Shown here: positions 1-64,000 of the stretch, in pieces
How the letters are laid out: every line of letters begins with the position of its first letter
Numbering within the stretch: position 1 is the stretch's first letter
Assembly: GCF_900046455.1 (NCBI RefSeq)
Contig: NZ_FCOT01000013.1
Coordinates: forward strand, 372,001 to 436,000
Direction: 5' to 3'
Length of the DNA: 64,000 nucleotides
Origin: Cellulomonas timonensis
Lineage (GTDB): Bacteria > Actinomycetota > Actinomycetes > Actinomycetales > Cellulomonadaceae
The notes under the pieces: model-generated
Database searches by the model: none
The model's input: the letters and a program-made list of their open reading frames with translations, nothing else
Told to the model about the DNA's origin: nothing
Translations under genes and position numbers: made by a program

Positions 1-678
1 GGAGAGGGGCTCGGCCCCTCGCGGCTCCAGCATCGGCCCCAACACGTCCGCGAGATGGCGCCGCACTAACGGCAGGGCTTCGGCGATGGACACTCGTCGG
101 CCTGTCTCGAGCGACAGGGATGTGACGTCCGCGTCGGCGATGCCGCACGGCACGATGCGCTCGTAGGCGCCCAGGTCGGCGTCGCAGTTCAGCGCGAAGC
201 CGTGCATGGTCACACCGCGGGCGACGCGGACGCCGATGGCGGCGACCTTCCGCGCCCGGCGCGCATGGGGCGCCGCGGCCGGGTCGGCCGGGAACCAGAC
301 ACCGCTGCGCCCCTCGACCCGCTCGGCGGCGAGCCCCAGGTCGGCGCAGGCGCGGATCAGCGTCTCCTCGAGCGCCCGCACGTAGCGGACGACGTCGACA
401 GGGCTCGGCAGCCGCACGATCGGGTAGCCGACGAGCTGGCCGGGGCCATGCCAGGTGATGCGGCCACCACGGTCCACGTCGACGACGGGGGAGCCGTCCA
501 CGGGCCGGTCCCAGGACGCTGTCCGGCGCCCTGCGGTGTAGACGTCCTCGTGCTCGCAGAGCAGCACGGTGTCCTCCCGCTCGCCCGCGGCCACCGCTGT
601 GTGCACCTCGCGCTGGAGGTCCCAGGTCGGCTGGTAGGGGAGGAGGCGTGTCCCCAGGTCGAGCTCGACGAACTGCAT
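1..678 (-). CDS. lipB: Lipoyl(octanoyl) transferase LipB, 3' end beyond window
   Basis: Moves the octanoyl group from octanoyl-ACP to lipoyl domains of 2-oxoacid dehydrogenase E2 and related proteins, the first step of lipoate synthesis in the cytosol. Reading leftward from ATG 678 the protein begins MQFVELDLG and contains [13 protein letters not shown], the family lysine region [15 protein letters not shown] and the catalytic-cysteine region VPCGIAD. 226 codons are visible, near the usual family length, so little of the C-terminus is missing. The start is fixed by a leaderless-type -10 box, TAGCCT, six bases upstream. That box overlaps the last codons of the neighbouring marR gene. lipA commonly follows lipB in relatives, but it would lie outside the window. 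Confidence 0.95.
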
Positions 679-684
679 GTGGTC

Positions 685-690
685 AGGCTA
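685..690 (-). promoter_or_regulatory. -10 box of lipB, leaderless spacing
   Basis: TAGCCT on the minus strand, followed by six bases and then the lipB ATG. A transcript from this box would start at or next to the start codon. It lies inside the 3' end of marR. Confidence 0.6.
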
Positions 691-1230
691 GCCCTGGCCC
701 GGCGCGCGGCCTGCGCCAGGCCGGTGGCTGGGCGCGTCCGGGCCGTTGGGCTTGGCGACGATGGCCAGGAGCTCCCTGAGCTGGTCGACCTGCCCGGCGG
801 TGAGCCCGCGGGCGGTCATCTGCTCGGCGGGCGCCGGGTCGGCCGCGACGGCGGCTGCGGCACGCCCGGCATCGGTGACGGCGATCACGTGCCGACGGCG
901 GTCGTCCTGGTGCGCGGAGCGGGTGATGTAGCCGGTCCGCTCCATCTTGGCGAGCACGCGGCTCATGGTCTGCTCGGTCACGCCGCACGCGTTCGCGAGC
1001 TCACGCTGGGAGTGCGGCCGGCGCATCAGGTGCACCAGGACGGGCAGGCTGGCGTGGTTGAGCTCCCAGCTGGACAGGTGGGTGTTCCACTCGCGCTCGA
1101 CGCGGCGGGAGGCGGCCGAGAGCAGCCGCCCGAGCGGCCAGTCGCGCATGTCGGAGGAGCCCATCTGGTCCCACGGCATCCCGCCCTCGGCGGGCGGCTC
1201 CTGCTGCTGTGACAGGGGCTCGGTGGCCAT
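688..1230 (-). CDS. MarR-family transcriptional regulator
   Basis: Winged-helix repressor of about 180 residues. The recognition region reads SQRELANACGVTEQTMSRVL, followed by a wing with HQDDRRRHVIAVTDAG, which is typical of MarR proteins. I chose ATG 1230 (protein MATEPLSQQQ) because GGAAGGA lies nine bases upstream. Further ATGs up to 1287 are in frame but lack such a site. The gene is divergent from an MMPL transporter, and an 18-bp perfect palindrome lies in the shared control region. By analogy with other MarR-transporter pairs it probably represses the transporter and itself; that is inference. The ligand cannot be read from sequence. Confidence 0.92.
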   Translation of the reverse strand: MATEPLSQQQEPPAEGGMPWDQMGSSDMRDWPLGRLLSAASRRVEREWNTHLSSWELNHASLPVLVHLMRRPHSQRELANACGVTEQTMSRVLAKMERTGYITRSAHQDDRRRHVIAVTDAGRAAAAVAADPAPAEQMTARGLTAGQVDQLRELLAIVAKPNGPDAPSHRPGAGRAPGQG

Positions 1231-1277
1231 CGGCTCGCGTCCTTCCGAATTGCGCATCGCGACCAGTGCCCTCATAG

Positions 1278-1295
1278 TACTCAGCATGCTGAGTA
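1278..1295. promoter_or_regulatory. 18-bp perfect palindrome, probable MarR operator
   Basis: TACTCAGCATGCTGAGTA is identical on both strands. It sits between the divergent marR and MMPL genes and contains the MMPL start codon (1286-1288). A bound MarR dimer here would block MMPL transcription or initiation and could also occlude a marR promoter. Size and symmetry fit MarR operators; binding is inferred. Confidence 0.65.
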
Positions 1296-3607
1296 AAAGC
1301 GCCGGGGCAATCGGCCGAGCTCTCGTGATCGTCGCTGTCCTCGCCGCCTGGCTGGCGATCGGCGGTGTGGGGGGGATGGCTCAGGGTCGTCTCTCGCAGG
1401 TCCAGACGAACGACACGGCAGCCTTCCTGCCGTCGTCTGCGGAGTCGACCCGAGCCGCCGAGGCAGGTCAAGGTTTCATCGACAGTGAGACCTTACCGGT
1501 GCTCGTCGTCATGACGCCCTCGGACGGCGCGGAGGTCACGCCCGCGCAGGTCGCAGCCGTGCAGCAGTACCTGCAGACCCTCCCCGAGACGCCCATCCCC
1601 GGCGCCGACGCCGCCGCCGGCGACCCCACGACATTCGCCGACGTCCTGGCCGGCCCCACCGTCGCCGTCCCCTCGGAGGACGGCGAGGCGCTGCTCATCC
1701 CGTTGTCCCTCGACGCCGCAGTCACCGAGGAGCCGCTGGCCGATGGCGAGGGTGTCACCGGCGCAGTCGTCTCCGAACTGCGCGCCTCCCTCGCGGACGA
1801 GCTCGGGGCCACCGCGGACTCTGCCGGCGACCTCGGCCTGAACGCCTGGGTCACCGGGCCTGGCGGCTACGTGGCCGATCTGGTCGAGGCCTTCGGCGGC
1901 ATTGACGGCGTGCTCCTCCTGGTCGCGCTCGGCGCCGTCCTCGTCATCCTGATCCTCGTCTACCGCTCGCCGTTCCTGCCGGTGATCGTGATCCTCTCTG
2001 CCGTCTTCGCGCTCTGCCTCGCCGCCCTCGTGGTCTACAACCTGGCCGACGCCGGCGTGCTCGTGCTCAACGGGCAGGCGCAAGGCATCCTGTCGATCCT
2101 CGTGGTGGGCGCCGCGGTGGACTACTCGCTGCTGCTCGTCAGCCGCTACCGCGAGGAGCTGCGCCGGGTCCCGAGCACCTACACGGCGATGGCGCGGGCC
2201 GTGCGTGGCTCCATCGAGCCGATCGCCGCGAGTGCCGGCACCGTGATCGCGGGCCTGCTGTGCCTGCTGCTCTCCGACCTCGGGTCCAACCGGAGCCTGG
2301 GCCCCGTGGGCGCGATCGGCATCGCCTCGGCCCTGCTGGCCACCCTCACACTGCTGCCCGCGCTGCTGCTCATCCTGGGCTCGCGCTCGCGTGGGCTGTT
2401 CTGGCCGCGCAAGCCCCGGCCCGTCGAGGGCGCCGCGGGCGCCACAGCCCCGGCGCTGCGGCCCACGGCCGAGGTGCTCACCGGGCTGTGGGGCCGCCTG
2501 GCCCGATTCGTCGGCGCCCACGCCCGCCCGGTCTGGGCCCTGACCACTCTCGTGCTCATCGGCGGCGCCGCGTTCCTGCCCACCCTGCAGGCCAGCGGCA
2601 CCAACCAGTCCGATGTCTTCCTCACCCCGGTCGACTCCGTCGCGGGCGAGGAGGTGCTCGCCGAGCACTTCCCGGCCGGTGTCGTCCAGCCCGTCGTCGT
2701 GATCGCGCCGGAAGGCGACCTGGACGCGGTGATCGCGGCGGCCAAGGGAGTCGACGGGGTCGAGTCGGCCACGCCGGTCGCGGAGCGGGACTCGGGTGCG
2801 CCCGCAGGCGGCGCCCCGTCCGACGGGCCTCCCGCGGAGCCCCGTGTCGTCGACGGCATGGTCAAGGTCAACGTCGTCACCACAGCGGCGTCCGACACCC
2901 AAGACGCCGTGGAGACCGTCGAGTTGCTGCGCGACGAGGTGCACCAGGCGTCGCCCGACGCGCTCGTCGGCGGCGCCGCGGCGCAGACCCTCGACACGCA
3001 GATCGCCGGCGCCCGCGACCTCAAGGTCATCGTCCCGACGGTCCTCGCCGTGATCCTGGTCATCCTCGTGATCCTGCTGCGCGCCCTCGTCGCCCCGCTG
3101 CTGCTCGTCGTCGCGAACGTGCTGTCCTTCGCCGCGGCGCTCGGCATCTCCGCGGTGGTCTTCAACCACGTGCTCGACTTCCCCGGCGCGGACCCCACCG
3201 TCCCGCTGTACTCCTTCGTGTTCCTGGTCGCGCTCGGCGTCGACTACTCGATCTTCTTGATGACCCGCGTACGCGAGGAGACCGTGCACTTCGGCACCCG
3301 CGACGGGGTGCTCCGGGGCCTGGCCGTGACGGGCGGCGTGATCACCTCGGCCGGCGTGGTGCTGGCCGCGACGTTCGGGGCGCTCGGCATCCTGCCGCTG
3401 CTCTTCCTGGCGCAGCTCGCCTTCATCGTGGCCCTCGGCGTGCTGATCGACACGCTCATCGTCCGCAGCCTGCTGGTGCCCGCGCTGGTGCACGACCTGG
3501 GCCGCGTCGCGTGGTGGCCGAGCCGCCTCGCACGCGCCGACGTCGAGGCCGAGGTCCTGGCCGACCACGATCCGGGCCTGGCCACGGCGTCGGGTGGGGG
3601 GCGCTGA
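1286..3607 (+). CDS. MMPL-family (RND) membrane transporter
   Basis: Integral membrane protein of 773 residues. It has a first membrane helix near residues 10-30, an extracytoplasmic loop, a bundle of helices around 205-380, a second loop, and a second bundle around 585-740. Each bundle carries the family proton-relay signature, AAVDYSLLLVSRYREEL near residue 275 and LGVDYSIFLMTRVREE near 650. Such proteins export lipids or drugs using the proton gradient. ATG 1286 keeps the first helix intact and lies inside the palindrome shared with marR; there is no clear ribosome site. The substrate is unknown. Pairing with MarR suggests efflux of a toxic compound (inference). Confidence 0.9.
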   Translation: MLSKSAGAIGRALVIVAVLAAWLAIGGVGGMAQGRLSQVQTNDTAAFLPSSAESTRAAEAGQGFIDSETLPVLVVMTPSDGAEVTPAQVAAVQQYLQTLPETPIPGADAAAGDPTTFADVLAGPTVAVPSEDGEALLIPLSLDAAVTEEPLADGEGVTGAVVSELRASLADELGATADSAGDLGLNAWVTGPGGYVADLVEAFGGIDGVLLLVALGAVLVILILVYRSPFLPVIVILSAVFALCLAALVVYNLADAGVLVLNGQAQGILSILVVGAAVDYSLLLVSRYREELRRVPSTYTAMARAVRGSIEPIAASAGTVIAGLLCLLLSDLGSNRSLGPVGAIGIASALLATLTLLPALLLILGSRSRGLFWPRKPRPVEGAAGATAPALRPTAEVLTGLWGRLARFVGAHARPVWALTTLVLIGGAAFLPTLQASGTNQSDVFLTPVDSVAGEEVLAEHFPAGVVQPVVVIAPEGDLDAVIAAAKGVDGVESATPVAERDSGAPAGGAPSDGPPAEPRVVDGMVKVNVVTTAASDTQDAVETVELLRDEVHQASPDALVGGAAAQTLDTQIAGARDLKVIVPTVLAVILVILVILLRALVAPLLLVVANVLSFAAALGISAVVFNHVLDFPGADPTVPLYSFVFLVALGVDYSIFLMTRVREETVHFGTRDGVLRGLAVTGGVITSAGVVLAATFGALGILPLLFLAQLAFIVALGVLIDTLIVRSLLVPALVHDLGRVAWWPSRLARADVEAEVLADHDPGLATASGGGR

Positions 3608-3644
3608 CACCAACCCGCGCTCTGCCGCCTCCCGCCCCGCCGCC

Positions 3645-3650
3645 TAGGGT
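3645..3650 (+). promoter_or_regulatory. -10 box, leaderless spacing, for Gfo/Idh gene
   Basis: TAGGGT followed by six bases and ATG 3657, in the 49-base gap after the MMPL gene. It suggests independent transcription of the oxidoreductase. Confidence 0.6.
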
Positions 3651-3656
3651 GAGCGC

Positions 3657-4718
3657 ATGAGCGTCACAGAGCGGGTGGGACTGGTCGGATACGGATCCGC
3701 GGGGCGCACGATCCACTCCCGGCTGCTGCGGGAGGCCGGGCTGCGGGTGACGCACGTCGTCACCCGCAGCCCCGAGCGGTCCGCCGCCGCACGCGAGGAC
3801 TGGCCCGGCGTGACAGTCGTGCCGAGCCTGCAGGTGCTCCTCGAGAGCGCGGCCGAGCTCGACCTCGTCGTCATCGCGAGCCCGACGGCCGAGCACGCCG
3901 AGCAGGCGCATGCGGTGCTCGCGGCAGGTGTGCCAGTGGTCGTCGACAAGCCGCTCGCGACCACCACCGAGGCCGCGCGCACGCTGGCCCGGGCCGCCGA
4001 GGGCTCCGGAGGGCGGCTCACCGTCTTCCAGAACCGTCGCTGGGACCCCGAGCAGCTCACACTCCAGGCTGTCATCGCCGCGGGGGAGCTCGGCCGGGTG
4101 CACCGGTTCGAGCGCCGCTGGGAGCGTTGGCGTCCCGAGCCGCAGCACCGCTGGAAAGAGCAGGACCTGATCGGCGGAGGCCTGCTGCTCGACCTGGGCG
4201 CGCACCTCGTGGACTCGGCCATCCAGCTCTTCGGCGCCGTGACCAGCGTGTACGCCGAGCTCAGGTCGATCACGACCCCCGCCGAGGACGACGTGTTCCT
4301 CGCCCTGACGCACCGCTCGCCCGACGGCGGGCCCGGGGTGATCAGCCACCTGCAGGCCAGCGGGCTCGCCGGGGCGCCCGGTCCGCGCACCCGGGTGCTG
4401 GGGGACAAGGGCGCGTTCCTCGTGACGAGCTACGAAGGGGAGCCGACGCCGTTCGCCGTGCTCGACGAGGCCTGGGTCCACGGCGACGGAGGCGAGCTCG
4501 AGGGCTGGCTCGTGCGCGGCTCGGAGCGGATCGCCGTGCCCCGCGCCCCGGGTGGACACGAGGACTACTACCGCGCGGTGGTGCGCTGGCTCGACGAGGG
4601 CGCCCCGCCGCCGGTCGACCCCTGGGACGCGGTGCGCACCGCGGCAGTGCTCGACGCCGCCCGCGCCTCCGCCCGCGAGGAACGCGTCGTGGCGGTCGGG
4701 CCGGCGACGAGCGGCTGA
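3657..4718 (+). CDS. Gfo/Idh/MocA-family oxidoreductase
   Basis: NAD(P)-dependent sugar or polyol dehydrogenase-like protein of 353 residues. An N-terminal Rossmann fold begins GLVGYGSAGRTIHSRLL, the family E/DKP motif appears as VVDKPLATT near residue 96, and DLGAHLVD near 180 carries the catalytic-region Asp and His of the family. The C-terminal sheet domain follows. The substrate is not predictable. The start is supported by a TAGGGT box six bases upstream. It lies between MMPL and a kinase-like gene with no obvious shared pathway. Confidence 0.92.
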   Translation: MSVTERVGLVGYGSAGRTIHSRLLREAGLRVTHVVTRSPERSAAAREDWPGVTVVPSLQVLLESAAELDLVVIASPTAEHAEQAHAVLAAGVPVVVDKPLATTTEAARTLARAAEGSGGRLTVFQNRRWDPEQLTLQAVIAAGELGRVHRFERRWERWRPEPQHRWKEQDLIGGGLLLDLGAHLVDSAIQLFGAVTSVYAELRSITTPAEDDVFLALTHRSPDGGPGVISHLQASGLAGAPGPRTRVLGDKGAFLVTSYEGEPTPFAVLDEAWVHGDGGELEGWLVRGSERIAVPRAPGGHEDYYRAVVRWLDEGAPPPVDPWDAVRTAAVLDAARASAREERVVAVGPATSG

Positions 4719-4795
4719 GCACCTCGCCGACGTCGGTCGGCGCCTCGGCCTGTGGACAGCGCGGTTCGGGGGCTTCCGCACGGTTCGATGGGCGG

Positions 4796-6562
4796 ATGCC
4801 GACGTCACGTCCCACCGGGGCCGCCGCCCCGCCCGACGACCGGGTCGACCCCGCGCTGGCGGCCGCGCTGCTCATGGCCGGATACCGGGCGCTCGGGCCC
4901 GTTGGACGCGGCAGCGGCGGCCCGGCCTGGTCGGCCACCTCGCTCGACGACCCGACGCTCCGCGTCGTCGTCCGCATGGTCGACCTGGCGCCAGACCCGC
5001 GTCGTGAGGCGCGCCTGCGTCGCCTGGTCGACGTCCAGCACCCGCACCTCGCCCGCCTGGTCGCGGCCGTCCCCGTCCCGCCGAGCCGGTGCGCGCTGCT
5101 GGTCGAGCACGTCCCCGGTCCGACGCTCGAGGCGTTGCGGGCGGCGCGCGGGCCGCTGACGTCCGGCGAGGCCGTCACCGTCGCGGTGCCACTCGCCGAC
5201 GCGCTCGCCGCACTGCACTCGGCGGGGCTGGTGCACGGCGACGTCTCGCCCGCCAACGTGATCATCCGGCCGGACGGCTGCCCGGTCCTCGTCGACCTGC
5301 AGGGCTGCGTCGTCGACAGCGGGGGCACTGCGGGCTTCACGGCGCCGGAGGTCGAGCGGGGCGCCGAGCCGACGTCGGCATCCGACGTGCACGCCCTCGG
5401 GCAGACGGTGCTCGCCCAGCTCCCGCCAGATCGGCCGCCGGGGATGCCCAGCCCCGAGCTCACGGAGCTCCGGACTGTGCTCGCCGACGCGAGCGCCCTT
5501 GACCCCGCGGAGCGCCCGCACGCCCGGACGTTCGGCGACGCGTGCTTCCGAGTCGACGAGGCGCTGCCGATCGCCTTGCCGGATCCCGCCGTGCTCGCCC
5601 GGACAGAGCTGGTCCGGCTGGGTGCTGGCCCCGGTCCCCGCTCGAGCACGCGGCCCGGCTCGGCCTTGCGGGGAAGGGGCACGTCACGGCATCGAGCCGG
5701 TCGCCGGTGGCCGACTCCGTTGCTCGGGACGGCGATCGTCGCGCTCGTGCTCGGCGTCGGCGCCGTGGGCGTGGTCGCCGTGCTGCGCCTGGGGCAGGGC
5801 GAGCCCGGGTTGCCAGCAAGCGTGGCAGCCGATGCCAAAGCCGCTGCCGCCGCCGATGACGGCGTCGATGCCGGGGAGGCGGCCGCGAACAGGCAGGCGC
5901 CGCCCGCTGCCGAGACCAGGGCCCGTGACATGGTCGAATGGTCCGCGCCCGACCCGGTCGCGGCCGCTGTGGCGCTCACCTCCGCACGGATCGCGGCGAT
6001 CGCCAGCGGTGACCCGGCCAGCCTCACCGCCGTGGAGGCGCCCGGATCGCCTGCGCATGTGGCGGACACCCGCCTGCTGGCGGACCTCGCGGCAGAGGGA
6101 CTGCGAATCGAGGGCCTCGGCGTCCAGGTGCTCGACGCGCAGCCGATGCCGAAACCCGCCGTGCACGTGCTCACCGCAGGTGCGGCCGTCGCGCTGCCTG
6201 AGCAGCTCGTGGCACGGGTGCGCGTCACCTCGACGGTCTCGGCCCACCAGCGGGTGACCGCCGAGGGCGTGCTCCATCACGAGGCCGCCGCGGGCGAGCC
6301 CACCACAGTGGTGCTGGTCCTGCGCTTGACCGCTGCGGGCTGGCGGGTCGCCGAGGTCGAGGTCAGCCCTGGGGGACGTAGCGGGCGGCGGACCCGACAT
6401 CGGGGTGGCGAGGAGCGAATCCGCTCGCCAGCAGCTTGGCGGGGGAGGCGCGCACCGAGCCGAGCACCTCCTGTGACAGGTCGCCCAGCACGAGCCTCAG
6501 CGCCCAGGCAGGCGGTTGGAGCACCGCGGGCCGGTGCAGCTCGGCGGCGAGGGCGCGGGTGA
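4796..6562 (+). CDS. Membrane-anchored serine/threonine kinase-like protein
   Basis: Residues about 30-270 look like a protein kinase: a glycine-rich GRGSGG, catalytic-loop HGDVSPANV near 147 and a late APEVE. The metal-binding DFG is replaced by DLQG near 165 and no clear VAxK lysine is seen, so activity is doubtful. One membrane helix lies near 307-331, followed by an extracellular domain of about 200 residues of unknown role. The start ATG 4796 (MPTSRPTG) is the best in-frame choice. The last 60 or so residues are arginine- and glycine-rich and lie antisense over 200 bases of the next gene, so the true stop may be near 6383 if the G-run at 6372-6376 contains an indel. Confidence 0.75.
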   Translation: MPTSRPTGAAAPPDDRVDPALAAALLMAGYRALGPVGRGSGGPAWSATSLDDPTLRVVVRMVDLAPDPRREARLRRLVDVQHPHLARLVAAVPVPPSRCALLVEHVPGPTLEALRAARGPLTSGEAVTVAVPLADALAALHSAGLVHGDVSPANVIIRPDGCPVLVDLQGCVVDSGGTAGFTAPEVERGAEPTSASDVHALGQTVLAQLPPDRPPGMPSPELTELRTVLADASALDPAERPHARTFGDACFRVDEALPIALPDPAVLARTELVRLGAGPGPRSSTRPGSALRGRGTSRHRAGRRWPTPLLGTAIVALVLGVGAVGVVAVLRLGQGEPGLPASVAADAKAAAAADDGVDAGEAAANRQAPPAAETRARDMVEWSAPDPVAAAVALTSARIAAIASGDPASLTAVEAPGSPAHVADTRLLADLAAEGLRIEGLGVQVLDAQPMPKPAVHVLTAGAAVALPEQLVARVRVTSTVSAHQRVTAEGVLHHEAAAGEPTTVVLVLRLTAAGWRVAEVEVSPGGRSGRRTRHRGGEERIRSPAAWRGRRAPSRAPPVTGRPARASAPRQAVGAPRAGAARRRGRG

Positions 6563-7250
6563 GCTCCGCGTTCGTGGTGGCGGACCCGACCAGGTTGACC
6601 GGGCCGTGCACCGGGGCCTCGAGCAGATGGACGATGGCCCCGACCTCGTCGGGCAGGGTGATCCAGCTCCAGAACTGCCGGCCCGTGCCGAGTGGGCCGC
6701 CCAGCCCGAGGCGCAGCAGCGGCAGCAGCCGCCCGAGCGCGCCACCGCGCGGCGCCAGCACGATGCCGGTGCGCAGGTGCGCGACCCGGATGCCCGCGGC
6801 CTCGGCCGCCTGGGTGGAGGCCTCCCAGTGCCGGACCACCCCGGCGAAGAACGTCTGCCCGAGCGGCTCCGACTCGTCGACCACCACGTCGCCGCGGTCG
6901 CCGTAGGCGCCGATCCCGGAGGCCTGCAGCAGGACCGTCGGAGGAGTGTCCAGGCTGGCAAGCGCCTCGGCAAGGAGGGTCGTCGACCGGGTGCGCGAGG
7001 CCAGCACCTCCCGCTTGCGGGCGCCGGTGAGCGGCCAGTCGCCGATGTTCGTCCCCGCCAGGTTGACGACGGCGTCCGCGCCGCGCAGGTCTTGGGCGTC
7101 GAGCCGGCCCGCGCGGGGGTCCCAGCTCACCTCGTCGGGCCCCTGGGCCGGGCGGCGGACGAGTCGGCGGATGCGGTGCCCCCGGTCGCGCAGCTCGGCG
7201 GTCAGGGCCGTCCCGATGAGGCCGTGCGAGCCGGCGATGACGATGTCCAT
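6363..7250 (-). CDS. TIGR01777-family epimerase/SDR protein
   Basis: NAD(P)-binding protein of 295 residues. The N-terminal MDIVIAGSHGLIGTAL contains the GxxGxxG nucleotide motif. The C-terminal part, PAWALRLVLGDLSQEVLG followed by SPAKLLASGF, matches the DUF1731-type tail of the family. The reaction is unknown. The family is often found beside lipoate or 2-oxoacid dehydrogenase genes in actinobacteria, as here, downstream of sucB. ATG 7250 is fixed by TAGGGT six bases upstream. Its 3' end overlaps the convergent kinase-like gene by 200 bases. Confidence 0.9.
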   Translation of the reverse strand: MDIVIAGSHGLIGTALTAELRDRGHRIRRLVRRPAQGPDEVSWDPRAGRLDAQDLRGADAVVNLAGTNIGDWPLTGARKREVLASRTRSTTLLAEALASLDTPPTVLLQASGIGAYGDRGDVVVDESEPLGQTFFAGVVRHWEASTQAAEAAGIRVAHLRTGIVLAPRGGALGRLLPLLRLGLGGPLGTGRQFWSWITLPDEVGAIVHLLEAPVHGPVNLVGSATTNAELTRALAAELHRPAVLQPPAWALRLVLGDLSQEVLGSVRASPAKLLASGFAPRHPDVGSAARYVPQG

Positions 7251-7256
7251 AGGGCC

Positions 7257-7262
7257 ACCCTA
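7257..7262 (-). promoter_or_regulatory. -10 box of the TIGR01777 gene, leaderless spacing
   Basis: TAGGGT on the minus strand, six bases before ATG 7250. It indicates that this gene can be transcribed separately from sucB. Confidence 0.6.
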
Positions 7263-7378
7263 GGGAGACAGCCCTCCCGTGGGTCGGTGGGCGCCGTCGA
7301 CACACGTCGCCGGAGCATGACGCTGCCCCCGTCAGCCGGTGTGAGCCGGCCGCCGGGGGCAGCGGGGACGAGCAGGTG

Positions 7379-8742
7379 TCAGAGGCCGACCTGGTCCTCG
7401 AACGCGCCCTCTTCGATGCGCTGCTTGACCGTCATGAGGTAGCGCGACGCGTCGGCGCCGTCCACCAGGCGGTGGTCGTAGGACAGCGACAGGTAGCACA
7501 TCGACCGGATCGCGATGACCTCGGCGCCGTCGGCGTCCGTCGTGACGACGGGACGCTTGACGATGGTGCCGGTGCCCATGATGGCGGAGGTGCCACCGGG
7601 GACGATGGGCGTGTCGAAGAGCGCGCCGCCCGAGCCGGTGTTCGTCACCGTGAAGGTGGCGCCGCTCAGCTCGTCGGGCTTGACCTTGTTGTCACGCGTG
7701 CGGGCCGCGAGGTCCGCGATCTTGCGGGCGATCCCGGCGAGGTTCATCCCGCCGGCGTCGCGGATGACCGGCACGAGCAGGCCGCGCGGGGTGTCGACGG
7801 CGATGCCGACGTTCTCCTCGCCGTGGTACGTGATCTGGTTGCCCTCGAGCACCCCGTTGACCTTGGGGTGCGCCTTGAGGGCCTCCGTGGCCGCCAGGAC
7901 GAAGAACGGCAGGAACGTGAGGTTGACGCCCTCGCGTGCCTTGAAGTCGTTCTTGGCCTTCGCCCGGAGCCGCGCGACCTTCGTCACGTCGACCTCGACC
8001 ACGGTGGTCAGCTGCGCCTGGCTGTGCAGGGCGTCGACCATGCGCTCGGCGATGATCTGGCGCAGGCGGCTGGCCTTCTCGGTGGTGCCACGCAGCGGCG
8101 ACACCTCGACCGGGGCGGCAGCCTTGGCGGCGGCGGGAGCAGACGCGGCGGGCTTGGCCTCAGCAGCCTTCGCCGCCTCGGCGGCCTTGGCGGCAGCCTC
8201 GAGGACGTCCTCCTTGCGGATCCGCCCACCGACGCCCGTGCCCGAGAGGGTGGCGACGTCGACGCCCTTCTCGGCCGCGAGCTTGCGGACGAGCGGCGTG
8301 AGGTACGTGCCAGCGGCGGCCGGAGCGGCCGGGGCGGCGGGGGCCGCGGCCGGCTGGGCCGGAGCCTGCGGTGCGGCCGGGGCCGCCTCAGTCGGCTGCG
8401 CCGGAGCGGCCGGAGCCGTCTCAGGGGCGGGGGCTGGAGCAGCCGCCGGAGCCGCAGCCGCCGGAGCGGCAGCTGCCGGAGCGGAGCCCGAGCCGATGAC
8501 GGCCAGCACGGCGCCGACCTCGACGGTCTCGTCCTCCTGGACCCGGATCTCCTGGAGCGTGCCCGCGAGGGGCGAGGGGATCTCGGTGTCGACCTTGTCG
8601 GTCGAGATCTCGAGCAGCGGCTCGTCGACCTCGACGGTGTCGCCGACGCTCTTCAGCCAGCGGGTGACGGTGCCCTCGGTGACGGACTCGCCGAGCGCGG
8701 GGAGGGTGACCTCCTCGCCGCCGGAGCCGCCCGCTGCGGGGG
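7379..8742 (-). CDS. sucB: Dihydrolipoamide acyltransferase E2, main part (gene broken by adapter join)
   Basis: E2 core of a 2-oxoacid dehydrogenase complex. From the N-terminal side this piece holds a lipoyl domain whose modified lysine lies in [14 protein letters not shown], a long Ala/Pro linker, the E3-binding domain ([20 protein letters not shown]), and the acyltransferase domain ending with the catalytic DHRLVDG and EDQVGL. Actinobacterial forms usually have two lipoyl domains; the first is on the separate piece at 8939-9116. Genuine sequence stops at about 8742, where Nextera adapter begins. In these bacteria this E2 may serve pyruvate, 2-oxoglutarate or both, so aceF is a possible alternative name. 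Confidence 0.93.
8561..8704. repeat. Lipoyl-domain DNA repeat, copy A
   Basis: This stretch matches 8955-9098 at all but about six of 144 positions. The two copies encode the second and first lipoyl domains of sucB. A near-identical repeat this long, in very GC-rich DNA, is a likely reason the assembly failed between them. Confidence 0.85.
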
Positions 8743-8938
8743 CTGGCTCTTCTCCCCATCTGACGCTGCCGACGATCCTACGCGTGCGCGCGCGCGCGGT
8801 TATGTAGATACATTCGATAACATTTTTGTGTGTTTTTTTTCTTTTTTTTTTGTTTCTTTTCAAGCAGAAGCCGGCATCCGAGATTTCTCCCTTTCTCGTG
8901 GGCTCGGAGAGGGCTCGGAGAATGTGTATAAGAGACAG
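8743..8938. other. Illumina/Nextera adapter artefact inside the contig
   Basis: 8743-8775 matches the reverse complement of the Nextera read-1 transposon arm (ends CTGACGCTGCCGACGA). A probable index and a degraded P5 tail follow, then a poly-T stretch at about 8825-8860. From 8861 the P7 primer appears (CAAGCAGAAGCCGGCATCCG, two substitutions from the standard), then an index and the read-2 arm ending TGTGTATAAGAGACAG at 8938, with an internal 11-base duplication. None of this is bacterial. It joins two true genomic segments of sucB and shifts the frame. Confidence 0.97.
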
Positions 8939-9116
8939 GGATCTGCTCGAGCACGCCCGCGAGGGGCGAGGGGATCTCGGTGTCGACCTTGTCGGTCGAG
9001 ATCTCGAGCAAGGGCTCGTCGACCTCGACGGTGTCGCCGACGTTCTTCAGCCAGCGGGTGACGGTGCCTTCGGTGACGGACTCGCCAAGGGCGGGGAGCT
9101 GCACGTTGTCAGACAT
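8939..9116 (-). CDS. sucB: sucB 5' fragment: first lipoyl domain, truncated by adapter join
   Basis: Begins [17 protein letters not shown] at ATG 9116, with AAGGAG 13 bases upstream, and continues through the lipoylated-lysine region [12 protein letters not shown] to LAGVLEQI. It then runs into adapter sequence at 8938. The second half of this lipoyl domain and the linker to the next one are missing. In the real genome this fragment and 7379-8742 form one gene, immediately downstream of lpdA (30 bases between them). Confidence 0.93.
8955..9098. repeat. Lipoyl-domain DNA repeat, copy B
   Basis: Partner of 8561-8704, lying 394 bases away in this contig. The true distance is unknown because adapter sequence separates the copies. 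Confidence 0.85.
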
Positions 9117-9146
9117 GACCGCTCGTGTCTCCTTCGATTCGTGGGG

Positions 9147-10532
9147 TCAGTTGTGGGCGTGCAGCGGCTTGCCGGCGAGCGCGAGGTGCGCTTCCCCGAG
9201 AGCCTCGTTCTGCGTGGGGTGTGCGTGGACCAGTGCGGCGACGTCCTCCGGGTAGGCCTCCCAGTTGACGATGAGCTGGCCCTCTCCGATGAGCTCGCCG
9301 ACGCGGGCGCCGATCATGTGGACGCCGATGACGGGGCCGTCCTTCTGGCGGACCAGCTTGATGAACCCGGCGGTGCCGAGGATCTGGCTCTTGCCGTTGC
9401 CACCGAGGTTGTACTCGAGGGTTTCGACGGCGTCTGCGCCGTGGATCTCCTTGGCCTTGGCCTCGGTGAGCCCGACGGAGGCGACCTCGGGGTCGGAGTA
9501 GGTGACGCGGGGGATGCCCGACTCGACGATCGGCTGGGGGTTGAGGCCCGCGATCTGCTCGGCGACGAAGATGCCCTGCGCGAAGCCGCGGTGCGCGAGC
9601 TGCAGGCCGGGGACGATGTCGCCGACCGCGTAGATGTTGCCGACGCCGGTGTGCAGGCGCTCGTCGGTGATGACGAAGCCGCGGTCCAGGGTCAGGCCCT
9701 GCTCCTCGTAGCCGAGGCCCGCGGTGACGGGGCCACGGCCGACGGCCACCAGCAGCAGGTCGGCGTCGAAGGTCTTGCCGTCCTCGAGGGTGACGTGCAC
9801 GCCGTTGTCGTCCTGCGTGACGCCCTGGAAGCGGACGCCCAGGTTGAAGCCGATGCCGCGCTTGCGGAACGCGCGCTCGAACGCCTTGGACAGCGCCTCG
9901 TCCTCGTTGGGGACTAGGTGGGGGAGCGCCTCGATGATCGTGACGTCGGCGCCGAAGGAGCGCCACACGCTGGCGAACTCCGAGCCGATGACGCCGCCGC
10001 CGAGGATGATCGCGGAGCGCGGCACCCAGTCGAGCTGGAGGGCCTGGTCGGAGGTGATGACCCGGCCGCCGATGTCCAGGCCGGGGAGCGAGCGGGCGTA
10101 GGAGCCAGTGCCGAGGACGATGTTCTCGCCCGTGACGCGCTGGCCGTTGACCTCGACGGCGTTCTTGTCGACGAGCTTGCCGTAGCCCTCGAAGACGGTG
10201 ATCTTGCGGGACTTGATCAGCCCCTGCAGGCCCTTGTACAGCCGGGCGACGACCGACTCCTTGTACTGGTTCACCCCCGCCATGTCGATGCCCTTGAGCT
10301 CGGTGTGCACACCGAAGTGGGCTCCGTCGCGTGCGTTGTCGGCGATCTCGGCGGCGTGCAGCAGCGCCTTGGTCGGGATGCAGCCGTTGTGCAGGCAGGT
10401 CCCGCCCAGCTTGCCGCCCTCGATCAGCGCCACGCTCTTCCCGAGCTGGGCGCCGCGGAGCGCAGCCGCGTAGCCGCCGCTACCTCCGCCCAGGACGACG
10501 ATGTCGAAAGCGGTTCCGGTGGTGTCGGCCAC
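9147..10532 (-). CDS. lpdA: Dihydrolipoamide dehydrogenase (E3)
   Basis: FAD enzyme of 461 residues that re-oxidises the dihydrolipoyl arm of E2 with NAD+. It has the FAD-binding GGGSGGYAAALRGAQLG, the redox disulphide motif GGTCLHNGCIP, the second dinucleotide motif ILGGGVIGSEFA, the AVGDI segment, and the C-terminal interface HAHPTQNEALGEA with the catalytic His and Glu. I chose GTG 10532 because GAGGAG lies six bases upstream; an in-frame TTG two codons earlier is less likely. It is directly upstream of sucB and probably cotranscribed with it. Confidence 0.96.
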   Translation of the reverse strand: MADTTGTAFDIVVLGGGSGGYAAALRGAQLGKSVALIEGGKLGGTCLHNGCIPTKALLHAAEIADNARDGAHFGVHTELKGIDMAGVNQYKESVVARLYKGLQGLIKSRKITVFEGYGKLVDKNAVEVNGQRVTGENIVLGTGSYARSLPGLDIGGRVITSDQALQLDWVPRSAIILGGGVIGSEFASVWRSFGADVTIIEALPHLVPNEDEALSKAFERAFRKRGIGFNLGVRFQGVTQDDNGVHVTLEDGKTFDADLLLVAVGRGPVTAGLGYEEQGLTLDRGFVITDERLHTGVGNIYAVGDIVPGLQLAHRGFAQGIFVAEQIAGLNPQPIVESGIPRVTYSDPEVASVGLTEAKAKEIHGADAVETLEYNLGGNGKSQILGTAGFIKLVRQKDGPVIGVHMIGARVGELIGEGQLIVNWEAYPEDVAALVHAHPTQNEALGEAHLALAGKPLHAHN

Positions 10533-10768
10533 GTGCAACTCCTCAGGTGCAGACGTGTAAGTTCTTGCTGTTCGGCGACCATCTTGTCATCCCGGCGCCT
10601 GACGAACGAACCTGATCAGCCGTTCTGCGTTGTGACGCTGAGAACATTCGTCCCATGTATGTCCGGCTTGTCCGCGTCATCGCCCGCGTCTGTGACCGCG
10701 GGCACACGCCGAGCGGCCCCGGCGAGACCAACGACCCAGAGGGCGCGGTGCGCGCGTGGTCCGGTCGG

Positions 10769-10774
10769 TACGCT
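10769..10774 (+). promoter_or_regulatory. -10 box, leaderless spacing
   Basis: TACGCT, six bases before ATG 10781. It selects this start over longer upstream in-frame extensions. Confidence 0.6.
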
Positions 10775-10780
10775 GCCGTC

Positions 10781-11146
10781 ATGGGTCTGTTCACACGCTG
10801 GCGTCGCGCTGGACGCAACACGACGCCGCCAGAGGCAGCGCCTGAGAAGGGCCGCGACCGCGAGCGGGCCACCATGGCGCACCTCGGCGACTTCGTCGCC
10901 ACCCGGGTGGGCGTCGAGGCGTACGTCGAGCCGCAGACCAACGTCACGCAGACGACTGTCATGTTCATCGCCACCGACGGCGAGTGGACCCGGCGCCGGG
11001 TGCCCGACGCGAAGACCGCCTATGAGATCGCCCGCACGCTCGGAGTCCCCGTCTACGACGTGCAGCGCACCGGGTACCCGCAGCGCATGCGGGACTGGAA
11101 CACCCGGCAGCGCCTCGAGCGCCAACGCCGCCGCGGGCAGGCCTGA
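10781..11146 (+). CDS. Conserved hypothetical protein, 121 residues
   Basis: Starts MGLFTRWRR. The N-terminal 40 residues are basic and probably disordered. The remainder is a compact domain (MAHLGDFVATRVGVEAYVEP, then TTVMFIATDGEWTRRRVPD and ARTLGVPVYDVQRTGYP) with an arginine-rich tail. I do not recognise a catalytic motif. It has no signal peptide or membrane helix. It stands alone between lpdA and pepA with its own -10 box and ends at a strong shared terminator. Confidence 0.75.
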   Translation: MGLFTRWRRAGRNTTPPEAAPEKGRDRERATMAHLGDFVATRVGVEAYVEPQTNVTQTTVMFIATDGEWTRRRVPDAKTAYEIARTLGVPVYDVQRTGYPQRMRDWNTRQRLERQRRRGQA

Positions 11147-11196
11147 CAGCCGAGGTCGACACGGCACGGCGCATCACGGCCCCGGCCCCGGCCCCA

Positions 11197-11247
11197 GCAC
11201 AGAAGAACGGCCCGGTCAGGAATCCTGACCGGGCCGTTCTGCTGTGC
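11197..11247. terminator. Strong bidirectional hairpin terminator
   Basis: Two arms of 25 bases with a single mismatch and a tiny loop; the core arm is AGAACGGCCCGGTCAGGA. It lies between two convergent genes (ending at 11146 and 11273) and can serve both. There is no U-tract, as is common in actinobacteria. Confidence 0.8.
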
Positions 11248-11272
11248 CGCGCCGTGACGGCGCCGGTGACGA

Positions 11273-12778
11273 CTACTTGGAGCTGGCGGCCGCGCGGGCC
11301 TCGACGAGCGCGAGGAGCGTCCGCACGCCCACACCCGTGCCGCCGATCGGCGTGTAGCCGTGCGGGGCCTTCTCGTTGAACGAGGGGCCGGCGATGTCGA
11401 GGTGCGCCCACGGCGTGGAGCCGACGAACTCCTGCAGGAAGAGCCCGGCGCTCAGCATCCCGCCGAAGCGGTCGCCGATGTTCGCCAGGTCGGCGACCTT
11501 GGACTTGAGCCCGGCACGCAGCTCGGCTGGCATCGGCATCGGCCAGAACTGCTCGCCGGCCGCGTCCGCCGCGGCCACGACCTCGGAGCGAACGTCCTCC
11601 GAGCCCATCACCGCCGAGACCCGGTTGCCGAGCGCGACGATCTGCGCGCCGGTCAGCGTCGCGATGTCGAGGACGACGTCGGGCTTCTCCTCGACTGCCG
11701 CGGCCAGGCCGTCGGCCATGACCAGGCGGCCCTCGGCGTCGGTGTTGAGCACCTCGACCGTCTTGCCGCCACGGATCGTGATCACGTCGGACGGGCGCTG
11801 CGCCGTGCCCGACGGCATGTTCTCGGCGAGGCAGAGCCAGCCCGTGACGGCGACCGGCAGCTCGAGCTGTGCGGCGGCGAGGACCGTGTGCAGCACGGCG
11901 GCGGCGCCAGCCATGTCGGACTTCATCGCCTCCATGCCGGCGGCGGGCTTGATGGAGATGCCGCCCGAGTCGAACGTGATGCCCTTGCCGACCAGTGCGA
12001 CCTTCGCGGTGGGCTTGCTCGGGGTGTAGGCGACCTTGACGAGGCGCGGCCCGCGGGCCGAGCCCTGGCCGACGCCCGTGAGGCCGCCGTAGCCGCCGGC
12101 GACGAGCGCCTTCTCGTCGAGGACCGTGATCTTCAGCGCGCTGCCGCGACCGGCCTCCTTCACCGCGGCCTTGGCCAGGTCGGCGAACGCGGCGGGGTAA
12201 AGGTCATTCGGGGCGGCGTTCACCAGGTCGCGGGTGGCGTGGACGGCGTCCGCGACGACCTCGGCGCGCGTCACCGCGGCCTTGACCGCCTTGTCCTTGG
12301 CCAGGGGCGTGACGACCTGGAGCTCCGCGACGGGGGCCGCCTTCGCGCTCGCCTCGGCGTCGCGGTAGCGGGTGTACGAGTAGGCGCCGAGCAGCGCGCC
12401 CTCGGTGACGGCCGACAGCGCGGCGACGTCGTCGGCGGGCAGCGCGAGGGCTGCCGAGGCCGAGCCCGCGAGCTCGCGCACGGCGGCGCCAGCGGCACGG
12501 CGAAGGGTCTCCGCGTCGGGGGACTGCGTCGGCCCGACACCCGTCAGGACGAGCAGCCTCGCCGCGATGCGGCCGCCGGTGGGGAGCTTGCGCACCTCGT
12601 CGACGGCGCCGGTGATGCCCAGCGGGGCGGCGACGGCCGAGATCTCGGCGCGCCCCTCCGCGGGCAGCCAGTCGGCGTCGACGAGCCGGGGACCGCTGTC
12701 GCCCTGGGCGACGGCGACGACCAGGGCGTCGACGGAGAGGAGTTCAGGGTTCTTGGAAGTCAGAGTCACTCGGGGCAC
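11273..12778 (-). CDS. pepA: Leucyl aminopeptidase (M17)
   Basis: Cytosolic two-metal aminopeptidase of 501 residues that removes N-terminal residues from peptides. The C-terminal catalytic domain carries GKGITFDSGGISIKP, the metal-binding SDMAGAA region and the M17 signature NTDAEGRLVMADGLA. The N-terminal domain is the usual macro-like fold. I chose GTG 12778 (VPRVTLTSKNP) because TACGAT lies six bases upstream. Longer in-frame starts would add an unconserved arginine-rich leader. Confidence 0.95.
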   Translation of the reverse strand: MPRVTLTSKNPELLSVDALVVAVAQGDSGPRLVDADWLPAEGRAEISAVAAPLGITGAVDEVRKLPTGGRIAARLLVLTGVGPTQSPDAETLRRAAGAAVRELAGSASAALALPADDVAALSAVTEGALLGAYSYTRYRDAEASAKAAPVAELQVVTPLAKDKAVKAAVTRAEVVADAVHATRDLVNAAPNDLYPAAFADLAKAAVKEAGRGSALKITVLDEKALVAGGYGGLTGVGQGSARGPRLVKVAYTPSKPTAKVALVGKGITFDSGGISIKPAAGMEAMKSDMAGAAAVLHTVLAAAQLELPVAVTGWLCLAENMPSGTAQRPSDVITIRGGKTVEVLNTDAEGRLVMADGLAAAVEEKPDVVLDIATLTGAQIVALGNRVSAVMGSEDVRSEVVAAADAAGEQFWPMPMPAELRAGLKSKVADLANIGDRFGGMLSAGLFLQEFVGSTPWAHLDIAGPSFNEKAPHGYTPIGGTGVGVRTLLALVEARAAASSK

Positions 12779-12784
12779 AGCCCG

Positions 12785-12790
12785 ATCGTA
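12785..12790 (-). promoter_or_regulatory. -10 box of pepA, leaderless spacing
   Basis: TACGAT on the minus strand followed by six bases and GTG 12778. Confidence 0.6.
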
Positions 12791-12856
12791 GTCCGGATGG
12801 CGGTACGGGCCAGTGACCTTGGGCTCCGCACGCGCCTGGGCGGGCATCCGCGCCGG

Positions 12857-12862
12857 TACGGT
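12857..12862 (+). promoter_or_regulatory. -10 box, near-leaderless spacing
   Basis: TACGGT followed by eight bases and GTG 12871. It is divergent from the pepA box about 70 bases away. Confidence 0.5.
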
Positions 12863-12870
12863 GGGGCCTC

Positions 12871-13227
12871 GTGGTCGGTCCCCTCGCACTCATCGTGATC
12901 GGAGCCGCGACCGTCCTCGCGGCCTGGGCGGCGTGGTTCGTCGTCCGCGACCGCGCGGTGATCCTGCGCCAGCTCTGGGGCGGCGCCGTCGTCGAGGGCC
13001 TGATGGTGGTGCAGGCGGCCGTCGCGCTGGTGCTCGTGCTGAACGGCACGGGCTCGCCGGAGCCGGGGACCTTCTGGGGCTACATCGTGGTGCAGCTGAT
13101 GATCCTGCCGTTCGCCGCCGCATGGGCGTTCGCGGAGCGCACTCGCTGGAGCTCGGTGGTGCTGCTGGTCGCGTGCCTGACCGTGGTGTTCTTGGAGTAC
13201 CGACTGCTGCAGATCTGGATGGGGTGA
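12871..13227 (+). CDS. Small integral membrane protein (118 aa)
   Basis: Four predicted membrane helices: GPLALIVIGAATVLAAWAAW, then stretches near residues 40-58, 68-87 and 95-112. There are no catalytic residues that I recognise. The gene is followed after one base by a second membrane-protein gene and the two probably form a unit. Function unknown. Confidence 0.75.
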   Translation: MVGPLALIVIGAATVLAAWAAWFVVRDRAVILRQLWGGAVVEGLMVVQAAVALVLVLNGTGSPEPGTFWGYIVVQLMILPFAAAWAFAERTRWSSVVLLVACLTVVFLEYRLLQIWMG

Positions 13228-13228
13228 C

Positions 13229-13669
13229 ATGGGCATCAAGCTGCCGGAGCAGACCGCCCCCGCGCCGGGGAGCACGTCCTCAGGCCCTGGTCGGGCGCTC
13301 GTCGCCGTCTACGGGGTGTTCGCGCTGGCCGCGACCGCGCGGGCTGGCTTCCAGATCGCGACCAAGCTGGGCGAGGCGCCGTTGGCCTATCTGCTGTCGG
13401 GGCTGTCGGCGGTGGTCTACGTGGTCGCGACGGTCGCGCTGGCGAAGGGATCGCCGAGGGCCCGCCGGGTCGCGTGGGCGGCGGTGCTGGTCGAGCTCGT
13501 CGGGGTGCTCGCCGTCGGCGCCCTGTCCCTCCTCGACGCGAGCGACTTCCCGGACGAGACCGTGTGGTCCGGCTTCGGGGCGGGCTATGGCTACGTGCCG
13601 CTGGTGCTGCCGTTCCTGGGCATCGCATGGCTGTGGCACACGCGGCCGAGGGGCCCGTCCACGGACTGA
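13229..13669 (+). CDS. Small integral membrane protein (146 aa)
   Basis: A disordered, proline-rich N-terminus of about 25 residues is followed by four hydrophobic helices (around 25-42, 55-75, 85-105 and 120-138) and a short charged tail. It starts one base after the stop of the preceding gene, so the two are likely translationally coupled. No known domain is recognised; they may act together in the membrane. Confidence 0.75.
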   Translation: MGIKLPEQTAPAPGSTSSGPGRALVAVYGVFALAATARAGFQIATKLGEAPLAYLLSGLSAVVYVVATVALAKGSPRARRVAWAAVLVELVGVLAVGALSLLDASDFPDETVWSGFGAGYGYVPLVLPFLGIAWLWHTRPRGPSTD

Positions 13670-14173
13670 GGCCGCGACCCGGCCGCGTGAGAATTTTCAC
13701 AGGTGGTCGGCTCTCGGCGCGCCGCCCGGCCGAGTGCTCGGGGGCCCCTCAGCGGCGGTCACGGCGCGCCGCCTCGCGTGGCGTCCGCCGTGACGTCCCA
13801 AGCGTCGTCATCCGGCCCGCGTCGCCTCCGCACCGGACTCGGCGGGGACGCCATCAGGCGGGTTGCGAGGCTCCCAGATCGCGATGATCGTCCTGGTCGC
13901 GGCGCGTGCTGCGGGCATCGGCACGCTGTTCACGCGGCCCCGCCCCCGGTCGCGCCGCGGCCGCGCCACGATCCGGGCACGGGGCTCCGACGTCGAGGCC
14001 CGACGCTCCGCAAGGGGGGCAGGGGAGCGCCGGGCGATGGCCACGGTACCGCCGTCGGCATGGGCTCGGCACGACCCGTGCACAGCAGCCGCCAGTGAGC
14101 GCTCATGTGGCAAACGAGGCGAGCGTCCCGCAGGATGGGTCGGCACCTTGACCCACATCTCCAGGAGACATCC
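13670..14173. other. Intergenic stretch without a supported gene
   Basis: About 500 bases. Open frames here are short, arginine-rich and lack ribosome sites. The final 20 bases supply the ribosome site of the small gene at 14174. I see no RNA gene or repeat. Confidence 0.5.
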
Positions 14174-14341
14174 ATGAGTGGACCGGACCTCTCGAGCGCG
14201 GCCGCGGCTCCTCGGGCCGACGCCTCGGCGCACGACGCGTCGCCGATCTACGACGCGCTCGTGGGTGAGCTCGGCGACCCCACACAGGCGGCGCCCGCGC
14301 CCAAGAACAGCAAGCTGGCGCGGAGCTCCCGCGGCAAGTGA
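14174..14341 (+). CDS. Small hypothetical protein, 55 residues
   Basis: Starts MSGPDLSSAAAAPRADA and ends with a lysine/arginine-rich KNSKLARSSRGK. AGGAGA lies six to seven bases before ATG 14174, a better site than most genes here have. Composition is Ala/Pro/Asp-rich in the middle and basic at the end, without helices or cysteines. It may be a real small protein because the ribosome site is good and the flanking DNA is empty. No function is proposed. Confidence 0.5.
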   Translation: MSGPDLSSAAAAPRADASAHDASPIYDALVGELGDPTQAAPAPKNSKLARSSRGK

Positions 14342-14643
14342 CGGACGCGCGTCGGTGGGACCCGGCCTTCCGCGGGGAATAATCCGTGGACGGTTCGCGC
14401 TGACCACCCTGAGACTGGTGCTCCCGGTCTGCGCGGCGGTGTCAGCATCCCGCCGCGAAGGATCGGCCCGGACGTGGAGGACGCGCCCCTCGTGAGGGGT
14501 GGACGGACACGGTCCGGGTGGCTCGTCGCCGACAGCCCTCAACAAAGGCCCAGGGCGGTTCAAGTCGCGTGTGAAGAGGACAAGCGGACGCGGTGGACGG
14601 CGACGTAGAGATGCTGGCTGACGGGCCAGCGGCCCCGGGGCGC
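14342..14643. other. Intergenic stretch without a supported gene
   Basis: About 300 bases between the small gene and the end of a minus-strand kinase gene. I see no gene, RNA or strong hairpin here. Confidence 0.5.
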
Positions 14644-15414
14644 CTAAGGCGCGTACGGGGCCGCTAGGCGCCGCATCTGCTCCACGTAGTGGCCCCCGAA
14701 CAGCACCGCGTGCACCGCGACCGGATACAGCTGGTGCAGCCCGACCCGCCGCATGAACCCCGGGCGCAACGGATGCGCCCGCTGGTACGCGGCGAGGACC
14801 TCGTCGAGGTGGGGGAGCCCGAACAGCGCGAGCATCGCGAGGTCCGACTCCCGGTGACCGCCGTGCGCGGCGGGGTCGATGAGGGTGGCGCCCTGCGGCG
14901 TCCAGAAGACGTTCCCGCCCCAGAGGTCGCCATGCAGGCGTGCCGGGGCGTCGTCGTCGTCGAGGTCGCCGCGGACCAGACGGGCGGCGACGGCGTCGAG
15001 CAGGCGCGTGTCGTCGGCGCCCAGCGCTCCACGACGGCTGCCCTGGCGGGCGATCGCCTCCAGTCGGCAGTGGGCGTAGAACTCGCCCCACCGGGGGAAC
15101 TCCCCGTCCAGCATCGGCAGCGGATCGGACATGGGGCCGAAGTAGCCGCCCCCGTGCCAGCCGTCCGGAGGGCTGCCGAACGCGGGTGCGCCAGCGTCGT
15201 GCAGCGCGGCCAGCCCCGCCCCGAGGGCGCGGGCGGCGGCGCGGGTCGGCGGCGCCGCGGTGAGCCGCTCCAGGTCCAGATAGCCCGGCCCGACGTCGAC
15301 CACCCCCACGACCGGCACGGCGTCGGCTGCGCGCAGCCAGTCGAGTCCTGCCGCCTCGCAGGCGAAGAAGCCGGCTGGCGCATCCGCCCGCTGCTTGCGG
15401 AACACCTCGCGCAC
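14644..15414 (-). CDS. Fructosamine kinase-family protein
   Basis: APH-fold kinase of 256 residues. The catalytic motif is HGDLWGGNVFW and the metal-binding aspartate sits in LIDPAAHGGHRESDLAML, as in fructosamine-3-kinase and ketosamine kinases that repair glycated amines. I chose GTG 15414 because GGGAGG lies five bases upstream. It is divergent from another APH-fold kinase only 24 bases away. The substrate is inferred from the family only. Confidence 0.88.
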   Translation of the reverse strand: MREVFRKQRADAPAGFFACEAAGLDWLRAADAVPVVGVVDVGPGYLDLERLTAAPPTRAAARALGAGLAALHDAGAPAFGSPPDGWHGGGYFGPMSDPLPMLDGEFPRWGEFYAHCRLEAIARQGSRRGALGADDTRLLDAVAARLVRGDLDDDDAPARLHGDLWGGNVFWTPQGATLIDPAAHGGHRESDLAMLALFGLPHLDEVLAAYQRAHPLRPGFMRRVGLHQLYPVAVHAVLFGGHYVEQMRRLAAPYAP

Positions 15415-15426
15415 GTGCGCCTCCCG

Positions 15427-15432
15427 TACCGT
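15427..15432 (+). promoter_or_regulatory. -10 box, leaderless spacing
   Basis: TACCGT followed by six bases and GTG 15439. Confidence 0.6.
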
Positions 15433-15438
15433 CAGTGC

Positions 15439-16401
15439 GTGACCCCAGAGACCGCGCGCCCCGACCTCGCAGTCCCGACGATCCTGCACGACGGCGTCGG
15501 CCGCACGCCGTCTGGCGCGCGGTGGATCGAGGAGCTGCCCGCCCTCGTCGAGCGTGCGGCACGGCGCTGGGACCTCACCCTCGGGGAGCCCTTCCGCGAC
15601 GGCGCGTCGGCGTGGGTCGCACCCGCACGCACCGTCGACGGCCGGGCCGCGGTGCTCAAGGTGGGGTTCCCGCACGACGAGGCCCGCCACGAGGCGGACG
15701 CGCTGCGCGCCTGGGACGGCCGCGGCACGGTGCGGCTGTGGGCGCACGACCCGCAGGACTGGGCGCTGCTGCTCGAACAGGTCGTGCCCGGCGCCCCGAT
15801 GACGGCCGTCAAGGCCGTGCCCGCGTCCGAGCTGCTGGCCGCCGGCGCCGCGGTGCACCGTGCCCTCGTGACGGCGTGCGCCACTGACGAACCCGGGCTG
15901 CCTGGGCTGCCGCACATGGCGGACGTGTGCCGCGCGTGGTCGCACACCCTGCTCGACCGGGCCGGACGCGCTGCCGCGGAGGGCGAGCTCGACGTGGACG
16001 GCGGCCTCGTCGAGCACGCCCATGAGCTGCTGCGCGAGCTGCCCACGACAGGCGCCGCCGCCGTCGTGCACGGCGACCTGAATCCGGGGAACCTGCTCCT
16101 CGGCCCCGACGACCGGTGGGTGGCGATCGACCCCAAGCCGATGCGCGGCGACCCCGCCTACGACCTGTGGCCCTTGCTGGAGCAGGTCGACTCGCCGTTC
16201 CGCTCCGCCGACCCGGCCCGCCTGCTGCGCGAGCGCACCGCCGTGGCCGCCGACGCCGCCGGCCTGGACCCGCAGCGCGTCGCCGCATGGGCGCTGGCCC
16301 GCTCCGTCGAGGCGGCGCTGTGGCGATGGGACGAGCTCGGCGACCTCGCCGGCGCCCAGCGCGAGCTGGACCAGGCGGCGGTGTGGGCCGCACTCGCATG
16401 A
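15439..16401 (+). CDS. Aminoglycoside/hydroxyurea phosphotransferase-family kinase
   Basis: Kinase of 320 residues resembling the APH(6)/hydroxyurea-resistance family, which phosphorylates streptomycin and related compounds. The catalytic loop is VVHGDLNPGNLLL, followed by WVAIDPKPMRGDPAYDLWPL, a family hallmark that includes the metal-binding aspartate. An ATP-binding region with AVLKVGFPHDEA holds the likely lysine. Housekeeping actinobacterial members are common and resistance cannot be assumed. The start is set by TACCGT six bases upstream of GTG. Confidence 0.88.
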   Translation: MTPETARPDLAVPTILHDGVGRTPSGARWIEELPALVERAARRWDLTLGEPFRDGASAWVAPARTVDGRAAVLKVGFPHDEARHEADALRAWDGRGTVRLWAHDPQDWALLLEQVVPGAPMTAVKAVPASELLAAGAAVHRALVTACATDEPGLPGLPHMADVCRAWSHTLLDRAGRAAAEGELDVDGGLVEHAHELLRELPTTGAAAVVHGDLNPGNLLLGPDDRWVAIDPKPMRGDPAYDLWPLLEQVDSPFRSADPARLLRERTAVAADAAGLDPQRVAAWALARSVEAALWRWDELGDLAGAQRELDQAAVWAALA

Positions 16402-16493
16402 GCGGCGCCCGAATTGGCTGACGCGCGGGCGCTCGGCCGACAGACTGGGGCAGACCCGACGCACCCCCTCCACCGACCGCCAGGAGCCCCGCG

Positions 16494-17609
16494 ATGAGGA
16501 TCGGCATCCCGACCGAGGTCAAGAACCGTGAGTATCGCGTGGCCATCACGCCCGCAGGGGTCGACCAGCTCGTGACCGCAGGGCACGACGTCCTGGTCCA
16601 GGCCGGGGCCGGCGTCGGGTCGGCGATCTCGGACGACCTCTACGCCGACGCCGGCGCCCAGATCGTCGCGCGGGCCGCCGACGCATGGGAGGGCGCCGAC
16701 CTGGTGTGCAAGGTCAAGGAGCCCGTGGCGTCGGAGTACGGGTTCCTGCGCGACGACCTCGTGCTCTTCGCCTACCTGCACCTGGCCGCCGACCGGCCCA
16801 CCACGGACGCCCTGCTCGCGTCCGGCGCCACAGCCATCGCCTACGAGACGGTGCAGCTCGAGGACAGGTCGCTGCCGCTGCTCGCCCCCATGAGCGAGGT
16901 TGCCGGGCGGCTCGCCGCGCAGGTCGGCGCGTACCACCTGATGAAGAGCGTCGGCGGCTCCGGCAAACTCCTGGGCGGCGTGCCCGGCGTCGACGCGGCG
17001 AAGGTCCTGGTGATCGGCGGCGGGGTGGCCGGGCGCAACGCGGCCGAGATCGCGCGCGGGATGCGGGCCGACGTGACGATCCTCGACGTGTCGGCGCGCC
17101 GGCTGCGCGAGCTGGACGTGCAGTTCCAGGGCTCGGTGCGCACGCTCGCGTCGAACGCGTACACCCTCGAGCGCGAGGTGGCGGACGCCGACCTGGTGAT
17201 CGGCGCGGTGCTGGTCCCCGGCGCGCGGGCGCCGCAGCTCGTGACCACCGCGCTGATCAGTCGGATGCGCCCCGGCTCCGTGCTCGTGGACGTGGCGGTG
17301 GACCAGGGCGGCTGCTTCGAGCCCACGCGGCCGACCACCCACGACGAGCCCACCTTCCGGGTGGGCGGAGCCGTGCTGTACGCCGTGGCGAACATGCCCG
17401 GAGTGGTCCCGGTCACCTCGACCCGGGCGCTCACCAACGCGACCCTGCCGTACCTGACCGCGCTCGCGGACCACGGGTGGCGGGCCGCCACCGCCGCCGA
17501 CCCCGCTCTCGCCGGCGGCCTGGTCACGCACGCCGGGCAGCTCCTGAGCCCCGAGGTCGCGGCGGCGCACGGCTACGCGGTCGCCGCGGCCCCCGGGCTG
17601 ACCGTCTGA
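16494..17609 (+). CDS. ald: Alanine dehydrogenase
   Basis: NAD-dependent enzyme of 371 residues that interconverts alanine with pyruvate and ammonia in the cytosol. The N-terminus [20 protein letters not shown] contains the substrate-binding Arg; KVKEP and the catalytic-histidine region FAYLHLA follow. The NAD-binding motif [20 protein letters not shown] is central, and [14 protein letters not shown] comes near the C-terminus. AGGAG lies about nine bases before ATG 16494. It is followed by an amino acid permease, which fits a role in alanine use. Confidence 0.97.
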
Positions 17610-17667
17610 CCGGATCTGGTCTCCGGCGCGGGCCGCGCCTGGCCGCGCGGGCCCGGCGGCGCCTCGC

Positions 17668-17673
17668 TATCGT
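17668..17673 (+). promoter_or_regulatory. -10 box of the permease gene
   Basis: TATCGT, 28 bases before ATG 17702. This leaves a short leader that contains the ribosome site GAAAGG. Confidence 0.4.
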
Positions 17674-17701
17674 CGGGTGACCGCCGGACGAAAGGCGCGC
17701 C

Positions 17702-19192
17702 ATGGCGATGCAGCGTCGCGTCAAGACCATCGAGCAGGCCATCGCGGAGACGGACGACCCGGGCCACCAGCTCAAGCACGACCTGCGGACGATCGACCTG
17801 ATCTCCTTCGGGATCGGCGTCATCATCGGCACCGGCATCTTCGTGCTGACCGGTCAGCAGGCGGCGGTCAACGCCGGCCCGGCTGTGACCCTGTCGTTCT
17901 TGTTCGCGGGGATCACCTGCGCGTTCGCGGCGCTGTGCTACGCCGAGCTCGCGTCGAGCGTCCCGGTGGCGGGCAGCGCGTACACGTACTCCTACGCGAC
18001 CCTCGGCGAGGTGATCGCGTGGATCATCGGCTGGGACCTGCTGCTGGAGCTCATGCTCGGCGCCGCCGTCGTGGCACGGGGCTGGTCTGCCTATCTGCAG
18101 ACCCTGCTGGACCTGCCGAGCTGGATGGCGGGCGCGGAGGCGCGACCCGACTGGGCGGCGGTGGCGGTCGTCGTCGCGCTCACCTGCCTGCTGCTGCGGG
18201 GGGCCAAGGACGCGGGGCGGTTCACCGGCGCCCTGGTCGCGGTGAAGGTGACAGTGATCCTCATCGTGATCGGCGTGGGCATGCGGTACATCGACACCGC
18301 GAACTACCGGCCGTTCATCCCGCCGGCCGAGAAACTGCCACCGGACACGGCCGACGTGCTGCGGCAGCCGATCGTGCAGGCGTTCCTCGGCCTGGAGCCC
18401 ACGGTCTACGGGGTCTACGGCATCCTCGCCGCGGCGTCGGTCGTCTTCTTCTCCTATATCGGCTTCGACATCGTCGCGACGACTGCCGAGGAGACCAAGA
18501 ACCCGCAGAAGGACATGCCCCGGGGGATCCTCGGCTCGCTGCTCATCTGCACCATCCTGTACATGGCGGTGGCGGCGACCATCACCGGGATGGTGCCCTA
18601 CCAAGACCTCAACGACGCGGACCCGCTGGCGCAGGCGTTCGAGTCCCTCGGCGTGACCTGGGCGGCGAAGCTCGTCGCGCTCGGGGCGGTGGTGGGCATC
18701 ACGACGGTGATCCTCGTGCTGATGCTGGGACAGTCGCGCGTGCTGTTCGCGATGGCCCGCGACCGGCTCGTGCCCGAGCGGCTCGCGCGGGTGAACACGC
18801 ACGGCGCCCCGTCGACCATCACCATGCTCATCGGCCTGGGGGTGGTGCTCCTGGCGGCCTTCGTGCCGCTCAGCGAGCTGTCGGAGCTGGTGAGCATCGG
18901 CACCCTGTTCGCGTTCACCGTGGTGTGCATCGCGGTCCCGGTGCTGCGCCGGACCCGGCCGGACCTGCCTCGGCCGTTCCGGACGCCATGGGTGCCGGTG
19001 GTGCCGATCCTGGGCGTGGCGACCTGCGTGTGGCTGATGCTCAACCTGCCCGTGGAGACGTGGCTGCGGTTCGTGGTCTGGATGATCATCGGGCTGGTGA
19101 TCTACGGCACGTACGGCAGGCGCCACAGCCGCCTGGCCCCCGGGGTCCCGCCGTCGGAGGCGCCCGGCGCCCGCAGGACGCCAGCCGGGTGA
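17702..19192 (+). CDS. APC-superfamily amino acid permease
   Basis: Membrane transporter of 496 residues with 12 or more helices. The first helix carries the APC substrate-binding signature GVIIGTGIFVLTGQQAA, and SYIGFDIVATTAEETKNPQK is typical of the cationic amino acid transporter/YfnA subgroup. The N-terminus (RRVKTIEQAIAETDDP) is also typical of that group. A GAAAGG ribosome site precedes ATG 17702. The neighbour ald suggests amino acid uptake for catabolism. The exact substrate is unknown. Confidence 0.94.
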   Translation: MAMQRRVKTIEQAIAETDDPGHQLKHDLRTIDLISFGIGVIIGTGIFVLTGQQAAVNAGPAVTLSFLFAGITCAFAALCYAELASSVPVAGSAYTYSYATLGEVIAWIIGWDLLLELMLGAAVVARGWSAYLQTLLDLPSWMAGAEARPDWAAVAVVVALTCLLLRGAKDAGRFTGALVAVKVTVILIVIGVGMRYIDTANYRPFIPPAEKLPPDTADVLRQPIVQAFLGLEPTVYGVYGILAAASVVFFSYIGFDIVATTAEETKNPQKDMPRGILGSLLICTILYMAVAATITGMVPYQDLNDADPLAQAFESLGVTWAAKLVALGAVVGITTVILVLMLGQSRVLFAMARDRLVPERLARVNTHGAPSTITMLIGLGVVLLAAFVPLSELSELVSIGTLFAFTVVCIAVPVLRRTRPDLPRPFRTPWVPVVPILGVATCVWLMLNLPVETWLRFVVWMIIGLVIYGTYGRRHSRLAPGVPPSEAPGARRTPAG

Positions 19193-19250
19193 GGCGCCCC
19201 CGGACTGGCGGGGCGGTTGCGGTGTCACACCCGGGTGGGACGCTGCCGGG

Positions 19251-19796
19251 ATGACGCTGACCCAGTACTACGTGGCCGCCAGCATGGACGGCTACATCGC
19301 CGACGAGCAGGGCTCCCTGGACTGGCTGTTCCAGTTCAACGACGCGGAGGGCGTGGGCGAGCACGTCCAGGCGTTCATGGCCGACGTGGGCGCGATCGCC
19401 ATGGGCGCGACCACCTACGAGTTCCTCCTCGGGGAGGGGGTGGCGTGGCCGTATCCGGGCCTGCGCACAGCGGTGTTCACGCATCGCGAGCTGCCGCTGT
19501 TCCCCGATGCCGACATTGAGCTGACCAGCGACGACGTGGCCGAGGTGCACGCCCGTCTGGTCCAGGCCGCCGCTGGTCGGAACGTGTGGCTGGTGGGCGG
19601 CGGCGGGCTCGTCGCGCAGTTCGCCGAGCGCGGGCTGCTCGACGAGATCTGGTTGGGCCTCGCGCCCGTGGTGCTGGGCGGCGGCTCGCCGCTGCTCCCC
19701 GCCCGGCTGGCCGGCACCTGGGAGCTGCGGGACGTCCAGCGGCTCGGCAGCTCGTTCATGGAGCTGCGCTACGGCCGGGGACCGCAGGAGGCCTGA
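19251..19796 (+). CDS. RibD C-terminal-domain / dihydrofolate reductase-like protein
   Basis: Protein of 181 residues with the fold of the RibD reductase domain. The N-terminus TQYYVAASMDGYIAD and the NADPH-binding NVWLVGGGGLVAQFAERGLL are the family landmarks, followed by LAPVVLGGGSPLLP. Standalone members are widespread in actinobacteria and mostly uncharacterised; a true role in riboflavin or folate synthesis is unlikely without the usual partners. ATG 19251 starts the conserved region. Confidence 0.9.
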   Translation: MTLTQYYVAASMDGYIADEQGSLDWLFQFNDAEGVGEHVQAFMADVGAIAMGATTYEFLLGEGVAWPYPGLRTAVFTHRELPLFPDADIELTSDDVAEVHARLVQAAAGRNVWLVGGGGLVAQFAERGLLDEIWLGLAPVVLGGGSPLLPARLAGTWELRDVQRLGSSFMELRYGRGPQEA

Positions 19797-19833
19797 GGCG
19801 GGCGCATGGCGTCGGAGCCTGTGCCGGTGCCGA

Positions 19834-19839
19834 TAGCGT
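19834..19839 (+). promoter_or_regulatory. -10 box, leaderless spacing
   Basis: TAGCGT followed by six bases and ATG 19846. Confidence 0.6.
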
Positions 19840-19845
19840 CGGCGC

Positions 19846-20874
19846 ATGGCGGACGCGTTGGTGCTGGGCGGCAGCGGGCAGATCGGGCAGGCGGCCGTGC
19901 GCGCGCTGCTCGTCGACGGGTGGGACGTGCGCGTCCTGTGCCGGGGGTCGGGCGACCATGCCGGGCGGGTCCGGGCATGGGGCGCCGAGCCGGTCCTCGG
20001 CGACCGCCATGACCCTGCCGCGCTGGATCGTGCCCTGGGCGCCGGTGTCGACGTGCTGGTCGACGCGATCGCCTACGACGACCGTGACGCCGCCCAGGTG
20101 CTCGCATACCAGCACCGCGTCGGCTCGGCGGTGGTCGTCTCCAGCGCCGCCGTCTACGCGGACGGCGCCGGGCGCTCCCTCGAGACCGAGGAGTTCCCCG
20201 ACCTGCCCGAGCCCGTCGGCGAGGAGCAGGCGACAGTCGCCCCGGGCCGCACGGGCTATGCCGGCGGCAAGGCAGCGCTGGAGCAGGCGTGGCTGGGCCA
20301 GCACAGGGTGCCGGCCACGGTGCTGCGGCCGGGGGCGATCCACGGCCCCGGATGTGTGCAGCCGCGCGAGTGGACATTCGTGAAACGCGCGCTCGACTCG
20401 CGCGCGGTGCGGGTCCTGGCCTTCGACGGCGAGAGCCGCTTCCACACCACGTCCAGCGCCGTGCTCGGCGAGCTCATCCGGCTGGCCGCAGCGGCCCCGG
20501 GGACCCGGGTGCTCAATGCCGTCGATCCCCAGGCGCTCACGGTCGCGGAGATCGGCGCGGCAGTGCATGCCGCGATGGGGCACGACGCTGAGACTGTGGC
20601 GTTCAGCGGGCCGCCGCGCGGCAACGTCGGCCTCACCCCCTGGGCCGTGCCGGCGCCCGTGGTGCTGGACATGGCGGCAGCCGCACGCGAGCTCGGCTAC
20701 GTCGCGCCCGGCACGTATGAGCAGACCGTCGGGGCGGCGGTCGAATGGCTGCTCGCCGCCGGAGCTCGCGAGGACTGGCGCACGGTGTTCCCTGGTGTGG
20801 CGCGCATGGAGGCGGGGCGCGACTTCTTCGACTACGCCGCCGAGGACGACCACCTGGCGCGCGCCGCGCGCTGA
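19846..20874 (+). CDS. NAD-dependent epimerase/dehydratase-family protein
   Basis: Extended SDR protein of 342 residues. The N-terminus ADALVLGGSGQIGQAAV holds the GxxGxxG dinucleotide motif. VVVSSAAVYADGAG and GYAGGKAALEQAW contain the family Ser and YxxxK catalytic pattern, and LRPGAIHGPG follows. The substrate cannot be inferred. It is a single gene with its own leaderless promoter, 30 bases ahead of an M3 peptidase. Confidence 0.9.
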   Translation: MADALVLGGSGQIGQAAVRALLVDGWDVRVLCRGSGDHAGRVRAWGAEPVLGDRHDPAALDRALGAGVDVLVDAIAYDDRDAAQVLAYQHRVGSAVVVSSAAVYADGAGRSLETEEFPDLPEPVGEEQATVAPGRTGYAGGKAALEQAWLGQHRVPATVLRPGAIHGPGCVQPREWTFVKRALDSRAVRVLAFDGESRFHTTSSAVLGELIRLAAAAPGTRVLNAVDPQALTVAEIGAAVHAAMGHDAETVAFSGPPRGNVGLTPWAVPAPVVLDMAAAARELGYVAPGTYEQTVGAAVEWLLAAGAREDWRTVFPGVARMEAGRDFFDYAAEDDHLARAAR

Positions 20875-20904
20875 GCGATCCCCGGGTCGGGAATGATGGC
20901 CGGC

Positions 20905-22998
20905 ATGACGATCGACCTCGACCCGGCCAACCCCTTCGCCACCGAGTCCCCGCTGCCGTACGGGCTGCCGGACTTCACCCGCATCCGCGAGGAGCACTAC
21001 CTGCAGGCCCTGCTCGCGGGCATGGCCCAGCAGCGTGCCGAGATCGAAGAGATCGCCACCGACCCCGCCGCGCCCACCCCGGAGAACACGCTGGAGGCGC
21101 TGGAGCGCTCCGGGCGGCTCCTGCACCGCGCGGCCACGGCATTCTTCAACCAGTCCAGCTCCGACTCCACGCCCGGGCTCGAGGCCATCGAGGAGGAGGT
21201 GGCGCCGCTGCTCGCGGCCCACTCCGACGCCCTGTACCTCGACGCGCGGATCTTCGCCCGGCTCGAGGCGCTGCACCAGGCGGTCGAGTCCGGCGACCTC
21301 GTGCTGGAGCCCGACACCGCCTGGCTGTTGCACCGCCAGCGCACGGCGTTCATCCGGGCGGGCATCGGCCTGGACGCCGAGTCCCAGGACCGGCTGCGCG
21401 CGCTCAACGCGGAGATCACGTCGCTGGAGACGGCCTTCGGCCGCAAGCTGCTGGCCGGCGCCAACGCCGCGGCGGTGCTGGTGAGCGACGAGCGCGAGCT
21501 TGACGGGCTCTCATCCGACGCCCGCGCCGCCGCCGCCCAGGCCGCGACGGACCGCGGCCACGAGGGCGCCTGGCTCATCGAGCTGCAGCTGCCCACCCAG
21601 CAGGCGCCGCTGGCCGTGCTGCGGGACCGCGCGCTGCGCGAGCGGCTGCACACGGCCTCCGTGACGCGTGGCGCCACCGGCGACGACCACGACACCCGCG
21701 CCACGGTGCTCGCGCTCGTGCGGCTGCGCGCCGAGCGGGCCCGCCTGCTGGGCTACGAGCACCACGCGGCGTACATCGCAGAGGACGCGACCGCGAGGAC
21801 CTCCGAGGCGGCCACGGGCATCCTCACGCAGCTCGCGCCCGCCGCCGTCGCGAACGCCCGCGCCGAGGCGGCGGACCTGCAGGCGGCCCTGGAGCGCGAC
21901 GTGCCGGGCGCCGAGCTCGAGGCATGGGACTGGGCGTACTACGCCGAACAGGTGCGCAAGGAGCGCCGCGCGCTCGACGACTCGCTGCTGCGGCCCTACC
22001 TCGAACTGGAGCGTGTGCTGTACGACGGGGTCTTCCGCGCGGCCACCGAGCTCTACGGCATCCGGTTCACCGAGCGCGCCGACCTCAAGGGCTACCACCC
22101 CGACGTGCGCGTCTTCGAGGTCTTCGAGGAGGACGGCACGGCGCTGGGGCTGTTCCTCGGCGACTTCTGGACCCGCGAGTCCAAGCGCGGCGGAGCCTGG
22201 ATGAACAACCTGGTGGACCAGTCCCACCTGCTGGGCGAGAAGCCCGTGGTGGTCAACAACCTCAACATCCCCAAGCCCCCGGCAGGCGAGCCGACACTGC
22301 TCGCCTGGGACGAGGTCATCACGATGTTCCACGAGTTCGGCCACGCGCTGCACGGGCTGTTCTCGGATGTGCGGCACCCATCGCAGTCCGGCACCGAGGT
22401 GCCCCGGGACTTCGTGGAGTACCCGTCGCAGGTCAACGAGATGTGGGCGTGGGAGCCGTCGATCCTGCGCGCGTACGCCGTGCACCACGTCACCGGCGAG
22501 CCGATGCCCCAAGAGTGGGTCGACACGATGCTGGCCTCGCGGCTCGACAACGAGGGCTTCGCCACCACCGAGTACCTGGCCGCGGCGCTCCTGGACCAGG
22601 CCTGGTACCAGTTGGCGCCGGCGGACGTGCCCACCGACGCCGAGGACGTGGTGCCCTTCGAGGCCGCGGCGCTCGAGCGCGCCGGGGTGGCGTTCACGCC
22701 GGTGCCGCCGCGCTACCGCACCACGTACTTCAACCACGTGTTCGGCGGCGGGTACTCCGCCGGCTACTACTCGTACATCTGGTCGGAGGTGCTCGACGCG
22801 GACACGGTGACGTGGTTCGAGGAGAACGGCGGCCTCAACCGCGAGAACGGCGAGCGGTTCCGTCGCGCACTGCTCGCACGTGGCGGCTCGGGCGACCCGA
22901 TGGACGCGTTCCGGGAGCTGCGCGGCCGTGACCCCGAGATCACCCCGCTGCTCGCGCGGCGCGGCCTGCTCGCGGCGGCGTCGGCCTCGACCGACTGA
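20905..22998 (+). CDS. M3-family zinc peptidase (peptidyl-dipeptidase Dcp-like)
   Basis: Cytosolic zinc peptidase of 697 residues that degrades oligopeptides. The zinc motif is MFHEFGHALHGLFS near residue 475, followed by the third-ligand region DFVEYPSQVNEMWAWE and the C-terminal Tyr/His-rich TYFNHVFGGGYSAGYYSYIW that contacts substrate. Three in-frame ATGs lie at 20893, 20896 and 20905. I favour 20905 (MTIDLDPANPF), where AATGAT, one base from the -10 pattern, lies seven bases upstream. The first two cannot be excluded. Confidence 0.93.
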   Translation: MTIDLDPANPFATESPLPYGLPDFTRIREEHYLQALLAGMAQQRAEIEEIATDPAAPTPENTLEALERSGRLLHRAATAFFNQSSSDSTPGLEAIEEEVAPLLAAHSDALYLDARIFARLEALHQAVESGDLVLEPDTAWLLHRQRTAFIRAGIGLDAESQDRLRALNAEITSLETAFGRKLLAGANAAAVLVSDERELDGLSSDARAAAAQAATDRGHEGAWLIELQLPTQQAPLAVLRDRALRERLHTASVTRGATGDDHDTRATVLALVRLRAERARLLGYEHHAAYIAEDATARTSEAATGILTQLAPAAVANARAEAADLQAALERDVPGAELEAWDWAYYAEQVRKERRALDDSLLRPYLELERVLYDGVFRAATELYGIRFTERADLKGYHPDVRVFEVFEEDGTALGLFLGDFWTRESKRGGAWMNNLVDQSHLLGEKPVVVNNLNIPKPPAGEPTLLAWDEVITMFHEFGHALHGLFSDVRHPSQSGTEVPRDFVEYPSQVNEMWAWEPSILRAYAVHHVTGEPMPQEWVDTMLASRLDNEGFATTEYLAAALLDQAWYQLAPADVPTDAEDVVPFEAAALERAGVAFTPVPPRYRTTYFNHVFGGGYSAGYYSYIWSEVLDADTVTWFEENGGLNRENGERFRRALLARGGSGDPMDAFRELRGRDPEITPLLARRGLLAAASASTD

Positions 22999-23062
22999 GC
23001 GGGGGCCGGGCACGGGGAGTCCACCGGGTGGCAGACGCCTGACCAGGTGATCCGCCGACGGG

Positions 23063-23068
23063 TACGGT
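23063..23068 (+). promoter_or_regulatory. -10 box, leaderless spacing
   Basis: TACGGT followed by seven bases and ATG 23076. Confidence 0.6.
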
Positions 23069-23075
23069 GAGGGGC

Positions 23076-24449
23076 ATGTCCGCAGGTGATGACCGTGCCT
23101 CGTCCACCGCGCCCGTCGGCGCCCCCGCTGCCTCAGGCGGCCACCCGACCGCCGCCGACGAGGTCGTCCGCATCTGCCAGGAGCTGATCCGGATCGACAC
23201 GTCGAACTACGGCGACGGGTCCGGGCCGGGGGAGCGCGCCGCGGCGGAGTACGTGATGGGGCTGCTGACCGAGGTCGGGTTGGATCCCGAGTACTTCGAG
23301 AGTGAGCCCGGGCGGGCCAACGTCGTGGTGCGGCTCGAGGGGCGCGACCGCGAGCGTCCGGCGCTCGTGCTGCACGGTCACCTGGACGTGGTCCCCGCGC
23401 AGGCCTCCGACTGGTCCGTGGACCCGTTCGGCGGCGAGGAGCGCGACGGCCTGATCTGGGGCCGCGGCGCCGTGGACATGAAGGACATGGACGCGATGAT
23501 GATCGCGGTCGTGCGGCAGATGGCCCGCGAGGGCCGCAAGCCCGCGCGCGACGTGGTGCTCGCCTTCTTCGCCGACGAGGAGGCCGGTGGGGTGCACGGC
23601 GCCCGCTGGGCGGTGGACCACCGCCCCGACCTCTTCGAGGGCGCCACCGAGGCGATCAGCGAGGTCGGCGGGTTCTCCGTCGAGATCGACGGCCGCCGGG
23701 CCTACCTGCTGCAGACCGCCGAGAAGGGCATCGGCTGGCTGCGCCTGGTCGCCGACGGGCGGGCCGGCCACGGCAGCCAGGTCAACCACGACAACGCCGT
23801 GACGCACCTCGCCGCGGCCGTCGCGCGCATCGGGCAGCACCCGTGGCCACTGGCCCTGACCCCGACGGTGGAGCGGCTGCTGCGCGGCGTCGCCGACCTC
23901 ACCGGGCTCCCGTTCGACCCTTACGACCCGCAGACCGTCGACCGGCTAGTGCGGGCGCTCGGCCCCGCGTCGCGCTTCGTCGGCGCGACGCTGCGGAACA
24001 CCGCGAACCCCACCCAGCTCAGCGCCGGGTACAAGGCGAACGTCATCCCCGGCCGCGCCGAGGCCGTCATCGACGGGCGCTTCCTGCCCGGCCACGAGGC
24101 GCAGCTCATGTCCACGCTGCACGAGCTGGCCGGCCCGGAGGTGCGGATCGAGGTGCTGCACCGGGACGTGGCGCTCGAGGTCCCGTTCGAGGGGGACCTG
24201 GTGGACGCGATGACGGCGGCGCTGCTCGCGGAGGACCCGGGCGCCGCTGTGCTGCCGTACACGCTCTCCGGCGGCACCGACAACAAGTCGCTGTCAGTGC
24301 TCGGCATCACCGGCTACGGCTTCGCCCCACTCCGGCTGCCCGCCGCGCTGGACTTCTCCTCGATGTTCCACGGCGTGGACGAGCGGGTCCCCGCCGATGC
24401 GCTGCGGTTCGGGGTCCGAGTCCTCGATCGGCTGCTCCAGACGGCCTGA
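23076..24449 (+). CDS. M20/M25/M40-family metallopeptidase
   Basis: Protein of 457 residues related to succinyl-diaminopimelate desuccinylase, aminoacylase and carboxypeptidase G. Metal-binding landmarks are LHGHLDVVPA (His), GAVDMKDMDA (bridging Asp) and FADEEAGG (catalytic and metal Glu), and a C-terminal MFHGVDERV supplies the last His. The dimerisation domain lies between them. The substrate is unknown; these proteins usually cleave small peptides or N-acyl amino acids. The start is supported by the leaderless-type box. Confidence 0.93.
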   Translation: MSAGDDRASSTAPVGAPAASGGHPTAADEVVRICQELIRIDTSNYGDGSGPGERAAAEYVMGLLTEVGLDPEYFESEPGRANVVVRLEGRDRERPALVLHGHLDVVPAQASDWSVDPFGGEERDGLIWGRGAVDMKDMDAMMIAVVRQMAREGRKPARDVVLAFFADEEAGGVHGARWAVDHRPDLFEGATEAISEVGGFSVEIDGRRAYLLQTAEKGIGWLRLVADGRAGHGSQVNHDNAVTHLAAAVARIGQHPWPLALTPTVERLLRGVADLTGLPFDPYDPQTVDRLVRALGPASRFVGATLRNTANPTQLSAGYKANVIPGRAEAVIDGRFLPGHEAQLMSTLHELAGPEVRIEVLHRDVALEVPFEGDLVDAMTAALLAEDPGAAVLPYTLSGGTDNKSLSVLGITGYGFAPLRLPAALDFSSMFHGVDERVPADALRFGVRVLDRLLQTA

Positions 24450-24465
24450 CCGGGAGGCCGGTCAG
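24446..24465. terminator. Short hairpin holding both convergent stop codons
   Basis: CTGACCGG, four-base loop, CCGGTCAG. The TGA of the M20 gene lies in the left arm and the TGA of the convergent DUF5703 gene in the right arm. It could terminate both transcripts. Confidence 0.6.
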
Positions 24466-24719
24466 TCGCGGTCGCCCACCAGATCGAGCGTGCTGCGCAC
24501 CCGGATGATCTTGCGCCGGAGCCACACCTTGCGCTCGCCACCGGAGTAGAGGCGGGAGCGGGCCAGCTCCCACCGTCCGTACTCGGCCTCCTCCGTCAGC
24601 CTTCTGCGGGTGTCGCCGCGGCTGACGGTGCCGGGGAAGGTCAGCACCCGGTACTCGAACTGCGCGGTGGGCGCGTTCCTCGCCCGCTGGACGGGACGTC
24701 CTGTGTGCCTGTCGGTCAT
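24462..24719 (-). CDS. DUF5703-family small protein
   Basis: Basic protein of 85 residues. The core, QFEYRVLTFPGTVSRGDTRR then EEAEYGRWELARSRLY and KVWLRRKIIRV, matches my memory of the DUF5703 family, which is conserved in actinobacteria and has no known function. It has no signal or membrane segment. ATG 24719 has an AGGAG but it is rather far upstream (about 16 bases). It lies between an M20 peptidase and an acidic small protein. Confidence 0.8.
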   Translation of the reverse strand: MTDRHTGRPVQRARNAPTAQFEYRVLTFPGTVSRGDTRRRLTEEAEYGRWELARSRLYSGGERKVWLRRKIIRVRSTLDLVGDRD

Positions 24720-24801
24720 CCGTCACCACCGTTCTCCTGACAGACCGGGACAACGCAGACCGGCCCCGGTTCATTCAGTGCCATTGTGCACGGCGCGGCG
24801 C

Positions 24802-24807
24802 TACCGT
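24802..24807 (+). promoter_or_regulatory. -10 box, leaderless spacing
   Basis: TACCGT followed by six bases and ATG 24814. Confidence 0.6.
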
Positions 24808-24813
24808 CGTGGC

Positions 24814-25143
24814 ATGACCGCCGACCCCCGTGCCGCGCTTGACCGCCTGATCGCCGCCCTCGAAGCCCACTATCTCGCCGTGACCACCCGGCGTGGCGAG
24901 GACGACCCAGCAGTGGACGACGCGTACGACATCCTCGCCGACGCCTTCGAGGTGTACGACGACGCGCTGGCCACCGTGCATGGCGAGGCGACGCCGTTCG
25001 ACCTCGCCGACGATGACGATGACGACGACGACGATGAGGACGACGACTTCGACGAGGAGGGCGACGCCCCCCACTCCGCCGACGACGACGAGTACGACGA
25101 CCTGGACGACTTGGTCGACGGATCGGCCCGCCAGGACCAGTGA
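24814..25143 (+). CDS. Acidic, Asp-rich hypothetical protein, 109 residues
   Basis: The N-terminal 60 residues form a probable helical domain (MTADPRAALDRLIAALEAHY, then DDAYDILADAFEVYDDAL). The C-terminal 45 residues are almost only Asp and Glu, with short hydrophobic spots. The tail is likely disordered and strongly negative, resembling DNA-mimic or chaperone tails, but that is only a resemblance. It is divergent from DUF5703 and has its own leaderless box. No function is known to me. Confidence 0.7.
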   Translation: MTADPRAALDRLIAALEAHYLAVTTRRGEDDPAVDDAYDILADAFEVYDDALATVHGEATPFDLADDDDDDDDDEDDDFDEEGDAPHSADDDEYDDLDDLVDGSARQDQ

Positions 25144-25159
25144 CGGGCGGACATGAGGG

Positions 25160-26122
25160 TCAGCGCCGCTCGGGATAGCCCAGATCGGGCGCGCTGACCT
25201 CGTCCAGGGCGCGGAGGATCTCCGGCGGGAGCTGGACGTCCTCCGCGGCCAACGAGGCGCGGAGCTGCACGGCGGTGCGCGCGCCGACGATCGCCGAGGA
25301 CACCTGGGCGCGCACCCGCAGCCAGGCCAGCGCCACGTCGAGCGGGCTGCGGTCCAGGCCCTGGGCGGCGATGGCCACGGCCTCCACGACCGCGAGGGAG
25401 TCGGCGCCCAGATACGGCTCGACGAAGCCCGCCAGGTGCGGTGAGGCGGCGCGGGAGTCCGCGGGGATCGTGCGGCGGGACTTGCCGGTCAGCACCCCGC
25501 GGCCCAGGGGCGACCACGCGAGGACCCCGACGCCCAGATCGGCGGCCGCGGGGAGCACCTCGCGCTCGATGCCGCGCTGCAGCAGCGAGTACTCCGCCTC
25601 GACGGCGGCCAAGCCCACGTCGTCCGCCATCAGCGTGGCCGCGCGAGCGACCTGCCACCCGGCGTGGTTCGAGAGGCCCACGTACCGGGCGCGCCCGCTC
25701 GTGACCGCGAGCCGCAGCGCCGAGACCGTCTCGGTGAGCGGCGTGCGCGGATCGGGCGTCTGCACGAGCCACAGATCCACGTGGTCGGTGCGCAGCCGCG
25801 CGAGGGAGGCGTCCAGCGTGGTCAGCAGCCCACCACGGGACGCGTCCACGACACCCCCGGACGCGGTGCGCCGCACACCCGCCTTGGTGCACAACACCAC
25901 GTCCTCGCGGGCCACCACATCTCCCAGCAGTGAGCCGATGAGCTCCTCCGCGCCGCCGTCGGCATAGGAGGCCGATGTGTCCACCAGCGTGCCGCCCGCG
26001 TCGACGAAGTCGCGGAGCTGTTCGCGGGCCTCGTGCTCGTCGGTGTCACGGCTCCAGGTCAGGGTGCCCAGGCCGAGGTGAGAGACGCGAAGACCCGTGC
26101 GGCCGACCTGGCGCTGTTCCAT
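25160..26122 (-). CDS. Aldo/keto reductase
   Basis: NADPH-dependent TIM-barrel oxidoreductase of 320 residues. It shows [11 protein letters not shown] at the N-terminus, the catalytic Asp/Tyr region [18 protein letters not shown], catalytic Lys in VVLCTKAGV, and [14 protein letters not shown]. The usual catalytic His region reads [12 protein letters not shown], with Gln-Thr where many relatives have His. Cofactor contact follows in [13 protein letters not shown] 26122 has TACTCT eight bases upstream. The substrate is unknown. Confidence 0.92.
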
Positions 26123-26130
26123 GAGGCGCA

Positions 26131-26136
26131 AGAGTA
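26131..26136 (-). promoter_or_regulatory. -10 box of aldo/keto reductase gene
   Basis: TACTCT on the minus strand, eight bases before ATG 26122. It lies 24 bases from the divergent uppP box. Confidence 0.5.
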
Positions 26137-26160
26137 ATCGGGGTGTCGTCGCCGGGGGGC

Positions 26161-26166
26161 TATCGT
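26161..26166 (+). promoter_or_regulatory. -10 box of uppP
   Basis: TATCGT followed by eight bases and GTG 26175. Confidence 0.55.
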
Positions 26167-26174
26167 TCACGCTC

Positions 26175-27083
26175 GTGGAGTCCGGCATGGGTACATGGGA
26201 AGCAATCGTCCTCGGACTGGTGCAGGGGCTCACCGAGTTCCTCCCGGTGTCGTCGAGCGCGCACCTGCGCATCGTCGGCGAGCTGATCGGCTCGGCCGAT
26301 CCCGGCGCGGCGTTCACCGCCATCACGCAGATCGGCACCGAGACCGCCGTGCTGCTCTACTTCCGGCGCGATATCGCGAGCATCTGCCGCGCCTGGTGGA
26401 GCTCAGTGCGCGGCGACCGGGGGACCGACCTGCGCGCCCGGCTCGGGGCGCCACGCGGGCAGCGGCCGGACCACGAGGCGCTGATGGCCTGGTTCATCGC
26501 GCTCGGCTCGGTGCCCATCGTCGTCCTCGGCCTGGCGTTCCAGGACAAGATCGAGGGCAGCTTCCGCAACCTGTGGCTCATCGTGCTGACCCTCGCCGGC
26601 TTCGCGCTCGTGCTCGGCTGGGCGGACCGGATCGGCTCGAAGCGGCGCGAGATCACCGAGCTCAACACCAAGGACGCCGTGCTGTTCGGCTTCGCCCAGG
26701 CGATGGCGCTGATCCCCGGCGTGTCCCGCTCGGGCGGCACGATCACCGGCGGCCTGCTCATGGGCTACACCCGTGAGGCCGCGGCCCGGTACTCGTTCCT
26801 GCTGGCGCTGCCCGCGGTGTTCGGCTCGGGCCTATTCCAGCTCGCGAAGAGCGTGGGCGACTTCGGCCAGAACGGCACTCCCAGCTTCGCCTCGACGCTC
26901 GTGGCCACCATCGTGGCCTTCGCCGTCGGCTACGTGGTCATCATCGCGTTCCTCAAGATCGTCTCGACGTTCAGCTACAAGCCGTTCGTCATCTACCGCC
27001 TGGCGCTGGCGGCAGTGGTGGCGATCCTCCTGCTCACCGGGGTGCTCGACCCCATCGGCGTCCAGCCCACGGGGGCGTTGTAG
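26175..27083 (+). CDS. uppP: Undecaprenyl-diphosphatase UppP/BacA
   Basis: Membrane enzyme of 302 residues that dephosphorylates undecaprenyl diphosphate to recycle the lipid carrier for cell wall synthesis. The two conserved motifs are present: [19 protein letters not shown] near residue 18 and [20 protein letters not shown] in the second half. About eight membrane helices are predicted. GTG 26175 fits the promoter spacing, and ATG 26187 ([10 protein letters not shown]) is a close alternative. It confers low-level bacitracin resistance when abundant (known for the family). Confidence 0.95.
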
Positions 27084-27103
27084 GAGTGCCCGCCCACGGC
27101 GGT

Positions 27104-27109
27104 TAGGCT
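27104..27109 (+). promoter_or_regulatory. -10 box of mshC, leaderless spacing
   Basis: TAGGCT followed by six bases and GTG 27116. Confidence 0.65.
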
Positions 27110-27115
27110 TCCGAC

Positions 27116-28378
27116 GTGCTTACCTGGCCGGCCCCGCAGATCCCCCAGCTCCCCGGACAGGGGGAGCCCGTCCGAGTCCGGGACACCTCCACCGGCGAGC
27201 TCGTCGTGGCCGCGCCGGGGCCCACCGCCACGCTGTACGTGTGCGGGATCACCCCGTACGACGCGACCCACCTGGGCCACGCCGCCACCTACGTCGCCTT
27301 CGACCTGCTGGTGCGGGCCTGGACCGACGCCGGGCAGCAGGTGCGGTACGCCTCCAACGTCACCGACGTCGACGACCCGCTGCTCGAGCGCGCCACCGCC
27401 ACCGGCATGGACTGGCGCGAGCTCGCCCGTGAGCAGACGGCCCTCTTCGCGGAGGACATGACCGCCCTCGGGGTCGTCCCGCCCGACGTCTACACCGGCG
27501 CCGTCGAGTCCGTGCCCGCCGTCGTCGACGCCGTCGAGCAGCTCGTGGCGGCCGGCGCCGCCTACCGCGTCGGCGTCCCCGACGCCTCCGGCCAGGGCGA
27601 GGGCGATGTGTACGCCGACCTCTCCGCCGACTCGGCCTTCGGCGACGTCGCCGGCCTCGACGCCGCGACCATGCGCGAGGTGTTCGGCGAGCGCGGGGGA
27701 GACCCCGAGCGCCCCGGCAAGCGCAGCCCGCTGGACCCGCTGCTGTGGCGCGCCGAGCGTCCGGGCGAGCCCGCCTGGGACGGTGGCACGCTCGGCCGCG
27801 GCCGCCCCGGCTGGCACATCGAGTGCGCGGTGATCGCCCGCGACGGCCTTGGCCTCCCGTTCGACGTGCAGGGCGGCGGCGTCGACCTGCGCTTCCCGCA
27901 CCACGAGATGAGCACGTCCCACGCTCGGCTGCTCGCCCACGGCCACGGCGCCCGCCACCACGTGCACGCGGGGATGGTGGGCCTCGACGGCGAGAAGATG
28001 AGCAAGTCGCGCGGCAACCTGGTGCTCGTCTCACGGCTCCGCGAGGCCGGCGAGGACCCGATGGCCATCCGCCTGGCGCTGCTGGCCCACCACTACGCCG
28101 ACGACTGGAGCTGGACCCGTAACGACCTGGTCGTCGCCCGCCAGCGGCTGGAGCGGTGGCGCGCCGCCGTCGCCGGCAACGGCGGGCCCGACGCGACGGC
28201 GACCCTCGCCGCGATGCGGGCCGCGCTCGCGAACGACCTCGACGCGCCGGCGGCGCTGGCGGCCGTCGACGCGTGGGCAGCGGAGTCGATCTCGCGCGGA
28301 AGCACCGACGACGCGGTCGAGGGCGCGCCCGGCGTGATCGCCCGGGCCGTCAACACGCTGCTCGGCGTGCGGCTCTAG
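27116..28378 (+). CDS. mshC: Cysteine:GlcN-Ins ligase, mycothiol synthesis
   Basis: ATP-dependent ligase of 420 residues that joins L-cysteine to glucosaminyl-inositol, the third step of mycothiol synthesis, which is restricted to actinobacteria. It resembles cysteinyl-tRNA synthetase: the HIGH motif is [18 protein letters not shown] is [12 protein letters not shown], and zinc ligands include the Cys in VCGITPYDA plus WHIECAVIA and FPHHEMS. The length and the missing anticodon domain separate it from cysS. The start is fixed by TAGGCT. Its TAG stop overlaps that of the convergent PAC2 gene. Confidence 0.96.
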
Positions 28379-29238
28379 CCGCCCGTGCCCTTGTCCCGCC
28401 GGCGCAGGTAGCGTTCGAACTCCTGGGCGATGGCCTCGCCACTCGCCTCGGGCAGCTCGGCCGTGTCCTTCGCCTCCTCGAGCTGGTGCACGTACTCGGC
28501 GATCTCGCTGTCCTCGGCGGAGAGCTCGTCCACGCCGTGCTGCCACGCGATCGCGTCGTCCGGCAGTTCCCCGAGCGGCACGGGCTCGCCGATCAGCCCC
28601 TCGATGCTGGTCAGCAGCGACAGCGTCGCCTTCGGCGAGGGCGGGTGCGCCACGTAGTGCGGCACCGCGGCCCACAGCGACAGCGCGTTCATGCCCCGCG
28701 CCTCTGCCTCGTGCTGCAGCACGCCGACGATCCCCGTGGGGCCCTCGTAGCTGTTCGTCTCCACGCCGAGCTGCTCGCGCACCGTCGCGTCCTCGCTCGT
28801 GGTCGTCACCGGGATGGGCCGCGTGTGCGGCACGTCGGCGAGCAGGGCTCCCACCGTCACCACGGTGCGCACACCTAGGCGCTCCGCGATGTCGAGCAGC
28901 TCCGCGCAGTAGCGCCGCCAGCGCATCGACGGCTCGATGCCGTGCACCAGCACCACCTGGCGCCCGGTGCGCGGCGCCGAGGCCACGGCCACCGACGTGG
29001 TGGGCCAGGTGATCTCCCGGCGCCCGTCGAGGCCTGGCCCGACGATCGGGCGGTTCACCTGGAAGTCGTGGTAATCCTCCGGGTCGAGCTCGTCGATCTG
29101 CTCCGCCGCCCACACCTCGTGCAGGTGCTCGAGCGCCTGCGTCGCCGCCGATCCGGCGTCGTTCCAGCCCTCGAAGGCGGCCAGCATGATCGGGTCCCTG
29201 GTCGGGACGTCGGTCGGCCCCTGTGGCTGCTCGCTCAT
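28375..29238 (-). CDS. PAC2-family protein
   Basis: Protein of 287 residues with the proteasome-assembly-chaperone-2-like fold: [20 protein letters not shown] at the N-terminus, [26 protein letters not shown] and [15 protein letters not shown]. In actinobacteria these proteins are common and often lie near proteasome or mshC genes; a proteasome role is not established. A box TAGGCT lies exactly six bases before ATG 29238, so I prefer this start to GTG 29241. Confidence 0.92.
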
Positions 29239-29244
29239 CACCCC

Positions 29245-29250
29245 AGCCTA
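29245..29250 (-). promoter_or_regulatory. -10 box of PAC2 gene, leaderless spacing
   Basis: TAGGCT on the minus strand, six bases before ATG 29238. Confidence 0.6.
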
Positions 29251-29332
29251 GGGGCGCTGTCACGGACCGTCCGAGCCGCAGCGCCGAACACGGCGGGCAT
29301 GGGCTGCCGGGCGGCTCTCAAGCCGGCTCGCC

Positions 29333-29338
29333 TACCAT
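29333..29338 (+). promoter_or_regulatory. -10 box of HAD gene, leaderless spacing
   Basis: TACCAT followed by seven bases and ATG 29346. Confidence 0.6.
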
Positions 29339-29345
29339 CGGTCAG

Positions 29346-30101
29346 ATGCCCGATCTCGCTGACACAGCCCTCAACGCCCTGGACACGACCACGCGCTCCG
29401 CCGCCGACCGGCCCGCCGGCTCGCCACCGCCGTCCGCGCGGGTACTGCCGGCCGCGGTCCTGTGGGACATGGACGGCACGCTCATCGACTCCGAGCCGTT
29501 CTGGATCGGCGCGGAGTTGGAGTTGGCCGCCCTGCACGGCGCCGAGTGGACGCATGAGGACGGCCTCGCGATGGTCGGCAACCCGATGACGACGTGCGCC
29601 GCCGCACTGCGGGCTCGGGGCGTCGACCTCTCCGACGAGGAGATCTGCTCGTTCCTCAACTCCCGGGTCGCCGCCGGCGTCGCCGCGGGCACTCCGTGGC
29701 AGCCCGGCGCCCAGGAGCTGCTGAGTGCGCTCGTCGCGGCCCAGGTGCCGATGGCGCTGGTCACGTCCTCCCACCGCGAGCTCGCCGACCCGTTCGTGCG
29801 GTCTGCCGGGGTCTTCGACATCTCGGTGTGCGGCGACGAGGTGGCCCACCCCAAGCCTGACCCGGAGCCCTATCTGACCGCCGCGGCGCGGCTCGGGGTG
29901 GACATCGCCGACTGCGTCGCGTTCGAGGACTCGCCGGCCGGCATCGCCTCGGCGGTGGCCTCGGGCGCCCACGTCGTCGCCGTCGAGGTGATGGTGGGAC
30001 TCGCACCGCGGCCGGGCGTCAGCAGGGTTCGGTCACTGGCTGACGTGACGCTCGACGACCTCGCCCGCGTGCTGCGCGGCGAGCGGCTCGAGCCCCGCTA
30101 G
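29346..30101 (+). CDS. HAD-superfamily hydrolase (phosphoglycolate phosphatase-like)
   Basis: Cytosolic phosphatase of 251 residues. It has HAD motif I LWDMDGTLIDSEPFW, motif II LVTSSHRE, motif III HPKPDPEPY and motif IV FEDSPAGIASAVASG, with a helical cap between I and II. The closest look is to sugar-phosphate or phosphoglycolate phosphatases; the substrate is unknown. The first 30 residues are disordered and poorly conserved in type. Its last 69 bases overlap the 3' end of the convergent RecB-like gene. Confidence 0.93.
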   Translation: MPDLADTALNALDTTTRSAADRPAGSPPPSARVLPAAVLWDMDGTLIDSEPFWIGAELELAALHGAEWTHEDGLAMVGNPMTTCAAALRARGVDLSDEEICSFLNSRVAAGVAAGTPWQPGAQELLSALVAAQVPMALVTSSHRELADPFVRSAGVFDISVCGDEVAHPKPDPEPYLTAAARLGVDIADCVAFEDSPAGIASAVASGAHVVAVEVMVGLAPRPGVSRVRSLADVTLDDLARVLRGERLEPR

Positions 30102-30995
30102 GCCGCTGACGACTGGCTCCACCCCGAGGGCGAGCCGCACGGCCCCCTCGGGGATCTCGGGCGGCGTCCCCCCGAAGGCCGGGCAGAGGTCGCGGTGCGC
30201 GCACCAGTCGCACAGCTTCGACTTCCGCGGCCGCCAGTCGCCGCTGCGGGCCGTCTCCTCGATGCCGGTCCAGATGGACCGGACCCGGGCCTCCAGGCTG
30301 AGCATCTCCGGCTCGGTGGGCTCGTGGCGCAGGATCGTGCCGTCGCCCAGGTAGACGAGTTGCAGCATGCGCGGCAGCTCGCCGCGCTCGCGCCACAGCA
30401 TGAAGGCGTAGAAGCGCATCTGGAACAGCGCGGAGCTCTCGTAGCCCGCACGCGGCGAGCGTCCTGTCTTGTAGTCCACCACCCGCATGGCCCCGTTCGG
30501 CGCCACGTCCAGGCGGTCGACGATGCCGCGGAGCTGCGGGCCGTCGTCGAGCTGCGTGCGCACGGACATCTCCCGCTCATGCGGCTGCAGGCGGTTCGGG
30601 TCCTCGAGGGTGAAGTACGTGTCGAGCAGGCGTCCCGCGCTCGCCAGCCACTCGTCCCACTCGGCCTCGTGCTCGAAGAGCTCGGCGTGCCGCGGCTGGG
30701 CGGCGAGCAGCTCCTCCCAGCGCGCGGGCAGCATCGCGTGCGCGGCCGCGAGGGTGCGCTGGCCGGCCGGCAGGTCGAAGAGGTGCTCGAGGACGGCGTG
30801 GACCAGCGTGCCCCGCACGGCGGCGGCGCTTGGCGGCTCGGGGAGGCGGTCCACCACCCGGAACCGGAACAGCAGCGGGCACTGCAGGAAGTCGTTCGCA
30901 CGCGACGGGGAGAGGCCGGGCACGGACCGGCGCGCGGCGGGCGCCTCGCCACTGGGCGGCTCGGACGGCGGGAGCGGGGTCTGCGTGGTCGACAC
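30033..30995 (-). CDS. RecB-family PD-(D/E)XK nuclease
   Basis: Nuclease-domain protein of 320 residues resembling the C-terminal domain of RecB/AddB and Cas4-like enzymes. The N-terminal SPSRANDFLQCPLLFRFRVV contains the first cysteine. GTLVHAVLEHLFDLP follows, then the catalytic core MRVVDYKTGRSP and the QMRFYAFML helix. Three more cysteines in KLCDWCAHRDLCPAFGG complete a probable Fe-S site. No helicase is adjacent. GTG 30995 is placed six bases after TAGGCT. The last 50 residues overlap the HAD gene. Confidence 0.92.
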   Translation of the reverse strand: MSTTQTPLPPSEPPSGEAPAARRSVPGLSPSRANDFLQCPLLFRFRVVDRLPEPPSAAAVRGTLVHAVLEHLFDLPAGQRTLAAAHAMLPARWEELLAAQPRHAELFEHEAEWDEWLASAGRLLDTYFTLEDPNRLQPHEREMSVRTQLDDGPQLRGIVDRLDVAPNGAMRVVDYKTGRSPRAGYESSALFQMRFYAFMLWRERGELPRMLQLVYLGDGTILRHEPTEPEMLSLEARVRSIWTGIEETARSGDWRPRKSKLCDWCAHRDLCPAFGGTPPEIPEGAVRLALGVEPVVSGLAGLEPLAAQHAGEVVERHVSQ

Positions 30996-31001
30996 GCGGC
31001 C

Positions 31002-31007
31002 AGCCTA
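31002..31007 (-). promoter_or_regulatory. -10 box of RecB-like gene, leaderless spacing
   Basis: TAGGCT on the minus strand, six bases before GTG 30995. Confidence 0.65.
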
Positions 31008-31079
31008 GGTGCCGGGCCTGACACCGCCGTCGCTGGCCGCTGGCCCGGCCCCCGGCGCCGTGACCGCCCGGCGGCCACC

Positions 31080-31085
31080 TAGGCT
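31080..31085 (+). promoter_or_regulatory. -10 box of protease gene, leaderless spacing
   Basis: TAGGCT followed by six bases and GTG 31092. It is divergent from the identical box at 31002-31007. Confidence 0.65.
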
Positions 31086-31087
31086 GA

Positions 31088-33277
<2,190 letters not shown>

Positions 33278-33389
33278 GGCCTGACGGGCGGGCACGCCGC
33301 CGCGACCCGCGCTGAGCCCTGTGACCAGCGCCTTCGTGGCGGCATGCCCACCAGGAGAGAAACGATCGGCAGCGCGCTGCCCGAGAAGT

Positions 33390-33395
33390 TAGGGT
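33390..33395 (+). promoter_or_regulatory. Possible -10 box of arc
   Basis: TAGGGT, 56 bases before ATG 33452. This would give a leader of about 50 bases carrying the ribosome site GGGAGG. Confidence 0.35.
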
Positions 33396-33451
33396 CGTCA
33401 GACCAGCACATCGGTGTGCACCTCGGGGGTCGATCATGGGAGGACCACACG

Positions 33452-35086
33452 ATGACGGAACCGGCAGCACCTGGCCACGACCTGCAACGTGAGATGAACC
33501 TCCTCGCCGCCCGCAACGAGCGCATCGCCGAGGCGTTGATGGCGGCCCGCGAGCAGATCGTGGAGCTGAAGCGCCAGCTCGACGAGCTCGCCAAGCCTCC
33601 GGGGAGCTTCGCGACGTTCCTGGCGGCCCGGCCCGACGGCACGGTCGACGTCATCTCCTCCGGCCGCAAGATGCACGTCGGCGCCAGCCCGGCGCTCGAT
33701 GTCGAACGGCTGCGCCCGGGCCAGGAGGTCATGCTCAACGAGGCCCTGACCGTCGTCGAGGCCGGGGGGTATGAGGACGTCGGCGAGCTCGTCACCGTCA
33801 AGGAGCTCCTCGGCACGCATCGCGCCCTCGTGGTGGGACGCGGTGACGAGGAGCGGGTCGTGCGGTTCTCCGGGCAGCTGCTCGAGGACTCGGTGCGGGT
33901 GGGCGACGCGCTGACTGTCGAGACCCGCTCCGGCTTCGTGCTCGAGCGCATCCCCCGGGCCGAGGTCGAGGACCTCGTGCTCGAGGAGGTCCCCGACATC
34001 GACTACTCCGACATCGGCGGCCTCGGCCCGCAGATCGAGGCGATCCGCGACGCCGTCGAGCTGCCGTTCCTGCACCCGGACCTGTTCCGGGAGCACGGCC
34101 TCAAGCCGCCGAAGGGCGTGCTGCTCTACGGGCCGCCCGGCTGCGGCAAGACGCTCATCGCCAAGGCGGTGGCCCGCTCGCTCGCGACGACTGCCGCGAA
34201 GGCGCGCGGCGAGGAGGGCGACGAGGCGCGCAGCTACTTCCTCAACGTCAAGGGCCCCGAGCTGCTCAACAAGTACGTGGGGGAGACCGAGCGCCACATC
34301 CGGCTCATCTTCGCCCGGGCGCGGGAGAAGGCATCCCAGGGGCACCCCGTGGTGGTGTTCTTCGACGAGATGGAGTCGCTGTTCCGCACCCGCGGCACCG
34401 GGATCTCCAGCGACGTCGAGACCACGATCGTGCCCCAGCTGCTCAGCGAGATCGACGGCGTGGAGCGGCTCGACAACGTCATCGTCATCGGCGCCTCCAA
34501 CCGCGAGGACATGATCGACCCGGCCATCCTGCGGCCCGGGCGACTCGACGTGAAGATCAAGATCGAGCGGCCCGACGCCGAGAGCGCCCGCGAGATCTTC
34601 GCCAAGTACCTCGTCCCCACGCTGCCCATCCACGCCGACGACCTCGCGGAGCACGGCGGGCAGGCGAGCGCCGCCGTCGAGGCCATGATCAACCGCGTCG
34701 TGGAGCGCATGTACTCCGAGAGCGAGGAGAACCGCTTCCTCGAGGTCACGTACGCCAGCGGCGACAAGGAGGTCCTCTACTTCAAGGACTTCAACTCGGG
34801 CGCGATGATCCAGAACGTCGTCGACCGCGCCAAGAAGTCCGCCATCAAGGACCTGCTCGCCACCGGCCAGCGGGGCGTCCGGGTGGACCACCTGCTGACG
34901 GCCTGCGTCGACGAGTTCAAGGAGAACGAGGACCTCCCCAACACGACCAACCCGGACGACTGGGCGCGGATCTCCGGCAAGAAGGGCGAGCGGATCGTCT
35001 TCATCCGCACGATCGTCCAGGGGAAGAAGGGCGCGGACGCGTCCCGCACGATCGAGACCGTCACCAGCACCGGGCAGTACCTCTGA
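33452..35086 (+). CDS. arc: Proteasome-activating AAA ATPase (ARC/Mpa)
   Basis: Hexameric unfoldase of 544 residues that recognises Pup and threads pupylated proteins into the 20S proteasome. An N-terminal coiled coil spans about residues 8-48 ([20 protein letters not shown]), two OB-type domains follow, then the AAA module with Walker [16 protein letters not shown] near 227, Walker [13 protein letters not shown] and sensor/arginine-finger segments. The C-terminus is TSTGQYL; the penultimate Tyr opens the proteasome gate in this family. GGGAGG supports ATG 33452. Confidence 0.97.
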
Positions 35087-35098
35087 CGCGTCAGGGCG

Positions 35099-35119
35099 CC
35101 CCGGGCTGGGCGCCCGGGG
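35099..35119. terminator. Possible hairpin between arc and dop
   Basis: CCCCGGGC, five-base loop, GCCCGGGG. It lies just after arc and before the dop promoter. Short GC hairpins are frequent in such DNA, so confidence is modest. Confidence 0.4.
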
Positions 35120-35141
35120 TCCCGCCGTCGCGGCCGACGCC

Positions 35142-35147
35142 TAGGGT
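35142..35147 (+). promoter_or_regulatory. -10 box of dop, leaderless spacing
   Basis: TAGGGT followed by six bases and GTG 35154. The in-frame GTG at 35148 would abut the box with no spacing, so the box favours 35154. Confidence 0.6.
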
Positions 35148-35153
35148 GTGCCT

Positions 35154-36764
35154 GTGAGCGTGCGTCGCGTGATGGGCATCGAGACCGAGTACGGGATCCT
35201 CCAACCGGGTCGGCCCAGCGCCAACCCCATGCTGCTGTCGAGCCACGTCGTGGCCGTGCACGCCGCCGCCCGCGAGGGAGGCCGCACGCGCGCCCGGTGG
35301 GACTACGACGACGAGGACCCGCTGCTCGACGCGCGCGGCTTCCACCTCCAGCGGGCGTCGGCGCACCCGTCGTTGCTCACCGACGACCCCGGTCGCCCCG
35401 CGCCGTCCGGCGACGGCCCGCAGGAGCTCGCCCGCTCGCTCGTCGAGGAGTACGAGGACCCGGGCGCCGCGAACGTCATCCTCACCAACGGCGCCCGGCT
35501 GTACGTGGACCACGCGCACCCCGAGTACTCCTCGCCGGAGGTCACCGGGCCGCTGGACGCCGTCCGGTGGGACCGGGCGGGGGAACTCGTCATGCTCGCG
35601 TCCGTGCGCGCCCTCGCGTCGACGCCGGCGTTGCCCGACGTCGCGCTGTACAAGAACAACGTCGACGGCAAAGGCGCCACCTACGGCACCCATGAGAACT
35701 TCCTGGTGGACCGCGCGGTGCCGTTCGCCCAGCTCGCCTCCCGGCTGATGCCGTACCTCGTGACCCGCCAGGTGTTCACGGGCGCCGGGCGGGTGGGCCT
35801 CGGGCAGCGTGGCGAGCACCCCGGGTTCCAGATCTCGCAGCGCGCGGACTACATCGAGGCCGAGATCGGGCTGGAGACGACCCTGCGGCGTCCCATCGTC
35901 AACACCCGCGACGAGCCGCACGCCGACCCGGACCGCTGGCGCCGGCTGCACGTGATCTTCAGCGACGCCAACCTGCTGGAGGTGGCGACCTACCTCAAGC
36001 TCGGCACGGCCTCGCTGGTGCTCTGGCTGATCGAGCAGGCGGAGGTCGCGGGGGCCGACGTCGGGCCGATGCTCGCGGCCGTCGACGCGCTGACCCTGCG
36101 CGACCCGGTGTCGGCGACGCACATCGTGAGCCACGACGTGGCGCTGACCGCGCGCCTGGAGCTCGCGGACGGACGCCGGATGACCGCCCTGGAGATCCAG
36201 GGCGCCTACCTCGACGCGGTGCGCGAGGCGCTCGACCGCACCGGCGCCGAGCCCGACGACGAGACGCGCGACGTGCTCGACCGCTGGGAGTCGCTGCTCC
36301 GCCGGCTCTCCGACGATCCGGCGAGCTGCGCCCGCGAGGTCGAGTGGCTCGCGAAGCTGCGGCTGCTCGAGGGGATGCGCCGTCGCGACCATCTGGAGTG
36401 GGACAACCCCCGGCTCGCCGCCGTCGACCTGCAGTGGTCCGACGTGCGTCCCGAGCGCGGCCTGTACCACCGGCTGCTGGCGGCGGGAGCCGTGGAGACG
36501 CTCGTGACCCCCGAGGAGGTCGAGCAGGCTGTCAGCCACCCGCCGCGCGACACCCGCGCCTACTTCCGGGGCGAGGCCATCGCGCGGTTCGGCGCGCAGG
36601 TCTCCGCGGCGAGCTGGGACTCGGTGATCTTCGACGTGCCCGGCGCCCCGACCTTGCAGCGCGTGCCGATGCGCGACCCGTTGCGCGGCACCGAGGCGCA
36701 CGTGGGCGCGCTGCTCGAGGCGAGCCCGGACGCCGAGAGCCTGTTGAAGGCGCTCGGGAACTGA
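35154..36764 (+). CDS. dop: Deamidase/depupylase of Pup
   Basis: Enzyme of 536 residues that converts the C-terminal Gln of Pup to Glu and also removes Pup from substrates. It is homologous to PafA, with the shared N-terminal VMGIETEYGI, KNNVDGKGATYGTHENFLV, RADYIEAEIGLETTLRRPI and [19 protein letters not shown]. The insertion near residues 40-80 that separates Dop from PafA is present. The Pup here ends in Gln, so Dop is needed. The usual neighbour pup is displaced by a large gene on the other strand. Confidence 0.95.
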   Translation: MSVRRVMGIETEYGILQPGRPSANPMLLSSHVVAVHAAAREGGRTRARWDYDDEDPLLDARGFHLQRASAHPSLLTDDPGRPAPSGDGPQELARSLVEEYEDPGAANVILTNGARLYVDHAHPEYSSPEVTGPLDAVRWDRAGELVMLASVRALASTPALPDVALYKNNVDGKGATYGTHENFLVDRAVPFAQLASRLMPYLVTRQVFTGAGRVGLGQRGEHPGFQISQRADYIEAEIGLETTLRRPIVNTRDEPHADPDRWRRLHVIFSDANLLEVATYLKLGTASLVLWLIEQAEVAGADVGPMLAAVDALTLRDPVSATHIVSHDVALTARLELADGRRMTALEIQGAYLDAVREALDRTGAEPDDETRDVLDRWESLLRRLSDDPASCAREVEWLAKLRLLEGMRRRDHLEWDNPRLAAVDLQWSDVRPERGLYHRLLAAGAVETLVTPEEVEQAVSHPPRDTRAYFRGEAIARFGAQVSAASWDSVIFDVPGAPTLQRVPMRDPLRGTEAHVGALLEASPDAESLLKALGN

Positions 36765-36780
36765 GCCGGCGGGGGACCGG

Positions 36781-39700
36781 TCAGCGCATCGCCCCGACGA
36801 ACCGCACGGCCTCGCGGGCCTCCCGCAGTCGGCGCTCGTACGTCAGGCCCAGCCCGAGTAGCACCGCGCCGCCGACCGCCAGCACCGCCCACCACTCGAC
36901 GACCCGCATCGCGGCCACTGCCGCCGGCGAGGCCTGGATCAACGCGACCGCTCCAAGCACGGCGCCGCCGAGCAGGAACGGCGCCTGCCAGCGCAGGACC
37001 GCCCCGGCGACGACCGCGACGAGCGCCCCCACGACGACCAACAGCAGCCGCCAGGTGGTGGGCGTCGCCCATCCGGTGGCGAACGGGACGGCCAGCACCA
37101 GCACCAGCCCGATCCCCAGTGTCGACCAGCTGCTGGCGTCCGGGTCGCGCCGCAGCCGCGCGGTCCCGAGGGTGAGCACCACCGTGCCCAGCAGCACGAG
37201 ATAGACGTCGGGGGGCACGACCGGAGCGAGCCAGGCGCCCAGCAGCGCTGCCACGGCGGCGCTGACCAGGCCGGTCGCGACCGCGCGTCCCCGCGCCGCC
37301 CCGACATCCGCCCGCAGCCCGGCGACGAGCGCGAGCGTGCTCCCAGCCGTCAGCACGGCGAGGGCACGGGCCGCGCCCGCGCCGGTCGAGTCCACGGCGA
37401 GCAGAGTGGGGGCCAATGCGACAGCCGTCACCAGCGGCAGCCCCCATCGCCGCGGACCCGCGCTCGGGTAGGGCCATCGCCAGGCGGCCAGGACCAGCAC
37501 GGCGGTGAGCAGCGCCGCACTCGGCAGCGACCACAGCTCGACGTCGCCCACACCGGGGGTTGCCCCGCCGTCGCGGGCGGTCGCGGGGACTGCGGCATAG
37601 CGCGCGGTGACGGCGACGGACAGCAGGGCCGCGCCGAGGAGCGGGCCTGCGCTCGCCTGAGCGGCACGGGCGCCGCGCTCAGCGGAGAGCCGGCCACGCG
37701 ACAGCACCGCCGCGCTCGCGGCGATCAGCGCGGCAGCGGTGGCGAGGACGACAGGCGCGCGCCAGGGAGCGGCGGGGCCGAGCGCGAGCGAGGCGAGCAG
37801 GAGGGGGCAGGCCACGGTCCACGCCGTGCCCATGTGGCCACGGGCTGCCCACAACGCGCCGGTGGCGGTGAGGACTGCGCCGAGCACGACCAGGGGCAGT
37901 TCCACGCTCGGCAGCACGCCGTGCTGGAGCGCGGAGGGCGTGGCCAGCGCGCACGCGGTGAGCCCGACCGCCACGAGCTGCCCTGCGCGAGCCCCGGCGT
38001 GCGGCGACCAGGCCGCCCACCAGGCCATCGCCGTGCCCGCGACGATCACGCACGTCCAGCGGACGACGCCCGCGAGCGTCCCGTCCACCGCGAGGGCGGT
38101 GGGCAGCACGAGCACGAGGGTGAGCAGCCATGGCGCCAGGCGGGCGACGGCCCGCGAGTCGGCGCCACTGAGGTGGTGCAGCGCACGGGCGGCGGCCAGG
38201 AGGACGAGGGCAGCGGTGATCGTCCACAGCTCGACGTCGACGATCGACGGAGTGACGATCGACGGCGTGCTGTGGTCCAGGGCCCCCACGAGGCCGTGAC
38301 GCACCGGTCCGGCCAGCACGAGCGCGGAGCCGACGAGCACGACCACCCGGGAGGCCGGCGCCCGGCGGAGCAACTCGGCGGAAGCCACCAGCGCGGCCCC
38401 GACGAGGAGCGTGGTGAGCATCCGCCAGAGGTCGTGGTGGAGAGCCGTGGGGAGCATCAGCAGTGCCCCGGTGCTGAGTTGTGCGGCTCCCGGCGCGTCG
38501 GAGTCGAGCAGCAGCGCGGCCACCGCGACGAGCAGCAGGCCGAGCAGTGCGAGCGGGACGTCCCAGGGTGTCGTCGAGGCGGCTGACGAGCCGACGAGCG
38601 CCGCGATGGCAGCGACCGCGAGGCCGACCGGCACGGCCGCGACGCCCCCCGTCGTGCGCCATGCGCCGCGAGCCGCGGTGCGCACGGCGAGCACGCCTCC
38701 CGCGGCGAAGAGCACGGACCAACGAGCCGCGCCGAGAACAGAGGCGTCGACGGCCAACAGGCTCGGGACCGCCACCACTGCGGCCACCGTCCACGGTCCG
38801 GCGAGGACCGCCACCTGCCGACTAGGAGGGGAGCACGAGGCGAGCCCTCGCAGGGCGATGACGACGAGTGCCGCCGCAGGCAACGACCAGGCCTCCACAC
38901 CGAGCAGGCCTCGCTCGCCCTCGAGGGCGACTAGCGCACGACCCGTCGGGCCGAGCACGAGCACAAGGGCGGCCACCCACAAGACGACGTCGCGGCGCGG
39001 CGCGGCGAGGGCCGGACTCGTGCGACCCCACATCCCCCAGGCCACGAGTGCGGCCCCTGCGCCCAGCGCGAGCGCGGCACGTGGCACGTCCCCGAGCGGG
39101 AGGTCTCCGCCGAGCAAGGCGGTGGGCACGAGCGCCAGCGCGAGCCCTGAGAGCAGCAGCGGGACGTCGTCCTCGCCGCCGAGGCGTCGGCGGCGCAGCG
39201 CCACGACGAGCAGCACCACACCTGTCGGCGCCAGGTAGGCCTCGGGGACGCCCACCCCGCCGTCCAGCAGGAGGACCCAGGTCGCGGCGACGCCGAGCCC
39301 GAGCGCCCACCAGCGGGCCCACCGGCGGTCGCGCCGCAGCGACCACGCGCCGGCGATCACCGACGCGACGACCACGGCCAGGGCCAGGCGCCCGGCGCCG
39401 CCTTCGGCCGAGACCCCTGCCGCGGCGACCATCATCTGGATGCCTGCCATCGCCCACGCGGCGATCTCGGTGGCGCGGCGCGCGCCCTCGTGGCCTGAGG
39501 ACAGCGGCCCTGCCAGGAGAACGCTGGCGCCCGCCACCGCTGTGGCGGCGACGGGCAGCGAGGCGCCCAGCAGGGCGCCGTCGGTCGCCATCGACACGAC
39601 GAGCAGAGAACTGGGGACGAGCACACCCCATGCGGCCGCCGCGGCCACCTGCCACTGTTGCCCGAGTGCCGACCTGCCACGGCCTGCGACGAGCAGCGCC

Positions 39701-47901: not shown

Positions 47902-49791
47902 GTGCCCGCGCGCCCCGCAGCACCGCGTCAGGTCGCGCTGACCGGATCCCTCGCCCGACGATCGGCCCTCCTGCTCTGGCGGGGCATCGCCTCCCAGCCG
48001 CGCACGTACGTCCTGGCCATCGGCACGTCGGCGGTGTTCGGAGCCTCGACGGTCGCGGTGAGCAGCGTGCTGGGCGTCGTCACCGACGACGTGGTGGTCC
48101 CCGCGCTCGACGGCTCCGCCGAGGCGCGGGCGCAGATCTGGCTGGCCGGGCTCGCGCTCGTCGCCGTCGCGATCACCCTGGCGCTGAGCGTCGCCGGCCG
48201 CCGGGTGTTCGCGGGCATGGGCGTGGCCGACCAGCAGGCGGGCTTCCGCACCAAGGTCACCCGCCAGTACCTGCGGCTGCCGATGTCGTGGCACCGGCGC
48301 CACCCCACCGGGCAGCTGCTGTCGAACGCGAACGCCGACGTCGAGGCCGCCACGTCCGTGTTCAACCCGCTGCCGTTCGCGCTGGGCGTGGTCGTGATGA
48401 TCGGCGTCGCGGCCGTGCAGCTCCTGCGCACCGACGTGTGGCTCGCGCTGGCCGCCCTGATCGTGCTCCCGCTGGCCATGATCGCGAACGTGGTCTTCGA
48501 GCGCAGGATGTCCCCGGCGGTCACCCGGGCCCAGCAGCTCCGCGCGGAGGTCTCGGATATCGCGCATGAGAGCTTCGAGGGCGCCCTGCTGGTCAAGTCG
48601 CTCGGCGCGGAGGACCGTGAGGAGCGCAGGTTCACGGCGAGCGCGCAGACGCTGCGGGACGCGAACATCCGGGTCGGGGTGATCCGCGCGTTCTTCGACC
48701 CGACCATCGACGCGCTGCCGGGCCTCGGGACCCTGCTGCTCCTGCTGGTCGGCGCGGTGCGGGCCGCCGACAACGCTGTGAGCACCGGAGACATCGTCTC
48801 CGCGGCGTACTTGCTGACCTTGATGGCCGTGCCGGTGCGCGCGTTCGGCTGGGTGCTCGGCGACCTGCCACGGGCCCTGGTCGGCCACGACCGGGTCTCC
48901 CGGGTGCTCGACTCGAGCAGTGCGCTGGAGCCGGGCGAGGCCGAGCTGCCCCGCTCCGCCGAGGGAGCCCGGGTCTCGCTGCGCCACGTGGGCGTGAGCG
49001 TGCCGGCTGGCGGCGGCCTCGCGGAGCTCTTGGCCGACGTGGACCTCGACCTCGCTCCGGGGCGCACGGTCGCGCTGGTGGGCCCCACAGGCTCCGGCAA
49101 GACGACGCTGGCCTCGATGCTCAGCCGGCTGATCGACCCGTCGAGCGGCGTGGTCGAGATCGACGGCCACGACCTGCGCTCGCTGCGCGCGGAGGCGATC
49201 ACCTCGCAGGTGGCGCTCGTGGCGCAGACGACCTTCGTGTTCGAGGACACCGTGCGGGGCAACGTGTCCCTGGCAGACGTGGACGAGCCCGGGGCTCCGA
49301 GCGACGAGGAGGTCTGGGCGGCGCTGCGGCTCGCCCGGGTGGACGACGTGGTTCGAGCGCTTCCAGGCGGGCTGGACGCGCAGCTCGGCGAGCGCGGGTC
49401 GAACCTGTCCGGCGGCCAGCGGCAGCGACTCGCGCTGGCCCGAGCGCTGGTCCGCCGGCCGCGGCTGCTCGTGCTCGACGACGCCACCTCGGCGGTCGAC
49501 CCCGGCGTCGAGCAGCAGATCCTCGCCGGGCTGCGCGCGGCGGCCTCCGCCGACGAGGGCGCGGTGTCGCCGACGGTGCTGATGGTCGCGTACCGGATGT
49601 CCTCGGTGAGCCTCGCCGACGAGGTCGTGCACCTCGAGGGCGGCCGTGTGGTCGACCGGGGCACGCATGCCGAGCTGCTCGCGCGCGATCCCGGGTACCG
49701 CGAGCTGGCCACCGCCTACGAGCAGGAGTCGGCCCGCCGGGCGGCGGAGCTCGACGAGCCCGCCGGCCTGCCGACCGGAGGACCCCGATGA
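47902..49791 (+). CDS. ABC exporter half-transporter, degenerate-site subunit
   Basis: Membrane-ATPase fusion of 629 residues, with six helices in the first 340 residues and then an ATPase domain. Walker A is GPTGSGKTTLAS near 394 and the signature is the canonical NLSGGQRQRLALARAL. Walker B is LLVLDDATSAVD, with Asp where the catalytic Glu belongs (near 523), and the switch His is Tyr in MVAYRMSS. GGAAGGA supports GTG 47902. It overlaps the next subunit by four bases and should form a heterodimer with it. The substrate is unknown. Confidence 0.93.
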   Translation: MPARPAAPRQVALTGSLARRSALLLWRGIASQPRTYVLAIGTSAVFGASTVAVSSVLGVVTDDVVVPALDGSAEARAQIWLAGLALVAVAITLALSVAGRRVFAGMGVADQQAGFRTKVTRQYLRLPMSWHRRHPTGQLLSNANADVEAATSVFNPLPFALGVVVMIGVAAVQLLRTDVWLALAALIVLPLAMIANVVFERRMSPAVTRAQQLRAEVSDIAHESFEGALLVKSLGAEDREERRFTASAQTLRDANIRVGVIRAFFDPTIDALPGLGTLLLLLVGAVRAADNAVSTGDIVSAAYLLTLMAVPVRAFGWVLGDLPRALVGHDRVSRVLDSSSALEPGEAELPRSAEGARVSLRHVGVSVPAGGGLAELLADVDLDLAPGRTVALVGPTGSGKTTLASMLSRLIDPSSGVVEIDGHDLRSLRAEAITSQVALVAQTTFVFEDTVRGNVSLADVDEPGAPSDEEVWAALRLARVDDVVRALPGGLDAQLGERGSNLSGGQRQRLALARALVRRPRLLVLDDATSAVDPGVEQQILAGLRAAASADEGAVSPTVLMVAYRMSSVSLADEVVHLEGGRVVDRGTHAELLARDPGYRELATAYEQESARRAAELDEPAGLPTGGPR

Positions 49792-51611
49792 CCGGCCCCA
49801 CCGCGCCGCAGGAGGCCGACCACCGCATCGGCGCCTCGACGCTCGGCGTCTGGGGCACGCTGCGGCGCGGCGTGCAGGTCTCCCCGGAGCTCCTCGACGG
49901 CATCGCGCTCACCCTGCTGCTGGCGCTGCTCGCCGCGACGGGGCGCATCGTGGTGCCGATCGCGGTGCAGCAGACCATCGACAGCGGCATCCTGTCCGCC
50001 GGCGGCCCCGATGTGCGGCGTGTGGCCACGCTCGTCGCCCTGGCCGTGGTCGGGCTGCTCCTCGGCGCCGTCTGCTCGGCCCTGGTCAACGTGCGGCTGT
50101 TCCGGGCCAGCGAGCGCGGGCTGCTGGCCCTGCGGGTGCGGGCGTTCCGCCATGTGCACGACCTGTCGGTGCTGACCCAGAACACCGAGCGGCGCGGGTC
50201 GCTGGTCTCGCGCGTCACCTCGGACGTCGACACGATCTCGATGTTCGTGCAGTGGGGCGGCATCATGCTGCTCGTCTCGATGCTGCAGCTCACCGTCGCG
50301 ACAGCGCTCATGGCCGTCTACTCCTGGCAGCTGACGATCCTCGTCTGGCTGTGCTTCCTGCCGCTGATGGTGGCGCTCGGACCGCTGCAGAAGCGGGTCA
50401 ACGCCGCGTACACCGCAGTCCGCGAGCAGATCGGCGCGATGCTCGGCGCGATCTCCGAGGCCGTCGTGGGCGCCGAGACGATCCGCGCGTACGGCGTGCA
50501 GGCCCGCACGCAGCGCAAGATCGACCGCGCGATCCGCGGCACGCGCAACGCCATGGTGCGCGCGCAGAACACCGTCGCGCTGGTGTTCTCCAGCGGGGTG
50601 CTGGTCGCGAACCTGGTGCTCGCGGCCGTCGTGGTCGGCGGCACGCACCTCGGCATCGCGGGCGACTTGAGCGTGGGGCGGCTGCTGGCCTTCCTGTTCC
50701 TGGTGCAGCTCTTCACCGGCCCCGTCCAGATGGCCACCGAGGTGCTCAACGAGCTGCAGAACGCTGTGGCGGGCTGGCGGCGGGTGCTGGCCGTCATCGA
50801 GACGCCGGTGAGCGTCGTCGACCCCGGCCCCGACGCGCCGAGATCGCCGCGCGGCCCCGCAGCCGTCACGTTGCGGGACGTGGGCTTCGCCTACCCGGGC
50901 GGCCCCCCGGTGCTGCACGGCGTGGACCTCGAGCTGCCCGCCCGCACGTCCGTGGCGGTGGTCGGCGCCACCGGCTCGGGGAAGACCACCATGGCCAAGC
51001 TCGTCGGGCGCCTCATGGACCCGACATCGGGCCAGGTGCTCCTCGACGGGGTGGACGTGCGCGACATCGGGCTGGCGAACCTGCGCGAGCGGGTCGTGAT
51101 GGTGCCCCAGGAGGGGTTCCTGTTCGACACGACGCTCGGGGAGAACATCGCGCTGGGGATGCGCGGCGTCGACGCGCCCACCCCCGAGGTGTGGGAGCCG
51201 GCCGCACGAGGCGCCCTCGTGGAGCTGGGCCTGGGCGAATGGCTCGACGAGCTCCCGCAGGGGCTGCGCACGCCGGTGGGCCAGCGCGGGGAGTCGCTGT
51301 CGGCAGGGGAGCGCCAGCTCGTGGCCCTCGCGCGGGCACACCTGGCCGGCGCCGACCTGCTCGTGCTGGACGAGGCCACCTCCGCGGTCGACCCGGCGAC
51401 GGAGGTGCGCATCGCCCGCGCGCTGCGCTCGCTGACCCAGGGCCGCAGCACGCTGACGATCGCGCACCGGCTGTCCACCGCCGAGGCCGCCGACCTGGTG
51501 GTCGTGGTCGACGCGGGGGAGGTCGTCGAGGTGGGCACGCACCATGAGCTCGTCGCGCGCGGCGGAGCGTACGCGGGGATGCACGAGAGCTGGGTGTCCC
51601 AGACCCGTTGA
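49788..51611 (+). CDS. ABC exporter half-transporter, catalytic-site subunit
   Basis: Partner of the preceding gene, 607 residues, with six membrane helices and an ATPase domain. Walker A is [13 protein letters not shown], Walker B is intact ([12 protein letters not shown]) and the switch His is present (TIAHRLST), but the signature is altered to [15 protein letters not shown]. With the partner this gives one complete and one degenerate ATP site, the pattern of heterodimeric multidrug exporters such as TM287/288 and BmrCD. The ATGA overlap implies coupled translation. Confidence 0.94.
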
Positions 51612-51720
51612 GCCGCCCGCGCTCGACGCCCGGGCCGCTCGCCGGATCCCCGGCGGCGTCGGGCGTCCGGGCGGCGGACGACGGCGACGGGCGCGCGTGC
51701 CCGCGTGGGAAGATCCATGG

Positions 51721-52175
51721 GTGCCCGCATCGACCCCGCCCGCCACGGACCCGACTCCCGCAACCGGCCTCGACCCCGCCGTGGCCGCCCGCCTGCGGCG
51801 CGATGCCGCAGGCCTGGTCGCCGCCGTGGTGCAGCAGCACGACACCGGCGAGGTGCTCATGGTCGGCTGGATGGACGACGAGGCGCTGCACCGCACGCTG
51901 ACCTCGGGCCGCGTCACGTTCTGGAGCCGGTCGCGCCAGGAGTACTGGCGCAAGGGCGACACGTCCGGCCACGCCCAATACGTGAAGTCGGTGAGCCTGG
52001 ACTGCGACGGCGATGCGCTGCTCGTCCGCGTCGACCAGGTCGGCGCGGCCTGCCACACCGGCACGCGCACCTGCTTCGAGGCGGGCGGCGACCTGCCCGC
52101 CGTCGTGGGCTGGCGCCCAGAGCCGACCGCCGACAGCACCCGTCCTGTCCCGCCCCACCCTCGAGGAGCAGGTGT
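51721..52175 (+). CDS. hisI: Phosphoribosyl-AMP cyclohydrolase, 3' end lost in adapter join
   Basis: Zinc enzyme that opens the purine ring of phosphoribosyl-AMP in histidine synthesis. Conserved parts are [35 protein letters not shown] and the metal-binding [15 protein letters not shown] with [12 protein letters not shown] 51721 has GAAGAT, one base from the usual -10 pattern, six bases upstream. The catalytic core is complete (about 130 residues). The natural stop is not visible because genomic sequence gives way to adapter at about 52176. Confidence 0.93.
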
Positions 52176-52293
52176 CTGGCTCTTTTCTCTCTACTCCGCT
52201 CCCCGCTCACTTGGGTTTGTTTTTTCCAAGCCGAGAGGGCCCATAGGTTTTTGCTGGCGGTCTGGGGGGCGGGGAGATGTGTAAAAGAGCCAG
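52176..52293. other. Illumina/Nextera adapter artefact inside the contig
   Basis: The left part resembles a degraded reverse complement of the read-2 arm (starts CTGGCTCTTTTCTCTC). From 52227 a degraded P7 primer (CAAGCCGAGAGGGCCCATAG) and index follow. 52260-52293 aligns without gaps to the 34-base read-2 arm at 27 positions, ending AGATGTGTAAAAGAGCCAG. G-runs to about 52320 look like low-quality read ends. It separates hisI from trpE and removes the end of one and the start of the other. Confidence 0.93.
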
Positions 52294-52320
52294 CCCTGGG
52301 GGGGAAGGGGGGGCGCCCCC

Positions 52321-53877
52321 GCCGTCCCCGCCGCGACGACAGCCGTCGAGGTTCCCTGGGGCGCGACGTGGCCGGCTCTCGAGGAGTTCCGCGCCCTCGC
52401 CGCCGAGCGCCGCGTGGTGCCGGTGGTCCGGCGGCTGCTCGCGGACGACGTGACGCCGGTGGGCCTGTACCGGACCCTCGCGCAGGGCCGGGCGGGGACG
52501 TTCATCCTCGAGTCCGCTGAGTCGGACGGCGCCTGGTCGCGGTACTCGTTCATCGGCGTGCGGTCCCGCGCGACGCTGACGGCGCGTGACGGCCGCGCGG
52601 TGTGGCACGGCGACGTCCCGGTGGGGGTCCCGCTCGAGGGTGATCCCGTCGAGGTGCTCGGCGCGACGCTCGAGGTGCTGCGCACCCCCACCGTGCCGGG
52701 CCTGCCCCCGCTGACCGGTGGCCTCGTGGGCGCCCTCGGCTGGGACGTGGTGCGGCACTGGGAGCCGACGCTGCCCGCGCGGGCCCCCGAGGAGCTCGGC
52801 GTGCCGGAGCTGACGATGTGCCTGGCGAGCGACCTGGCCGTCGTCGACCACCACGATGGCTCGGTGTGGCTGGTCGCCAACGCGATCAACTTCGACGACA
52901 CCGACGAGCGGGTCGACGAGGCGCACGCCGACGCGCTGGACCGGCTGGACGCGATGCAGCAGGGCCTGCTGAGCCCGGCGCCCCCTGCGGCGTCGGAGCT
53001 GGTGGACGCCCCCGAGCCGGCCCTCGAGTTCCGCACGTCACGCGAGGACTTCGAGACGTCCGTGCGCACCGGCCAAGAGGCCATCCGCGACGGCGAGGTC
53101 TTCCAGGTGGTCCTCTCGCAGCGCCTGGACCTGGAGTGCGCCGCGGACCCGATCGACGTCTACCGCGTGCTGCGGACCATCAACCCCAGCCCGTACATGT
53201 ACTACCTGCAGCTCGAGGACGCGGACGGCGCCGGGTTCGCGGTGGTCGGGTCCAGCCCGGAGACGCTGGTCAAGGTGACCGACGGACGCGTCGTGACCTT
53301 CCCCATCGCGGGTTCGCGGCCGCGTGGCGCCGATCCGGACCACGACAAGCAGCTCATGGACGAGCTGCTGGCCGACCCGAAGGAGCGCGCCGAGCACCTG
53401 ATGCTGGTCGACCTCTCCCGCAACGACCTGGTCAAGGTGTGCGAGCCGGCCAGCGTCGAGGTGGTGGAGTTCATGGAGGTCAAGCGCTTCAGCCACATCA
53501 TGCACATCTGCTCGACGGTGGTCGGGCGGCTGCGCGAGGGCGCCACCGCGCTGCAGACCCTGATGGCGACGTTCCCGGCGGGCACCCTCTCCGGCGCCCC
53601 CAAGCCCCGGGCGATCGCGCTGATCGACGAGATCGAGCCCGCTCGTCGCGGGATCTACGGCGGCACTGTGGGCTACTTCGACCTCGCGGGCGACATGGAC
53701 ATGGCGATCGCGATCCGCACCGCGCTGATCCGCGACGGCCGGGCCAGTGTCCAGGCCGGTGGGGGCATCGTGGCCGACTCGGTGCCCTCCCTCGAGTACG
53801 AGGAGTCGCGCAACAAGGCGGCCGCGGCGGTCCGTGCCGTGCAGGTCGCGTCGCGGCTGCGGGCTGTGCGGCGATGA
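52321..53877 (+). CDS. trpE: Anthranilate synthase component I, 5' end lost in adapter join
   Basis: Makes anthranilate from chorismate with a glutamine amidotransferase partner (not in the window). The reading frame is open from about 52321 with TrpE-like VPWGATWPALEEFRALAAER, so the true start lies further upstream in lost sequence; GTG 52414 would cut into the conserved region. Landmarks are the feedback-site FILESAE, VGSSPETLVKV, VDLSRNDLVKV, FPAGTLSGAPKPRA and VQAGGGIVADS. About 518 residues are visible, close to full length. Confidence 0.95.
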   Translation, partial: AVPAATTAVEVPWGATWPALEEFRALAAERRVVPVVRRLLADDVTPVGLYRTLAQGRAGTFILESAESDGAWSRYSFIGVRSRATLTARDGRAVWHGDVPVGVPLEGDPVEVLGATLEVLRTPTVPGLPPLTGGLVGALGWDVVRHWEPTLPARAPEELGVPELTMCLASDLAVVDHHDGSVWLVANAINFDDTDERVDEAHADALDRLDAMQQGLLSPAPPAASELVDAPEPALEFRTSREDFETSVRTGQEAIRDGEVFQVVLSQRLDLECAADPIDVYRVLRTINPSPYMYYLQLEDADGAGFAVVGSSPETLVKVTDGRVVTFPIAGSRPRGADPDHDKQLMDELLADPKERAEHLMLVDLSRNDLVKVCEPASVEVVEFMEVKRFSHIMHICSTVVGRLREGATALQTLMATFPAGTLSGAPKPRAIALIDEIEPARRGIYGGTVGYFDLAGDMDMAIAIRTALIRDGRASVQAGGGIVADSVPSLEYEESRNKAAAAVRAVQVASRLRAVRR

Positions 53878-53911
53878 CGACCTCCCGGCCGCGTCGTGCG
53901 GGTGAGGCGCG

Positions 53912-54577
53912 ATGAGCACCCGACCTGAGCACGTCTCCGAGGCGTCCGCGCCGGGCACTGGCCCCAGGCCCGAGCCGGCGATCACGGCAGGCGCCTCGGG
54001 TCGTCGGCGTGCCGGGCGCGGCCAGGCGGCGCTGCTGCTCCTGCTGCTCGCCGCGCTCACCGCGCTCAGCGCGGTCCCCGTCTGGCTGCGGAGCGCCGGG
54101 GCCTCGGCCCTCCAAGGCGAGGTCGCCGTCGACGTGACCGGCGCGCAGGCGGCGCCGGGCGTCGTGGCCGCCGCAGTGGTGCTGCTGGCGGCAGTCGGGG
54201 CGACAGGCCTGGTGGGGCGCGCCGGACGCTGGGTGGTGGTCGCCGTCGTCGCTCTCGCCGGCGCCATCGTGCTGGCATCCACCGTGGGCGCGCTCACGGA
54301 CGCCGCGGGCATCGCGGAAGCCGCGGCCGCCGAGCTGACCGGCGTGGGCGCGCTGGCCGGGCCCGCGCGTCTCACCGCGTGGCCGTGGGCGGCGCTCGTG
54401 GTGGGCGTCGCCGACCTCGGGGGCGCGGTCTACGTCGCGGTGATGTCGCGCGGCTGGCCGAGCCCGACGCGCAGGCACTCCGCCCCCGGCGCCACCGGCC
54501 GGGTGGAGGCGCGCGCGGAGCCGGATGACGACCAAGCCGCGTGGGACTCGCTGACCCGTGGCGACGACCCCACCTGA
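53912..54577 (+). CDS. Trp-associated membrane protein (TIGR02234 type)
   Basis: Membrane protein of 221 residues with four predicted helices (about 38-58, 80-100, 105-125 and 150-172), a disordered N-terminus and a charged C-terminus. Its place directly after trpE, before small membrane genes and trpC, is the usual place of this actinobacterial family. The role is unknown; the link to tryptophan synthesis rests only on position. ATG 53912 lies 34 bases after trpE. Confidence 0.85.
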   Translation: MSTRPEHVSEASAPGTGPRPEPAITAGASGRRRAGRGQAALLLLLLAALTALSAVPVWLRSAGASALQGEVAVDVTGAQAAPGVVAAAVVLLAAVGATGLVGRAGRWVVVAVVALAGAIVLASTVGALTDAAGIAEAAAAELTGVGALAGPARLTAWPWAALVVGVADLGGAVYVAVMSRGWPSPTRRHSAPGATGRVEARAEPDDDQAAWDSLTRGDDPT

Positions 54578-54675
54578 GGCTTCTCCAACGTGTGGGGCCC
54601 GCGCCCAGCGCGCCGGTCTCCGTGCTGGTCCGATAAGGTGTCCAGCAGAATCTCTGACCCGAAAGGCGCCGTCAC

Positions 54676-54996
54676 ATGGCCGAGCAGACTGTCGAACGTC
54701 GTCCCGGGAGCGGTGCCCCGACGGGTTCCACATCCGAGGAGACGGTCACCCTTCCCCTCACCACCCCGCCGACGAACCACGGGCACACCAACGCCTCGTG
54801 GACCCTCGTCGTCTTCGTGCTCGTCGGCTTCACCGCCGCGGGCCTCGCGCTCGTCTTCGCGCAGCCGTGGCTCTTCTGGACCGGGATGGCCGTCGTCGTG
54901 CTCGGCGTCATCGTCGGCAAGGTCATGCAGATCCTCGGCCACGGCCAGGGCGGAGCCGCAACGCTCGCCAAGCAGGCGGAGCACGGCGCACACTGA
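54676..54996 (+). CDS. HGxxPAAW-family small membrane protein
   Basis: Protein of 106 residues. A disordered N-terminus of 35 residues leads to NHGHTNASWT, a variant of the motif that names the family, followed by two membrane helices (SWTLVVFVLVGFTAAGLALV and PWLFWTGMAVVVLGVIVG). A short tail follows. Such proteins are conserved beside trp genes in actinobacteria and have no known function. GAAAGG precedes ATG 54676. Confidence 0.82.
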   Translation: MAEQTVERRPGSGAPTGSTSEETVTLPLTTPPTNHGHTNASWTLVVFVLVGFTAAGLALVFAQPWLFWTGMAVVVLGVIVGKVMQILGHGQGGAATLAKQAEHGAH

Positions 54997-55178
54997 ACTC
55001 AAAGGGTTGCCGCGAGGAGCCCAGCCCCAGGTGGGCGAGTGATTCGCAGCGACGTGTCGGGCTGTGCGGGCTGGGCATCGGCACTAGGCTGCCCGCGCGG
55101 CAAGGCGCACCTGCCCTGCCGGAGTCAGACCGTTCCTTACCGATGGTGCGTGCCGTCGGTGTGACCTCAGGAGACATG

Positions 55179-55715
55179 ATGTCGACCCCGAACGAGCCGC
55201 AGAACCCGTACGGCGCAGGTGACCAGCCCGAGCAGCCCGGCGGCACGCCGCAGCAGCCCGGTGGCGGCCAGTACCCGCCCGCGCCCCAGCAGCCGCCGGC
55301 CCCGCAGTACCCGTCCGCCCCGCAGTACCCGGGCGAGGCCCAGCAGCCCGGCGGCACGCCCTACCCGGCCGCCCCGCAGTACGGCGGCGCCGGCCAGTAC
55401 CCCGGCGGCGGCTACGGCCAGCCCGCCTACGGCTACCCGAAGAACAGCCTCGGCGTGTGGTCGCCGGTCCTGGGCCTGGTCGGCATCTTCATCTGCGGGT
55501 TCTTCACCGGCATCCCCGCCGTGATCGTCGGGTCCAAGTCGAGGAAGGCCGTCGCCGCAGGCGAGGCGAACAACGGCGGCATGGCGCTCGCGGGCATCAT
55601 CCTGGGCTGGGTCGCGATCGCGTTCTCGGTGCTGAGCATCATCTTCCTCCTCGCGATCGGCGGCCTGTCCGGCTGGGAGGACATGGTCAACGACATGGGC
55701 AACACCACCTACTGA
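55179..55715 (+). CDS. DUF4190-type membrane protein with Pro/Gln-rich N-terminus
   Basis: Protein of 178 residues. The first 85 residues are disordered and made of Pro, Gln, Gly and Tyr (PQQPPAPQYPSAPQYPGEAQ). Two helices follow (SLGVWSPVLGLVGIFICG, then a second after GEANNGGMALAGIILGWVAI), the pattern of DUF4190. A paralogue lies at 56278. AGGAG supports ATG 55179; ATG 55176 is just before it. A membrane-organising role is possible but unproven. Confidence 0.85.
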   Translation: MSTPNEPQNPYGAGDQPEQPGGTPQQPGGGQYPPAPQQPPAPQYPSAPQYPGEAQQPGGTPYPAAPQYGGAGQYPGGGYGQPAYGYPKNSLGVWSPVLGLVGIFICGFFTGIPAVIVGSKSRKAVAAGEANNGGMALAGIILGWVAIAFSVLSIIFLLAIGGLSGWEDMVNDMGNTTY

Positions 55716-55739
55716 GCCTCCTCACCGAGCCTCGGCGGC

Positions 55740-56231
55740 ATGTCCGACCTCCAGCCCAGCCCGCTCCCGGATCCGGGAGCGGGCTGGGCTGCGTCCGGGG
55801 CGCCGCAGGAGCGCGGGGCGTCGCGTGGTCGGCTGGAGCGGATGCTGGCCCCCGGGGCCGTGGCGCTCGCCATCGCCGTCGGCACCGCATGCGTGGCGCT
55901 CGTGGACCCGCACACGCCCGGCCAGTACGGCGTGTGCCCGCTGCTCGCGCTCACCGGGCTGTACTGCGCCGGATGCGGGGGCTTGCGCGCCACGCACGAC
56001 CTCGCGACCGGCGACCTGGCCGGGGCCTGGGCGATGAACCCGCTGTGGGTCCTGGCCGTACCGCTGGTCGCGGTGCTGTGGGGGCGCTGGGCTCTGCGTC
56101 GATGGCGTGGCACGCCACGCCCGGTCTCCGCCCGGTCCCAGCTGTGGCCCGCCTGGCTGTTCCTCGTGGTCGTGCTCGGCTACTCGGCGCTGCGGAACGT
56201 GCCTGATCTCGCCCCGTGGCTGGCGCCCTGA
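55740..56231 (+). CDS. DUF2752 membrane protein
   Basis: Protein of up to 163 residues. The conserved core CPLLALTGLYCAGCGGLRAT, with its paired cysteines, and HDLATGDLAGAWAMNP identify DUF2752. Three helices are predicted. Function unknown. With ATG 55740 the first 17 codons run through a perfect 38-bp palindrome that looks like the terminator of the gene before; ATG 55841 (MLAPGAVALA) would avoid it and still keep the conserved core. The start is therefore uncertain. Confidence 0.8.
   Translation: MSDLQPSPLPDPGAGWAASGAPQERGASRGRLERMLAPGAVALAIAVGTACVALVDPHTPGQYGVCPLLALTGLYCAGCGGLRATHDLATGDLAGAWAMNPLWVLAVPLVAVLWGRWALRRWRGTPRPVSARSQLWPAWLFLVVVLGYSALRNVPDLAPWLAP
55753..55790. terminator. 38-bp perfect palindrome, probable terminator
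   Basis: Two 19-base arms with no spacer; the left arm is AGCCCAGCCCGCTCCCGGA. It begins 38 bases after the stop of the DUF4190 gene. As RNA it would form a very stable hairpin. It overlaps the start of the DUF2752 frame. Confidence 0.6.
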
Positions 56232-56235
56232 GGCC

Positions 56236-56241
56236 TAGGCT
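56236..56241 (+). promoter_or_regulatory. Possible -10 box of the second DUF4190 gene
   Basis: TAGGCT, 37 bases before ATG 56278, so this transcript would have a short leader. Confidence 0.4.
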
Positions 56242-56277
56242 CACAAGACCGTCCAGGACCACAGAGAGATGCGTGCG

Positions 56278-56916
56278 ATGAGCGACAACCCGAACCAGCC
56301 CGCCGACGACGCCGACGGCGCCGAGCCGCAGCAGCCCGCACAGCCGCCGTATCCCGGCGCGCAGCAGCCGGACGCCTCGCAGCCGCCGGCGCCGGGCCAG
56401 CCGCTCAGCACGCCGCAGCCCGACGCCGCCCAGCAGCCCGACGCCGCCCAGCAGCCCTACTCCGGACAGCAGCCCTACGGCGCCCAGCCGCCCTACTCCG
56501 GCCAGCAGCCCTACGGCGCGCAGCAGCCCTACCAGGGCCAGCAGCCCTACGGCGCCCAGCAGCCCTACCCGGGCCAGCAGCCCTACCCGGGCCAGCAGCC
56601 CTACCCGGCACAGCAGGGGTATGGGTACGCGGCTCCCTACGTGTACCCGCGCAACGACCTGGCGGTGTGGTCGCTCGTCCTCGGCATCGCGTCGTTCGTG
56701 TTGGGCTGCCTGTTCTTCACGGGCATCCCCGCCATCATCGTCGGCAAGAAGGCGAAGGGCGCGGCACTGGCCGGGGAGGCGAACAACGCGGGGCTGGCCA
56801 CTGCGGGCGTGGTGCTCGGGTGGATCTCGATCGGGATCAGCGTGCTGATCCTGCTGTTCGCCGTCGTGCTGCCGCTGATCTTGGTCGGAGCCAGCAGCAA
56901 CTCGTACGGCTACTGA
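56278..56916 (+). CDS. DUF4190-type membrane protein with QQPY repeats
   Basis: Protein of 212 residues, paralogous to the one at 55179. Residues about 50-115 are ten tandem six-residue units of the form QQPYxx (for example QQPYPGQQPYPG). Two helices follow (LAVWSLVLGIASFVLGCLFF, then GLATAGVVLGWISIGIS), joined by GIPAIIVGKKAKGAALAGEA. ATG 56278 and ATG 56269 are both possible. It is followed by a hairpin terminator and then trpC. Confidence 0.85.
   Translation: MSDNPNQPADDADGAEPQQPAQPPYPGAQQPDASQPPAPGQPLSTPQPDAAQQPDAAQQPYSGQQPYGAQPPYSGQQPYGAQQPYQGQQPYGAQQPYPGQQPYPGQQPYPAQQGYGYAAPYVYPRNDLAVWSLVLGIASFVLGCLFFTGIPAIIVGKKAKGAALAGEANNAGLATAGVVLGWISIGISVLILLFAVVLPLILVGASSNSYGY
56431..56610 (+). 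repeat. 18-bp tandem repeat, ten units, in coding sequence
   Basis: Units begin CAGCAGCCCTAC (the first has GAC in place of TAC, one other has CAGCCG) followed by six variable bases. They encode QQPYxx repeats of the DUF4190 protein. A partial unit follows at 56611. Confidence 0.9.
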
Positions 56917-56922
56917 CCCCAT

Positions 56923-56954
56923 GCGGCCAACCTGCGGGTCCACAGGTTGGCCGC
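56923..56954 (+). terminator. Hairpin terminator before trpC
   Basis: GCGGCCAACCTG, eight-base loop, CAGGTTGGCCGC, starting seven bases after the DUF4190 stop. Confidence 0.75.
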
Positions 56955-56980
56955 TGGTCGGTGCCGTGCGGACTCGCCTC

Positions 56981-56986
56981 TACGAT
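56981..56986 (+). promoter_or_regulatory. Possible -10 box of trpC-trpB-trpA
   Basis: TACGAT, 59 bases before the trpC ATG and just after the hairpin at 56923-56954. It suggests that trpC-B-A is transcribed separately from trpE. Confidence 0.4.
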
Positions 56987-57039
56987 GGCAAGGGATGAGG
57001 CCGTCGACCTGAACGGTGACGGGTGCCGAAGGGGGAGAC

Positions 57040-57852
57040 ATGACAGTTCTCGACGACATCGTCGCCGGTGTGCGGCTGGACCTCGCCGCGCGCGAGGCGG
57101 CCACACCGCTGGTGGCTCTCAAGGAGCGCGCCGCTCGGATGCCCGAGGCCAAGGAGTGCCTCGCGCGGCTCCGGGTCGAGGACGCGGTCACCGTGATCGC
57201 CGAGGTCAAGCGCTCGAGCCCGAGCAAGGGAGCCCTCGCGTCGATCGCCGACCCCGCCGCCCTGGCCGCGGAGTATGAGAAGGGTGGCGCCGCCGCCATC
57301 TCGGTGCTCACCGAGCAGCGCCGGTTCAACGGGTCGCTCGCGGACCTGGACTCGGTGCGCGCGGCCGTCGACATCCCGGTGCTGCGCAAGGACTTCGTGG
57401 TCACCCCCTACCAGGTGTGGGAGGCGCGCGCCCACGGGGCGGACCTCGTGCTCGTGATCGTGGCGGCGCTGGAGCAGACGGTGCTGACGTCGCTCGTCGA
57501 GCGCATCCACTCGTTGGGCATGACCGCGCTGGTGGAGGTGCACGACACCGAGGAGGTCGCCCGTGCCGCCGACGCCGGCGCCCGGGTGATCGGCGTGAAC
57601 GCGCGGAACTTGAAGACCCTCGACGTGGACCGCGGCACGTTCGCGCGCGTCGCCCCGTCCATCCCGGCGGGCATCGTGCGCATCGCGGAGTCCGGGGTGC
57701 GCGGCCCGCTCGACGTGATGGACTACGCGCGCGCCGGGGCCGACACCGTGCTGGTGGGGGAGGCGCTCGTCACGGACGACGCGCCGCGCGAGTCGGTGGC
57801 CGACCTGGTCGCCGCTGGGGCGCACCCGTCGCTGCGGGCGGTGCGGCAGTGA
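57040..57852 (+). CDS. trpC: Indole-3-glycerol phosphate synthase
   Basis: TIM-barrel enzyme of 270 residues catalysing ring closure to indole glycerol phosphate. Signature [14 protein letters not shown] holds the catalytic Lys and substrate Ser. [33 protein letters not shown] and [12 protein letters not shown] are also present. There is no fused TrpF domain. GGGGGAG precedes ATG 57040. The stop overlaps the trpB GTG by four bases. Confidence 0.97.
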
Positions 57853-59129
57853 GCGCCGACGCGCAGCAGCGCGGCCCGCTGGGCACGCACGCCGGACCGT
57901 ACTTCGGCCAGTTCGGCGGACGCTTCGTGCCCGAGGCGCTCATCGCGGCGCTCGACGAGCTGGAGACCGAGTACCACAAGGCGCTGGCCGACCCGGCGTT
58001 CGGCCAGGCGCTCGCCCGCCTGCACCGCACGTACACGGGCCGCCCGAGCATCCTCACCGAGGCGCCCCGGTTCGCCGAGCACGTCGGGGGCGGCGCCCGC
58101 GTCTTCCTCAAGCGCGAGGACCTCAACCACACCGGCTCGCACAAGATCAACAACGTGCTGGGCCAGGCGTTGCTGGTCAAGCGCATGGGCAAGAAGCGGG
58201 TCATCGCGGAGACGGGCGCGGGGCAGCACGGCGTGGCCACCGCGACGGCGGCCGCGCTCATGGACCTCGAGTGCACGATCTACATGGGCGAGGAGGACAC
58301 CCGGCGCCAGGCGCTGAACGTCGCCCGGATGCGGCTCCTGGGCGCCGAGGTCGTCCCTGTGACGATCGGGTCGCGCACGCTCAAGGACGCCATCAACGAG
58401 GCCTTCCGCGACTGGGTCGCCAACGTCGACACAACCCACTACCTGCTGGGCACCGTGACCGGGCCGCACCCGTTCCCCGAGATGGTGCGCGACTTCCACA
58501 AGGTCATCGGCGAGGAGGCCAAGGCCCAGCTCGCTGAGGAGATCGGCCGCCTGCCGGACGCTGTCGCCGCGTGTGTCGGCGGTGGGTCCAACGCCATGGG
58601 CGTCTTCAACGCGTTCCTCGACGACCCGGGTGTCCGGCTGTACGGGTTCGAGGCGGGCGGCGAGGGCATCGCCAGCGGGCGCCACGCGGCCCGATTCAGC
58701 GGCGGCTCGCCCGGCGTGCTTCAGGGAGCGAAGTCCTACCTGCTCCAGGACGAGGACGGGCAGACACTGCCCAGCCACTCGATCTCCGCAGGCCTCGACT
58801 ACCCGAGCGTCGGCCCTGAGCACGCGTGGCTGCACGAGATCGGGCGCGTCGACTACCGGCCCGTCAGCGACGTCGAGGCGATGGACGCGTTCCGGCTGCT
58901 GTGCCGGACCGAGGGCATCATCCCCGCGATCGAGTCCGCCCACGCGCTCGCCGGCGCGATCCAGCTCGGCGCCGAGGCGAGGGCCTGGACGGTCGCCGGC
59001 GGCAGCGAGCCCGTCATCCTCGTGAACCTCTCGGGTCGGGGCGACAAGGACGTGGCCACCGCGGCCGAGTGGTTCGGCCTGATCGACGCCGACGCCGTCC
59101 CGAACCTCAACGAGGGGACCCAGCTGTGA
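57849..59129 (+). CDS. trpB: Tryptophan synthase beta subunit
   Basis: PLP enzyme of 426 residues that joins indole to serine. The PLP lysine lies in [16 protein letters not shown], preceded by [22 protein letters not shown], the phosphate-binding [12 protein letters not shown] and the C-terminal [10 protein letters not shown] follow. GTG 57849 overlaps the trpC stop and GTG 59126 of trpA overlaps its own stop, so the three genes are translationally coupled. Confidence 0.97.
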
Positions 59130-59965
59130 GCCTGACCACCACCCGTCTGCGCACGGCGGGCCTGCTCAGCAGGCTCGCGGCGGGCGAGGACGGCGCTCCC
59201 GGCCGCGCCGCTCTCATCGGTTACCTGCCGCTCGGATTCCCCGACGTCCCCCGCTCGGTCGATGCGGCGGTGGCGATGGTCGAGGCCGGCGCGGACGTGG
59301 TCGAGCTGGGCCTGCCGTACTCCGACCCCGGCATGGACGGCCCGACGATCCAGCACGCCGCCGAGCGCTCGCTCGCTGGCGGGACCCGGGTCCGGGACGT
59401 CTTCGGCGCCGTCGAGCAGATCGCGGCCACGGGCGCCCCAGTGCTCGTCATGACGTACTGGAATCCGGTGCTGCGCTACGGGGTCGACGCCTTCGCCCGC
59501 GACCTGGCCGCTGCCGGCGGCGCCGGCCTCATCACCCCCGACCTCATCCCCGACGAGGGGGCCGACTGGATCGCGGCCTCGGAGCGGCACGGCCTCGACC
59601 GGGTCTTCCTGGTCGCGCCGAGCTCTACCCCCGAGCGGCTCGCGTCGACCGCGGCCGCATGCTCGGGCTTCGTCTACGCCGCCTCCACGATGGGCGTCAC
59701 GGGCGAGCGCGCGACCGTCGGCACGCGCGCCGAGCAGCTGGTCGCTGACACCCGTGCTGCTGGCGCCGAGCACGTGTGCGTCGGGCTGGGCGTGTCCCGG
59801 CCCGAGCAGGCGGCCGAGGTCGCGCGGTACGCCGACGGGGTGATCGTCGGCTCCGCCCTCGTGCGGGCGTTGCAGGAGTCGGAGTCGGACCCCGCCCACG
59901 GGCTGGACCTCCTCGCAGAGGTCACCGCCGGGCTCGCCGCCGGGGTGCGGGGGGCGCGCCGGTGA
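59126..59965 (+). CDS. trpA: Tryptophan synthase alpha subunit
   Basis: TIM-barrel subunit of 279 residues that cleaves indole glycerol phosphate and channels indole to TrpB. The catalytic Glu is in [19 protein letters not shown] together with the catalytic Asp. [26 protein letters not shown] and [16 protein letters not shown] follow, and [20 protein letters not shown] binds phosphate. GTG starts within the trpB stop; lgt starts within this stop. Confidence 0.97.
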
Positions 59966-60855
59966 CGACGCTCGCGGCGTTGGTCGCCCCCGCCGCCATC
60001 CCCAGCCCTTCCGTGGCCGTCTGGCATCTCGGGCCGTTCCCGCTGCGCGCGTACGCGCTCGCGATCCTCGCGGGCATCGTCGTCGCCGTGCTCATGACCC
60101 AGCGGCGCTGGGTCGCCCGTGGCGGGAACCCCGACGACGTGCTGGAGATCGCCTTCTGGGCGGTGCCCTTCGGCATCATCGGCGGGCGGATCTACCACGT
60201 GTTCTCCTCACCGGACCAGTACTTCGGCAAGGGGGGCGACCCGTGGAGCGCCTTCGCCATCTGGGAGGGCGGGCTCGGCATCTGGGGCGCCGTCGCGTTC
60301 GGCGCGGTGGGCGCGTGGATCGGCTGCCGGCGGCAGGGGGTGCGGCTCGCGTCCTTCGCCGACGCCGTCGCGCCTGGGCTGCTGGTCGCGCAGGCCATCG
60401 GGCGGCTCGGCAACTGGTTCAACCAGGAGCTGTTCGGCTCGGCCACGACGCTGCCCTGGGGGCTGCGCATCGACGACGCGCACCTGCCGCTCGGCTATGA
60501 GTCGGGCACGCTGTTCCACCCGACGTTCCTGTACGAGCTGCTGTGGAACCTCGCGGGCGCCGCGCTGCTCATCTGGCTCGACCGGCGGTACCGGCTGGGC
60601 CACGGCCGGGTGTTCTGGCTGTATGTGGTGATCTACACCGCGGGGCGCCTGTGGATCGAGCTGCTGCGCATCGACCCGGCGGAGATGATTGGGCCCTTCC
60701 GCCTCAATGTCTGGACGTCGATCGTGGTGGGGCTCGGTGCGCTGGTAGCGTTCATCCTGGTCGGACGTCGGCATCCTGGACGCGAGACGAGCCTCCTGTT
60801 GCGGACCCCCGCGGCGCAGGAGGACGAGGAGAACGCATCGGAGTCCACTCGCTGA
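59962..60855 (+). CDS. lgt: Prolipoprotein diacylglyceryl transferase
   Basis: Integral membrane enzyme of 297 residues that transfers diacylglycerol from phosphatidylglycerol to the lipobox Cys of prolipoproteins. The Lgt signature is present as IGRLGNWFNQELFG, along with the conserved LRAYALAILAG start, GGRIYHVFSS, FHPTFLYELLWNL and GRLWIELLRID. Seven or so helices are predicted. The C-terminus is a charged cytoplasmic tail. It is the last gene of the coupled trpC-trpB-trpA-lgt unit. Confidence 0.96.
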   Translation: MTTLAALVAPAAIPSPSVAVWHLGPFPLRAYALAILAGIVVAVLMTQRRWVARGGNPDDVLEIAFWAVPFGIIGGRIYHVFSSPDQYFGKGGDPWSAFAIWEGGLGIWGAVAFGAVGAWIGCRRQGVRLASFADAVAPGLLVAQAIGRLGNWFNQELFGSATTLPWGLRIDDAHLPLGYESGTLFHPTFLYELLWNLAGAALLIWLDRRYRLGHGRVFWLYVVIYTAGRLWIELLRIDPAEMIGPFRLNVWTSIVVGLGALVAFILVGRRHPGRETSLLLRTPAAQEDEENASESTR

Positions 60856-60915
60856 CCGCGGTGGACGGATGCACGTTCCTCACAACGACGATGTGACCCA
60901 CCTCGCATGAGGGGA

Positions 60916-60921
60916 TATCGT
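60916..60921 (+). promoter_or_regulatory. Possible -10 box of gltB
   Basis: TATCGT in the 151-base gap between lgt and gltB, giving a leader of about 80 bases. Confidence 0.35.
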
Positions 60922-61006
60922 CGCGTGACGTTTGGGCCAATGGCGACCCCGCGTTCCCTCCATGTTGTCGCTACGCCCCGAACTCGGGGTTCTGAGGACG
61001 GTGCTG

Positions 61007-64000
61007 ATGTCCACGTCGCCCGTGACCCCCGGCATGCTGCGCGCGCCGGTGTCGCAGGGTCTCTATGACCCCGCAGCCGAGCACGACGCCTGTGGGTTCG
61101 CGTTCGTCGCGACCCTGCGCGGCACTCCCGGCCGTGACATCGTCGACGCGGGCCTGACCGCGCTGCTCAACCTGGACCACCGCGGCGCCGTGGGCGCGGA
61201 GCCGGACTCGGGCGACGGCGCGGGCATCCTCACGCAGATCCCCGACGCTTTCCTGCGGGACGTCGTCGACGCCGAGCTGCCTCCGGCCGGCCACTACGCC
61301 ATCGGGATGGCGTTCCTGCCGGTCGAGGCCGGCGAGCAGGCCGCAGCGGTCCGGGCCATCGAGGCCATCGCGATCGAGGAGAAGCTCGACGTCCTGGCCT
61401 GGCGTGACATCTCCGTGACGGCTGACCTGGTGGGGCCCACGGCCCGCGCGTCGATGCCGGCCTTCAAGCACCTGGTCGTGGCCGACCCCTCGCGGGAGCT
61501 GTCGGGCCTCGAGCTCGACCGTCGCGCGTTCCGGCTGCGCAAGCGGGCCGAGCGCGAGCTGGGCGTGTACTTCGCGTCGCTGTCGGCGCGCACGCTCACC
61601 TACAAGGGCATGCTCACCACGGCGCAGCTCGAGCCGTTCTTCGCGGACCTCTCGGACCCCCGCTACGCGAGCGAGCTCGCACTCGTGCACTCGCGGTTCT
61701 CCACCAACACGTTCCCGTCCTGGCCGCTCGCGCAGCCGTTCCGGATCGTGGCGCACAACGGCGAGATCAACACGGTGCGCGGCAACCGGAACTGGATGGC
61801 GGCCCGCGAGGGGATGCTGTCCAGCGAGCTGCTGGGCGACCTGGCCCCGCTGCTGCCGGTGTGCACCCCGGGCGGCTCGGACTCCGGCAGCTTCGACGAG
61901 GTGCTCGAACTGCTGCACCTGGCCGGCCGGTCGCTGCCGCACGCCGTGATGATGATGATCCCGGAGGCGTGGGAGAACCACGCGCAGATGGACCCGGAGC
62001 GGCGCGCGTTCTACGAGTACCACTCGACGCTGATGGAGCCGTGGGACGGCCCGGCGGCGATGACGTTCACGGACGGGACGCTCATCGGCTCGGTGCAGGA
62101 CCGCAACGGCCTGCGTCCCGGCCGGTACTGGGTGACCGAGGACGGCCTCGTGGTGATGGCCTCCGAGGCGGGCGTGCTGGACCTCGACCCCTCCACGATC
62201 GTGCGCAAGGGCCGGCTCGAGCCGGGCCGCATGTTCCTGGTGGACACCGGCAAGGGCCGGATCATCGACGACGAGGACGTCAAGGCGCAGCTCGCCGCCC
62301 AGCGCCCGTACGCGGACTGGGTCCGGGAGAACTCGATCTACCTGGACCAACTCCCCGAGCGCGAGCATGTGGCGCACTCGTCGGCCTCGGTGCGCCGCCG
62401 GCAGCGGGCCTTCGGGTACACCGAGGAGGAGCTCAAGATCATCCTGGGCCCGATCGGGGCCACGGGCGCGGAGCCGCTCGGCGCGATGGGCTCCGACACC
62501 CCGGTGGCGGTGCTGTCCACCCGCCCGCGGCTGCTGTTCGACTACTTCACCCAGATGTTCGCGCAGGTGACGAACCCGCCGCTGGACGCTATTCGCGAGG
62601 AGCTGGTCACCGCGATCGGCGGGGCGATCGGCCCCGAGCCGAACCTGCTGGAGGACGTGCCCGAGCATGCGCGCAAGCTGGTGCTGCCGTTCCCGGTGAT
62701 CGACAACGACGCGCTCGCGAAGATCGTCCGCATCGACAAGGACCCGAGGCTCGCGGGGATCTTCCGCTCGGTCATCGTCCGGGGCCTGTACAAGGTCGAC
62801 GGCGGGGGAGCGGCGCTGGAGCGCCGACTCGAGGAGATCTTCGCCGAGGTCGACCGGGCCGTGGCCGAGGGCGTGAGCTTCATCGTGCTCTCGGACCGTG
62901 ACGGCGACGCCGACCTGGCCCCGATCCCGTCGCTGCTGTTGTCCAGCGCGGTGCACCACCACCTGCTGCGGCGGCGCAGCAGGACACAGGTCTCCCTCGT
63001 GGTCGAGGCTGGCGACATCCGCGAGGTGCACCATGCCGCGCTGCTGATCGGCTACGGCGCCGCGGCGGTCAACCCGTACCTGGCGATGGAGACGGTCGAG
63101 GACCTGGCCCGCAGCGGCTACCTGCCGGGCGTCGCGCCCGAGCAGGCCGTGCGGAACCTCATCAAGGCGCTCGGCAAGGGCGTCCTCAAGGTCATGTCGA
63201 AGATGGGCATCTCGACGATCGCGTCCTACCGCGGCGCCCAGGTCTTCGAGGCCATCGGCCTGTCCCACGCGCTCGTCGACAGGTACTTCACGGGCACCAC
63301 GAGCCGGCTCGGCGGCGTGGGCCTGGACGTCATCGCCGCCGAGGTCGCGGCGCGCCACGCCGACGCCTACCCGGCGAGCGGCAACCGCCAGCCGCATCAG
63401 CGGCTCGCGGTGGGCGGCGAGTACCAGTGGCGCCGCGACGGCGAGGAGCACCTGTTCGACCCGGAGACGGTCTTCCGGCTGCAGCACTCGACGCGCACAC
63501 GGCAGTTCGACGTGTTCCGCGAGTACTCGAAGCGGGTCGACGAGCAGTCCTCGCGGCTGATGACGCTGCGCGGGCTCCTGAAGTTCAAGGACGGCGAGCG
63601 CACGCCGGTGCCGATCGACGAGGTCGAGCCGGTCAGCGAGATCGTCAAGCGGTTCAACACGGGCGCCATGTCCTACGGCTCGATCTCGGCCGAGGCGCAC
63701 GAGACGCTCGCGGTGGCGATGAACAGCATCGGCGCGCGCTCGAACACGGGCGAGGGCGGCGAGGACCCGGAGCGGCTGCACGACCCGGAGCGGCGCAGCG
63801 CGATCAAGCAGATCGCCTCGGGCCGGTTCGGCGTCACGTCCGAGTACCTGACGTTCGCCGACGACATCCAGATCAAGCTCGCACAGGGCGCCAAGCCCGG
63901 CGAGGGCGGCCAGCTCCCGGGCCACAAGGTGTACCCGTGGGTCGCCAAGACGCGGCACTCGACGCCTGGCGTCGGGCTCATCTCGCCGCCTCCGCACCAC
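61007..64000 (+). CDS. gltB: Glutamate synthase large subunit, cut by window end
   Basis: Makes two glutamates from glutamine and 2-oxoglutarate. 998 codons are visible of an expected 1,500 or so. The class II amidotransferase domain begins after a 28-residue propeptide: the nucleophile is Cys 29 in [13 protein letters not shown], followed by [20 protein letters not shown] and [15 protein letters not shown]. The central domain follows, and the FMN-binding synthase domain is entered at [25 protein letters not shown] supports ATG 61007. gltD is expected downstream, outside the window. Confidence 0.97.

Follow-up and report, generated by a model that had tools for sequence, protein, structure and literature searches.

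Back-to-back Nextera adapters interrupting sucB in a Cellulomonas timonensis genome assembly

Untrimmed Illumina adapters are known to be built into genome assemblies: TruSeq adapter contamination has been described at the contig ends of MGnify genomes, together with the argument that a built-in untrimmed adapter can break contigs (Moeller et al., 2024; PMC11536531). The adapter counted in that study was the TruSeq universal one; its main text does not contain the word Nextera and, as far as it goes, deals with neither Nextera adapters nor internal joins. Among open-licence papers we found no literature on internal adapter joins and none on the tell-tale peptide strings into which such adapters are translated. 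The Cellulomonas timonensis assembly analysed here (13 contigs, 4,057,828 bases, ~4.06 Mb) resembles the contamination described by Moeller et al. (2024) in that an untrimmed Illumina adapter has been built into it, but differs from what is reported there (TruSeq, contig ends) in having Nextera adapters in the interior of large contigs. Instead of the published concentration at contig ends, 41 of the 42 adapter-bearing places that we examined are internal to contigs C8–C13 (341 kb to 1.1 Mb), and the sole terminal place is the start of the 3570-bp contig C1. The 42 places comprise 40 stretches fetched around pattern matches, one of which holds two places, and one further place from the window, by which we mean the whole stretch of 64,000 bp that was analysed (C13:372001–436000). 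The small contig (L009, G000:C1, 3570 bp) opens with a degraded read-1 arm at 36–95.

Contig-end contamination with the same Nextera oligonucleotides occurs elsewhere in the family and among GTDB species genomes. Twelve of the 221 family genomes, this one included, carry at least one match, and the reversed control pattern gave one match among the family genomes (G074). The 11 other contaminated family genomes account for 188 counted matches, and all 55 of those listed lie at contig ends (within 433 bp): on the plus strand, the 30 listed matches start between bases 3 and 417 of their contigs, and on the minus strand, the 25 listed ones stop no more than 350 bp short of the contig end. Two genomes, G162 and G033, hold 146 and 23 mosaic-end matches, 18 of which were listed for each, all at contig ends. 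Across the GTDB species genomes at least 120 stretches were found, and among the 129 matches listed, 128 are no more than 200 bp away from the outer end of their stretch; the only internal one among them is a read-2 arm at 3943–3968 of an 8471-bp contig from a Crenarchaeota MAG (L083). Among 72,556 plasmid records 10 also contained adapter matches, as did 41 of 50,697 phage records. Some of these matches coincide with annotated genes, among them a plasmid-borne ThiF-family gene (H8) and a phage baseplate hub gene (H15), which bears only indirectly on the earlier remark that translated adapters contaminate protein databases. The arms listed for the family and GTDB genomes are terminal, whereas those of the present assembly are internal and, at some places, stand back to back.

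The original prediction had placed Nextera adapters between two halves of sucB, at 8743–8938 of the window. Alignment to the Nextera sequences recovered mosaic ends with read-1 and read-2 arms in kit order and bore out the identity, the coordinates and the order of the elements. The interval consists of two Nextera/Illumina adapter arms that face each other back to back across junk. From left to right, its elements are a read-1 arm in reverse with its i5 index, a piece of junk, a T-rich run, the P7 site, the i7 index, the read-2 arm and a mosaic end; the i5 index and the P5-like remnants (about 8801–8828, by eye) are elements beyond those named earlier. The features of the locus are as follows.

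7379–8742, minus strand: 3' piece of sucB with the complete lipoyl domain 2 (Pfam positions 2–73), the E3-binding domain and the acyltransferase domain (open reading frame and Pfam; searched as 7379–8743)
8540–8704, minus strand: lipoyl-domain repeat copy, 93% identical to 8934–9098 (repeat comparison)
8743–8775, minus strand: Nextera read-1 arm with mosaic end, reverse complement, 4 mismatches in 33 (adapter alignment)
8776–8783, minus strand: i5 index, GCGTAGGA, 1 mismatch from S517 (GCGTAAGA), the next best index having 4 (index comparison)
8784–8828, minus strand: GTG, GC-rich junk and remnants like the reversed P5 primer site (by eye; the alignment covers only the GTG)
8829–8860, no strand assigned: T-rich run adjoining P7 (read from the sequence)
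8861–8884, plus strand: P7 primer site, 2 mismatches in 24 (pattern search and alignment)
8885–8892, plus strand: i7 index, TTCTCCCT, 1 mismatch from N703 (TTCTGCCT), the next best index having 4 (index comparison)
8893–8938, plus strand: Nextera read-2 arm with an 11-base stutter (GGGCTCGGAGA twice) and an exact mosaic end at 8922–8938 (alignment and pattern search)
8939–9116, minus strand: 5' piece of sucB with the start and lipoyl domain 1, ending at Pfam position 56 of 73 (open reading frame and Pfam; searched as 8937–9116)

The T-rich run resembles the T spacer of grafted flow-cell oligonucleotides, from which it presumably derives. The indices were compared with a table of index sequences; those of S517 and N703 are printed in PMC7589761, whose own table pairs them with other arms. 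Aligned to full Nextera constructs, the reversed read-1 arm with its i5 slot (8743–8786) scored 28 and the block of P7, i7 index, read-2 arm and mosaic end (8861–8938) scored 39, against at most 16 for the same adapter queries when the window was read backwards. On the forward strand, ordinary GC-rich sequence devoid of a mosaic end scored up to 17 within the window and up to 21 in stretches elsewhere; since scores of 17–21 arise in such sequence, a low score alone proves nothing. The insert is 195–196 bp long and has a GC content of 49%, compared with 73% for the window.

The consequences for the reading frame are as had been supposed, with one exception. The N-terminal open reading frame (8778–9116, minus strand) and the one that holds the remainder of the gene (7379–8863, minus strand) lie in different frames, and the strings ENVYKRQ, MCIRDR and VSYTH are all present in the translated open reading frames. 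Lipoyl domain 1 is indeed truncated, but it has lost about its last quarter rather than its second half, Pfam positions 2–56 of 73 being kept. Comparison with relatives indicates that the interdomain linker is lost too. When the assembly was searched with the corresponding 197-bp interval of the closest relative, G104 (E up to 10, 56 matches), we found no separate copy of the missing linker: the top match (C13:380486–380543, 58 bases, 90%) falls on the equivalent end of lipoyl domain 2, the second reached 45.5 bits, and the remainder were short or weak.

The comparison with sucB of relatives that had been proposed for this locus gave a uniform answer. When the six other genomes of the genus were searched with a 2.6-kb query spanning the locus, each of them had both flanks as neighbours in unchanged order, and none of the matches listed for that query covered the insert. 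With the flanks aligned separately, 197, 176, 302, 250, 204 and 228 bp lie between them in G104, G105, G107, G103, G108 and G106, respectively, the left-flank alignment stopping 20, 1 and 4 bases short in the last three. These intervals have a GC content of 74–83% and are open, adapter-free coding sequence: as far as it was translated, each relative has one open frame that begins at the start codon, covers lipoyl domain 1 and a linker rich in Ala, Pro and Glu, and continues into domain 2. The SucB proteins of the relatives, with their two lipoyl domains, are encoded by the same gene with the same neighbours as the broken gene, which differs in being interrupted. Identity to G104 is 93% for the left flank and 98% for the right. 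By this sequence comparison, the two sucB flanks belong together and the sequence that fills the space between them is false.

Two further adapter junctions lie in the window.

41432–41758, no strand assigned: adapter junction with a reversed read-1 arm at 41433–41462 (arm alignment; relatives)
52171–52312, no strand assigned: adapter junction with degraded arms, the read-2 arm and mosaic end reaching to about 52294 (arm alignment; relatives)

The flanks of the former, 327 bp apart here as against 217 bp in G104, are in order in five relatives, and in G103 they sit on different contigs. Junk lies beside its arm, and its index slot (GGGTCGGA) is degraded beyond reading, with 3 mismatches from S517. 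The flanks of the latter are in order in all six relatives and lie 6 bp apart in G104 and 7 bp in G105, versus 142 bp here; this junction stands directly before an open frame (52285–53874, plus strand) that looks by eye like trpE. At the stretch with two junctions (L039), the flanks of both are in order in G104 and G105, and those of the second overlap there by 12 and 11 bp. At all five places tested, of the 42, the order of the flanks is thus correct by alignment to relatives, and the spacing is wrong by varying amounts. The doubt raised earlier about the distance between the sucB flanks was well placed: the 195–196 bp found here compare with 176–302 bp in the relatives, and the junction at 52171 measures ~142 bp against 6–7 bp.

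Genome-wide pattern counts point the same way. The mosaic end gave 15 + 15 matches at up to 2 mismatches, versus 0 + 0 for the reversed pattern, and P7, the read-1 arm and the read-2 arm gave 4, 25 and 8 matches at up to 3 mismatches versus 0, 2 and 0 for the reversed controls, so that the four patterns sum to 67 matches against 2. By alignment, an arm with a score of at least 18 was present at 41 of the 42 places (all except L025), counts that are no independent test, the places having been chosen by pattern matches first. At a score of at least 14, a threshold that carries no control, every place has an arm and the total is 48, L025 reaching only 16. A score of at least 17 was reached in 39 of the 40 fetched stretches; when read backwards these gave a single 17 and nothing higher. 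In four stretches a second score of 18–21, lacking a mosaic end, occurs away from the junction and is probably due to chance.

The junctions share an index pair. N703 and/or S517 could be read with up to 2 mismatches at 25 of the 42 places, the other 17 having no index within that limit, and the sucB insert carries one-error copies of both. With 2 mismatches allowed, nine of the 32 candidate i7 slots match a tabled index, which is N703 every time (5 exact). Of the 50 candidate i5 slots 20 do so: 18 are S517 (4 exact), one is S516 (L018) and one is S503 (the 41.4-kb junction), and in both of the latter cases the slot and the called arm are on opposite strands. Taken with the adapter alignment and the six open relatives, this single index pair sustains the original prediction of adapter contamination with a false filling. 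The arms are full of errors: over all 48, 131 of 1421 aligned bases are mismatched and no full-length arm is error-free, and in 87 of the 131 mismatches the adapter base has become a G, or a C when seen in the direction of the read, which looks like a base-calling bias. At L016, the genomic piece to the left of the adapter repeats the right-hand piece but differs from it at 19 of 119 positions, 18 of which have changed to C. The errors look like those of single low-quality read tails and not like a consensus of many reads.

Pieces of genome are repeated at some junctions. At L015, L016, L030, L034, L045 and, less closely, L028, the adapter is flanked on either side by copies of one genomic piece. 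In a flank-repeat test, 8 of 41 places scored at least 20 and controls at most 13, the scorers including L041, which is the natural lipoyl repeat, and L040, whose repeat does not adjoin the adapter. Beside the adapters at L011, L022, L024, L027, L031, L035, L036 and L038 we observed, by eye, random-looking and less GC-rich sequence, which perhaps represents base calls past the end of the template.

We considered whether the adapters could have entered by another route. The mosaic end derives from the end of transposon Tn5, an origin that could suggest a real insertion of the Tn5/IS50 type, whose hallmarks are transposase genes between inverted ends and a 9-bp target duplication. The insert of 195–196 bp is too short to hold transposase genes; moreover, P7, index and primer arms are synthetic and stand in kit order, coding sequence has been replaced and not merely interrupted, and the same indices recur at 25 of the 42 places, all of which leaves such an insertion with a negligible probability. 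It is also very unlikely that unrelated contigs were misjoined via a common adapter, the halves of sucB coming from different places or organisms: adapter tails shared by unrelated contigs can indeed join them, but in every one of the six same-genus relatives the two flanks map to a single locus with their order unchanged, at the 93% and 98% identity to G104 noted above.

A more serious competitor, though still an improbable one, is a chimera formed in the library, in which two finished molecules became linked by their ends, so that the sequencing template itself contained the adapter block. The order of the elements, with a reversed read-1 arm, P5 remnants, a T-rich run, P7 and a read-2 arm, is that of two molecules set end to end. 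Random joining, however, would unite unrelated fragments, whereas the flanks are neighbours in six of six relatives and are also in order at four more junctions in G104 and G105; the genomic pieces repeated at L015, L016, L030, L034, L045 and L028 are, for their part, what is expected of overlapping contig ends. Taking the insert in sucB as a whole, we consider an artefact of assembly to be the best explanation (probability about 0.97), and it is virtually certain that 8743–8938 is an adapter artefact of this kind and says nothing about the organism.

How such an assembly artefact might arise can be outlined. Short reads would have been unable to cross the GC-rich linker between the near-identical lipoyl domains, so that two contigs ended there; the natural lipoyl repeat at 8540–8704 may have helped to break the assembly. 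Each contig would have ended in an untrimmed read whose insert was so short that it continued into the adapter and beyond. A scaffolding or gap-closing step would then have ordered the contigs correctly and closed the gap with the low-quality read-through tails, creating a false frame change in an ordinary sucB. In the other family genomes the adapters listed are terminal; most simply, contigs that carried adapter tails were joined at a later stage in this genome, and we think it probable that this particular closing step took place. Some points count against this explanation, among them the 17 places that have no index within 2 mismatches and the small number of places (5 of 42) at which order was compared. 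The insert of 195–196 bp is close to the 197 bp of the closest relative, which might mean that the size of the gap was known, though the junction at 52171 is about 136 bp too long, and a T-rich run followed by P7 could also fit physically joined library molecules.

Adapter-bridged internal joins are fairly likely to form a class of assembly error of their own. If so, such joins would imitate insertions with direct repeats, would break genes at GC-rich linkers and would evade both contig-end trimming and completeness scores, yet would bear the index pair of the library as a fingerprint, and a common index pair offers a simple test for them. Repeated flank pieces could pass for a target-site duplication, and gene calls, frameshifts, repeats and regulatory elements predicted at the junctions are untrustworthy. 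A genome that scores 99.98% complete in 13 contigs and nevertheless holds ~42 adapter places illustrates that contiguity and completeness do not prove an assembly sound. The biological interest of the insert is low and its use is as a warning about the quality of the assembly; sucB should not be scored as a pseudogene.
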